Source of the DNA: Bdellovibrionales bacterium
GTDB lineage: Bacteria; Bdellovibrionota; Bdellovibrionia; Bdellovibrionales; Bdellovibrionaceae
Assembly: GCA_018266295.1 (NCBI GenBank)
Contig: JAFEAQ010000017.1
Location: forward strand, 1 to 42,325
DNA: 42,325 bases
Direction of reading: 5' to 3'
Shown here piece after piece: positions 1-42,325 of this stretch. Made by a program: the position numbers and the translations under genes. Position 1 is the stretch's first letter. The number at the start of each line of letters is the position of its first letter. The notes under the pieces were generated by a model. It was not told the origin of the DNA and made no database searches. It saw only the letters and a program-made list of their open reading frames with translations.

Positions 1-21
1 AAAAGGGTCCCTTAAGTAAAA

Positions 22-159
22 TGGTATATTATACGATTAGGTCGTCTATTATACCATTTCACTGAAACACTCTTTAATTCTAACGAGAACTATTTGAGTG
101 ATCGCCTATTGCCATAGGGACAACTCGTCTATAAGACGACCCGGTCGTATAATAGACGA
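22..159. repeat. Array of four 15-bp dyad sites, possible operator
   Basis: Four copies of a motif close to TCGTATAATAGACGA lie at 22-36 (minus, 2 mismatches), 42-56 (minus, 1 mismatch), 125-139 (minus, 2 mismatches) and 145-159 (plus, exact). Within each pair the centres are exactly 20 bp apart, two helical turns, and the pairs are 103 bp apart. The copy at 125-139 is itself a perfect dyad, TCGTCT ATA AGACGA. Three copies contain TATAAT, and the one at 42-56 reads TGGTATAAT on the minus strand, an extended -10. The layout suits a regulator overlapping a promoter for a gene left of the window. The binding protein is unknown. Confidence 0.5.
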
Positions 160-229
160 TTCGCAGGGAACGATCTTCGTATCAAAGTACAAAACAAGAT
201 CGAAGAATGTCCCAAGGTACAGAAACCTG

Positions 230-312
230 ACGGCCACGATGGCCGGCAGGAAGCGGAGCTCGAGGCGGGAGCCTCGATTCTCAGGATGGAGATATTCCGG
301 CGGAGCCAAAAC
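230..312 (+). repeat. Left copy of a dispersed imperfect repeat
   Basis: The core at 252-312 matches the reverse complement of 42009-42064 near the other end of the window. Shared blocks in order are AGCTC-AGG, CCTCGATTCTCA, GGATGGAG and CGGCGG-AGCCA, with short gaps. It includes the 7-bp hairpin at 260-277. It is too diverged to be a recent insertion-sequence end. It looks like a non-coding repeat family or a pair of structured RNA elements. Confidence 0.4.
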
Positions 313-324
313 CAAGCAGCGGAA

Positions 325-822
325 CTACCCGCCAGCCTTCTTCAAAGCCTCAGCAATCACAATCTCGCGCTCGATGCGATAGAACAGCACGCGCTCTTCA
401 AGACCGTCCGAAGCCACACCGTCGGCTTCAGAGAAGAAATCCCGCAGGCGCTCGATTTTTTTCTCAATCGTCACGCGCGTCGACTCGCGGCCTTCGGTTT
501 TTCCTTTAGCGAAATTGAAAACAAGCTTATAGCGAATGCCCGCTGACGGCGGCTTAGAAACCTCCGGTGGCAAAAAACCATCAACACCTTTGATGAACTC
601 GGTTTCTAAATAACCGGTGTCTTGATTTTCAACGGCAATGGGATACTTGATCGAAGTGTGCGCAGCCTTCCAAACACTGTCGTAGGCTGCGAAGTAAACT
701 TTCTGATGTATAGATTGCTTCAGAATGGCGTTCTCCGGATCCTGCTGACGGTCGAAAAGACTGCAGCCGGATCCGAGAAGCATTAATACGGAACTAGAAA
801 TCCAAAGAAGAGTGCGTGACAT
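325..822 (-). CDS. Small lipoprotein of unknown function
   Basis: The product is 165 residues with a lipoprotein signal: a hydrophobic stretch ending LLGSGC, so Cys about 20 is the predicted lipidated residue. The mature part (about 145 residues) has no motif I recognise; it is mixed alpha/beta with several basic stretches and no Pro-rich linker. I chose the ATG at 822, which gives a normal signal peptide; an ATG three codons upstream (831) is also possible and neither has a clear ribosome site. The 5' end overlaps the end of the preceding lipoprotein gene by about 29 nt, so the two are probably co-transcribed and translationally coupled. Function unknown; likely inner or outer membrane, periplasmic face. 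Confidence 0.7.
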   Translation of the reverse strand: MSRTLLWISSSVLMLLGSGCSLFDRQQDPENAILKQSIHQKVYFAAYDSVWKAAHTSIKYPIAVENQDTGYLETEFIKGVDGFLPPEVSKPPSAGIRYKLVFNFAKGKTEGRESTRVTIEKKIERLRDFFSEADGVASDGLEERVLFYRIEREIVIAEALKKAGG

Positions 823-2269
823 GAGTAGCATTATTGATCATCGCAGGACCGAGATCAACCGTAGAAACATTCAGACTGCCAAGGAAATTGACCTCCCAGT
901 GTTTCTTGCCTGGCAAGTGATTGCCGCCCGGCCACTTCGGCAAAGACAGAGTTTCCGCCCATTGTGGAGCGTACATTTCCCAGTAACTGCTGTTCACTTG
1001 CACCTTCGCCGCACCTTGAGCAGACTGAAGAACTTGAGACACCACAGCATAAGTCGCAATCGCGTTTACGCCAAAGATGGAGTTCATCTTTTGCAACAAA
1101 AGGTCGCCGTTTGCCGCCATTGAAGGGTCCGCCATGATCGGTAAGAACTGCGGAGCCACGCCGTTTCCAGCTGGAACCAAAACCGCGCTCAAACGATCTG
1201 TGCCCGGTCCGCTGGAATCCAAGTCTTTCGACTTTTTCAAAACAGACAAAACAGAACCTTTATTATCTAAAGTCGAAAGGCTTTGTTTTTGACCGGACTT
1301 CACGACTTTCACGTCGGTCGGAACCATGTATTCGTTAAAGTGAGCAACACCCACCGCCATCATGGTCTCATCACCCGCAATCGCCGGAGCCGTCACGTTC
1401 ACTTTGCCTTTGAAATCCATGTCCGTCACAGATAAGTCCATTTGCGTGCTGGATTTTGTGATGTTCAAATCCTTCAAACCACCGCCAGAAATCGTGAAGT
1501 CATTCACAAGTTCATACATCGGAGCTTTGTTGCGAAGCTTGTCCACCACTTGCTTGAATGGGAAGCGGCCACGAGCTGCAAAAACTTTTTGCACTCCGCC
1601 CTCAGCGAAGTACGTGCGATAATTAGGCTTATCGATGGTCACAGGCAAAATGTAAGATTCTTTTTGTTTCGGGAACGTGATGTTGCTTGGAACTTCAGCG
1701 TCTTGACCTAAAATGGTGATCACATCCGACTGCGGGCTGATCACAGCATCGATATTGAACGCCAAGAAATCATTGCGAGTCATCGCCGGGATCACCAAAC
1801 CGAAATCGATGATGCCATCGCGGTCTTGGATGTTATGGCCCGTCGTTGTGCCTTTGACTTCGAACTGAGTGGTGTTGGTGTTGCTTCTTTTACGCAGACG
1901 GTAGGTGCGATCGCCCGGAGTTTGAGCAAAGTAAGTGGCACGAACATGGCCCGGAGCCTCGATCGTCACGGCTTGAGCATCCGTCCAACCTGCCGGCAGG
2001 TCGATGTGGCCGGCCGCATCCGCTGTCATATAGTTACCGGCAAAGGGAGCCCCTTCTTCCATACCGATTAGGATTTGAGCTCCTGCCAATGGCTGGAGGT
2101 CTTCTCCTACGATGTTGATGCCCGTTGCAGCCGCCGGCGAGAAAATTCCCCAGAATTTGCCTGAAGGCGTGGTTGGCTTGTCTTGAGAACAGCCAGCAAG
2201 GTTTAAAGCGGCAATAGCGCCGATAAGGCTCAAAGCCCAATGAGTTCGAAGTTGCGTCCGTAGATGCAT
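794..2269 (-). CDS. Large exported lipoprotein
   Basis: The product is 491 residues. The N-terminus has a positively charged start, a hydrophobic core and the lipobox LAGC (Cys 27), so it should be exported and lipid-anchored. Residues about 50-120 look like a carboxypeptidase-regulatory-like beta-sandwich (a segment beginning NIVGEDLQPLAGAQI, then AGHIDLPAGW), typical of surface proteins. The rest is beta-rich and not assignable; near the C-terminus are aromatic stretches (SSYWEMYAPQW). An AGGGGGA ribosome site precedes the ATG. It is the first gene of a two-gene leftward unit with the smaller lipoprotein, so the pair may act together at the envelope. The specific function is not recognisable. 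Confidence 0.75.
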   Translation of the reverse strand: MHLRTQLRTHWALSLIGAIAALNLAGCSQDKPTTPSGKFWGIFSPAAATGINIVGEDLQPLAGAQILIGMEEGAPFAGNYMTADAAGHIDLPAGWTDAQAVTIEAPGHVRATYFAQTPGDRTYRLRKRSNTNTTQFEVKGTTTGHNIQDRDGIIDFGLVIPAMTRNDFLAFNIDAVISPQSDVITILGQDAEVPSNITFPKQKESYILPVTIDKPNYRTYFAEGGVQKVFAARGRFPFKQVVDKLRNKAPMYELVNDFTISGGGLKDLNITKSSTQMDLSVTDMDFKGKVNVTAPAIAGDETMMAVGVAHFNEYMVPTDVKVVKSGQKQSLSTLDNKGSVLSVLKKSKDLDSSGPGTDRLSAVLVPAGNGVAPQFLPIMADPSMAANGDLLLQKMNSIFGVNAIATYAVVSQVLQSAQGAAKVQVNSSYWEMYAPQWAETLSLPKWPGGNHLPGKKHWEVNFLGSLNVSTVDLGPAMINNATHVTHSSLDF

Positions 2270-2453
2270 TGAGGGTCCCCCTTCCCGATTAGTGGATCCT
2301 AAGTTGCTTTAATAATAGGCAAATTCAAGAAACGTCCTATTTCTGAAAATGACAGATTCAATTGCATTTTGAATGGGAGCTCTAGTCAATACTAAAGACT
2401 AGGGGGCTTCCACTTTTTGTCCGACTTTAATGAGAAAGGATCTGACTCAGGGG

Positions 2454-2482
2454 TTGACATAAGCCGCAGGGATCGTTAAAAA
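2454..2482 (+). promoter_or_regulatory. Promoter of the CAU tRNA
   Basis: A perfect -35 TTGACA at 2454-2459 is followed after 17 bp by TAAAAA at 2477-2482 (4 of 6 to TATAAT). Transcription would start near 2489, about 65 bp before the mature tRNA, so 5' trimming is needed. The rest of 2270-2453 shows only a weak CTAGTC/GACTAG dyad near 2384-2402. Confidence 0.6.
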
Positions 2483-2555
2483 AGTTGCTCTTCAAGACAT
2501 TAGAGTCAGGCGGAAACGCAATGCGCTAGGTTTTGGGACGTCTTAATGACGGTGT

Positions 2556-2632
<77 letters not shown>

Positions 2633-2664
2633 ACTTTCTCTCACCAAAGGTGAGGCGAATTTAT

Positions 2665-2692
2665 AAAACCCGCTTCGAGCGGGTTTTTTTTT
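2665..2692 (+). terminator. Intrinsic terminator after the tRNA
   Basis: The stem AAAACCCGCT/AGCGGGTTTT with a TCG loop runs into nine T residues, a textbook factor-independent terminator. It lies 33 bp past the tRNA end and insulates it from the gene at 2724. Confidence 0.9.
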
Positions 2693-2723
2693 GCCTGAAA
2701 ACGAATTTAGAAAGTGAGGCCTT

Positions 2724-3011
2724 ATGCAATCCCTCAAAGCTGAAGCAACAAAGTTGATCAAGACTCATCTCGACGAGTTGAATGCGACTTCTGACGAACT
2801 CGGTGGCGTTTTCATCACTGGAATCGACGGCACCGTGGCCGTGATTGGCGCTGTAGGCTCAAAAAAGAAGATCATCTTCCGCACAAGCTTCGTGACGGAT
2901 GACTCCGACAAGCTTCTCGATGCTCAAGTCCTTATGCAGGATTTGCTCGAAGAAGAAGGCATCGAAGCGATTTCTGAGCACGATTTCAACATCGCCATCG
3001 GCGAGACTTAG
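2724..3011 (+). CDS. Small acidic cytoplasmic protein, unknown
   Basis: The product is 95 residues, acidic, with no signal peptide or membrane segment. A GTGAGG ribosome site lies about 7 bp before the ATG. The first 25 residues look helical; the middle has a GVFITGIDGTVAVIGAVGS segment, suggesting two beta strands with a turn, and the C-terminus is helical and acidic (DLLEEEGIEAI). This alpha-beta order loosely resembles Roadblock/LC7-type or other small regulatory folds, but I see no diagnostic motif. It sits alone between the tRNA terminator and the RCC1 gene. Confidence 0.65.
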   Translation: MQSLKAEATKLIKTHLDELNATSDELGGVFITGIDGTVAVIGAVGSKKKIIFRTSFVTDDSDKLLDAQVLMQDLLEEEGIEAISEHDFNIAIGET

Positions 3012-3068
3012 TTTTTTCAGCGCTCGAAAAAATTAGAGTCTTTAAAAAATCGAGAGTCACGAGCTCGG

Positions 3069-3090
3069 TGATCCATTTTCTGGATCAGTT
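3069..3090 (+). terminator. Weak terminator-like hairpin
   Basis: TGATCCA/TGGATCA with a 5-nt loop (3069-3087) is followed by GTTTCG, a poor T tract. It lies 58 bp past the stop at 3011 and may end that short transcript. Confidence 0.3.
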
Positions 3091-3152
3091 TCGTACTTTA
3101 GCCAGGGCTCCAGTCCGTTGACGGTCATTTCATTCCCGCAAATCCTAAATGG

Positions 3153-4220
3153 ATGACGCCGAAGAAAAATAAAAATTTAAAACGCGAAAATAATAACCGA
3201 CGGACTTTTTTAAAACGCGCGCTCTCTTCCCTCATTCTCTTTGGTGCTCAAAAAGCTTCGGCCTTCTTGGTTCCTTTTGCTTTCTTCAAAAAACAACCGA
3301 TCCCAACCACTCTCTGGGGATGGGGCTTTAATGGCTATGGCCAGGTGGGCGACACTTCGCTTATTAACAGAAGCGCGCCCGTGCAAATCGGTGCCCTCAC
3401 CGATTGGGATTCGATCAGCGCCGGCAGTCTGCACACGGTCGGCGTGAAATCCAATGGCACGCTCTGGGCTTGGGGCGATAACACCACCGGCAACTTAGGA
3501 ATCGGAACGATCATCGGAAAAAGCTCGCCGGTGCAAGTGGGTTCTTCGACCGACTGGATGCAAGCAAGTGCCGGCGGAATCTATACGGCCGCTGAACACT
3601 ACAACACTCTTGCGATTAAGACTGACGGCACACTGTGGGCCTGGGGAAACGCCGCTCAGGGACAGCTCGGTGATAGCACTGTGGTTTCAAAAAGCTCACC
3701 GATCCAAATCGGAGCCCTCACCGACTGGAGTAAAGTCAGCGCCGGCGAGTCGCACGTTCTTGCTATCAAAACAGATGGCACACTGTGGGCCTGGGGCGAT
3801 AATACTTACGGACAAATTGGTGATAACACTGTCGTTGCGAAAAGTTCGCCGGTACAAGTCGGTGCGCTTACAACCTGGGCTTTCGCTTCTGCCGGCGGCG
3901 ATCGTTGTTACGCGATTAAAACCGACGGCACTCTTTGGGTTTGGGGTTCCAACAATTCAGGCTCGCTCGGCATCGGCAATACCGTGAATAAGAGTTCACC
4001 GACTCAGGTTGGAGCGCTGACCGACTGGAGTTTTGTTGAAGCTGGCCACACTCATGTAGCGGCAATAAAAAGCAACAACACTCTTTGGGCCTGGGGACAA
4101 AACAACAAAGGCCAGCTCGGTGACGGCACAATTGCTTCAAAAAGTTCACCAGTGCAAATCAGTTCTCTGGCGTGGAGAAAAGTCAGTGCCGGAGAGTCTT
4201 TCTCGGTGGCGACGAAGTGA
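3153..4220 (+). CDS. Tat-exported RCC1-repeat beta-propeller protein
   Basis: The product is 355 residues. The N-terminus has a long basic region and a twin-arginine motif, NRRTFLK at about residues 16-22, then a hydrophobic stretch and ASA, so Tat-dependent export of a folded protein is likely. Residues about 50-355 are six tandem repeats of roughly 50 residues, each beginning TLWAWG or a close variant and containing SSPVQ and SAG, which is the RCC1/BLIP-II signature. Canonical RCC1 propellers have seven blades, so this one has one fewer or closes with the divergent ends. Such propellers bind proteins; BLIP-II binds beta-lactamase. The partner here is unknown. The ATG lacks a clear ribosome site. 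Confidence 0.85.
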   Translation: MTPKKNKNLKRENNNRRTFLKRALSSLILFGAQKASAFLVPFAFFKKQPIPTTLWGWGFNGYGQVGDTSLINRSAPVQIGALTDWDSISAGSLHTVGVKSNGTLWAWGDNTTGNLGIGTIIGKSSPVQVGSSTDWMQASAGGIYTAAEHYNTLAIKTDGTLWAWGNAAQGQLGDSTVVSKSSPIQIGALTDWSKVSAGESHVLAIKTDGTLWAWGDNTYGQIGDNTVVAKSSPVQVGALTTWAFASAGGDRCYAIKTDGTLWVWGSNNSGSLGIGNTVNKSSPTQVGALTDWSFVEAGHTHVAAIKSNNTLWAWGQNNKGQLGDGTIASKSSPVQISSLAWRKVSAGESFSVATK

Positions 4221-4281
4221 AATATACCGGCGCCCCTCGCTGAGGGTGGTAAACAAAGCCCTCAGATCGCTTGTAGACAAT

Positions 4282-4361
4282 GCCAGCGCCTCGGAGGCTA
4301 TTTTTACCTAGCTTCGAGGAGGCTCTGGCGATGGGGGGCCATCTATGTTATAACGGCCCCC
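4282..4361 (+). promoter_or_regulatory. Structured leader and promoter region of the RNA helicase gene
   Basis: A long stem-loop spans 4282-4329: GCCAG/CTGGC, GCCTC/GAGGC and inner GCTA/TAGC pairs around a U-rich loop. Immediately after, GGGGGCC (4334-4340) and GGCCCCC (4355-4361) form a second inverted repeat whose loop contains TATGTT (4344-4349), a possible -10. The helicase ATG follows directly at 4362 with no Shine-Dalgarno. Either the gene is leaderless from that -10, with the dyad as an operator, or transcription starts upstream and both hairpins lie in the leader. Confidence 0.4.
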
Positions 4362-5606
4362 ATGAAATTCGAAAAATACCACCTCTCCGAAGACATCCTC
4401 CGCAACCTCCATGACCTCGGATTTTTCCGCACGACGGATATTCAGTATAAAGCCATTCCTTCAATCCAAAAGGGCGAGGACGTTTTAGCCATCGCTCAAA
4501 CCGGAACTGGTAAAACGGCGGCCTTTGCAATTCCGATCATCAATGGAATTCACGCCAATAAAGCAAGTAAGCGTGCCTTGGGTATTAAATGCCTTGTGAT
4601 GGTCCCTACCCGTGAATTAGCGCAACAAATTGGTGAAGTATTTAATTCGATCGCCAAACACACCAAAGTTCGTGCTTTTGCTGTGTTTGGCGGCGTTGAG
4701 CAAGATGCCCAGATCAAAAAGCTTCAAGACGGAATTGATGTCTTGATCGCAACTCCGGGCCGTATGTTTGAACTCATCCGTGAAGAGTATATGAATCTCC
4801 ACCACATCGAGACGCTGGTATTGGACGAAGCCGATCGCATGTTGGATTTAGGTTTCATTGATGACGTTCAGGCGGTTAAAAAAAGACTGCCACGCAATCA
4901 CCAGACTTTGTTCTTCTCTGCAACAATCAATGCTGAAATCAAAAAGCTCGCGTACTCTCAAGTTCGTAGCAGTGCGATTCGTATTCAGATTTCTCCGGAA
5001 GATCCGGTTTCTAAGAACATCACTCACTCTGTGATGTTTGTTGAAATGGATGACAAGCGTTTCTTCTTGGCCGAGTTCATCCAGCAAAATCCTGAAGGTA
5101 AGTTTATCATCTTCGTTCGTACTCGCGTTCGCGCCGAACGTGTGGCGAAGGCGCTTGAGCGCGCCGAGATTTCTTCACGCACTTTGCATGGTGAAAAAGA
5201 CCAGACCGACCGCATGGAGGTCTTGCGTGATTTCCGCAATGGCAAATTCAATATTTTGATTGCAACGGATGTCAGTGCGCGCGGCATAGATATCAACGAT
5301 GTCACGCATGTGATTAACTACGATCTTCCGGAAAATCCAGAGAACTACGTTCATCGTATCGGCCGCACCGGCCGTGGTTTCAATAAAGGCATCGCCGTTT
5401 CTTTCTGCGCTCAAGAGGAAAAGCCGCTGCTCGCAGATATCGAAGAAGCCATCGGCAAACAGATCGACGTCATGAAGGTCAGCAAAGCCGGTTATGAAAT
5501 GATCACAAAGCCTATAGACCTTGGTTTGGACTTAAAAGCCTTGATCGAGTCTGAAGAGGCCCGAATGGAAGCCGCCAAGAAGCGCCGTAAGAAAAAGAAG
5601 CGCTAA
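4362..5606 (+). CDS. rhlE: DEAD-box ATP-dependent RNA helicase, RhlE-like
   Basis: The product is 414 residues and unwinds short RNA duplexes using ATP; such enzymes act in ribosome assembly, cold adaptation and RNA decay. All core motifs are present: a Q motif near residues 21-33, motif I AQTGTGKT (45-52), Ia PTRELAQQ, Ib TPGR (131-134), II DEAD (155-158), III SAT (186-188), V ARGIDI and VI HRIGRTGR (331-338). It ends in a basic tail (KKRRKKKKR) that probably binds RNA, with no additional domain. This matches RhlE-type rather than DbpA or DeaD, which have C-terminal RNA-binding domains; the subfamily is the less certain part. The gene stands alone, with a structured leader and a strong terminator. 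Confidence 0.92.
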   Translation: MKFEKYHLSEDILRNLHDLGFFRTTDIQYKAIPSIQKGEDVLAIAQTGTGKTAAFAIPIINGIHANKASKRALGIKCLVMVPTRELAQQIGEVFNSIAKHTKVRAFAVFGGVEQDAQIKKLQDGIDVLIATPGRMFELIREEYMNLHHIETLVLDEADRMLDLGFIDDVQAVKKRLPRNHQTLFFSATINAEIKKLAYSQVRSSAIRIQISPEDPVSKNITHSVMFVEMDDKRFFLAEFIQQNPEGKFIIFVRTRVRAERVAKALERAEISSRTLHGEKDQTDRMEVLRDFRNGKFNILIATDVSARGIDINDVTHVINYDLPENPENYVHRIGRTGRGFNKGIAVSFCAQEEKPLLADIEEAIGKQIDVMKVSKAGYEMITKPIDLGLDLKALIESEEARMEAAKKRRKKKKR

Positions 5607-5610
5607 TAAA

Positions 5611-5640
5611 AAAAGCCACCCTCGCGGTGGCTTTTTTTTT
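5611..5640. terminator. Bidirectional intrinsic terminator
   Basis: AAAAGCCACC/GGTGGCTTTT with loop CTCGC is flanked by A residues on one side and T residues on the other. It can end the helicase transcript from the left and the lipoprotein transcript (stop at 5644) from the right. Confidence 0.9.
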
Positions 5641-5643
5641 GCT

Positions 5644-6969
5644 CTAGGGTGGATACTGATCGCTCGGAATAATTGTAATTATTCGGTCTTGAGTCAGGAA
5701 CTTCTGCAGCGTAAAGCGCGGGTATTCCACTCCTCCGGTGGATTGGCCCGGTAAAACGCCGATGCGTTCCCACTCGGACTGCGCAGACTCTGGCGCTTCA
5801 AACTGAAGTGCATGCCCGCCTGCTGTGTCGGTGACAAACCAACCGTAATCTTTCATTGCTGTCAGAATAATTTTGATCGCGCGTTTTTTCTGGGTCGTTA
5901 AAGCCGCCAACGAGTTGACGTAGTCGTCGATCTCTTGATCCGTGACTTTAAGAGCAAAGCGCATGCCCTCAGGAATATTTCCAACTTTGCCAGGATGCTC
6001 CAGCTTCGTTGCCGGCGCCACATAGAAGCTGCCAGACGTATCAACGATCGGCATTGAAAGTGCGTGCTCAATCTTCCCGGCTTCGATTTCCCAAGGACGA
6101 ACTAGCATCGCCAGATAGTTGACACCAATCCCGCGCGAGCCCGTGCACTTCGTCGCTTTGTTATCCCAATTATTAGTAAAGTAATCTCCAGGGCACAGAT
6201 TGCCGTTACCGATGGTGATTTGTTTGGCCGCGGTATCGACCGTCATATCCCAAAGATTCCACTCGCGGCCCGTTGCTGGATCAAGAATGATCGCCTGCGC
6301 ATCGGTCCCTGCATTTGGCAACCACGCTGGATTATACGGAACCATTTTGCCATTCAGATTTCCCCAGTTGTTTTTATCTTTAACCACATACTGATCTGTG
6401 GCTTTCGTCGCATCGTAAACCGGATAGGTGTACTTTCTGAAATTCATTTCGGGCATTGTTCCATTGAAACTTGTCCAGAGGAAGTCCGCGTATTTCTTGC
6501 TCTCAGGATGTAGAGGCAAGTTCGTCACCGGAATATTCCACGGAGCCTTCGGGCCGTAAGGACGGACACCGGTAAAGGCCTTTGTCACGGGCGTCGGAGT
6601 TGGGCTTGGAGTGGCCGTCGGCGTCGCCGTCGGGCTCGGTGTCGGAGTCGCCGTAGGCTTTGGCGTCGGAGTAGGAGTTGGCGTTGGCGTGGCCGTTGGC
6701 TGCGGCGTCGCAGTCGGTGTCGGCGTCATGACCGGTGTTGCCGATGGCTTTGGTGTTGGAGTTGGGATCGGTGTCGGTGACATCGCCGGTGTTGCCGTCG
6801 CCACGGGAGTGGGGCTCGGATTCGGCGTCGGCGTTGGAGTTGCGTCCGTCTCGCTATTAGGGCCACTGCTGCTGAGGTCTTGGCCATTCACCGCCTCAAA
6901 CTGCTTTACGCCGACAGGACCACAGGCGCTGAGGATAGAAATCAAAGATGCTAACAATAGAATTCTCAT
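5644..6969 (-). CDS. Exported lipoprotein with Pro-Thr linker and a C-terminal domain
   Basis: The product is 441 residues. The start at 6969 has a GGGGGAG ribosome site about 8 nt upstream and gives a lipoprotein signal ending LSACG; the open frame extends further upstream but without signals. Residues about 45-125 are a low-complexity PTPTP/PTATP linker that would span a wall or surface layer. The C-terminal ~310 residues form a conserved-looking globular domain starting [17 protein letters not shown], with SMPIVDTSG and a GHALQFE motif near the end. The domain reads like an exported enzyme or binding domain, but I cannot name a family. Similar linkers occur in the glycosidase-like protein at 12177-13484. 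Confidence 0.8.
6590..6845 (-). repeat. Low-complexity Pro-Thr coding repeat
   Basis: An imperfect 6-bp pattern (GTCGGC/GTTGGA variants on the plus strand) encodes alternating Pro-Thr/Pro-Ala on the minus strand. It is a coding repeat prone to length change by slippage, not a separate element. Confidence 0.75.
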
Positions 6970-7085
6970 AAGTGGCGACTCCCCCAAAAAGACACTTATG
7001 AGTAGTATCGTCCTTGTCGCCCGCATTCGGGATATCGAAGCAGCAAAATCCCAGTTTAGAACACTCCTTCTGATCGGACCTGTTC

Positions 7086-7132
7086 GGGGGAGGTAAAACT
7101 CCCCGCTTGCACCAAAACTCCCCAAAACTTCC
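7086..7132. promoter_or_regulatory. Repeated AAAACTCCCC motif in a divergent promoter region
   Basis: AAAACTCCCC occurs at 7095-7104 and 7114-7123, and AAAACTTCC at 7124-7132. The first copy is also the right arm of a GGGGAG/CTCCCC dyad (7086-7104). This is between the leftward lipoprotein (start 6969) and the rightward DUF1328 gene (start 7220), so it may be a shared regulatory site. Confidence 0.25.
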
Positions 7133-7219
7133 GGTCGGCGCCAGCTCAAATCAAAATGAAGGCGTTTTCGCGTTGGCTTCGCAGTTGCAATAACACTCAG
7201 TCGTGAAAAGGAGGCTGTC

Positions 7220-7405
7220 ATGTTACGCGCAGCTATTGCATTCTTTATTCTGGCTCTCGTTGCTTTTATCTTCGGAGCTAACGGAATTGCGGGTGTCTCG
7301 ATGGAGATTGGTCGCATTCTTCTCGGGGTCTTCCTCATTCTAGCAGTTGTTTCGTTCATCATCTCCCTGGTTTCAGGGCGAGGAGGAAACAAGAGGATAC
7401 TTTAG
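7220..7405 (+). CDS. DUF1328 (YtjA-like) small membrane protein
   Basis: The product is 61 residues with two hydrophobic helices (about residues 3-20 and 31-52) joined by a [13 protein letters not shown] segment, which is the DUF1328 pattern. A strong AAGGAGG ribosome site precedes the ATG. Family members are small inner-membrane proteins of unknown function, often induced by stress. A terminator follows directly, so the gene is monocistronic. Confidence 0.85.
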
Positions 7406-7423
7406 ATACCTGACATCCTTGGG

Positions 7424-7455
7424 AAAGGCCCGCGCCTCATTGCGGGCCTTTTTTA
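7424..7455 (+). terminator. Intrinsic terminator after DUF1328 gene
   Basis: The 10-bp stem AAAGGCCCGC/GCGGGCCTTT with an 8-nt loop is followed by a T tract. It also lies just past the stop of the leftward solute-binding-protein remnant. Confidence 0.85.
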
Positions 7456-7471
7456 TTCTTGGATGAACTCT

Positions 7472-7750
7472 TTACTGAGACCAACCTTCTTTTACAAAGA
7501 TTTTACGGCAACTGTCGGCTTCGAGATATTTTACAAACTCCTCTGCCAACGCTTTCTGTTTGGTGCCCTTCGCAAGGGCCGTGCCCATCGAGCGATAGAT
7601 CGTGAGCTCCGGTTCTGTTTTCACAATCTCGGCCGTATCAGGATTTCTTGTGCCCCAGATATTAAACACAAGCCACGCATCGATCGTCTTATCTTCGTTC
7701 CACTTCTTTTCAGCCTCACCAGTGTTCTTTGCGGCATAGACGATATTCAT
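7472..7750 (-). pseudogene. C-terminal remnant of an AcfC-like solute-binding protein
   Basis: The 92 codons match only the C-terminal third of periplasmic substrate-binding proteins of the AcfC/molybdate-binding type: AKNTGEAEKKW, DAWLVFNIW, then IYRSMGTALAK and FVKYLEA...IFVKEGW. The full family is about 250 residues with a signal peptide. Reading upstream in frame gives about 15 plausible residues (…LKGAFR) before an in-frame TAG near 7790, and there is no ribosome site at the ATG. The 5' two thirds are therefore missing. No transporter genes are adjacent, consistent with decay after deletion. Confidence 0.65.
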
Positions 7751-7857
7751 ACGGAACGCGCCTTTCAGAGGGGAGCAAATGATCGATTTTGGCTAAAATC
7801 TTCTTTGCCTTTCAACAGACAAGGCGTTCTCGATTTGGCGTCGGCGTTGCTCAAAAT

Positions 7858-7950
7858 GCTGCAAATTTTCCCCAAAACGCTGCAAAAATGCAGCGATCGA
7901 TGCAGTTTTTGCAGCACTCTGATTGACTTCCCTTCTGAGCGCTGCAAAAA
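7858..7950. promoter_or_regulatory. Cluster of GCTGCAAA sites upstream of the TIGR02147 gene
   Basis: GCTGCAAA occurs at 7858-7865, GCTGCAAAAA at 7879-7888, its inverse TTTTTGCAGC at 7906-7915, and GCTGCAAAAA again at 7941-7950, eight bases before the ATG at 7959. The middle pair is a perfect 10-bp inverted repeat around a 17-bp centre that contains two TGCA inner arms. The first two sites are 21 bp apart, two helical turns. This looks like an operator array, and the adjacent helix-turn-helix protein is the obvious candidate to bind it. Confidence 0.45.
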
Positions 7951-7958
7951 ACACCCTC

Positions 7959-8705
7959 ATGCTGCATCAATACCTTCTCCAAGAATTTGAACGCCGAAGC
8001 CGTACAAATCCCAAGTATTCTCTGAGAGCCTTTGCGCGCGACTTAGAAATCCACTCGGGCACCCTTTCTAGCATCCTTCATCAGCGCCGCGCGGTGGGCA
8101 CAAAGGTGCTTGCGCATCTTCTGAAGAAATTACCGCTGACTGCGATGGAAAAGAAAAGAATGCTTTCCGAGCTGGTGGCGCCTGCATCCGTAAGATCTGA
8201 CAAATTCCCAGTCATTGGCGAAGAAGCTCTCAGCATCATCAAGGACTGGGAACATTTCGCCATCTTGTCTTACCTGCAGATTCGCAAAGCTAAAAAGACT
8301 CCTATGGATATCGCGAAGGCACTGCACCTGCCGCAAGCCAAAGTCCTTCGCGCCCTCTCAAACCTTGAAAGAACCGATTTGCTGAAGCGTGAAGGCGACC
8401 AATATAAAATCACTCAAAAGAACTTAGCGACATCGAATGGAATTCCAAGTGCGGCACTGCGCGAAGCTCATGCACAGTATATCGATAAAGCTAAAAGCGC
8501 GCTCAACGACTTTACGACGACGGAACGTGATATTACAGGCCGAACTTTTGCAATTGCCAGGAAGAATCTGCCAAAGGCAAAAGAACTCATCCAACAATTC
8601 CGCTCAGACCTTTCAGAGCTTCTCGCGAATGGCGAAGCGGACGAAGTCTATCGACTCAATATTCAGCTATTCCCCCTCACTCACACTAAGCATGCGGAGA
8701 ATTAA
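7959..8705 (+). CDS. TIGR02147-family DNA-binding regulator
   Basis: The product is 248 residues from the ATG at 7959; a TTG 36 nt upstream is in frame but less likely, and neither has a clear ribosome site. The N-terminus (LLQEFERR...NPKYSLRAFARDLEIHSGTLSSIL) is the helix-turn-helix opening typical of TIGR02147 proteins, which are abundant in Fibrobacter and Bdellovibrio. The middle carries a second winged-helix-like unit (MDIAKALHLPQAKVLRALS), then the C-terminal domain of the family, ending in an RLNIQLFPLT strand. It is probably a transcription factor that controls its partner: the next gene, for an exported protein, starts one base after its stop codon. Confidence 0.88.
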   Translation: MLHQYLLQEFERRSRTNPKYSLRAFARDLEIHSGTLSSILHQRRAVGTKVLAHLLKKLPLTAMEKKRMLSELVAPASVRSDKFPVIGEEALSIIKDWEHFAILSYLQIRKAKKTPMDIAKALHLPQAKVLRALSNLERTDLLKREGDQYKITQKNLATSNGIPSAALREAHAQYIDKAKSALNDFTTTERDITGRTFAIARKNLPKAKELIQQFRSDLSELLANGEADEVYRLNIQLFPLTHTKHAEN

Positions 8706-8706
8706 A

Positions 8707-9804
8707 ATGAAAAAGATTTTTTACGCTTTCGCCGCTCTTGTCTGTACGACTTCACTGCAAGCTCTCGCTCAGATTGATGGCACTGGTTACGACCACGGCA
8801 ACGGTGGTGACCCGTGTGAGATGCGCTTTAAAACAGTTGCTGCGGATATTCAATCTTGGCTCACCAAAGGGGGCGCTCAAAGTTTGGTATTACCAAAGGG
8901 AGTGTCATATACAAACTACCTCAATGGCATGCTTGGTAAAATCGAAACAGCCAAAGTAAGCTGCGTTGATGAAAAGCTCTTCATTGAAGGAGCAGAAAAA
9001 ACCTGTGTGAACTTCACGGAGGCTAACGGCGACTTCCGCATTCAATGCAACATCAGCCGATTCACGGCAACCTCTGAGTCTAATCAATATGTTTTGGTTC
9101 ATCATGAATACGCAGGTCTTGCAGGTTTTGAGACAAACACGGGCGAGGCTTCAAATTATGTGATTTCGTCGCAAATCACCGACTATCTTGAAAACGCCAT
9201 CGTCAAAAAACTGGCGGTGAAACCACCCCCTGCTTTGGAAAAGAATCCTTTCGATCCGGCAATATGCACAGATGCGAATATGACTCCTGAAGAGGTTTAT
9301 AAAACCTTTTCAGCGAATGAAAAGGCCCTCGTTCCTAGTTTCACGATTTACACGCGCGAGCGCTGGTGCAGTAATCCCAACGGGTGCACCGAGTGGAAAT
9401 CTATTCGCAATCAAATCACGCATAACGAAAACGCTCCGGTTCCTAGAAAATATCTGGGAATTCCCAACGACGGCACGATCAACTATTTGTCCCCGGCGTA
9501 CATGGATCCGAGCGTGACTCTTTCAAGCACGCAGGACACTGGCGTTGGCATCTACTTGAATTGCAAACCCGGTGGCGAGCAAGTGACATGCACAGTCTCA
9601 TCGACACCGTTCTTAGAAAATATTGGTGAAGCAAAGGGCACAATTGGTGCGCACTGCACGCGTTTGAACATCCAGCATCCAGGATTCTTTGCAGACCGCG
9701 CTTTCTTTGAAAGCGAATTGATTTTTAAATATTCTTATGAATCGGGTCTGATTCCGAACGCTCCTTGGATTGAGCGCGAGTCCGTCATCATTTCAAGATA
9801 CTAG
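8707..9804 (+). CDS. Exported protein paired with the TIGR02147 regulator
   Basis: The product is 365 residues. The frame is open further upstream, but the ATG at 8707 has GGAGA about 8 bp before it and gives a clean signal peptide ending ALAQ. Residues about 25-170 contain conserved cysteines and the motif HHEYAGLAGFE; I know this motif from exported Bdellovibrio proteins but not its function. The HHE triplet could bind metal, which is conjecture. The C-terminal half contains further paired cysteines (RWCSNPNGC, LNCKP...VTC) and suggests a disulphide-bonded second domain. It is translationally coupled to the regulator gene and followed by a GC-rich hairpin. Confidence 0.8.
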   Translation: MKKIFYAFAALVCTTSLQALAQIDGTGYDHGNGGDPCEMRFKTVAADIQSWLTKGGAQSLVLPKGVSYTNYLNGMLGKIETAKVSCVDEKLFIEGAEKTCVNFTEANGDFRIQCNISRFTATSESNQYVLVHHEYAGLAGFETNTGEASNYVISSQITDYLENAIVKKLAVKPPPALEKNPFDPAICTDANMTPEEVYKTFSANEKALVPSFTIYTRERWCSNPNGCTEWKSIRNQITHNENAPVPRKYLGIPNDGTINYLSPAYMDPSVTLSSTQDTGVGIYLNCKPGGEQVTCTVSSTPFLENIGEAKGTIGAHCTRLNIQHPGFFADRAFFESELIFKYSYESGLIPNAPWIERESVIISRY

Positions 9805-9815
9805 TCAATATACTG

Positions 9816-9838
9816 GGGGCGGCTTCCCGCCCCGTTCT
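9816..9838 (+). terminator. GC-rich terminator-like hairpin
   Basis: A perfect 7-bp stem GGGGCGG/CCGCCCC with loop CTTC (9816-9833) is followed by GTTCT. The T tract is weak, but the position 12 bp after the stop at 9804 fits a terminator. Confidence 0.5.
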
Positions 9839-9859
9839 AATTACTAAATCAGGCAAATC

Positions 9860-10207
9860 TTAGCGGCAGTCGCGAAGGGCTTCCTGGCACTTTCTTTCAG
9901 CCTCATCTGGGCTGAAACTTCCATTGTCTGGATAAAAGGGCTGTGATGAAATCACTGTCGTGCTCGCATCACTCATAACTCCCATACGACGGAGAGACAC
10001 GAGCGGCTTCGGACTGCATTCACAGTACATACGAACCAGTTGCGGCGGCGGTGTTGGATATGGTTGCGGTGCCGGTGGTGGTGTTGGCGCAGAACTTCCA
10101 CCAGAACACGAATAGACCTTGCCGTTGATATTCACAGAGATCTTATCAGCTGCAAAAGCATTGAACGATGTCGCAAGAATTAAGAAAGATAAAAAGAGTT
10201 TTTTCAA
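9860..10207 (-). CDS. Small exported Pro-rich, Cys-containing protein
   Basis: The product is 115 residues and starts at a TTG (10207) supported by a GGGGGA ribosome site. A signal peptide ends FNAFAA. The mature protein begins with a short beta segment (ISVNINGKVYSC), then a linker of PTPPPAPQPYPTPPP type, a CECSPKPL motif and a C-terminal pair of cysteines (KCQEALRDC). The family is unknown. Its VNINGKVYSC...CEC layout suggests a small periplasmic or secreted disulphide-bonded protein. Monocistronic. Confidence 0.75.
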   Translation of the reverse strand: MKKLFLSFLILATSFNAFAADKISVNINGKVYSCSGGSSAPTPPPAPQPYPTPPPQLVRMYCECSPKPLVSLRRMGVMSDASTTVISSQPFYPDNGSFSPDEAERKCQEALRDCR

Positions 10208-10422
10208 AGAATCCCCCAGTTAGATTTTTGATGAATGTTTTGGTCAAAACGACCCCACCCGGTGACCGTTGCAAGGAGCGCGCCGAGTGCCTGACGAAAA
10301 AAGGCAGAATGACATGAGATTGTCACCGAGCACACCCGAACACCGGGCCGATTCCACAATAGCTCGTTCCTGCGCTGGCACGGGGCTCGCAAGTTCTCCT
10401 CTCGGTAATATCGGAGGCTTCC

Positions 10423-11331
10423 ATGGTTTTCAACTCGCTCATCGCCATAGGGATTGTGGTCTTCGGACTCCTGCCCACGACAGCCCGGGCAGAGATCCAA
10501 GAGCTTCCCCTTTACAGCCGTTTCTATACGGACCTGAAGGCCCCTGAAAAGAACTCCAAAGAAATCGTCTTCATTCATGGCATGTACACGACGCCCCTTG
10601 CGTGGAGCCAGTGGATCGGAGTCTTTGAGCAGGCAGGGTACAAGGTCTCAGCCCCCGCATGGCCTCTGCATGACGGCAGCGTCGAAGAACAGCGCAAGCC
10701 TGAGCACCTGAAGGCTCTTGGCCAACTCACCTTCGAGCAAGTTCTAAATCATTACAGAAATATTTTAAAACAGAAGACAGTAAAACCTATTTTGATCGGC
10801 CACTCGATGGGCGGGCTCGTTGCGCAAATCCTTTTAAGCGAAGGCCTTGCCCAAGGAGCAATTGCGATCGAAACGGCGCCGCCTTTTGGGGTGATTACAA
10901 CTCAAGAAGTGTTTTTTAGATCTAATGCCGAGGTCTTTGACTTTTTTAAACCAGCAACAATGCCGATCCAGCTAAGTTTAGATTTTTTCTCAGAAGCTTT
11001 TCTAAATACTCAGCCCGCGGCGACTCACAAAGAAATTTACGAACGCTATTATGTTCCCGAATCAAGACAGATTGGCCGCGGACCTCTGACGTTTCAAGCA
11101 AAAATTGATTTTACGAAGCCCCGTGGGCCGTTGCTGTTGATCGCTGGCGGAGCAGATCGCGTCCTACCGGCTGAGCTGAACTACAAAAACTTTCTCGCCT
11201 ACAAGAACACTCCCGCTGATACTGAGTTTGTCCAAACCTTCGGGCGTGACCACACGACGATCTTTAGTCCCGGCTGGGAACACGTCGCGAAGATCACGCT
11301 CGATTGGATTGATCAGCAATTCGCGGATTAA
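10423..11331 (+). CDS. Exported alpha/beta hydrolase
   Basis: The product is 302 residues. A GGAGG ribosome site precedes the ATG and a signal peptide ends TTARA, so the enzyme acts in the periplasm or outside the cell. The fold is clear: IVFIHGMYTTPLAW gives the HG oxyanion region (52-53), GHSMGG holds the nucleophile Ser128, GGADRVLP supplies the acid and GRDHTTIF the catalytic His. It is most like serine esterases or lipases (Abhydrolase_6); the substrate cannot be told. Its stop shares 4 nt with the stop of the convergent lipoprotein gene. A cytoplasmic ester hydrolase is less likely given the signal. Confidence 0.85.
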   Translation: MVFNSLIAIGIVVFGLLPTTARAEIQELPLYSRFYTDLKAPEKNSKEIVFIHGMYTTPLAWSQWIGVFEQAGYKVSAPAWPLHDGSVEEQRKPEHLKALGQLTFEQVLNHYRNILKQKTVKPILIGHSMGGLVAQILLSEGLAQGAIAIETAPPFGVITTQEVFFRSNAEVFDFFKPATMPIQLSLDFFSEAFLNTQPAATHKEIYERYYVPESRQIGRGPLTFQAKIDFTKPRGPLLLIAGGADRVLPAELNYKNFLAYKNTPADTEFVQTFGRDHTTIFSPGWEHVAKITLDWIDQQFAD

Positions 11332-12008
11332 TATCTAGGGGGGCGCTCTGGATTCATACAAGGCGACGTCTGCTGAGAGCTCGTGCTTGTTTGATCATCC
11401 GTCAAATCCATCGTTGCAGAACCCGCCGCCTGAGTCAGAGTCAGGATATCATGATAGATATTACCGCTCTTGATATTGTGGAAGCTTGCGGTTCCATAGA
11501 TGGTTCTTAATTCTTCGTGGCACTTACGGTCTTTATCACGATTTTCATCATAGCGGCCTGGACGACCATCGGGTCCATCACCATCACACACAGTCACATA
11601 ACCCTGCCAGTAAATACATTGACCCGTGCTATCCCACTCATAGTGAACCGGAACGGTCTCGCCGCGAACGAGGTCCACACGCGTGCCGTTGTCTGCCGTC
11701 ACCGCATGAGCATCTACGGCTTGAAGTGCCGGAGCGAGCTCCGTGGTTTTTTGATTAAACATAAAGATCACAGGACCCACTTGATCAGAGAAGCGGAAAG
11801 ACATGCGAGCCGTGCCTTCGAAATCATAGAAACTGGCTTTCAAAGATTTACCGACGGAAGCTGCCGTGAGTGGATTTTGCCCTGGCATTTGCACTGTGCC
11901 GCTCACGGACTGCACACTCCCCGGCAATTCCAAGGTTGAAGAACTTTTGCAACCGACAAGCGATAAAACCAAAGCCGATAATGTCAGACTGATAAATGGT
12001 GTTTTCAT
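11328..12008 (-). CDS. Exported lipoprotein, unknown function
   Basis: The product is 226 residues from the ATG at 12008, which has GGAGGG 6 nt upstream and gives a lipoprotein signal ending SLVGC. The mature part has a beta-rich N-terminal half (VSGTVQMPGQNPLTAASVGKS, then a FYDFEGTARMSFRF stretch) and a central Gly/Asp-rich, calcium-loop-like run (DGDGPDGRPGRYDENRD). The C-terminus is Ser/Thr-rich with a single Cys. No family recognised. The 3' end overlaps the hydrolase gene by 4 nt on the opposite strand. Confidence 0.75.
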   Translation of the reverse strand: MKTPFISLTLSALVLSLVGCKSSSTLELPGSVQSVSGTVQMPGQNPLTAASVGKSLKASFYDFEGTARMSFRFSDQVGPVIFMFNQKTTELAPALQAVDAHAVTADNGTRVDLVRGETVPVHYEWDSTGQCIYWQGYVTVCDGDGPDGRPGRYDENRDKDRKCHEELRTIYGTASFHNIKSGNIYHDILTLTQAAGSATMDLTDDQTSTSSQQTSPCMNPERPPRY

Positions 12009-12176
12009 AAGACCCTCCGATGGGAGCACTTAGCAACGAGTATGCCCGTGGACTCTAGGAGCAAAATGCGCCGGAGAGGATTTACACGCAGGGAATGGTC
12101 TTGGTGTTTCGCAAGTGTTTCGGAAGGAATAAAGTGACAGCCCCGGGGTCTCCGAGGCTGCCTGTCGCGGGATCGC

Positions 12177-13484
12177 TTACTTATTCGCCCAGTTCACGAG
12201 CAAATTGAAATTCTGTTTTGGTCTATTGATATCGTACATGATGCCAAAGTGCGCCTCGGATCCATACTGTGGATCGAGACCGGCTTGGTAAGGCTCATCG
12301 AAGAGCTCGTACATATTCACTTCCTGAACGATGTCTGAATACTTCGTCGTTACTTCCGTAAAGAACTCATTCATACTGTCGTAGCAGCCCTTATCGCCGG
12401 CAAAGCCGCCGTCTTGATTTCCACGATACACTTCTGCACAGTTTGTCTCGTTCAAGTAAATAGGCACCTTATATTTTGTCGCCATTGCCCGCATTTGACC
12501 AAGATACATATCAAACCAATAGCCCTTGTTGCCGTACCATGGATAGTAGTGGAAGGTCACGACATCGAAGTTAAAACCTGAAGCCTTGGCCATATCGAGG
12601 AACCACATATCCCCGTTACGGTCATTGGGGCAACGGCCCGATGGACTTGTGTCATCACTATTACAGTTCGTCACGTTGATGGATGTCTTAATATTAATAC
12701 CCAGCTCCGTCGCTGCCTGCTTGATACCTTTATATGTCTCCATCATTTCGTTGATGCGGTCTTGGGCTCCTATCTTACCCTGCAGATTCAGCTCGTTACC
12801 GATTTCGATGATCTCAAGATCTTTGCCGTATTTCTTTGCGATGTTGTAAGCCTGATCCTTTGTCATCGGATAGAACATCGGACGAAGCTTGATACCGTAC
12901 TGTTTAGAAAGCGGAATCAAAGTATCAAGAATAATCGTGTTCGTGTAAGTCACATCGACACGATAGGTGCGCAGATTTTTTGCAGCCAGCATTTTAAAGA
13001 CAGCTTCCGACTGACTGAGCTGGTAAACCGCGCGGATATCGTGACCGTTGACTCCCCAAAGCATTTTGCCGGAGCTTGCAACCGGAGTTGGCGTCGGTGT
13101 CGCTATTGGCACCGGTGTCGGAGTCGGAGTCGGCGCGACGGCCGTGCTCTTATTGATATAGACTGAGGTGTCTTGCATTTTATTATTTATAATTTGAAAT
13201 GCATGGACACGAACACTGCCGTCAGCCATTGATGAGATGTTGAGTGGCGCTGAAAAGCCCCAGGGCTCACAAAAGACCCAAACTTGGCTTGTTGCCCTGC
13301 CGGCTCTATCGAAGGCCTCAACACGAACGTGCTGATTTGCTTGGCAAGAGCCATTCACTTCGATCGTAAGATGGTTTTTATCAATAACTTTATTCGCACC
13401 AGGTTTGCCGATGGTGATTGCCATCGCGCTGGCCGAGAAAAGTGTGAGAACGGACGTGATTAAAAGGTTTCCCCTGATTTGCAT
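12177..13484 (-). CDS. Exported clan-A glycoside hydrolase-like protein
   Basis: The product is 435 residues with a signal peptide ending ASAMA. Residues about 24-115 form a small Cys-containing beta domain, followed by a PTPTP linker (118-134). Residues about 140-435 read as a TIM barrel of glycoside hydrolase clan A: IEIGNELN gives the predicted acid/base Glu231, and PIYLNETNC the predicted nucleophile Glu346, after a VVTFHYYPWYGN segment. It probably cleaves a polysaccharide; the family within the clan and substrate are not clear. An AGGGGG ribosome site supports the start. A weak hairpin at 12138-12160 may end the transcript. Confidence 0.8.
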   Translation of the reverse strand: MQIRGNLLITSVLTLFSASAMAITIGKPGANKVIDKNHLTIEVNGSCQANQHVRVEAFDRAGRATSQVWVFCEPWGFSAPLNISSMADGSVRVHAFQIINNKMQDTSVYINKSTAVAPTPTPTPVPIATPTPTPVASSGKMLWGVNGHDIRAVYQLSQSEAVFKMLAAKNLRTYRVDVTYTNTIILDTLIPLSKQYGIKLRPMFYPMTKDQAYNIAKKYGKDLEIIEIGNELNLQGKIGAQDRINEMMETYKGIKQAATELGINIKTSINVTNCNSDDTSPSGRCPNDRNGDMWFLDMAKASGFNFDVVTFHYYPWYGNKGYWFDMYLGQMRAMATKYKVPIYLNETNCAEVYRGNQDGGFAGDKGCYDSMNEFFTEVTTKYSDIVQEVNMYELFDEPYQAGLDPQYGSEAHFGIMYDINRPKQNFNLLVNWANK

Positions 13485-13782
13485 GAACTGCCCCCTAGCA
13501 GAAATTATTCACTAGAATCAGATTAGAAAGAGCACAGAGTGCTCTCGAGCGAATTTTTGCAAGCATCGCAAACTAAGACGATCCCACACTAAAACATCGT
13601 CACTTTGTATGTGCTCTGCTAAGAGAACACTTGTTTTCGCTGCCCTCTTTCGTCACTCCTATTTCCCTTTTTACTTTTAAAGATTTTTTTAATTCTGTAA
13701 TCGCCTATAGGCGCAGGCATTATGCCACCACTTGAAGGTGCATTTTGGACGGCCTATTCCTGTGAATGAGAAGGAGGTTTCC
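13485..13782. other. Intergenic region with dyads
   Basis: This 298-bp divergent promoter region holds a perfect AGAGCAC AGA GTGCTCT hairpin (13529-13545) and the perfect palindrome CGCCTATAGGCG (13702-13713). No small gene is evident. The palindrome lies 70 bp before the endonuclease start and shares its core CCTATAGG with the palindrome at 42175-42186. Confidence 0.4.
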
Positions 13783-14592
13783 GTGAGAACAATACTATTT
13801 CTTTTCTCTTTCATACTCTGGGCAGAGAGCAGTCTTGCAAAAATCGAGGCTGTCCTTGGTAATATTCCCCTGAAAGAAAATACCAATATCGTGGCCATGC
13901 CGCGAGTTTCTTCAAAAGAAGTGATTATCTCACGCGAACAATATGTGATCTCCTACAACAAAGAACGTCGCTCGCCGAACTGGGTGGCTTGGAAGGTGAC
14001 GGCGGATAATCTCGGTACCGCCGCCCGCACCAATCGCTTTGAACAAGATAAGGAATTGCAAAATTACTTAGGCAAAATACCGAACGCTCTACCGGCCGTC
14101 ACACCGGATGATTACCGCGGCAGCTGTTTTGATCGTGGCCACCAAGCTCCTTCAGCAGATAGAACCAACAGTGTTGAAAACAATCAGTCGACGTTCATGA
14201 TGAGCAATATGCTGCCCCAGACGCCTTACTTGAATCGCTATCTGTGGGAACAAGTCGAGCGCTATACCCGTCAGCTTGTCAACGAAGGTAAAACCGTTTA
14301 CGTGATCACAGGCCCGATCTATGATCAGAACTTTGGTTCGATTGGTCCTAAGCAAGACATCCCTGTGCCTTCGAAGATGTTTAAGATTGTGATCGTTCAA
14401 GACGGCAGTCAGCGCCGCACGTTCTCGGTGATTATGCCAAACATCTTAAGAAACGGCGAAGCCCCGACGAATAAAGAAGATCTTTGCAAAGATACAGCGA
14501 CGCCAGGAGATACCCTCACCACCGAATGGCGCCGTTACCAAAGCAATGTCAGAGAGATCCAGAAAGAAGCGAAAATCTGGTTTACCCGCTAG
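13783..14592 (+). CDS. Exported DNA/RNA non-specific endonuclease (NUC family)
   Basis: The product is 269 residues and starts at a GTG with a perfect AAGGAGG 5 nt upstream; the upstream ATG frame would bury the signal. The signal peptide ends SSLA. The NUC signature is intact: DRGHQAPSADR with catalytic His120, then SNMLPQTPYLNRYLWEQVE with the metal-ligand Asn151 and Glu159. These beta-beta-alpha-metal enzymes cut both DNA and RNA without sequence specificity, with Mg2+. In a predator it could degrade prey nucleic acid. Its stop shares 4 nt with the convergent gene at 14589. Confidence 0.92.
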   Translation: MRTILFLFSFILWAESSLAKIEAVLGNIPLKENTNIVAMPRVSSKEVIISREQYVISYNKERRSPNWVAWKVTADNLGTAARTNRFEQDKELQNYLGKIPNALPAVTPDDYRGSCFDRGHQAPSADRTNSVENNQSTFMMSNMLPQTPYLNRYLWEQVERYTRQLVNEGKTVYVITGPIYDQNFGSIGPKQDIPVPSKMFKIVIVQDGSQRRTFSVIMPNILRNGEAPTNKEDLCKDTATPGDTLTTEWRRYQSNVREIQKEAKIWFTR

Positions 14593-16223
14593 TGTGACTC
14601 AGGGACGATGTCTTTTCCAAGAACTGGATTTTGCAGAATCGTGAAATCAATAATCTCAGGCCCGCTGAGTTCTACGGTCTCTTCCCGGCCGTAAGGGCGC
14701 ACGTAGATGCGCTTATTCTCAGTCAGGGCCGCATGAATCTTTAAACCTTGAAAGTATTTAACAGCGCGGCTTGGAGTCTTAAACGGATGATCTTCTGTGA
14801 AGTATTCCGTCTTTGAATGATTGTCGTCGATCTCTTCAAACGTGGTTTTCACGATCTTGAGATCCCCTGCGCGATTCAGCAAAAACATTTCAGAGTAAGT
14901 CACGCCGCCAGTTCCTTGACGCCAGCCCTTCGGGTCTTGCAGGCCCTGCGGAAACTTAAATGGCTTTCCCGTATTCATCATCACATCAAGCAAATAGGCT
15001 TTACCATCTGCTGTCAGATAGGCACTGTCGCCGTAGCCTCCCATGAAATAGCTCTTAAACTTTGGATAGGCCTTGAGCTCTTTCGGAGGGATCATATCGA
15101 AGATATCCATGTCCAAAGTTCTCGGCGAAAGCTTCGTGTACTTAAAAAGCCCCTCGGGAGTCTTCACCGTCTGGCGACTGCGACCCGTCTCTCCTGGCAG
15201 GATCACTCGGGCTGACTCGACGATTTTATAATCGCCCTTAAAGGTCGTGGCCATGAATCTTTCTAAGCCTTTTCGGAAAGTCCAACTATAAGCGCGCATC
15301 TGATCGGTGAAAATCATCACGCCACCATCGCGATTGTTAAACTCGATACGGATGACTTTCTCGTGACCTTTTAATTTTAATGGAACCGGCTTAAAGGAAT
15401 TCTTCTCGATATCTACGGCGTAAAGCGTGCCTTTTTTATCCAGTGCCATCAGAACATCGTTTCTCGCAGCAAGTTCTTCCGGAACCACGTTAAAGCGCGT
15501 CGCAAGCACCGTGAGCGCTGACGACATCAAGTACTGACGCACACTCTGACTGAGATCTTTACCATAGAGTGACAAGCCCGCCTGAAGCATCACTTCATAG
15601 GCGTAAGCGCCCGCGTCTTTTTGAGAGGTACTGAATTCTTGGTCACAGCCACCCACCGACAGCGGAATGTCACCTGCAACACACTGAACGTGGCCCATGG
15701 CCGTCGTGACTGAATGGCGGGATTCATGTATCAAGGTGCTGATATCTTCAAGAGGAGGAGCATTGAAAAAGTATCCACCGAGATAAATCGAATTCGATGC
15801 CGTTTGGTTATAGGCAATCGAGCCCATCTGCGTGAGATCAAGTCCCATAAACTTGGAATTCTTCGCAACATATCCGAGGAGATCTTTTAAATCGGCCTGT
15901 ACTTGCGGAAGCCACTCCGGCGGAGCCTCGAGCTTTAAGTTATCCATCAACAACAAAACTTTGCCGAGCTTCGCTCTGTGCGAATCATCGCAAACGGTTT
16001 TCCCCTCAGGGATTTGCAAAGCGATCTTGGCAGCGAGTGCTTTGTACTGCTCTTCTGTAGGACATGGCAGATTGTTAAACGAATTCACTGCTCCCGGATC
16101 CGGCGCTTGAGAACTCTGCGAGTATTCTATTACTGATGCCTGTGGTGAATAACGGCCGAGCATCAACCCCACCAATGCGGCTGCAAATAAACCGAAGACT
16201 TTAAAGAAACTAATGTGTTTCAT
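14589..16223 (-). CDS. Membrane-anchored exported protein with HExxH motif
   Basis: The product is 544 residues. Residues about 8-23 form one hydrophobic segment (signal anchor), then a periplasmic region. LIHESRH at 164-170 fits the zinc-protease HExxH motif, followed by GAYAYE at 205-210, a possible third ligand, and two cysteines (181, 193). The C-terminal ~300 residues look like a beta-propeller or repeated beta domain (LYAVDIEKNSF, VMIFTDQMRAYSW, SAYLTADGKAYLLDV). The combination suggests a metalloprotease-like enzyme, but catalysis is inferred only from the motif. A GGGAG ribosome site precedes the ATG, which overlaps the upstream gene's end by 14 nt. Confidence 0.75.
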   Translation of the reverse strand: MKHISFFKVFGLFAAALVGLMLGRYSPQASVIEYSQSSQAPDPGAVNSFNNLPCPTEEQYKALAAKIALQIPEGKTVCDDSHRAKLGKVLLLMDNLKLEAPPEWLPQVQADLKDLLGYVAKNSKFMGLDLTQMGSIAYNQTASNSIYLGGYFFNAPPLEDISTLIHESRHSVTTAMGHVQCVAGDIPLSVGGCDQEFSTSQKDAGAYAYEVMLQAGLSLYGKDLSQSVRQYLMSSALTVLATRFNVVPEELAARNDVLMALDKKGTLYAVDIEKNSFKPVPLKLKGHEKVIRIEFNNRDGGVMIFTDQMRAYSWTFRKGLERFMATTFKGDYKIVESARVILPGETGRSRQTVKTPEGLFKYTKLSPRTLDMDIFDMIPPKELKAYPKFKSYFMGGYGDSAYLTADGKAYLLDVMMNTGKPFKFPQGLQDPKGWRQGTGGVTYSEMFLLNRAGDLKIVKTTFEEIDDNHSKTEYFTEDHPFKTPSRAVKYFQGLKIHAALTENKRIYVRPYGREETVELSGPEIIDFTILQNPVLGKDIVPESH

Positions 16224-16869
16224 TTAAAACTCCCTCGATCAATTCTTGCTCTGAACTCGCGGCCATTGAAACGACTTTAGAATCCAAAGTGCGATAGTAA
16301 GCTTCTTTTTCTGTTTCACTGAGCGCCGTGTGCAGATTTCTAAAGGCCTGACGCTTCACCAACCAGTTTTCTTGGGGGCTCGCAAGCACTTGAGCATAGA
16401 ATCCACGAAGTTCCGGCGCTAGAACAGAACTTGGTGCGCGACGAAGTGGCACTTGCTGCTCAAGCGCCTTGAGAATTCCCAGACGCTCCATCAGCATCGC
16501 CTTATACGGCTGGGGCTGCGTCGGATAAACTTGCGCAAAACGGGCGCGGACTTGGGTGAGATCTTCATTCCCGAAAGAGGCAAAGGCTTTGTTATCAAAA
16601 AGCGCTGAGTAAAGTTCCCCGCCCTGCAGGTTCTGCCAAGAAGTCTTTCGGGCGATGACTGCTGAGTGAGAATTGTTACTGACTGACGTCGCCGGTTGAA
16701 CGGCAGGTTGTGAAGTGGCCGCGGTCTGTGTCGCTACCGCAGGAGTGCTTGGTTCTGCGGCCTCAGCCTCTGCGTGAGTTGCAACAGGGCGCGACTTTTT
16801 CCCGAGCCAATAGCACGAGATAAAAAGCGCAAGCACGACCACAAGATAACTCCAGAAGCTTTTCTTCAT
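16210..16869 (-). CDS. Membrane-anchored periplasmic protein, unknown
   Basis: The product is 219 residues from the ATG at 16869; an upstream TTG frame is less likely. One N-terminal hydrophobic segment (about 5-22) is followed by an Ala/Pro/Thr/Gln-rich linker and a helical domain rich in Ala and Leu with many Arg residues. The domain has no motif I recognise. It ends 14 nt inside the start of the HExxH gene, so the two are one operon and may form a complex or share regulation. Confidence 0.7.
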   Translation of the reverse strand: MKKSFWSYLVVVLALFISCYWLGKKSRPVATHAEAEAAEPSTPAVATQTAATSQPAVQPATSVSNNSHSAVIARKTSWQNLQGGELYSALFDNKAFASFGNEDLTQVRARFAQVYPTQPQPYKAMLMERLGILKALEQQVPLRRAPSSVLAPELRGFYAQVLASPQENWLVKRQAFRNLHTALSETEKEAYYRTLDSKVVSMAASSEQELIEGVLNETH

Positions 16870-17035
16870 AGCGGACTTATCGGCTAAATTCGAGTAGCGG
16901 ACGACCGTCCTTGGTCCAGCAAACAACCGGCCTTAAGTGTAATTACAGGGAACATTCATTTCTGAATCGCAGCTATACGGTGTGGACACTCCGAAACAAG
17001 GTTGGTACCAGAGTCCCACAAATAAGGAGACTCAA

Positions 17036-17317
17036 ATGAAAGCTATTGTTTTTTCTTTCGCATTGGTTTTGTCAGGTGTTGCACATGCTAACTGCGTATC
17101 TGAAATGATGCCTAAAACTCACGGTGATCTTGAGTTGGCTCAACAGATGTGCCGTTTGGCTGCAAAAAGCTGCGACGTCGGCGCGATCATTCAAGCTCAC
17201 AACGGTATCAACTACGCGGACGCGATCGCTCTTTGCGCTAAATCACCAGCTGTGGATTCTGATATGGCTGAGTGCTTGGCACAAGGTTACAGCTACTCGA
17301 CTTGCCAACAGCACTAG
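17036..17317 (+). CDS. Small exported six-cysteine protein
   Basis: The product is 93 residues. The start at 17036 has AAGGAG 7 nt upstream and gives a signal peptide ending AHA. The mature protein of about 74 residues has cysteines 20, 39, 46, 67, 80 and 90, enough for three disulphides, and is otherwise Ala-rich and helical. An even cysteine count with no other motif is typical of small secreted or periplasmic proteins. The function is unknown. Confidence 0.75.
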   Translation: MKAIVFSFALVLSGVAHANCVSEMMPKTHGDLELAQQMCRLAAKSCDVGAIIQAHNGINYADAIALCAKSPAVDSDMAECLAQGYSYSTCQQH

Positions 17318-17355
17318 TTGGTTTTTAAGTTCACATCTGCTGCCAAACTGGGGTG

Positions 17356-18486
17356 TCAGCGGGTGATGAACATCATCGTGGCAGCTGTTTCATTCACCAC
17401 ACGCTGAGAAATCGCCGGCTGATTGATGAAATAACCAAAGGCTCTCAGACGGTTCGTGCGCAGCGGACCGGGAGTTGTGTTTTCCAAATTCCACGTGCTT
17501 TGATAAGCAACATTGGCGAATTCTTTTTTCCAATCCCACGCATTGAAATGAGCCTGGCCCCATTGACGGGCACTGTTTGCAAGATGGCAGCTCGCACAGT
17601 CGAGAGTTCCCGGATTGTGCTTTGTCGGATTTTCATATTCATAGACGCTGACCATGATTTTCTTAATCTGTTCTTCACTGTATTTCTTTTTTGTCGTCGC
17701 GGAATCTTTAATCAGTTCTGAAAATGCAGGATCTTGTTGTGGTGGCGGCATCATTCCGCCGGTGAAACTTGCGAATTGCGGAGAGCTCACAATCACTCCC
17801 TGAGACATTCCCCCGATGCGGGCGACTTGGATATTTTTAGTCTGGCCACCAACCACATCAAATCCCTGGAAGATCCACATGAGTTCCCCGTTCATCACAT
17901 TCATTGCGGTCACACGAACGAGGTTCTTCTCGCCGCAATATTTAAAAATCATCGTGCGAAGATACTTCCAGTACGGGCCTTCGTAGCCCTCTTGGCGGAG
18001 TTGTGGATGGATTTGCAGAGCATCGGTGGGCTTCCCTGAGGAAAGCTTTTGCCAATCTTGAAGGAGCTGATCAAAGGTGGCGTCGTCGAATTCATAAAAG
18101 CTATGCACACCGGCATCACGAGTCGTCACAGTGTCCGCAGCAACAAACACCGGCTGCCACACCAGACGAATCTGCTTGCGGCAGTTCTGCGGGCCTTCGC
18201 CCTCGGTGAAGCAAGGATCCAGCCGAATGGCCACTAACTTCAGCTGGTCGCGGTAAGTCACCGAGTTTGGAAACTCCGGAATCAACTGTGGCAAGGCTTT
18301 AAACACGGTCGTCGGAATCAGAATCCCCTGCGGGCCTGTGCCCTCTGCGGGGCTAATAAGTTGCTGATACTGAGAAGCCTCAGGCAACGGCAACAGAATA
18401 GAAATATCATTGAGGCTGAGAGCGAGCGCAGACGAAGCACTCACAGAAAGAAGAACTGCGATGACAAGACGAGGTAGGTATTTCAT
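17356..18486 (-). CDS. Exported protein with one c-type haem motif
   Basis: The product is 376 residues with a signal peptide ending ALA. CASCH at 297-301 is a CxxCH haem-attachment site in the C-terminal third, next to HLANSARQWG and followed by aromatic residues. Upstream cysteines (92, 102, 184) are not in haem motifs. It may be a periplasmic electron carrier or sensor, but a lone CxxCH in a mostly unknown protein is modest evidence. No cytochrome maturation genes are near. The ATG at 18486 has no strong ribosome site. Confidence 0.7.
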   Translation of the reverse strand: MKYLPRLVIAVLLSVSASSALALSLNDISILLPLPEASQYQQLISPAEGTGPQGILIPTTVFKALPQLIPEFPNSVTYRDQLKLVAIRLDPCFTEGEGPQNCRKQIRLVWQPVFVAADTVTTRDAGVHSFYEFDDATFDQLLQDWQKLSSGKPTDALQIHPQLRQEGYEGPYWKYLRTMIFKYCGEKNLVRVTAMNVMNGELMWIFQGFDVVGGQTKNIQVARIGGMSQGVIVSSPQFASFTGGMMPPPQQDPAFSELIKDSATTKKKYSEEQIKKIMVSVYEYENPTKHNPGTLDCASCHLANSARQWGQAHFNAWDWKKEFANVAYQSTWNLENTTPGPLRTNRLRAFGYFINQPAISQRVVNETAATMMFITR

Positions 18487-18577
18487 GTGTCTTAGTCATC
18501 GCAGTCCCAGGAGGCGAATTCAATCTTCAAATGGTTTTTGAAAGACAATTGAATACGCTATTGATTAGCTAGCCGCA

Positions 18578-19057
18578 TTATTCCCAATGACGCTGCATTT
18601 TCTCGATTTTGTCGACGATCTCTTTTTTCTGCTCTGGAGTCAGAGTTTTGTGAAGAGCCGCCACCTTATCAAGGTACTTGTCGACTTTTGAATCCATGCG
18701 CGCTTGGCGTTCTTTGATCAGTGTTTTGACTTTCTCTTTGTCGATATCATCGGCAAGGATCATGGATTTCAAATCACCTTTCATCGATTGACGAAGAGCT
18801 TTTTCTTCAGCGAAATCTTTTTTCATTTCACCGACGATGTCTGCGAGCAATGCTTTTTGCTGATCATTGAAATCAAGTTTGTAGGCAATGGTCTCGCTGA
18901 TCGCTGTCATTTTTTCTTCAGGCGATCTGTGGCAACCAGAGGCCATCATACCGATACCGCCGATGGCGAGTAAAATACCGAGGGCTCTAAAGCCTCTACG
19001 GAAATGGGGTCTATGGCCCCAAGGGCCTCTGCCAAAATGTCTGTGATCGAATTTCAT
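18578..19057 (-). CDS. CpxP/Spy-like envelope stress protein
   Basis: The product is 159 residues from the ATG at 19057, with GGAGGAA upstream. The N-terminus is unusually long and rich in Arg and His (HRHFGRGPWGHRPH) before a hydrophobic segment ending MASGC, a lipoprotein-type cleavage site. The mature part is helical, with two LTxxQ-type repeats: LDFNDQQ near residue 65 and LTPEQKKEI near residue 142. CpxP and Spy are periplasmic chaperone-like proteins that sense misfolded protein and metals. It lies divergent from a response-regulator/kinase pair, as in the E. coli cpx locus, but the Arg/His-rich tail is different. Confidence 0.8.
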   Translation of the reverse strand: MKFDHRHFGRGPWGHRPHFRRGFRALGILLAIGGIGMMASGCHRSPEEKMTAISETIAYKLDFNDQQKALLADIVGEMKKDFAEEKALRQSMKGDLKSMILADDIDKEKVKTLIKERQARMDSKVDKYLDKVAALHKTLTPEQKKEIVDKIEKMQRHWE

Positions 19058-19132
19058 ATATTCCTCCATTCAAAGGGGTTCGTGTTCATGAAATCAGTGT
19101 ATTGGCTTTTAAAGCCCCCGTGGTTGCAGGAA

Positions 19133-19158
19133 TGTTAATGATTGTAACAAATTGTAAC
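19133..19158. promoter_or_regulatory. Three CpxR-type half-sites at 10-bp spacing
   Basis: GTTAA (19134-19138), GTAAC (19144-19148) and GTAAC (19154-19158) repeat at exactly 10 bp. CpxR boxes in enterobacteria are GTAA pairs one helical turn apart, so the OmpR-type regulator encoded at 19221 probably binds here. The site sits between the divergent cpxP-like and regulator genes and could control both. Only a weak TATGAT -10 (19207-19212) is seen for the regulator. Confidence 0.55.
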
Positions 19159-19220
19159 TGCTTGATTATTCTGAGAAAAACGCTTTTAGCGCGGCGATGT
19201 TTAGACTATGATGTCCTTAT

Positions 19221-19913
19221 ATGAATCGCATAGCACTGATCGATGACGACCACAAATTAGGTGAGCTTTTGAAGCAATACTTTCTGCAATTCGAATTGCA
19301 GATCACGCAGTATACGACGCCTTCAGAAGCTTTCTCGGGACTTAAAAGAGAAAAGTTCGATGCGATTATTTTAGATGTGATGCTACCTGAGATGGATGGC
19401 TTTGAAGTCTGCAAAAAAATTCGTACCTTCAGCGATCTGCCGATTCTGATGCTCACTGCGCGCGGAGAAACTTCTGATAAAGTTTTAGGTCTTGAACTCG
19501 GTGTCGATGATTACCTGCCGAAACCTTTTGAATCGCGCGAGCTTGTGGCACGCATGAAGAGTCTCATTCGTCGCTATAAAAAACCTTCTTCGGCGGCGAA
19601 GCTTAAGTCCGGCGAGCTTGTGTTAGATACGCAACTTCGCGCAGGCTATCTCGGCAGCGAGAATCTTCAGCTCAGCACTCACGAGTTTGAATTGTTAAAG
19701 TTACTCATGACCCACTCGGGGCAGAGCCTTTCCCGCGATCGCATCATGGATGAACTCCGTGGTGTCGACTGGGAGGCCTACAATCGCAGCATCGATGTGG
19801 CGATCAGCCGCCTTCGTCAGAAATTAAAAGATCCCGCAAAAGATCCTGTCTTTTTGCGCACTGTTTGGGGCGAAGGTTACTGCTTCATCGCCCCTGTCGA
19901 GGAGATCGTATGA
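19221..19913 (+). CDS. cpxR: OmpR-family response regulator, CpxR-like
   Basis: The product is 230 residues. The receiver domain has Asp8-Asp9, the phosphorylated Asp52 (LDVMLPEMDG), Thr79 and Lys101. The C-terminal winged helix (about 130-228) includes LSTHEFELLKLL and VRTVWGEGY-type residues (LRTVWGEGYCF), typical of OmpR/PhoB regulators that bind direct repeats. Its gene ends with an ATGA overlap with the kinase gene. The divergent CpxP-like gene and GTAA repeats make CpxR the best analogy, but orthology is not shown, so the symbol is tentative. The ATG has no Shine-Dalgarno and may be leaderless. Confidence 0.9.
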   Translation: MNRIALIDDDHKLGELLKQYFLQFELQITQYTTPSEAFSGLKREKFDAIILDVMLPEMDGFEVCKKIRTFSDLPILMLTARGETSDKVLGLELGVDDYLPKPFESRELVARMKSLIRRYKKPSSAAKLKSGELVLDTQLRAGYLGSENLQLSTHEFELLKLLMTHSGQSLSRDRIMDELRGVDWEAYNRSIDVAISRLRQKLKDPAKDPVFLRTVWGEGYCFIAPVEEIV

Positions 19914-21328
19914 GACGCGACCGCGACCAACGCCGCCGTGACTGGGAACATCGTCGCCACCAATATCGTGAACACATGGAACATTGGAAGCGCGAACATC
20001 CATGGCAACATCGCTACTTCAAACGCTATGGCAGCCGCCTAGGCCCGCGCATTCTGATCCGTATCTTTCTGACATTCTTGCTGACAGCCTTTGTCTTGCT
20101 AGGCGGAGTGTTCATGCTGAGCCGAACGCTCAGTCCTGATCACCGGCTTTCTCCGGCGATTGAAAAGAATGTCGTGTTCTATCTTGAAAGCCTTCAACAA
20201 AAACTCAATCAATCACTGAACGAAGACGGCATTAAGAATTTTGAGAACGAATTAAAACTCTCAGCCCGTGTCGAGGGCTTTGATCGCCTCGCTGATCAGC
20301 AGGGTTTGCCAAAGTTTTCGGACCTGCACGAGCAAGATGAAAAGTTTTCGGACAAGATTGCCGTCGGTCACAGTGGCGGCTATTTCTTTGCAGAGCTGAA
20401 AGGAGCCTCACCGCGAACGGTGTGGTTTGTTTCTCCGCGCGAGTTCCCACGCAACTTCACTTTCCCGTTTTTAGGCATCGCGGGTTTTATTCTATTTATT
20501 CTGGTTTTGAGCTTCCTCACGATCCGCTGGATGATGCTGCCGATTAAGTCCGTTCTCGTCGGCGTCAACAAAGTCACCGCCGGCGATCTTAGGTATCGTA
20601 TTCATATGCGCCAGCGCGGCGACTTCCAAATTATCGGTGAAGCCTTTAATCGCATGGCCGATGGGCTAGAGAAAATGCTTGTCGCTAAAGAGCAGCTCCT
20701 TCGCGACGTGAGCCACGAACTCCGCAGTCCCCTCACTCGCGTGAGTGTCGCCGTTGACTTGATGCCAGATGAAAAGCTCAAAGCTTCCATTAAAGACGAT
20801 CTTCGCAAGATGGAGGACCTGATTTCGCAGATTCTGGAATCTTACCGCATTAAAGAGGGCGTTCGCCTCCAGAAAGCCCCGGCAGATCTTTGCGAGCTGA
20901 TTGAAAATGTCGTCGGCGATTATGAGGCTTCAGCTCCCGGTGTGAAGTTCAGTTCTTGCAAAGACGCCGTGGTTGAAATCGATGCAATGCAAATAGAACG
21001 CGTTCTGATCAACTTGATTGAAAACGCCATCAAGTATTCTAAGCCTGATTCTTCACCGATTGTGGTGACTCTCGATAAATCAAAAACTGATTGGCTTATC
21101 AAAGTCCGCGACAATGGCACTGGTATTTCTGAAAAAGATCTGCCGCATATCTTTGAGCCTTTCTACCGTGCTGACGCTGTTCGTACGCCTGGCAAATCCG
21201 GCTTTGGGTTGGGCCTTGCCATAGCAAAAAGCATCGTAGAAGCGCATCAAGGAAGCCTGACAGTCTCGAGCCAGCTCGGAGAAGGATCTGAATTCACGAT
21301 CCGCCTGCCTGCTGACAAATATGACTAA
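19910..21328 (+). CDS. cpxA: Sensor histidine kinase, CpxA-like
   Basis: The product is 472 residues starting at the ATGA overlap with the regulator gene. A cytoplasmic N-terminus of about 45 residues is rich in Arg and six His residues (14, 17, 22, 25, 30, 34). Two membrane helices (about 49-70 and 184-206) flank a periplasmic domain of about 110 residues, smaller than in E. coli CpxA. Then come HAMP (about 207-260), HisKA with phospho-His269 (HELRSP), and HATPase with N box NLIENAIKYS, DNGTGI and GFGLGLAI. It should phosphorylate the adjacent regulator in response to envelope damage. The symbol is by analogy. Confidence 0.9.
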   Translation: MRRDRDQRRRDWEHRRHQYREHMEHWKREHPWQHRYFKRYGSRLGPRILIRIFLTFLLTAFVLLGGVFMLSRTLSPDHRLSPAIEKNVVFYLESLQQKLNQSLNEDGIKNFENELKLSARVEGFDRLADQQGLPKFSDLHEQDEKFSDKIAVGHSGGYFFAELKGASPRTVWFVSPREFPRNFTFPFLGIAGFILFILVLSFLTIRWMMLPIKSVLVGVNKVTAGDLRYRIHMRQRGDFQIIGEAFNRMADGLEKMLVAKEQLLRDVSHELRSPLTRVSVAVDLMPDEKLKASIKDDLRKMEDLISQILESYRIKEGVRLQKAPADLCELIENVVGDYEASAPGVKFSSCKDAVVEIDAMQIERVLINLIENAIKYSKPDSSPIVVTLDKSKTDWLIKVRDNGTGISEKDLPHIFEPFYRADAVRTPGKSGFGLGLAIAKSIVEAHQGSLTVSSQLGEGSEFTIRLPADKYD

Positions 21329-21391
21329 GAACGGACATTTCTTTCCAAACTCAGCCTCGGCCCCGCGATATCATGGCACAGAGGTGAAGCT

Positions 21392-21757
21392 ATGCAAGAA
21401 AATCTCAATAATCAAGACAGAGATATATTAGAAGCCGGCACAGGTTTCATGATGAGCCTCTATCAAATGGTCACCCAGCTTGAGCACAATGGTTATAGCG
21501 AAAACCTCGGGGCAAAGGGCGATCATTTTGAAGCACGCTCTGGAAAAATTAAACTTTATCCAAAAGATTTTGTTGTCGACAAAATGCTTCGCTTCGAAAA
21601 CACATCTGACCCGGATGATCAGGCCATCATTTATGCAATCTCAGCTCCTCAGTTGGGGGTTAAAGGCGTTTATGTTGATTCTTATGGAATCTATCAAGAC
21701 AGCATTTCTCCAGAGTTACTCAGAGCGCTGAGGCAGGAAATTCACGAAATACACTAA
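21392..21757 (+). CDS. Hypothetical cytoplasmic protein
   Basis: The product is 121 residues with GAGGTGAAG before the ATG and no signal peptide or membrane segment. The N-terminal third is helical (DILEAGTGFMMSLYQMVTQLE), followed by a strand-rich, acidic middle (KIKLYPKDFVVDKMLRFE) and a C-terminal helix. No family recognised. Its stop shares 4 nt with the stop of the convergent 50-residue gene. It is separated from the kinase gene by 63 bp. Confidence 0.7.
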   Translation: MQENLNNQDRDILEAGTGFMMSLYQMVTQLEHNGYSENLGAKGDHFEARSGKIKLYPKDFVVDKMLRFENTSDPDDQAIIYAISAPQLGVKGVYVDSYGIYQDSISPELLRALRQEIHEIH

Positions 21758-21906
21758 TGCGCGTGCTTAAAGTACTGGACGGCGCGCTCATGCTTTTTCG
21801 CGGCTGCCAGGGATTTAAAAGTGCCGAGGTTTCGGCGTTTGCCCGTTTTTGGGTTTTTCTTGCGGGAATAAAGACGGTATTGGCCGGTTTTGAGTCGACG
21901 GATCAT
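21754..21906 (-). CDS. Small basic protein, unknown
   Basis: The product is 50 residues from the ATG at 21906, which has CAGGAG upstream; longer open frames lack a ribosome site. It is very basic and has a conserved-looking segment, LYSRKKNPKTGKRRNLGTF, followed by AAAKKHERAVQYFK. This resembles short RNA- or DNA-binding proteins seen in many deltaproteobacterial-type genomes. It begins 46 bp downstream of the methyltransferase stop and is read in the same direction, so they may be co-transcribed. Confidence 0.7.
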   Translation of the reverse strand: MIRRLKTGQYRLYSRKKNPKTGKRRNLGTFKSLAAAKKHERAVQYFKHAH

Positions 21907-21952
21907 AGGGTCTCCTGAAAGTGAGTTTAAAACTTTCGACGGCCCGCGGAGT

Positions 21953-22747
21953 TTATTTTTTCGCGATCTTCTGAGCAATCACCGTTTGGTGCCAAGAAGT
22001 CTTTTCGTCAAATTTTCCGCCCTGGAGAACTCCCCACGTATTGACGACGCGGAAGCCCGCTTTCTTCAGCATCGCTTTCATTTCTTTGTGCGAGTATACG
22101 TTCTGGCTGAATGAACCACGGGTGATCTCGGTTTTCTTTGTGCGTGCATCAATGATTGTCCAGTGAGACTGCGTGCGCATTTTTTTAAAATCGAGATTTG
22201 CTTGGTCGATCATGAAAACGTTTTTGCTGATTTCATAGCCGGCATTCAATGGTTTCGCGAGACGGTGTTTTGCGCCGTCGCCGTTGATCGTGTTAATCAC
22301 GAAGAAACCGCCAGGCTTTAAAACTTTGCTCACTTCTTTAATCACGCGGAAATCATCGCTGCGTTTATCAAAGAAGCCAAAGCTGTTATACAAAGACACA
22401 ACGAGATCGAAGCTGTTCTTTTCGAAATACTTTGAAGTCTCTTTCATATCGCCGCGAATAAAACCGATCTCAAGCTTGTTCACTTTCGCGCGGATCTCTG
22501 CCACATCGAGGAAGCTCTTCGTGTAATCAAGACCAATGACATCAAAGCCGCGCTTTGCAAGCTCGATCGAGTGACGGCCTTCACCGCAGGCAAGATCCAG
22601 CACTGAGCAGGGTTCTTTAATCTTAGCTTGGCGCAAAACCTCGTCGACTTCCATCGCCGTCTGTTTGCCCTCGCGGGATTTAAACATCACCTCGCCGGTA
22701 ATTGGTTTAAAGAAGCTTTTCCACCAGTTTTTTTGCGCCTTTTTCAT
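21953..22747 (-). CDS. Class I SAM-dependent methyltransferase
   Basis: The product is 264 residues. Motif I, VLDLACGEGRHS, binds S-adenosylmethionine, followed by DVIGLDYTKSFL (motif II acidic residue) and FDLVVSLYNSFGFF and VLKPGGFFVINT of the Rossmann fold. It has no DNA- or RNA-binding domain I can see, so a small-molecule or protein substrate is most likely; the target is unknown. CTGGAGTAA precedes the ATG. Confidence 0.85.
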   Translation of the reverse strand: MKKAQKNWWKSFFKPITGEVMFKSREGKQTAMEVDEVLRQAKIKEPCSVLDLACGEGRHSIELAKRGFDVIGLDYTKSFLDVAEIRAKVNKLEIGFIRGDMKETSKYFEKNSFDLVVSLYNSFGFFDKRSDDFRVIKEVSKVLKPGGFFVINTINGDGAKHRLAKPLNAGYEISKNVFMIDQANLDFKKMRTQSHWTIIDARTKKTEITRGSFSQNVYSHKEMKAMLKKAGFRVVNTWGVLQGGKFDEKTSWHQTVIAQKIAKK

Positions 22748-22813
22748 GTTTACTCCAGGTTGATGCGGGGAATATTAGGTGAAGGATCACGAAAAAGATA
22801 CTATATTCCCGGC

Positions 22814-23197
22814 ATGACAGCTTACGAACAACTCGGCGGAGAAGAAGTTCTCCGCAAACTCACTCAGCGCTTTTACGAAATCATGGACACCGTCGAAGAC
22901 TTCAAAGAACTTCGCGCCATGCATCCGGGGAACATTCAGGGCTCTGAAGAGAAACTTTTTATGTTCCTTTCAGGCTGGCTGGGTGGACCGAATCTGTTCA
23001 TGGAAAAGTACGGCCATCCCCGTCTGCGGGCTCGCCACATGCCGTTTAAAATCGACAAAGAGGCCCGCAATCAGTGGGTTATGTGCATAGTTCAAGCTTT
23101 TGATGATGTGAAAATTGGCGAGCCTCTACGCACAGAGCTTCTGCATTCCCTGCTCAAGCTCGCCGACCACATGAGAAACGTTCAAGAAGCAACGTGA
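22814..23197 (+). CDS. Truncated haemoglobin, group II
   Basis: The product is 127 residues, the usual length of 2/2 haemoglobins. Group II features are present: Tyr21 at B10, proximal His75 in GHPRLRARHMPF and Trp88 at G8. Such proteins bind O2 and NO and may detoxify NO or supply oxygen. The gene is divergent from the methyltransferase gene and its ATG lies nine bases after a TACTAT -10 (22799-22804) with no Shine-Dalgarno, suggesting a very short or absent leader. The 3' end overlaps the convergent Cys-rich gene by 16 bp. Confidence 0.9.
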   Translation: MTAYEQLGGEEVLRKLTQRFYEIMDTVEDFKELRAMHPGNIQGSEEKLFMFLSGWLGGPNLFMEKYGHPRLRARHMPFKIDKEARNQWVMCIVQAFDDVKIGEPLRTELLHSLLKLADHMRNVQEAT

Positions 23198-23409
23198 GGA
23201 GTTTTTGGCGCTGTCTTTTCGATGGCGCCGGCATTTTTATGACGTGCGCCCGGAACGTGGCTCTCAAAGCATTGCATTCCGCAGAACACGTAACCTTTGC
23301 GTTCGCCGTTACACGTAGAAACACTGCAAATATAATAGTTGGCGCCTAATCCGATCGGCTTTTTACAGGTGCTGCATTTACGCCAGTAATCTTGGGGTGT
23401 AGAGTCCAT
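23182..23409 (-). CDS. Small Cys-rich zinc-binding-type protein
   Basis: The product is 75 residues with three cysteine pairs: CSTC (12, 15), CSVSTC (28, 33) and CGMQC (43, 47), followed by FESHVPGARH with two His. The spacing suits one or two zinc sites. No signal peptide is seen. Similar proteins occur in Myxococcota and Bdellovibrionota genomes, as far as I recall, without known function. Its 3' end overlaps the haemoglobin gene. Confidence 0.7.
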   Translation of the reverse strand: MDSTPQDYWRKCSTCKKPIGLGANYYICSVSTCNGERKGYVFCGMQCFESHVPGARHKNAGAIEKTAPKTPHVAS

Positions 23410-23428
23410 GCTCCTATTTTAAACAGCT

Positions 23429-24037
23429 CTAGTGGGCTTTATCAAGAGGACAACGACCAGAATTTTGGCAGCGCACGAGAGCGTCTTGAAGCTGCTGCAT
23501 CTCGCCGAGATTATATGGGATTTCCACGTCGAAGCCTTTGCGCACGCCGCCCATTTGAGAAATAAAAATAAACTTCTCTAAACCATGGAAGTTGTTCTCG
23601 GTAAATTTAAAATCAGCATTGTGCGCGGTGAAGTTAATTTTGTTCGCAAACTGCGTGAGGTGCCACATAAAGCGGTCTCGCTGCATTTTCGCCTTATCCA
23701 TCGCTGCACTGAAGTCGTGCCAGCACTTTACTTCACCGACGAGCTCGACATGCTGAGTGCCCTTGTTCACAACAACCAGATCGAGTTCTCCAACTGTGCC
23801 GTCACCGACATCGTACTCAACACCTGAAGTAAGCGCGTAGTGGTCTGCAGGAAAGGATTGTTGCATTTGCAAGATAACGACCTGCTCGCAAACGGCGCCG
23901 TCAGGTTTATAGTTCACGCCCGTGTCTTTGATCGCATCAAACAAAACTTGAAGCTTTGGCGGCAAAGGAGGAATCGGCTTTCCGGCAAAAACAGAAACTG
24001 AAAAGAAAAACACCACTGCCGGCAGAATATACTTCAT
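23429..24037 (-). CDS. Exported PD-(D/E)XK-like protein
   Basis: The product is 202 residues with a signal peptide ending SVFA. The mature part contains ELDLVVV (Asp86) and, 16 residues later, GEVKCW (Glu102 and Lys104), the Asp...Glu-x-Lys arrangement of PD-(D/E)XK nucleases; Glu51 in a preceding helix may be a further active-site residue. Most such nucleases are cytoplasmic; an exported version would act on DNA or RNA outside the cell or in prey. The evidence is a motif only, and a non-nuclease exported protein is possible. It ends 20 bp upstream of the Cys-rich gene's start in the same direction. Confidence 0.65.
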   Translation of the reverse strand: MKYILPAVVFFFSVSVFAGKPIPPLPPKLQVLFDAIKDTGVNYKPDGAVCEQVVILQMQQSFPADHYALTSGVEYDVGDGTVGELDLVVVNKGTQHVELVGEVKCWHDFSAAMDKAKMQRDRFMWHLTQFANKINFTAHNADFKFTENNFHGLEKFIFISQMGGVRKGFDVEIPYNLGEMQQLQDALVRCQNSGRCPLDKAH

Positions 24038-24123
24038 AGAGCCCCCTCTGAATTCGAAGACCTCGGTCTAACAGCCCCAAAAGCTCTTGTCTAGGGGCTC
24101 CCGATAGTATTTCCTTATTACAT

Positions 24124-24849
24124 ATGATTTCCGTGCTTAAAAAGATGCCAAATTCATCAGGGGCGAAGAGGCTTATCCTGTTTCATCACGCCGGCGGCGG
24201 TGGCGGCCAGTACTTTCCGTCTTTAAAGCCGTTTACTAGCAAATATGAAATCTATTGCATGGATCTGCCCGGCCGCTTCCTGCGCCTGGATGAACCCCCG
24301 TTCACTTCGATGACAGAGCTATTGACTGCGATGAAAGAAAACATCCTCGCACTTCCGCCGCTGCCCACGTATTTCTTGGGTCATAGTTTCGGCGCGCTCG
24401 TCGCTTATGCTTTGGCGTGGGAACTTCAGGGGAACATCGATCTTCGCGGTCTGGGACTTTCGGCACTCCGCGGATCTTCTCCAGAAAGCCGCTTAGGTCA
24501 CGAACGCCTCAGCACCATGACGGATACAGATCTTGTAAATGAAATTGAAAAGTTTCAGGAGCTACCAGCGATTGTAAAACGTGAACCGACGTTTCTGACG
24601 ATGACCCTGCGGGCTCTTCGCAATGATTTCTCGGTGATGGCGAGTTTTCATAATCCGCATCGCCAGGAAAAGCTCGCGGTCCCGACTTTGGTTTTCGGCG
24701 GCACGGACGATCCGCAGGTCTCTTTACAGGGTTTGAGCGAATGGCAAAACCTCGTGGAGGCGAAAAAAAATCCCCTGCTCTTCACAGGGGATCATTTTTA
24801 TATCTTTTCTCAGATGCCCGGAGTCTTGGGCGAGTTGCTTAAGCTCTAA
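24124..24849 (+). CDS. Type II thioesterase-like hydrolase
   Basis: The product is 241 residues. The N-terminal LFHHAGGGGGQYFPSLKPF is characteristic of type II thioesterases of peptide or polyketide synthases (GrsT/TycF type). GHSFG gives nucleophile Ser88, GGTDDPQV the acid and GDHFYIF the catalytic His. These enzymes remove wrongly loaded acyl groups from carrier proteins. No synthase is in this window, so the enzyme acts on something elsewhere or has another role. TAGTAT (24105-24110) gives a short leader. The 3' end carries the terminator of the convergent gene and shares 4 nt with its stop. Confidence 0.85.
   Translation: MISVLKKMPNSSGAKRLILFHHAGGGGGQYFPSLKPFTSKYEIYCMDLPGRFLRLDEPPFTSMTELLTAMKENILALPPLPTYFLGHSFGALVAYALAWELQGNIDLRGLGLSALRGSSPESRLGHERLSTMTDTDLVNEIEKFQELPAIVKREPTFLTMTLRALRNDFSVMASFHNPHRQEKLAVPTLVFGGTDDPQVSLQGLSEWQNLVEAKKNPLLFTGDHFYIFSQMPGVLGELLKL
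24763..24792 (-). terminator. Terminator of the HEAT-repeat gene inside the thioesterase gene
   Basis: On the minus strand, ATCCCCTG (24792-24785) pairs with CAGGGGAT (24777-24770) around a 7-nt loop and runs into eight T residues. It lies 54-83 bp past the stop of the leftward gene at 24846, within the last 90 bp of the thioesterase coding region. Confidence 0.85.
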
Positions 24850-25577
24850 AGAGTGAGCTTTTCTTTACGAGCATAATCTTGCCAGAGCAAAACCATTTTC
24901 TCGCGCGTCGTTTTTGCATCACCGAGTTTAACACCCGTGAGCTTTTCCATTCCACCGACAGAGGCTGCTTGAACACGAGCGTCTTTATCGTTAAGGAATT
25001 TCGTGAAAAGTTTCAACTCGTGATCCGCCGGCTTTTGTGCCATGGCTTCAACGATTTGTGAACGGATCCAAAGACTTTCTTGATTGCGGAAGTTGTACTT
25101 TTGATTCATCTCTTCCCACAAAAGATCGCGCACTTCAGGACGAGGGCTCTTTTGCAAAACGTCGACCGCCGCCGAGCGAACCACGAGAGCTTTGTCTTTC
25201 AAAAGTTTCTTCGCCAGTTTTTGTGCTTCAGGATCATTCACTTCAGCCAGTGCCACTAAAGCGGCGTTACGCATGAACCATTGCTTGTGAACAGACGCTT
25301 TCAAAAGATCCGGCGTCGATTTTTCGCGACGGCCTTCAGCAGCCATCATCAAGGCGCGCCAACGAAGACGCATGCTTTGATCTTCGGCAAAGGCAACAGA
25401 GATAAACTCTTTGTACATATCTTCCGTCGTTGAAAGCAAAGCTTGGGTGCGGTTTTCTGGTGGAAGATTCAAGATCTCCATCACGCGGGGGCGCAGATTG
25501 TTTTTAGCGGGAATAGCCGCTTGCACACTCAACGTAGGAACGAGAGCCAAAGTCGCAGTCAGGATTAATTTTTTCAT
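24846..25577 (-). CDS. Exported HEAT-repeat protein
   Basis: The product is 243 residues from the ATG at 25577, with a signal peptide ending VQAA. Residues about 60-235 are repeated helical pairs: MRNAALVALAEV, VVRSAAVDVLQ, WIRSQIVEAMAQ and VQAASVGGMEKL, the HEAT/PBS-lyase repeat pattern. These form curved scaffolds for protein-protein binding in the periplasm. The gene begins one base after the stop of the membrane-anchored coiled-coil gene, so they are co-transcribed and the two products probably work together. A longer frame (to 25697) has no ribosome site. Confidence 0.8.
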   Translation of the reverse strand: MKKLILTATLALVPTLSVQAAIPAKNNLRPRVMEILNLPPENRTQALLSTTEDMYKEFISVAFAEDQSMRLRWRALMMAAEGRREKSTPDLLKASVHKQWFMRNAALVALAEVNDPEAQKLAKKLLKDKALVVRSAAVDVLQKSPRPEVRDLLWEEMNQKYNFRNQESLWIRSQIVEAMAQKPADHELKLFTKFLNDKDARVQAASVGGMEKLTGVKLGDAKTTREKMVLLWQDYARKEKLTL

Positions 25578-25578
25578 A

Positions 25579-26478
25579 CTAACTCTTTTTGTTGAAGTTT
25601 TCGAATTCAGCAAGAAGCTTTTCGTTTTCATCAGCTGGTGGAGCCGCAGGTGCAGGTTCAAGAGTGCCGGACTTCTGTCCTTCCACTGCAGCGGCAAATT
25701 CCGCCATCAGGGAGTCATCAATTGCGCCCGCTGCTTCTGTCGAAGCCGCCGGAGCCGGTTCTGCCGCCGGTGCCGTGGCTTCAGCAACAGGTGCAGCAGC
25801 AGCCGCTGGGGCTGCTGCTGGTGCCGCCGGAGCGGCTGGGGCTGCGGGAGCTGGCGGAGCGGCCGGAGCTCCACCACCGCCACGAACGGCCTCGAGCTCT
25901 TTTGTCAAACGCGCGTTTTCTTCTTTGAAGAATGAAAGATCCGCGATGTCTTCGCTGATAATTTCATACTCCGCTAAACGGGCTTCTAGTTCTTTGATTT
26001 TTGCTTCGTAATCAAGACGCTCTTTTTCAGCTAGGCCCGCTGCTGCAGAAGCTGCTGCTGCGATGTCTTGAGCGCTGGGTCCACCGGTACCGGCTTGGGC
26101 TGCTTTTGCTGCTGCCGCCGCTTTATCTTGTAGACCGACAATTTGTTTTTCTTTTTCTTCGAGAGCTTTTTTTAACTGAGCAAGCTCTTGAATCATTTCA
26201 ACCGGAGCTTCTCCGCCGGCACTGGCACCTGCGGCGCCCTCATGAATAGAACCCGCAGCTTTAATGCTGGCTTGCTGTTGTTCCAGGATTTTTTGTAAAG
26301 TCTTTTCGATTTTGACAGTGTCGGCACCGCCACCACCGCTGGTATCGAAAGTATCAACGCCTTTTGCACCAAAGAAAGTGCGATATGCGAGATAGATCGC
26401 CGAAATTAGGATCAATGCCACCAAAGTTTCAATGATGGCCGCGTTATAATGACTCCAAAATTCCAAAAATTTTTCCAT
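25579..26478 (-). CDS. Membrane-anchored Ala/Pro-rich coiled-coil protein
   Basis: The product is 299 residues from the ATG at 26478. One membrane helix (about 13-33) is followed by a Gly-rich stretch, coiled-coil segments with long Lys/Glu/Gln-rich heptads (about 60-190), and a strongly Ala/Pro-rich tail (about 200-255) ending in an acidic helix and LAEFENFNKKS. The domain order is that of bacterial cell-envelope scaffold or motility proteins, with no specific family recognised. Paired with the HEAT-repeat gene in one operon and divergent from dihydroorotase. A GTG 30 nt upstream is the other possible start. Confidence 0.75.
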   Translation of the reverse strand: MEKFLEFWSHYNAAIIETLVALILISAIYLAYRTFFGAKGVDTFDTSGGGGADTVKIEKTLQKILEQQQASIKAAGSIHEGAAGASAGGEAPVEMIQELAQLKKALEEKEKQIVGLQDKAAAAAKAAQAGTGGPSAQDIAAAASAAAGLAEKERLDYEAKIKELEARLAEYEIISEDIADLSFFKEENARLTKELEAVRGGGGAPAAPPAPAAPAAPAAPAAAPAAAAAPVAEATAPAAEPAPAASTEAAGAIDDSLMAEFAAAVEGQKSGTLEPAPAAPPADENEKLLAEFENFNKKS

Positions 26479-26598
26479 GCTTAGCTCATTCTCACCGCCT
26501 AGTTGCACAAGGTCAAGAAGCCTCGGTAAAACTCTCCTTCTTTCCGTCTAGACCAAAGAAGGGGCCTCGTGCTAGCGTGTTCTTCAAGCAGGTGATTT

Positions 26599-27948
26599 AT
26601 GTCGCAAACGCCGTTCGATTTAATACTCAAAAACGCCACTGTTCTTGTTCCAAACCCACATGGTTTAGGCCTTATCGAGGACAAACTCGACGTGGCGGTC
26701 GCGGACCGCAAGATCGCAAAAATTGCCCCGCAAATTAATGAGTCCGCAGCAAAAACCCTGGACCTTAAAGGCTTGCATTTGCTGCCCGGAGTGATCGACT
26801 CCCAAGTTCATTTTCGCGAACCGGGTTTGACTCATAAAGAAGACCTTGAAACAGGAACTCGCGGTGCCGTCCTTGGTGGAATAACAACAGTTTTTGAAAT
26901 GCCGAACACGGCCCCTTCAACTACGACTCAAGAAGCCTTTGAAGACAAACTCCATCGTGCCCAGAATCGCTGTCACTCTCACTATGCCTTTTTCATCGGC
27001 GCTTCGGCTGAAAACGCGAGCGAATTAGCAAAACTAGAAGTGCTTCCCCACTGCTCTGGCGTCAAAATCTTTATGGGAAGCTCCACCGGCAGCCTGCTCG
27101 TGGATAACGACGAGGCGCTTGAAAAAATCATGCGCTCCGGTCATCGCCGCGTGATTGTTCACTCGGAAGATGAAGCCCGCATGCGCGAGCGCCGTCACAT
27201 CGCTACGGATTCCCAGGACGTCCACATGCATCCCGTATGGCGCGATGCTGAGTCGGCTTTGATTTCAACCAAACGTCTGATAGGCCTTGCTCGCAAAACC
27301 GGCCGCAAAGTTCATGTTCTGCATGTTTCCACCGGCGATGAGATGGACTTCTTGCAAGACAAGAAAGATATCGCCACGGTCGAAGTTTTACCCCAGCATC
27401 TGACGCTGTTTGCTCCGGACTGCTATGATCGTTTGAAAAACTATGCTCAGCAGAATCCGCCGATTCGTGAAAAGCGCCATATGGACCGCATCTGGAAAGC
27501 GGTTCTCGACGGCACGGTGGATATTATCGGTTCGGATCATGCGCCACATACGCGCGAAGAAAAAGAACGCCCTTATCCGCAAAGTCCTTCGGGCATGCCG
27601 GGCGTGCAAACACTGCTACCGATTATGCTCAATCACGTGAACCAAGGTCGCTTGCCACTCACGCATTTTGTGCAACTTGTGACTGAAAATCCACGCCGCG
27701 TATTCGGCCTCAAAGACAAAGGCCGCATTGAAGTGGGCTGTGACGCCGACTTCACGGTTGTCGATATGAAAAAAGAGCGGGTGATTGAAAACAGCTGGAT
27801 CGCCAGCCGCTCCGGCTGGACTCCCTATGATGGAATGAAAGTTCAAGGCTGGCCGACGCACACGATTTTGCTCGGCGAAGTCGTGATGGAAAACGATTTC
27901 ATCGTTTCTCCGCATCGCGGTCAGGGAGCTTGGTTTGAGACCAACTAA
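26599..27948 (+). CDS. pyrC: Dihydroorotase, class I type
   Basis: The product is 449 residues and would interconvert carbamoyl-aspartate and dihydroorotate in pyrimidine synthesis. Amidohydrolase features: LPGVIDSQVHFREPG (67-76), TTVFEMPNT, KIFMGSSTG, a VHSEDE His, HVLHVST and the catalytic GSDHAPHT. The usual metal pair HxH near residue 69-71 is Q-V-H here; I recall a similar QVH in Bacteroidetes-type dihydroorotases, so activity may be intact. A related amidohydrolase such as allantoinase is the main alternative. AGGTGA precedes the ATG. The 3' end overlaps the YciB-like gene. Confidence 0.88.
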   Translation: MSQTPFDLILKNATVLVPNPHGLGLIEDKLDVAVADRKIAKIAPQINESAAKTLDLKGLHLLPGVIDSQVHFREPGLTHKEDLETGTRGAVLGGITTVFEMPNTAPSTTTQEAFEDKLHRAQNRCHSHYAFFIGASAENASELAKLEVLPHCSGVKIFMGSSTGSLLVDNDEALEKIMRSGHRRVIVHSEDEARMRERRHIATDSQDVHMHPVWRDAESALISTKRLIGLARKTGRKVHVLHVSTGDEMDFLQDKKDIATVEVLPQHLTLFAPDCYDRLKNYAQQNPPIREKRHMDRIWKAVLDGTVDIIGSDHAPHTREEKERPYPQSPSGMPGVQTLLPIMLNHVNQGRLPLTHFVQLVTENPRRVFGLKDKGRIEVGCDADFTVVDMKKERVIENSWIASRSGWTPYDGMKVQGWPTHTILLGEVVMENDFIVSPHRGQGAWFETN

Positions 27949-28513
27949 CGGCCGACAAGCGGCGCTGTCCTTCTTTTTCGGCGGGCTTCTTCCCGTCATT
28001 GCCTTTACTGTGATCGAAGAAAAGTACGGCGTGATCGCGGGTCTTATCGCCGGCATGGTGTTTGGTTTTGGCGAAATTCTTTTTGAACTCATTCGTCACC
28101 GCAAAGTCGCGACGATGACTTGGATCGGAAATGGTTTATTGCTCGTCCTCGGTGGGATCTCGCTGATTTCCAGCGAAGGACTGTGGTTTAAACTTCAGCC
28201 CGCCATCATGGAGGGTGCTTTTGCGATCGCCATGTGGGGCTCGTACCTTATTAAAAAGCCGCTGCTAGTTTTCCTCGCTGAAAAACAAGGTCAACAGCTG
28301 CCGGAGCCGATTAAGAAAAAACTTGGTGGCGTGACTCTTCGGACCGGGTTTTTCTTTGCGATTCATACTGGCCTCGCCATTTGGGCAGCTCTGGAGTGGA
28401 CGACAACAAACTGGGCCTTGTTAAAGGGCATTGGTCTCACCGTCAGTTTTATCGTTTATTTGGGGGCCGAGGTCTTTTATCTGCGCCGATCTGCAGTTAA
28501 CATGAAGGAATGA
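27935..28513 (+). CDS. YciB/IspZ-like inner-membrane protein
   Basis: The product is 192 residues with about five hydrophobic helices. GGLLPVIAFTVIEEKYG, WIGNGLLLVLGGISLI and LWFKLQPAIMEGAFAIAMWGS match the septation protein A/YciB pattern (the family is tied to envelope and division). The start is TTG at 27935, with GGGAG 6 bp upstream, and overlaps the dihydroorotase end by 14 bp; no later ATG keeps the N-terminal helix intact. Its stop overlaps the next start (ATGA). Confidence 0.75.
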   Translation: MRPTNGRQAALSFFFGGLLPVIAFTVIEEKYGVIAGLIAGMVFGFGEILFELIRHRKVATMTWIGNGLLLVLGGISLISSEGLWFKLQPAIMEGAFAIAMWGSYLIKKPLLVFLAEKQGQQLPEPIKKKLGGVTLRTGFFFAIHTGLAIWAALEWTTTNWALLKGIGLTVSFIVYLGAEVFYLRRSAVNMKE

Positions 28514-29340
28514 AGAAGCTTCTCGCTATAATTTTGTGTTTCTCTGCGACCGTTAGCTGTAGCAAACTCGATGTCGCCGTTTCGTGGGCTGATACCTATA
28601 TCGTTTCGCAAGTGGATGACTATTTTGATATTAAGTCTACGCAAAGAAAAGATCTCAAAGAATCACTGAAGAAAGACATTGAGAAGATCCGCAAAGAACA
28701 ATTTCCTCTGTGGGCGGCAGAACTCCGTCGCTTCGAAAAAGATGTTCGTGACGATACTCTTAATGAAGCGTCCTTCCACGACTATTTTGATAAAACTCTG
28801 GATACCAGTAAAAAGATTCAGCCGTACTTCGCCGACACCGCCGTTAAGTTTATTTCAACGACGACACCGGCTCAGCTAGAACATTTTGAACGCACCCTGC
28901 GAAAAAATAACGTAGAGGATGAAAAGAAGATTCAAAACGGCAAGAAGACCCGTAATGAAACCCGTAAGAAATATCTTCGTTGGGTGGAAATGTGGATTGA
29001 TTCTCTGTCGAAAGACCAAGACCAGCTTTTGAACCAACATTTGGATGAAAACCCTTTCCCCGCATTAGCACTAGTAAAAAATAAAAACTACGTCCTTGAG
29101 AAGTTTCATGAAGCCCGAAAGTCTCCCGAGAGCCTTAAAAACTTCGTCCGCAACTACTACCATAACAAGTATCAGTACGCAGACCCTGACTATCAGAAGG
29201 CTTTGGTGAGCTATCAAGCCGGGCTTGAAAAATTCATTTACAGCCTTATCAAGTCCATGAACGAAAAACAGAAGAAGCTTCTCAGTGAAAGTCTCACGGA
29301 AAAAGCCTCTTCTTTGGAGCGCCTCGCTGCTAAGGACTAG
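28510..29340 (+). CDS. DUF6279-like lipoprotein
   Basis: The product is 276 residues. The signal ends SATVSC, giving a lipidated Cys 17. The mature protein is helical and charged; the start (WADTYIVSQVDDYFDIKSTQ, with Q and LKESLKKD following) resembles DUF6279, a family of lipoproteins of unknown function. It overlaps the YciB-like stop by 4 bp (ATGA), so it is made in the same operon as dihydroorotase and YciB. It is probably periplasmic and membrane-attached. Confidence 0.75.
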   Translation: MKKLLAIILCFSATVSCSKLDVAVSWADTYIVSQVDDYFDIKSTQRKDLKESLKKDIEKIRKEQFPLWAAELRRFEKDVRDDTLNEASFHDYFDKTLDTSKKIQPYFADTAVKFISTTTPAQLEHFERTLRKNNVEDEKKIQNGKKTRNETRKKYLRWVEMWIDSLSKDQDQLLNQHLDENPFPALALVKNKNYVLEKFHEARKSPESLKNFVRNYYHNKYQYADPDYQKALVSYQAGLEKFIYSLIKSMNEKQKKLLSESLTEKASSLERLAAKD

Positions 29341-29374
29341 AAAGCAGCAAGACTCCAAATTTAAATTTTAAAAA

Positions 29375-29983
29375 CTACGGACCGCATCTTCTCCACTGAA
29401 GGTGGTACACCAAACCTGATGTCAAATCGGCAGAGTCGACCGTGATCATAGTTTGTTGCTGTTGGCGGTTTGTTTGCGCCATGATCGAGCTGTTCACGCG
29501 AAGATTCACGCTAGCTCCGCACGGAGTCCAAACCATAGTTTGCGCCACGAGACCATCAGACAAAGTATAGTTGTCATTAGTAGGACCAGAGTACACACGG
29601 GCAAAGCGAGGACCGCGAGATCCTGCCCAAAAGTACTCAGTATCCATACGAGTGTAAGCACCCGCCGCTGGAATCAAGTTGAAGCCGCGATAATCCACTT
29701 GGAAAATGGAAACGCTGTAACCATTAGGGACTTGAACCGGAATCGAGATGTTGCACGATTTGCGATCCACTGTTCTTCCCGTTGTCGAACCCGCTTCCGC
29801 CAAGTACGAATCGAAAAGAATACTGAGCGCCGTCTCATCCGGACTCAAGGTGACGCTCGCACTTCCGGCAGGACACCCTGTGCCTCCGTAAGCAGGCTGA
29901 CCGAGTTTAAGGCCAGTTTGCGCCTGAGCTGTTAGACTCCCCGCAACAAGTAGCACGGAAAGAACAGACGATAGTAGCTTCAT
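29375..29983 (-). CDS. Exported protein, unknown
   Basis: The product is 202 residues from the ATG at 29983, with AGGGGGA upstream. The signal peptide ends AQAQ. The mature domain is beta-rich, with several Tyr and Gly residues and motifs such as AYGGTGCPAGSASV, a pair of cysteines and a Val-rich C-terminal stretch ending YHLQWRRCGP. This looks like a small adhesin-like or structural exported domain; no family recognised. It faces the lipoprotein gene tail to tail with no visible terminator. Confidence 0.75.
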   Translation of the reverse strand: MKLLSSVLSVLLVAGSLTAQAQTGLKLGQPAYGGTGCPAGSASVTLSPDETALSILFDSYLAEAGSTTGRTVDRKSCNISIPVQVPNGYSVSIFQVDYRGFNLIPAAGAYTRMDTEYFWAGSRGPRFARVYSGPTNDNYTLSDGLVAQTMVWTPCGASVNLRVNSSIMAQTNRQQQQTMITVDSADLTSGLVYHLQWRRCGP

Positions 29984-30134
29984 AAAAATCCCCCTTTTGG
30001 TGTTAATGGTGGTTTCATTTTGCAGAAACATCACTCACGCAGAAACACTAAAGCAAAGCACGGGCCAAGTGTTTTGGAGACTGAACGAAACTGGTGCGTT
30101 TTGGTTTTTCGGTGTCGGATTGTCCGGAGATTTT

Positions 30135-32333
30135 TTATTTCACTAAGAAGGGAACAGGACGAAGTGTTTCGGTGCTACCATCTTCGCGAATGAGTTGCGC
30201 TGAGAGTTTTTGAGTGCCACGTGAGATCGGCCACATTAAATTCTTGTTTGTAGTTTCACCTAAGTACTTTTCATTCATCCACCAGCGCACGCGGTCTTTC
30301 GCGCCGGCGTTTTCAACTTTAAGCTCTAGTGCCTGCGCGTTGGCTGGTAAGCGCGGATCCCAGGCAAGCTCCACATGCGGGAGCGGGAATGAAATGCGCG
30401 CCTCCGTATGCACCGTTCCTACCGCCGAATTTGCTACCGAGCCCACGGTGTTTTTTAGCTCTGTGCCGGGGATGAAATATTCGGTGTAAGATTGGCACTC
30501 ATTCGCGGTCTTTAATGTCACCATCTCACCTTGTTTGCAGATCTCTTGCGCGATGAGGTTTTCATTCAATGCCAGCGGTTTGGTCGCCGGCATTTCTTGA
30601 TTGAGATAATTAAACACCGATCTTAAGAGCAAAGCGGGACCACGCGCACCGGTGTTCCCCTCTGTCGGACGACGATCCAAATCGCCCATCCACACGCCGA
30701 CCACATAGCGGCCGTTAAATCCGACAGCCCAGGCATCACGATAATCGGTGGCGGTTCCGGTTTTCACTGAAGTTGGTGCCGGAAAGTTCAGAATCGAAGT
30801 GGCACCGAATTCCATCAAACGTGCTTTCGGATCAGCTAAGATATTGCTTACCAAACTTGCCGCCATTGGTTCCAAGATGGGTTCTGTGGTGCGAGTCGGC
30901 TCCATCTTAAACCAGCGAAGCGGACGCACGCGTCCTTCGTTGGCAAACAAAGTATAAGCTTGCACCAGATCCAATAACGTCACTTCACTGCTTCCGAGGG
31001 CTAACCCCTCGCCATAAAAATCAGCGTTCTCGCGCAAGGTTGAAAACTGCGCGCGTTTCATAAATTCTAGCAACGCTTCCGGTGTCACGAACTTGACGGT
31101 CTTAATCGCCGGAGTGTTCAGAGAATTCCCGAGAGCTTCACGGATGGTCACCGGGCCATAGTATTCTCGGCTGTAATTACGAATGGCGTGCACTCCGCGG
31201 CCAACAGCAGTTACTAGCGGCTCATCAATAATCACTGTCGCCGGTGTCCATCCCTTTTGAAAAGCCAGACCATATAAGAACGGTTTTAGTGTTGAACCCG
31301 GCTGGCGCGGAACAAGAACCGTATTGTAGCTCGTGCCGCCTGAAACGGACCATGCAAGCACTTCCCCCGTCTGATGATCCGCCACCAACAGAGCGCCGTG
31401 ATTCACGTTCTTCTTTTTAAGGTTTTCAATTTCATGATCTAAAAGATTCTGCGAAAAATTCTGCAGGCCACCGTCGATCGTGGTTTCAATAATGCCCGCG
31501 GTTACTCCGTGGCTCTTTCCCCACTCTTGAAACGACTTCCGTGCAAAATCAGAAAAGGCACTGGCATTGATTTCAACCTGCGACATCCGCGACAGATCAA
31601 AGCCACTTAGTTTTGCCACATGAATCGACTCTTCACTCGCAAGATCAATCCCCATGTCTTTTGCGAGCCACTCGATCCGCTTAATCAGTCTTTCAGGGTA
31701 AAGTTTCGGATCAAACGACGACGGCGCACGAACCAGCACGGCAAGGCTCAGCATCTCGGCGTGGTTCAGAGTCCCGATGTCGCGGCCGAAATAATATCTT
31801 GAAGCCTGATTCACTCCGCGGCGTTTGCCACTGTAAGGAACTTGATTCAGATAAAATTCGAGGATCGTGACTTTATCCCAGCGTGCCTCAAGCGCGTACG
31901 CTTCCCAAGTTTCAATCCAACGTGACCAGAACGTGCGCGGTCGAGGTGTCAGCATTCTGACAACTTGTTCAGTAATCGTACTTGCGCCCCGATGAATCTG
32001 CCGGTCCCGAAGAGCCGCATAAAGTGCGCTCGCCCGCCCCTGCCAATCAACACCCATATGAGTGTAAAACTTGCGATCTTCCGAAGTCAGAAACGCTTTG
32101 ACGAGAAACTCCGGCACCGCCGAAATAGCGACTTGATCGAACTCGTTCCAGCGATTGTCGTAGGTATCAACGAGGCGATCGCCGCGACGATCGACAATCA
32201 ACTGACGCTGAACTTGGCCTGAAACCTCAAACGAGTTCTTCGGCGGCAAGCGGAAGTCATAGATCGTCTTTCCCATGACAGCTGTCACAAGAAAAACGAA
32301 TCCAAGAATCATCCCGCGCACCACTTTATACAC
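30135..32333 (-). CDS. pbpC: Penicillin-binding protein 1C
   Basis: The product is 732 residues, near the usual length of PBP1C. One N-terminal membrane helix is followed by the GT51 transglycosylase domain with TSEDRKFY (catalytic Glu85) and GASTITEQVVR, then the transpeptidase domain with GSTLKPF (Ser347, Lys350) and VKTGTATDYRDAW, and a C-terminal beta-rich domain of the BiPBP_C type (about 640-732). It polymerises and crosslinks peptidoglycan. The start is GTG, sharing its G with the TAG stop of the alpha-2-macroglobulin gene upstream (TAGTG), so translation is coupled. Confidence 0.93.
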   Translation of the reverse strand: MYKVVRGMILGFVFLVTAVMGKTIYDFRLPPKNSFEVSGQVQRQLIVDRRGDRLVDTYDNRWNEFDQVAISAVPEFLVKAFLTSEDRKFYTHMGVDWQGRASALYAALRDRQIHRGASTITEQVVRMLTPRPRTFWSRWIETWEAYALEARWDKVTILEFYLNQVPYSGKRRGVNQASRYYFGRDIGTLNHAEMLSLAVLVRAPSSFDPKLYPERLIKRIEWLAKDMGIDLASEESIHVAKLSGFDLSRMSQVEINASAFSDFARKSFQEWGKSHGVTAGIIETTIDGGLQNFSQNLLDHEIENLKKKNVNHGALLVADHQTGEVLAWSVSGGTSYNTVLVPRQPGSTLKPFLYGLAFQKGWTPATVIIDEPLVTAVGRGVHAIRNYSREYYGPVTIREALGNSLNTPAIKTVKFVTPEALLEFMKRAQFSTLRENADFYGEGLALGSSEVTLLDLVQAYTLFANEGRVRPLRWFKMEPTRTTEPILEPMAASLVSNILADPKARLMEFGATSILNFPAPTSVKTGTATDYRDAWAVGFNGRYVVGVWMGDLDRRPTEGNTGARGPALLLRSVFNYLNQEMPATKPLALNENLIAQEICKQGEMVTLKTANECQSYTEYFIPGTELKNTVGSVANSAVGTVHTEARISFPLPHVELAWDPRLPANAQALELKVENAGAKDRVRWWMNEKYLGETTNKNLMWPISRGTQKLSAQLIREDGSTETLRPVPFLVK

Positions 32334-35300
32334 TATTGAACCTCAAGAGTATCCGCTGTGGTTTTACCAAAGACATCCGGGTCATACATTTCTTCTGCAT
32401 GCATCGGCATCACAACAAACGAGCCCGGCGCAATGGCTTGGGCCATGTATGAAAGCTGATAGCGACCTTTTTCAAGGTACTCCGAGTAGAAACGGACGCT
32501 GTCGTGACGAATTTCTTGATGATAGAATCCATAGAAGCTTTCTGAGAAGTAGTTCCAGTCATCAAACTTCCATAGATAAGCACCGCGATCGATCTTGTCC
32601 TTAGCTTTGTTAGCATCTACAGCCGATGTGTTTGCCAGATCTTCGTTCAAGACCTCGAGGCCGCCTGGAACCGGATCATTCACAACGACAAAGCTGCGAG
32701 CAGATGGGACGTTGACGTAAAGGTTCACGCGAACGAGTTCACCTTTTTTAATTTTCATTGGCGAGGTCAAAAGAACAAACTTACCTGCGCGCTCAACGAG
32801 GTACTCACGGCGAGCTTCGATCCCAGCATTACGGCTTTTCGCGAAGTCTTCTTTCGGTGCGTAGGTGATCGCGGCCGTATAGTACAATCTTCCTTGGCCT
32901 GTGCGATCGATTTGAATCTCGGTTTTCGTGCCCGGATCTGTTGGCAGAATATCGCGTTTAAATTCCAAAGGCTTTTGACGGAAATCTTTGATCTCGCCCG
33001 AGCCAAAGTTTTTACCCGCCAAAGAAACACTGACTTTCATTGCCGGCTTCGTGGCTTCATAACGGCGGCCGTAATCAATCAAGGCTTCGGAGCAGAACAT
33101 GTTCTCTTGAGTGTTTTCCCAGCGTTCTTTGCCCTTACGAGCCTGAGTGATGGTGCGAACCAGTTTGAATGGCACATCTGAAATCATCGACTGAGCCCAA
33201 GGTTTTACCGCCGCCTGAGAGAGGGCTGATAAAATCGCACACTGAGTGCGCGTTTCAGTGGAGTGAATGCGTGTCCAGCCGAAATCCTGCACTTCAGAGA
33301 AGCGGAACTTACCGCCGGTTTCATTCGCCGTTCCTAAGATCGCACTGAGGGCCTCTTTCGCCGCCGCTTCACGATCCGAGAACTGTAATGCTGCTTGCAA
33401 GTAGTGAGCCTTCCCGAAGAGATCCATGGTCTTGATGTGAGAACGATAGCGCTCAACATCTTGTGAGTTAATAGACTTCGATTTCGCTAAAGCCGCAAGA
33501 GCCACTGCCCGCACCGTCGAAGACATCCCCGCCGAGTAGAAGCTCGGAGAAACATCCGTACGAAGCATTCCCAAGAGGTACTTGTTCAACTTCTCAAGCA
33601 TCGCCGCAGGAACTTTTTCACCGCGCTCTTTGAGCCAGCCAAACGCAAGCGCCGTGTAAGCACTCAAGTAAGGTGACACATAACTGTCTTTTGCCTGGTA
33701 GTAGCACATGCCCCCATTCGGAGCTTGGAAGCCCGTCGCATCTTCGAGAGTCATTTTCACGATCTCCGGAGCTTGAGGCCATTTAAAGTTCGGATCAATA
33801 TAGTCTTGCAGCTTGAAGAAACTACTCGCCGCCACACCTTTTGTGAGGCGCTGTTCCCAGCACATATATGGATAAGAGCGCATGTAAGCAAACGCGCTTT
33901 CCACGTTACCGATCACGGTTCCTGTTGCCGCAACTGTTATGTTACCCACATCCGTGTAAATATCTTTCGGGAAGCTCACCGCTTCTTTGGATTTCGCTTC
34001 GGTCGTAGAAACATAGTTTGCTTCCGTCAGGAATGAGCGTTTTCTGAGGACTGGCAAATCGGATTTCATGCCGTCTTTATCCAGCGCATCCCCCGCAACC
34101 ACTGTGAACTGGATATTGCCGTCAGCAGCGTTACGGATTTCTTTTAAGAGCGGCACCTTCACGTCGAAGTCAACAATCTGACGCTTGTATGGTTCTGCAT
34201 GCACTGTTTTTTCAATGAGTGCGTTGCTCTTCGGATCAAGAACCACATCACCCGTTGCGCTCACAGTGACTTTCAAGTCGCGGGGTTTATCCGTGCGGTT
34301 CATCACACTGAAAGCCCCTTTAAAGGTATCACCTTCACGGACGATATTAGGCATCACCGGGCGAACTTCTGTCGGGCGATTGGCTTTGAATGTGCCTTGG
34401 CCAAGTCCCATGCGATCGCTCGCCGTTGTCGCGATCACAAGAACACGCCAGCCTGTAAGGTTGTCAGGGATTTTAAAATCAAACTTTACTTGGCCTTTAT
34501 TATCGGCTTTCAGAGAAGGATTCCAATACGCAACGTACTTAAAGACCGAGCGCATAGAAAGACCGCCCCCGTCACCACCGGCATTGGCGCCCTTCTTTTC
34601 AAACTTTCTGCGCCCCACGAGCTGCATTAATATATCAAAATTCGTCACATCTAATGGATCGAGCTGATAGAAGCCCTTATAGATATCAAAGTAATCGCTT
34701 CCGCCGTTGATGAGGTCAAACACGGCCTCATCAAGAACTGCGACAGCAAATTCGACTTTCTCAAGCGGACGCGGCGATTTGGTCGACGCTGCTAAGTTGA
34801 CTGTGACTTTCGAGCCCGGCTTGTACTCCGGCGCATCTGTCACAACTTTGACATCAATCTTTTTCACCGGATTGTCTGGAACGATTTTAATGTAACCCAT
34901 CTTAAACGTCGGTTTACCAAGATCGACTTGGTTTTCACCCAGCGGTTTTACCACCCGCGGAGAGAACACCGTCACCGACAAATGCGCTCCCGGCAGCATG
35001 TCTTCAGTGATCGGAACTTCTACAACCGGTGTTGAGGTGTCAAATTTTTGAGTCCACGATTTCAAAACGCCATAACGTTCAATCGAAATCAAAGCCTCAG
35101 CCCCCGGGAATGGATTCTGTACGAGGTATTTCGCGGTCTCACCGACTTTTGGATTCGACTTCTCAGCAATGATACTTAAAGAAGAGTTCTCATCCGTGTC
35201 CCAGACGACGATATCTTTACCCGCCACATACATCGACTGAGTATTGACGTTCTCGCGACCTTGTCCATCTTTCACTTTCGCGATGATTTTGTAGCTGCCG

Positions 35301-38170
35301 GCCATCGTCGGACGGAAGCTGCAGGTAGAGTCTTTTTCACTCGTTGCTTTCGTGCAAGAACCCGCCTTGACCCATTCAGATTTGGTTTCTTCGAGATAAG
35401 CATTGCCCGAGCCCTTCATACGGACTTTCTTCACTTCAAGGCGCTGAATTTCAATATCGACCGGAATTCCTTTCAACACCTGGCTCTTGGTATCGACAAC
35501 GATGTAGTTGAAATCGGCTTCCTGATTGGCTTGATAAAAGAACTTATCCTGACGAAGACCGACAAAGCGATCCACAGCATAATACTTCGCCGACTTCACC
35601 GCCGAATAGAACTTGCCGCGGTCATCCGAGATATCGCTTGTTACGATCAAGCGACCGCACTGAATGTTTTTCTCGCTCAAAGGAATTTCATTTTTCAAAT
35701 CCCCTTGGTGATTGAGCTGCTCTTCTTTTTCAAACACGGTTTCGCGCTGGCCATAGTAACCGCCACTGCACTGAAAACCGTAACGTTCCGCCAACGGGTT
35801 TTTCTGAGGTTCAAAATCTCCTCTGACCAGAGATACGTTGATACGTGCTTTCGCATCAGCAAATGGTCCCCCGGAATGCAAACGCCCCCGCGAGTTCAAA
35901 GTGATCTTTTCACCAAAGCGATAGATATCGCGATCAATATCATTTTCAGGACGGAATGGCGCCGGAGTGAAGTCCGTCACCAAAACTTTGTGTGAAACAA
36001 TTCCCGCGACGCGGCCGCCACCTTCACCGTCTTCGGAATCACCACTCTCAGCGCCGTTTCGTTTCTCGAGATAGTTCGAATTGACATGGAAGCGATACCA
36101 GCCGACCGGCGCATTCTTCGCAGTCTTAAATGAACCATTGAAGCCACCGAAGTCGTTCAGAAGAATTTTATCTTGTTTAAAGACTTGGTTGCCCGTTGGG
36201 TCCGTCACAACAAGGCTGTAAGTCCCTTTCGGAGCCGGGACAAAACGCTGAACATTTTGCTCACGCACGTAGATTTTAAAATCAATTGTGTCCCCCGCAC
36301 GGTACACGCCTTGCGGAGACGTTCCCCAGATTTTAATATGCCCGTACTTGGTTTGCGGAGAAGAATACGAATACTCCCCTTCACGCGAATTCCACTGCGC
36401 ATAGGACTGGAACTCATATGCCAAAGGCACAATCGCAATGTCGTTGCCTTTCTTCACTTGAATCATCAGCTTCGGATCATTAAAGCCATAACGACGGCCC
36501 GTTAAATCCGGATCATAACTGATCGTCCCCGGCAAGTTGGCCAGGCCCTCTTTACCGGTTTTACCGAGAACTTTTTCGCTATGAAGATCTGCGATCATCG
36601 CAAAGGTCGAACTGAATAATGTAATATCTGCGCCTTCAATAGGTTTCCCGGTCGCAAGGTCTTTCACCCAGATCAAACTATTGTAGTGACCTTCTTTGTA
36701 GTGAACATAGAAAGGTGTTACCTGGAAGAAACCACGGTTGCGACTTTCCTCATAGCCCGTAGGCAACGTCGAACTCGTTAACACTGAATACACAACCCCG
36801 CTCTGGCCATCGAGCATCTTACGCACGCCGAGTGGAGTTGCGTAAGCAAGGTCGTCGACTTTTTGTAGAGCGACCGGAATTTTTTGGTTCTTCTTCACGA
36901 GCGCCGCTGTTTTAGCGGAATACTGCGCGTACACGTCCGTCAAATTTGTGACAAACACCGGGATTTCAGAATCAATGCCTTTTTCCAAAACGCCGAACTC
37001 ATAACCGAGCATCAGCTTCGGAGAGCGCGGATCCGTTTTAAAACCAATCTGAAACTTCGCGCCGAGCTTACGACCGAACATGTCTTCAACATTTTCATTA
37101 CAAGCCAGTGTGAAGTCGGTGCGAGCTTTCGCCACCGCCGGCAACTGCACTGAGAAGACTCCGTTGGCGACGGGAGCCGCGTTGTAGCTAGCGTAGCTAT
37201 AAACATTCGCCCAGAACTCTTCTTCCCCCTCGCCTTTCTTTAGCGGCGAGAAAGTACAGTTCTTTTTAAAGCTATCGAGATTCACAGGCACAGAGAACTT
37301 CACATAAAGATTCTTCAGCGGGTTGCATGTCGACCCCGTCAGCGGCGCCATGTTCGGATTTGCAGATCCCTCATCGTCAGGACAGTTAAAGCCGGCAAAC
37401 TTAAATGCCGGGTACGTCACAAAGGTCACGACGTCGCGATTTTCTGCGCCCAATAACGGACCTTCTTTACCTTGCAACCCCGGCTTCACATGCACAGAGA
37501 CGTTGGCGCCATCTTTGAAATCCGAGCGCGGCACCACCGTCCAGCGCTGAGAAACCGTGCCGGCTTTGGCCTCTTCTTTCACGGCTTTCATGACTTCATT
37601 TACCTTATCACTGTTAAGATAAATCTTTTCTGCCGCCTCAAGAGATAGAACACGCGTCGGCACCGCCACACCGTTCTCGGTGAATTCGATGGACTTCATC
37701 ACGCTCTCTGCAGTGACAAAGCTATTAAAGCTCAAGTTCACAATCGGAAAGCCTGGCGACAACCAACGACTGAAATCATGATACGTCACTGCCGGACGAG
37801 CCGTCGCAAACGTGCTCATGAAATCCTGAGCAAGACTGACGCCTTTGAGATCCTTGATCTCTTTCTTCACGACAACGCGGTACTCGGTTGCAAACTTCAG
37901 CTGCTGATTTTCAGCAAGCTTACATGACAGCGTCGTGGTGTTAATCCAACGCCACTCGCACTCCAGCTTCGGCGTGATCGTAACAGGAATCTGAGCAGTC
38001 TTCTCAAACTCACCCAAGGCCACCATCGGCTTATTGAAAGTGATGTTCACGGAATCTGTTTGCGTGACATTTTCTCCGGTCGGAAGAACACGCATCACTT
38101 GCAGATTTTGGGCATTGGCAATGTTGAAAAAAAGAAAAGAAGCGAAAAACAGAAGCGTTTTTGTAGTCAT
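32333..38170 (-). CDS. yfhM: Bacterial alpha-2-macroglobulin (YfhM-like)
   Basis: The product is 1945 residues. It has a signal peptide ending NIANA and no lipobox, so unlike E. coli YfhM it should be soluble in the periplasm or secreted. Repeated MG-type beta domains fill about residues 20-1300, including GVYRAGDTIDFKIYVRE. The thioester motif is CWEQ (Cys1437-Gln1440), which forms the reactive internal thioester that traps proteases; a helical toroid domain and a receptor-binding-like domain follow. It is operon-mate of PBP1C, the usual pairing, where the inhibitor protects the envelope when it is breached and PBP1C repairs peptidoglycan. A 16-bp palindrome lies at its ribosome site. Confidence 0.93.
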   Translation of the reverse strand: MTTKTLLFFASFLFFNIANAQNLQVMRVLPTGENVTQTDSVNITFNKPMVALGEFEKTAQIPVTITPKLECEWRWINTTTLSCKLAENQQLKFATEYRVVVKKEIKDLKGVSLAQDFMSTFATARPAVTYHDFSRWLSPGFPIVNLSFNSFVTAESVMKSIEFTENGVAVPTRVLSLEAAEKIYLNSDKVNEVMKAVKEEAKAGTVSQRWTVVPRSDFKDGANVSVHVKPGLQGKEGPLLGAENRDVVTFVTYPAFKFAGFNCPDDEGSANPNMAPLTGSTCNPLKNLYVKFSVPVNLDSFKKNCTFSPLKKGEGEEEFWANVYSYASYNAAPVANGVFSVQLPAVAKARTDFTLACNENVEDMFGRKLGAKFQIGFKTDPRSPKLMLGYEFGVLEKGIDSEIPVFVTNLTDVYAQYSAKTAALVKKNQKIPVALQKVDDLAYATPLGVRKMLDGQSGVVYSVLTSSTLPTGYEESRNRGFFQVTPFYVHYKEGHYNSLIWVKDLATGKPIEGADITLFSSTFAMIADLHSEKVLGKTGKEGLANLPGTISYDPDLTGRRYGFNDPKLMIQVKKGNDIAIVPLAYEFQSYAQWNSREGEYSYSSPQTKYGHIKIWGTSPQGVYRAGDTIDFKIYVREQNVQRFVPAPKGTYSLVVTDPTGNQVFKQDKILLNDFGGFNGSFKTAKNAPVGWYRFHVNSNYLEKRNGAESGDSEDGEGGGRVAGIVSHKVLVTDFTPAPFRPENDIDRDIYRFGEKITLNSRGRLHSGGPFADAKARINVSLVRGDFEPQKNPLAERYGFQCSGGYYGQRETVFEKEEQLNHQGDLKNEIPLSEKNIQCGRLIVTSDISDDRGKFYSAVKSAKYYAVDRFVGLRQDKFFYQANQEADFNYIVVDTKSQVLKGIPVDIEIQRLEVKKVRMKGSGNAYLEETKSEWVKAGSCTKATSEKDSTCSFRPTMAGSYKIIAKVKDGQGRENVNTQSMYVAGKDIVVWDTDENSSLSIIAEKSNPKVGETAKYLVQNPFPGAEALISIERYGVLKSWTQKFDTSTPVVEVPITEDMLPGAHLSVTVFSPRVVKPLGENQVDLGKPTFKMGYIKIVPDNPVKKIDVKVVTDAPEYKPGSKVTVNLAASTKSPRPLEKVEFAVAVLDEAVFDLINGGSDYFDIYKGFYQLDPLDVTNFDILMQLVGRRKFEKKGANAGGDGGGLSMRSVFKYVAYWNPSLKADNKGQVKFDFKIPDNLTGWRVLVIATTASDRMGLGQGTFKANRPTEVRPVMPNIVREGDTFKGAFSVMNRTDKPRDLKVTVSATGDVVLDPKSNALIEKTVHAEPYKRQIVDFDVKVPLLKEIRNAADGNIQFTVVAGDALDKDGMKSDLPVLRKRSFLTEANYVSTTEAKSKEAVSFPKDIYTDVGNITVAATGTVIGNVESAFAYMRSYPYMCWEQRLTKGVAASSFFKLQDYIDPNFKWPQAPEIVKMTLEDATGFQAPNGGMCYYQAKDSYVSPYLSAYTALAFGWLKERGEKVPAAMLEKLNKYLLGMLRTDVSPSFYSAGMSSTVRAVALAALAKSKSINSQDVERYRSHIKTMDLFGKAHYLQAALQFSDREAAAKEALSAILGTANETGGKFRFSEVQDFGWTRIHSTETRTQCAILSALSQAAVKPWAQSMISDVPFKLVRTITQARKGKERWENTQENMFCSEALIDYGRRYEATKPAMKVSVSLAGKNFGSGEIKDFRQKPLEFKRDILPTDPGTKTEIQIDRTGQGRLYYTAAITYAPKEDFAKSRNAGIEARREYLVERAGKFVLLTSPMKIKKGELVRVNLYVNVPSARSFVVVNDPVPGGLEVLNEDLANTSAVDANKAKDKIDRGAYLWKFDDWNYFSESFYGFYHQEIRHDSVRFYSEYLEKGRYQLSYMAQAIAPGSFVVMPMHAEEMYDPDVFGKTTADTLEVQ

Positions 38171-38174
38171 GATT

Positions 38175-38202
38175 CCTCTTATATAAGAGGCACTAAACTA
38201 TA
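38175..38202 (-). promoter_or_regulatory. Promoter and SD-overlapping palindrome of the alpha-2-macroglobulin gene
   Basis: CCTCTTATATAAGAGG (38175-38190) is a perfect 16-bp palindrome. Its AAGAGG end is the ribosome site, 4 nt before the ATG at 38170. A -10 TATAGT (38202-38197, minus strand) places transcription start near 38190, so the transcript would begin with this sequence. It could be an operator, or a 5' hairpin that hides the ribosome site. Confidence 0.45.
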
Positions 38203-38223
38203 ATTGTGGAACGCTTCGAGCAA

Positions 38224-38253
38224 TAAAAAAGGCCCCGTTTCCGGAGCCTTTTC
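38224..38253 (-). terminator. Intrinsic terminator of the subtilase gene
   Basis: On the minus strand AAAAGGCTCCG pairs with CGGGGCCTTTT around a GAAA loop (one T-G wobble or mismatch) and ends in six T residues, 37 bp past the stop at 38290. It separates the subtilase from the alpha-2-macroglobulin gene. Confidence 0.85.
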
Positions 38254-38289
38254 GTCGCCTGTAATTTGTCTTTTTACAGCAACACTCTT

Positions 38290-39924
38290 TTATGGAGTGC
38301 CGCAGAATGGAAGACTTGGTTCAAGCTGGCAGATGATTTGGCAGATCATCGGATCGCCGAGTGGGCATTGTCCAGGTTGGCCAGGGTTTCCTGGGTTGCC
38401 AGGAGGATTGCTTGGCGGTGGGTTGCTCGGTGGCGGATTGCTTGGTGGATTTGGATCTGGCGGAGCTGGTGGTTGACCAGGGTTGCCAGGATTCGACGGT
38501 GGCGTTGGTTGTGGAGCTGGTTGAGAAGAACCTGCGCCCACATTGATGTTCAAAGTTGCAGCAGTCTTGCCAGTTGAATCTGTCACAGTCACAACAGTTG
38601 TCCCGTTGCTCATGCCTGTCAATTCACCATTGTTGTTCACAGAAGCTACAGATGAGTTGCTGCTAGTGAATGTGAATGGAGCCGTTCCATGCCATACTTG
38701 GAAGTTGATCTTTTCGCCAGAGCCGATAGTTGCAGCAGCCGGAACCAAAGTCATCTTCTTAGAGATCACAGCATCAACAGCTGCAAGAGCGTCCACACGG
38801 CAGTTACATGCAGTTTGGATCTGAGCTTTCGCACCAGTTGTTTGCAAGATCGCGCGCACTTGAGCACCTGTCAAAGATGCATCTTGAGCTTTCATCAAAG
38901 CAACCAAACCAGATACAAGCGGAGTTGCCATAGAAGTTCCAGACAAGTCGCCGTATTTGTTACCTGGCAAAGTAGAAGTGATGTTCAAGCCTGGAGAAGC
39001 CAAGTGAACTTTTGCAGTTCCGTAGTTTGACCAAGATGGTTTCTCATCGTTAGGGCCAGAAGCCGCAACAGTGATTGAATTCGGCAAACCGTTGTTCGCA
39101 GGATATACTTCAGTCGTATCGTTGTTTTTACCATCGTTCGCTGCAGCAGCGACGAAGATCAAACCAGCGTCATCAGCGCGTTTTACTGCCTCAAGCAATG
39201 GCTGAGCCGTCGCGCGAGGAACAGAAGCACCCCAAGAAGCAGAGATCACTTGAACTTTGTTAGCGATCGCATAGTCGATAGCTTTGATCGCGTTGTTCAA
39301 GTCACCGGATCCGTTTTCAGTCAAGAAACGAAGAGGCATGATAGAAACTTCAGGGCTGATACCGACGATACCACCATCAATAACACCCGTCGCGCCAATC
39401 ACACCCGCACAGTGAGTCCCGTGACCAGGGTTTTGGAAACCAGTTTTATCCATTGGATCGTTGTCGTTTTCAGCAAAGTCATAACCTTGAACCATGTTTG
39501 GTTTCAAAGCATCGTGATTGTAATCAACACCCGTGTCGATCACTGCCACAAGAACGTTCTTGCTGCCTTTGTTACCAGCACGTTGCCATGCCTGTTCAAC
39601 TTGCACTTTTGCATTGGCCCATTGATTTTTCAAAGCCATCATATCCATTGGCGCTGAGAAAGTGTGCAATTTGAAGTTTGGCACAACGTATTCAATTGCT
39701 GGATTTTTCAACAATGAAGCCAAAGTTGCCGCTTCATTTTGCTTATTGATATCTACTTTAACCAAACGGCCGATAGTGTGGTTGTCCAACACTTGGATTT
39801 GGTTGCTGTAAGAAAGAGTGCTGAGTGTAGAGTACGCGCTAGTGTTTCTATACTTAACCAGATATTCCCCCGCGAATACCTGAGTAGAAACTAGCAACGC
39901 GCTCACGAATAAAATGCGTTTCAT
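38290..39924 (-). CDS. Exported subtilase (S8) with BIG2-like domain and Pro-rich tail
   Basis: The product is 544 residues with a signal peptide ending VFAG and an I9-type prodomain (about 20-90). The catalytic triad is Asp130 (VIDTGVD), His168 (GHGTHC) and Ser331 (GTSMATP), with oxyanion Asn263. After about residue 380 follows a BIG2-like beta domain (FTSSNSSVASVNNNGELTGMSNGT), then a collagen-like NPP/GNPGQPG tail and a Cys-containing C-terminus. Autoprocessing of the prodomain and secretion of an active protease are expected. GGAGGGAT precedes the ATG. A TATGAT -10 is seen about 30 bp upstream. Confidence 0.93.
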   Translation of the reverse strand: MKRILFVSALLVSTQVFAGEYLVKYRNTSAYSTLSTLSYSNQIQVLDNHTIGRLVKVDINKQNEAATLASLLKNPAIEYVVPNFKLHTFSAPMDMMALKNQWANAKVQVEQAWQRAGNKGSKNVLVAVIDTGVDYNHDALKPNMVQGYDFAENDNDPMDKTGFQNPGHGTHCAGVIGATGVIDGGIVGISPEVSIMPLRFLTENGSGDLNNAIKAIDYAIANKVQVISASWGASVPRATAQPLLEAVKRADDAGLIFVAAAANDGKNNDTTEVYPANNGLPNSITVAASGPNDEKPSWSNYGTAKVHLASPGLNITSTLPGNKYGDLSGTSMATPLVSGLVALMKAQDASLTGAQVRAILQTTGAKAQIQTACNCRVDALAAVDAVISKKMTLVPAAATIGSGEKINFQVWHGTAPFTFTSSNSSVASVNNNGELTGMSNGTTVVTVTDSTGKTAATLNINVGAGSSQPAPQPTPPSNPGNPGQPPAPPDPNPPSNPPPSNPPPSNPPGNPGNPGQPGQCPLGDPMICQIICQLEPSLPFCGTP

Positions 39925-40063
39925 AGTAGATCCCTCCGTGGTTGGAAAAAATCATAGTCAGACTTACTAATCGAAATACAGCAAAATCTTTTAAGAATCT
40001 TAATTTTATGACACACAAAGCAACAGTTGAAAGTGGAACAACTCTCTACAACAATCCTTGGCC

Positions 40064-40852
40064 ATGACATTAATACAAGCCGTTATTCTCGCTATTGTTG
40101 AAGGATTGACAGAGTTTTTACCTATTTCATCGACGGGTCACATGGTTTTGACCTCCTATATGATGGGCATTCAGGAAAATGACTTTGTTAAAAGTTTTGA
40201 AGTCATCATTCAGTTCGGGGCCATTTTGGCCGTCCTTGTTGTCTATTGGCGGCGATTCCTCCCCCACTGGAGCTTCTATAAGAAACTCTTCGTGGCTTTT
40301 TTGCCAACGGCCGTCATCGGATTTATTGTCAAAGACTACGTCGACATTCTCCTCGGCAGCGCTCAAGTGGTTGCGTGGTCGTTTATTATCGGCGGTATTA
40401 TTCTTATCCTTACGGACAAATACTTTGCGCACTTGAATCACGAGGGCCGCAAAACCGATCAGCTGACATATAAAGACAGTGTGTTCCTCGGACTTTTCCA
40501 GTCCATCGCGATGATTCCAGGTGTGTCTCGCTCCGCAGCAACTATTATTGGCGGCCTCAGCCTCGGCATGAACCGCAAAGAGGCGGCGGAGTTTTCATTC
40601 TTCCTGGCCGTGCCGACTTTAGCGGCCGCCACTCTTTATAAGACGTTGAAACTTTACAAGACCATCGAGTCGTCGCAAATTTCACTGCTTCTCATCGGCA
40701 ACATCATTGCATTCTGTGTGGCCATTATTGCGATCAAATCCTTCATTCGTTTTCTGTCGAGTCATGGCTTTAAATATTTCGGTTACTATCGTATTGTGAT
40801 GGGCATCATTTTCTTGGTGATGATCTACTCAGGAGTGGAACTCAAACTATGA
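40064..40852 (+). CDS. uppP: Undecaprenyl-diphosphatase UppP (BacA)
   Basis: The product is 262 residues from the ATG at 40064; a TTG two codons upstream is less likely. The family signatures are intact: EGLTEFLPISSTGH (13-26) and PGVSRSAATI (152-161), with Glu17 and Arg156 among the essential residues. Several membrane helices are clear. It removes a phosphate from undecaprenyl diphosphate to recycle the lipid carrier for peptidoglycan. No Shine-Dalgarno precedes the ATG. Its TGA overlaps the mscS start (ATGA). Confidence 0.95.
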   Translation: MTLIQAVILAIVEGLTEFLPISSTGHMVLTSYMMGIQENDFVKSFEVIIQFGAILAVLVVYWRRFLPHWSFYKKLFVAFLPTAVIGFIVKDYVDILLGSAQVVAWSFIIGGIILILTDKYFAHLNHEGRKTDQLTYKDSVFLGLFQSIAMIPGVSRSAATIIGGLSLGMNRKEAAEFSFFLAVPTLAAATLYKTLKLYKTIESSQISLLLIGNIIAFCVAIIAIKSFIRFLSSHGFKYFGYYRIVMGIIFLVMIYSGVELKL

Positions 40853-41946
40853 ACGAAGCGACTCATTGGATGAACGAAATGACTTTTGGCGTGGCCGCGT
40901 GGAAGTGGCTGGTTTTGATCGGCGTCGCCGTTGCCGGCATCGTGTTCTTTTCATTCTTCCGCTATATGGCGCGCAAGCTGAAGAAGCTTTCGGTCTTTCA
41001 GAAAAAACCAAAAAGTTTTATTTCATACTATGCGCGAATGCCGATTGAAACGGCGTTAGCCTGGATCTTCATAACTTTGATCTGGTCCTTTACTCTGGAT
41101 GCTTTGGAGCTGCCGGTTCGCCTTGATAAATACTTGGCGATCACCGTTAAGATTATCTTTTCTTTGAACCTGCTTCGTTTGGCGTACATCGCGATGGACG
41201 CTTTGGGCGAGGTGGTGAAGGATTATACGGCAAAGACTCCGAGCACAATGGACGATTACCTGGCACCGATGGCTGTGAAGACGGCAAAAATCCTGGTGGT
41301 GGTTCTTGGTGTGCTGATCGTTCTGCAAAATTTCGGCGTGAATGTGATGTCGTTACTTGCGGGTCTCGGTCTCGGAGGCTTGGCCTTCGCTTTGGCAGCG
41401 CAAGATGCTGCTAAGAACTTGATTGGCTCTGTGATGATTTTGCTGGATCGCCCGTTTTCGATTGGCGATGCCGTGAAGATCAACGACGTCGAGGGCAGCA
41501 TCGAATCCATCGGCTTCCGCTCAACCCGTATTCGAACTGTCTACAATTCTTTGGTGACGATCCCGAACTCAACGATGGCCTCTGAAAAAATCGATAACAT
41601 GGGCGCACGTCCCTACCGCCGGATTCGTCAGGTATTGGGACTGCACTACGACACACCTCCGGAGTTGATCGAGCAATTCTGCGCCCGCGTGAAGTACCTC
41701 ATTTCGCAAGAGCCTGCGGTGGCACAAGACACGATCATCGTCGCTTTCAATGGCTTCGCGGATTCTACCCTGAACGTATTAGTGAATTTCCACCTGGCGG
41801 TCTTCGACGCCAACGAAGAAATGAAGCTCCAGCAAAAAATCTTCTGCGAGATTCTTTCCACGGCAAAAGAAATGGGCGTCATCTTCGCCTACCCAACGCA
41901 AACAGTGTACTACATGCAAGACGCGGGAACGCAGAACACGATCTAG
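40849..41946 (+). CDS. MscS-family mechanosensitive channel
   Basis: The product is 365 residues. Membrane helices lie at about 20-40, 68-84, 96-115 and 145-163. The pore helix region AGLGLGGLAFALAAQDAAKNLIGS (171-194) is typical of MscS, followed by the cytoplasmic beta domain (IGDAVKINDVEGSIESIGFRSTRIRT) and a C-terminal alpha/beta part ending PTQTVYYM. It releases solutes on hypo-osmotic stress. It overlaps the uppP stop by 4 bp and shares its operon, fitting envelope maintenance. No terminator with a T tract follows. Confidence 0.93.
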   Translation: MNEATHWMNEMTFGVAAWKWLVLIGVAVAGIVFFSFFRYMARKLKKLSVFQKKPKSFISYYARMPIETALAWIFITLIWSFTLDALELPVRLDKYLAITVKIIFSLNLLRLAYIAMDALGEVVKDYTAKTPSTMDDYLAPMAVKTAKILVVVLGVLIVLQNFGVNVMSLLAGLGLGGLAFALAAQDAAKNLIGSVMILLDRPFSIGDAVKINDVEGSIESIGFRSTRIRTVYNSLVTIPNSTMASEKIDNMGARPYRRIRQVLGLHYDTPPELIEQFCARVKYLISQEPAVAQDTIIVAFNGFADSTLNVLVNFHLAVFDANEEMKLQQKIFCEILSTAKEMGVIFAYPTQTVYYMQDAGTQNTI

Positions 41947-42223
41947 GGCCACGGAGGGACTCCGCCGGGGGCCCCTGTGTCAGTGCTGGCTCCGCCCGCG
42001 TGGGTCCTTACTGGCTACCGCCGACGTGCCTCCATCCATGAGAATCGAGGACCTAGAGCTGCGCTGCCCTTCGGGTCTCATGGATGGATGGCCGAGGCGC
42101 TATCCGCGACTGGGTGTGTACGCTAAGTCTTAGCGTGTGAGAACGGAAACAATCTCCTCCCTCTGATTAAGGTCAACCTATAGGTTCACTATAATCTGAG
42201 GAAGAAGGTTGGCTGGTAGTAAG
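41947..42223. other. Intergenic right-edge region with palindromes and TATAAT
   Basis: No clear gene here. Besides the repeat it holds CGGAG/CTCCG near 41952-41964, the perfect 17-bp palindrome ACGCTAAGTCTTAGCGT (42120-42136), the perfect 12-bp palindrome AACCTATAGGTT (42175-42186) and a consensus TATAAT on the plus strand (42190-42195) directly after it. A repressor or MerR-type regulator binding between -35 and -10 would fit, but no good -35 is present. Confidence 0.4.
42009..42088 (-). repeat. Right copy of the dispersed repeat, with long hairpin
   Basis: The reverse complement of 42009-42064 matches the left-edge copy (252-312) in the blocks CCTCGATTCTCA, GGATGGAG, CGGCGG and AGCCA. This copy also has a 13-bp perfect stem: 42031-42043 pairs with 42076-42088 around a 32-nt loop containing further small stems. 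The left copy lacks the full stem. It may be transcribed as a structured RNA downstream of mscS. Confidence 0.45.
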
Positions 42224-42325
42224 TTATTCCGTTACCTCCTCATGGGTTTTAGGTTTATCCGTAGAGTTCTTTGATTTCTTCTTTGTTCTTTTAAACCCAC
42301 GAGCTTCCATATCATTGAGTTCATG
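42224..42325 (-). CDS. Possible 3' end of a leftward gene, partial
   Basis: The last 34 codons of the minus strand are open to the window edge and end in TAA at 42226-42224. They encode a basic, charged tail: ELNDMEARGFKRTKKKSKNS, then a Thr/Pro/Glu-rich end. The residue mix looks like a real C-terminal tail rather than random DNA, but no family can be told from so short a fragment, and the gene may instead be a chance open frame. Confidence 0.35.
   Translation of the reverse strand, partial: HELNDMEARGFKRTKKKSKNSTDKPKTHEEVTE

Follow-up and report, generated by a model that had tools for sequence, protein, structure and literature searches.

Introduction

Cro/CI-type regulators and the C proteins of restriction-modification systems autoregulate by means of operator arrays located near the -35 element, and several C proteins have leaderless messages. 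The N-terminal fold of these proteins (e.g. C.Esp1396I) resembles, with middling scores only, the one modelled for the protein under study, a TIGR02147/DUF4423 regulator encoded within a 42,325-nucleotide stretch of a Bdellovibrionales genome (contig JAFEAQ010000017.1), the whole of which is here referred to as the window. However, this protein adds a C-terminal winged helix and the half-sites in front of its gene are different; the GACT-n-AGTC box belongs to the C proteins, and the window array, having no AGTC within 7858-7966, does not qualify as one. HigA antitoxins are also comparable, both in HTH sequence (2icp, E=0.0011) and in fold (Z about 7), but no toxin partner is seen and the regulator is a 248-residue protein with a DUF4423 region. 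The operators of LacI-family paralogues likewise follow a few helix residues; comparative regulon papers on that family are PMC2329647 and PMC4052901. TIGR02147 proteins differ from the LacI family in both fold and half-site.

The TIGR02147 family is widespread in the phylum, the 4.2 Mb genome under study alone having nearly 40 members (43 match rows), and no described operator was found for it. Indeed, in the open-access literature searched we found no description of a TIGR02147 operator or function, in line with the remark made in an earlier sequence-only reading that no defined binding motif is known for the family; this is weak evidence, as most subscription journals were outside the scope of the search. 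In that literature TIGR02147 was not mentioned at all, and DUF4423 only once, in a table where B. bacteriovorus Bd3700 (DUF4423) figures among the proteins upregulated when the bacterium grows inside its prey (PMC12546842). Autoregulation and helix-operator codes are known in other families, and the TIGR02147 operator and code are likely to be undescribed. A code by which three bases depend on three to five residues would make the binding site of each regulator predictable, tell paralogues apart and indicate their targets, exported proteins and lipoproteins, the TIGR02147 set being natural data on paralogous regulators which diverge without cross-talk.

The regulator and its recognition helix

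The window protein meets the curated cut-off of the NCBIfam TIGR02147 model (105.4 bits against 50, the best stretch being model positions 89-271) and the gathering cut-off of DUF4423 (PF14394, 153.4 bits against 30). The cut-off of the MarR_2 profile is not met (26.9 bits against 27), the resemblance to MarR being restricted to the winged-helix fold. According to the structure model, the N-terminus forms a five-helix HTH whose recognition helix spans residues 33-40, and residues from about 85 to 160 form a winged helix of the MarR/ArsR kind. As the structure search with the whole chain was swamped by the winged helix, the N-terminal domain was modelled on its own (pLDDT 92.6), suggesting an XRE/HigA/C-protein-like fold. 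Comparison of this model with HigA, C.Esp1396I, SinR and P22 c2 yielded middling scores (Z 6-8), and the best E value in a Foldseek search of the domain was only 0.066. We denote the positions of the recognition helix as p1-p8, p1-p4 of the window protein being H, S, G and T (32-35) and p7 being S38.

Half-sites in front of the regulator gene

Four copies of GCTGCAAA lie in front of the regulator gene, three on the forward strand (7858-7865, 7879-7886 and 7941-7948) and one on the reverse strand (7908-7915; Table 1). The sequence-only reading had reported four copies, the first two 21 bp apart and the last 8 bases before the start codon, and these positions were confirmed, as GCTGCAAAAA stops at 7950, 8 nt ahead of the regulator ATG at 7959. 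What it had also described as a 10-bp palindrome is an inverted repeat, whose 10-nt arms (7879-7888 and 7906-7915) match perfectly and are set 17 nt apart. Beyond the four copies there are two GCTGCA half-sites (7889-7894 on the reverse strand and 7961-7966 on the forward strand), GCTGCA being seen six times in the array. The direct copies begin at 7858, 7879, 7941 and 7961, with spacings of 21, 62 and 20, which places them roughly on one helix face.

Table 1. Coordinates, within the window, of the array, the regulator and the gene that follows
Feature	Position	Strand	Remarks
Half-site 1, GCTGCA (GCTGCAAA)	7858..7865	+	
Half-site 2, GCTGCA	7879..7886	+	With half-site 3 makes GCTGCAAAAATGCAGC
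Half-site 3, TGCAGC	7889..7894	-	Overlooked in the sequence-only reading
Partial half-site, TGCAG	7901..7905	-	Read directly; overlooked in the same reading
Extended half-site GAGTGCTGCAAAAA	7906..7919	-	Forward strand reads TTTTTGCAGCACTC
Possible -35, TTGACT	7923..7928	+	Weak -10 CAAAAA/AAAAAA near 7945-7951; promoter unconfirmed
Extended half-site GAGCGCTGCAAAAA	7937..7950	+	Downstream of the possible -35, ahead of the start codon
GCTGCA across the start codon	7961..7966	+	Overlooked in the same reading
TIGR02147/DUF4423 regulator, 248 aa	7959..8705	+	HTH at the N-terminus and, at about 85-160, a winged helix resembling MarR
Recognition helix codons H32 S33 G34 T35 L36 S37 S38 I39 L40	8052..8078	+	
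Exported protein (HHEYAGL type)	8707..9804	+	Presumed same operon as the regulator

The stretch TTTTTGCAGCACTC is found identically in the promoter of the paralogue L035, and in the window it is followed by CACTCTG, one base away from the family centre CACTTTG. There is no third half-site after the TGCAGC-ACTCT of the window, and the canonical layout of three half-sites with an ACTTT centre is absent. The window array is atypical in layout, with about six half-sites and spacings that differ from the canonical ones.

The clustering of GCTGCAAA in the window is not due to chance. It is the sole 8-mer with four copies in 110 bp in the real window, and when the window was simulated 100 times with a third-order Markov model, no 8-mer ever reached this number; over the 4.22 Mb of the genome there are 374 copies on both strands, about one per 11 kb. 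A longer motif, GAGYGCTGCAAAAA, which was defined from the window only, via the inverted pair 7906-7922 / 7934-7950, occurs in exactly three places of the 4.2 Mb genome, two of them in the window and one at C19:242348. The latter lies around 150 bp upstream of a second TIGR02147 gene, whose recognition helix, NSGTLSAIL, is very close to HSGTLSSIL of the window protein. This paralogue is distant, being absent from the list of genome matches with E values of 1e-20 or lower, and the other TIGR02147 paralogues of the genome have recognition helices that differ from these two. The sequence GCTGCAAATGAATTTGCAGC at C11:820999 was treated as chance, since it apparently falls within the reading frame of an exported protein, where the signal peptide is encoded.

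The promoter positions given in Table 1 are inferred, and a consensus promoter scan returned no forward-strand promoter near the regulator gene. Across the family, the arrays are mostly just upstream of the expected -35 position. After the canonical arrays, in which 41-45 nt separate the end of the third half-site from the start codon for 15 of the 19 genes, there are -35/-10-like elements, such as TTGATA-n17-TAATAT-n7-ATG at L174, the average promoter score behind these arrays being barely above that of shuffles (7.6 vs 6.9). As the promoter evidence is weak, a leaderless or near-leaderless message in the window is put forward only as a suggestion.

Arrays across the family

No close orthologue of the window regulator was found among the relatives searched (best identity 39%), and for this reason the comparison was made by recognition helix. 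TIGR02147 genes with their upstream DNA were gathered from the same order and then from a second class of the phylum, the survey comprising about 260 promoters from this single phylum. Inverted-repeat arrays sit near -75 to -45, a common form being GNNGCA-n(4-9)-TGCNNC-n5-GNNGCA, near -72/-60. A 6-bp inverted repeat is present between -130 and -1 in 123 of 161 genes, whereas shuffling leads one to expect 44 and a control stretch yields 60, and inverted GNNGCA pairs with equal NN are found in this interval in 33 of 155 genes, against 2/155 between -300 and -171. Many TIGR02147 genes are without a clear array (strict caller 74/161).

The half-site differs among helix classes: HAT goes with GGTGCA, PSS with GTGGCA, PAT with GTTGCA or GTAGCA, SST with GCGGCA, QST with GAGGCA, VGT with GATGCA and SSGx with GGAGCA. 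The remaining classes have inverted repeats of other half-sites in the same place (SPGA with GTTCCA), and the SPAQ helix is accompanied by GTTTCA in both classes of the phylum. A check of the motif at other TIGR02147 loci, as the sequence-only reading had suggested, was thus done by recognition helix, and GCTGCA was present in the matching class: at least two GCTGCA boxes precede 7 of 10 genes with the helix [HND][SN]G[TS], against 4 of the 152 others (Fisher p=7e-8), the other three of the ten lacking two boxes. When the window gene and its paralogue are left out, the proportion is 5/8 (p=8e-6).

A DNA-first pattern, containing no helix information and not requiring the three NN to agree, was matched 15 times in 369 genomes, whereas the reversed-pattern control had no match. 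The three half-sites are equal in 14/15 matches and 13/15 lie directly before TIGR02147 genes; one is a canonical GCTGCA array before an HSGSLSQIL gene in another family, and one precedes an exported-protein gene, a TIGR02147 gene of identical half-site being 2.2 kb away. The match at L237 has unequal half-sites and is probably chance. A looser pattern resulted in 46 matches in 141 genomes, and the 16 with three equal NN, a count made by eye, are all before TIGR02147 genes (16/16).

Correspondence between helix residues and half-site bases

Half-sites are written GN1N2N3CA, N1-N3 being bases 2-4. The NN are identical in 21 of 23 gene pairs with the same p1p2p3, where 1.85 would be expected and the maximum in 10,000 shuffles is 12. 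Among genes whose N-terminus is otherwise 30-40% identical, NN is common to 19 of 23 same-helix pairs and to 7 of 310 different-helix pairs, whereas with at least 55% identity in the rest of the N-terminus and a different helix it is common to only 2 of 17.

Using a palindrome caller blind to the helix, on 56 genes from two classes of the phylum, N1 is observed to track p2 (z 13.5), proline going with T (26/27), histidine with G (6/6) and serine with C (6/7). N2 tracks p3 (z 6.9), p7 (9.2) and p1 (6.0), and N3 tracks p4 (3.3), p7 (6.7) and p1 (5.5); no association with half-site bases was noted for p5, p6 or p8. An exception, serine with G in the SSGx class, needs p1. The equivalent residues of 434 repressor and Cro (27, 28, 29 and 33) face the DNA. 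For the helix of the window protein, HSGTLS, the residues H, S, G and T predict GCTGCA, which matches the sites observed.

A prediction fixed beforehand for a different class was right in 5 of 6 testable genes (p=0.017). This test is small, strict GNNGCA covering only 6 of 100 genes there and many using other half-sites; in the sixth gene, L281, the same site has perhaps been read one base off. Moreover, some analysis choices were post hoc, and some site assignments are on the opposite strand or shifted by one base. A bolder reading, which we regard as likely, is that TIGR02147 regulators have a single operator architecture in common and obey a near-linear code, in which p2, p3 and p4 correspond to bases 2, 3 and 4 and are modified by p1 and p7. 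If true, protein sequence would allow both operators and regulons to be predicted for a family that is uncharacterised.

As a separate observation, GCTGCA or GCAGCA boxes are present upstream of L011 and L186 (helices SSTHLS, PSGTVS), which the simple code does not predict.

Proposed mode of regulation

The cluster of sites, their family-wide occurrence, the helix covariation and the fold prediction together make it very likely that the TIGR02147 protein at 7959-8705 uses the sites in the window as its autoregulatory operator. The sequence-only reading had named them as a candidate operator of a TIGR02147 protein; sequence comparison supports it, and the proposal is in all likelihood one case of an operator system that extends over the family and depends on the helix. 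Binding is inferred, as there are no binding or expression data. Points that weigh against the proposal are the atypical layout of the window array, the three genes of its own helix class that lack two boxes, the many family members without a clear array, and the weak promoter evidence.

According to this proposal, the N-terminal HTH, whose modelled fold is Cro/CI/HigA-like, would read the GCTGCA half-sites, Ser33 (p2), Gly34 (p3) and Thr35 (p4) would set the bases C, T and G of GN1N2N3CA, and His32 (p1) and Ser38 (p7) would add to the base choice. Several subunits would probably sit side by side on a promoter without recognisable Shine-Dalgarno, the mRNA being possibly near-leaderless. The C-terminal DUF4423 winged-helix region would probably serve in assembly or signal sensing, and might conceivably bind DNA too. 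The sign of the regulation is likewise inferred: since one half-site follows the possible -35 ahead of the start codon and a further one covers that codon, we lean slightly towards a net repression, by the regulator, of its own gene and of the exported-protein gene downstream, and activation from the upstream sites cannot be excluded.

Alternative explanations

It could be argued that a different, perhaps global, regulator binds these sites and controls the TIGR02147 genes, a possibility favoured by the identical 14-mer ahead of two distant paralogues and by the similar palindromes ahead of other exported-protein genes in the genome. However, the half-site varies gene by gene with the helix of the downstream gene, independently of the rest of the N-terminus, and one shared regulator would give one motif, which renders this explanation unlikely. 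Less likely still is that helix and promoter were merely co-inherited from a common ancestor without functional coupling. All the genes are paralogues, and both features are common to some orthologue groups; yet half-sites differ between proteins that are similar outside the helix and unlike within it (2/17 in common) and agree between dissimilar proteins whose helix is identical (19/23), and the DNA-first matches are consistent across families and classes.

The repeats might also act as RNA hairpins, in a leader attenuator or in translational control, considering that the inverted half-sites could make two mutually exclusive stems and that the distance from array to start is nearly constant (41-45 nt in 15/19 genes). 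Against this, the bases covary with HTH recognition-helix residues and not within stems alone, the array is apparently upstream of the -35, and a search for an intrinsic terminator found none, so that we consider this reading very improbable. An operator read by the TIGR02147 protein itself is the explanation retained.

Neighbouring genes and putative targets

Homologues of the exported protein encoded behind the regulator occur in other TIGR02147 loci. GTGCTGC...GCAGCAC palindromes are also found before two genes of the same genome, one (C14:151522) encoding a DUF1588/DUF1592/cytochrome-c protein that carries the motif FQNCG and the other (C6:195727) being lipoprotein-like. A further lipoprotein gene has GCTGCAAATTTGCAGC (C6:194788) some 120 bp upstream. 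That these exported-protein and lipoprotein genes are further targets is inferred and no more than possible, either of the two GCTGCA-class regulators being conceivable. In another genome, two GTGGCA operators of one class (L226 and L238, G153:C65:1695 and 3915) are separated by 2.2 kb; a TIGR02147 operon follows one of them and another exported-protein gene the other, which makes them a candidate regulator-target pair.

Beside the regulator, a 92-residue reading frame on the reverse strand (7472-7750) matches just the C-terminal part of SBP_bac_11 (profile positions 137-226 of 227), and is likely a truncated substrate-binding-protein remnant. Finally, the exported proteins at 3153-4220, L275:3123-4166(-) and L276:1524-2807(-) have a PF-x-F-x-K-x-P-like stretch right after the signal peptide (VPFAFFKKQP, VPFTFWKKP, IPFAFMKQP) and differ in the remaining sequence (RCC1 repeats, glycine-rich, other); this stretch could possibly be a sorting or anchoring tag.
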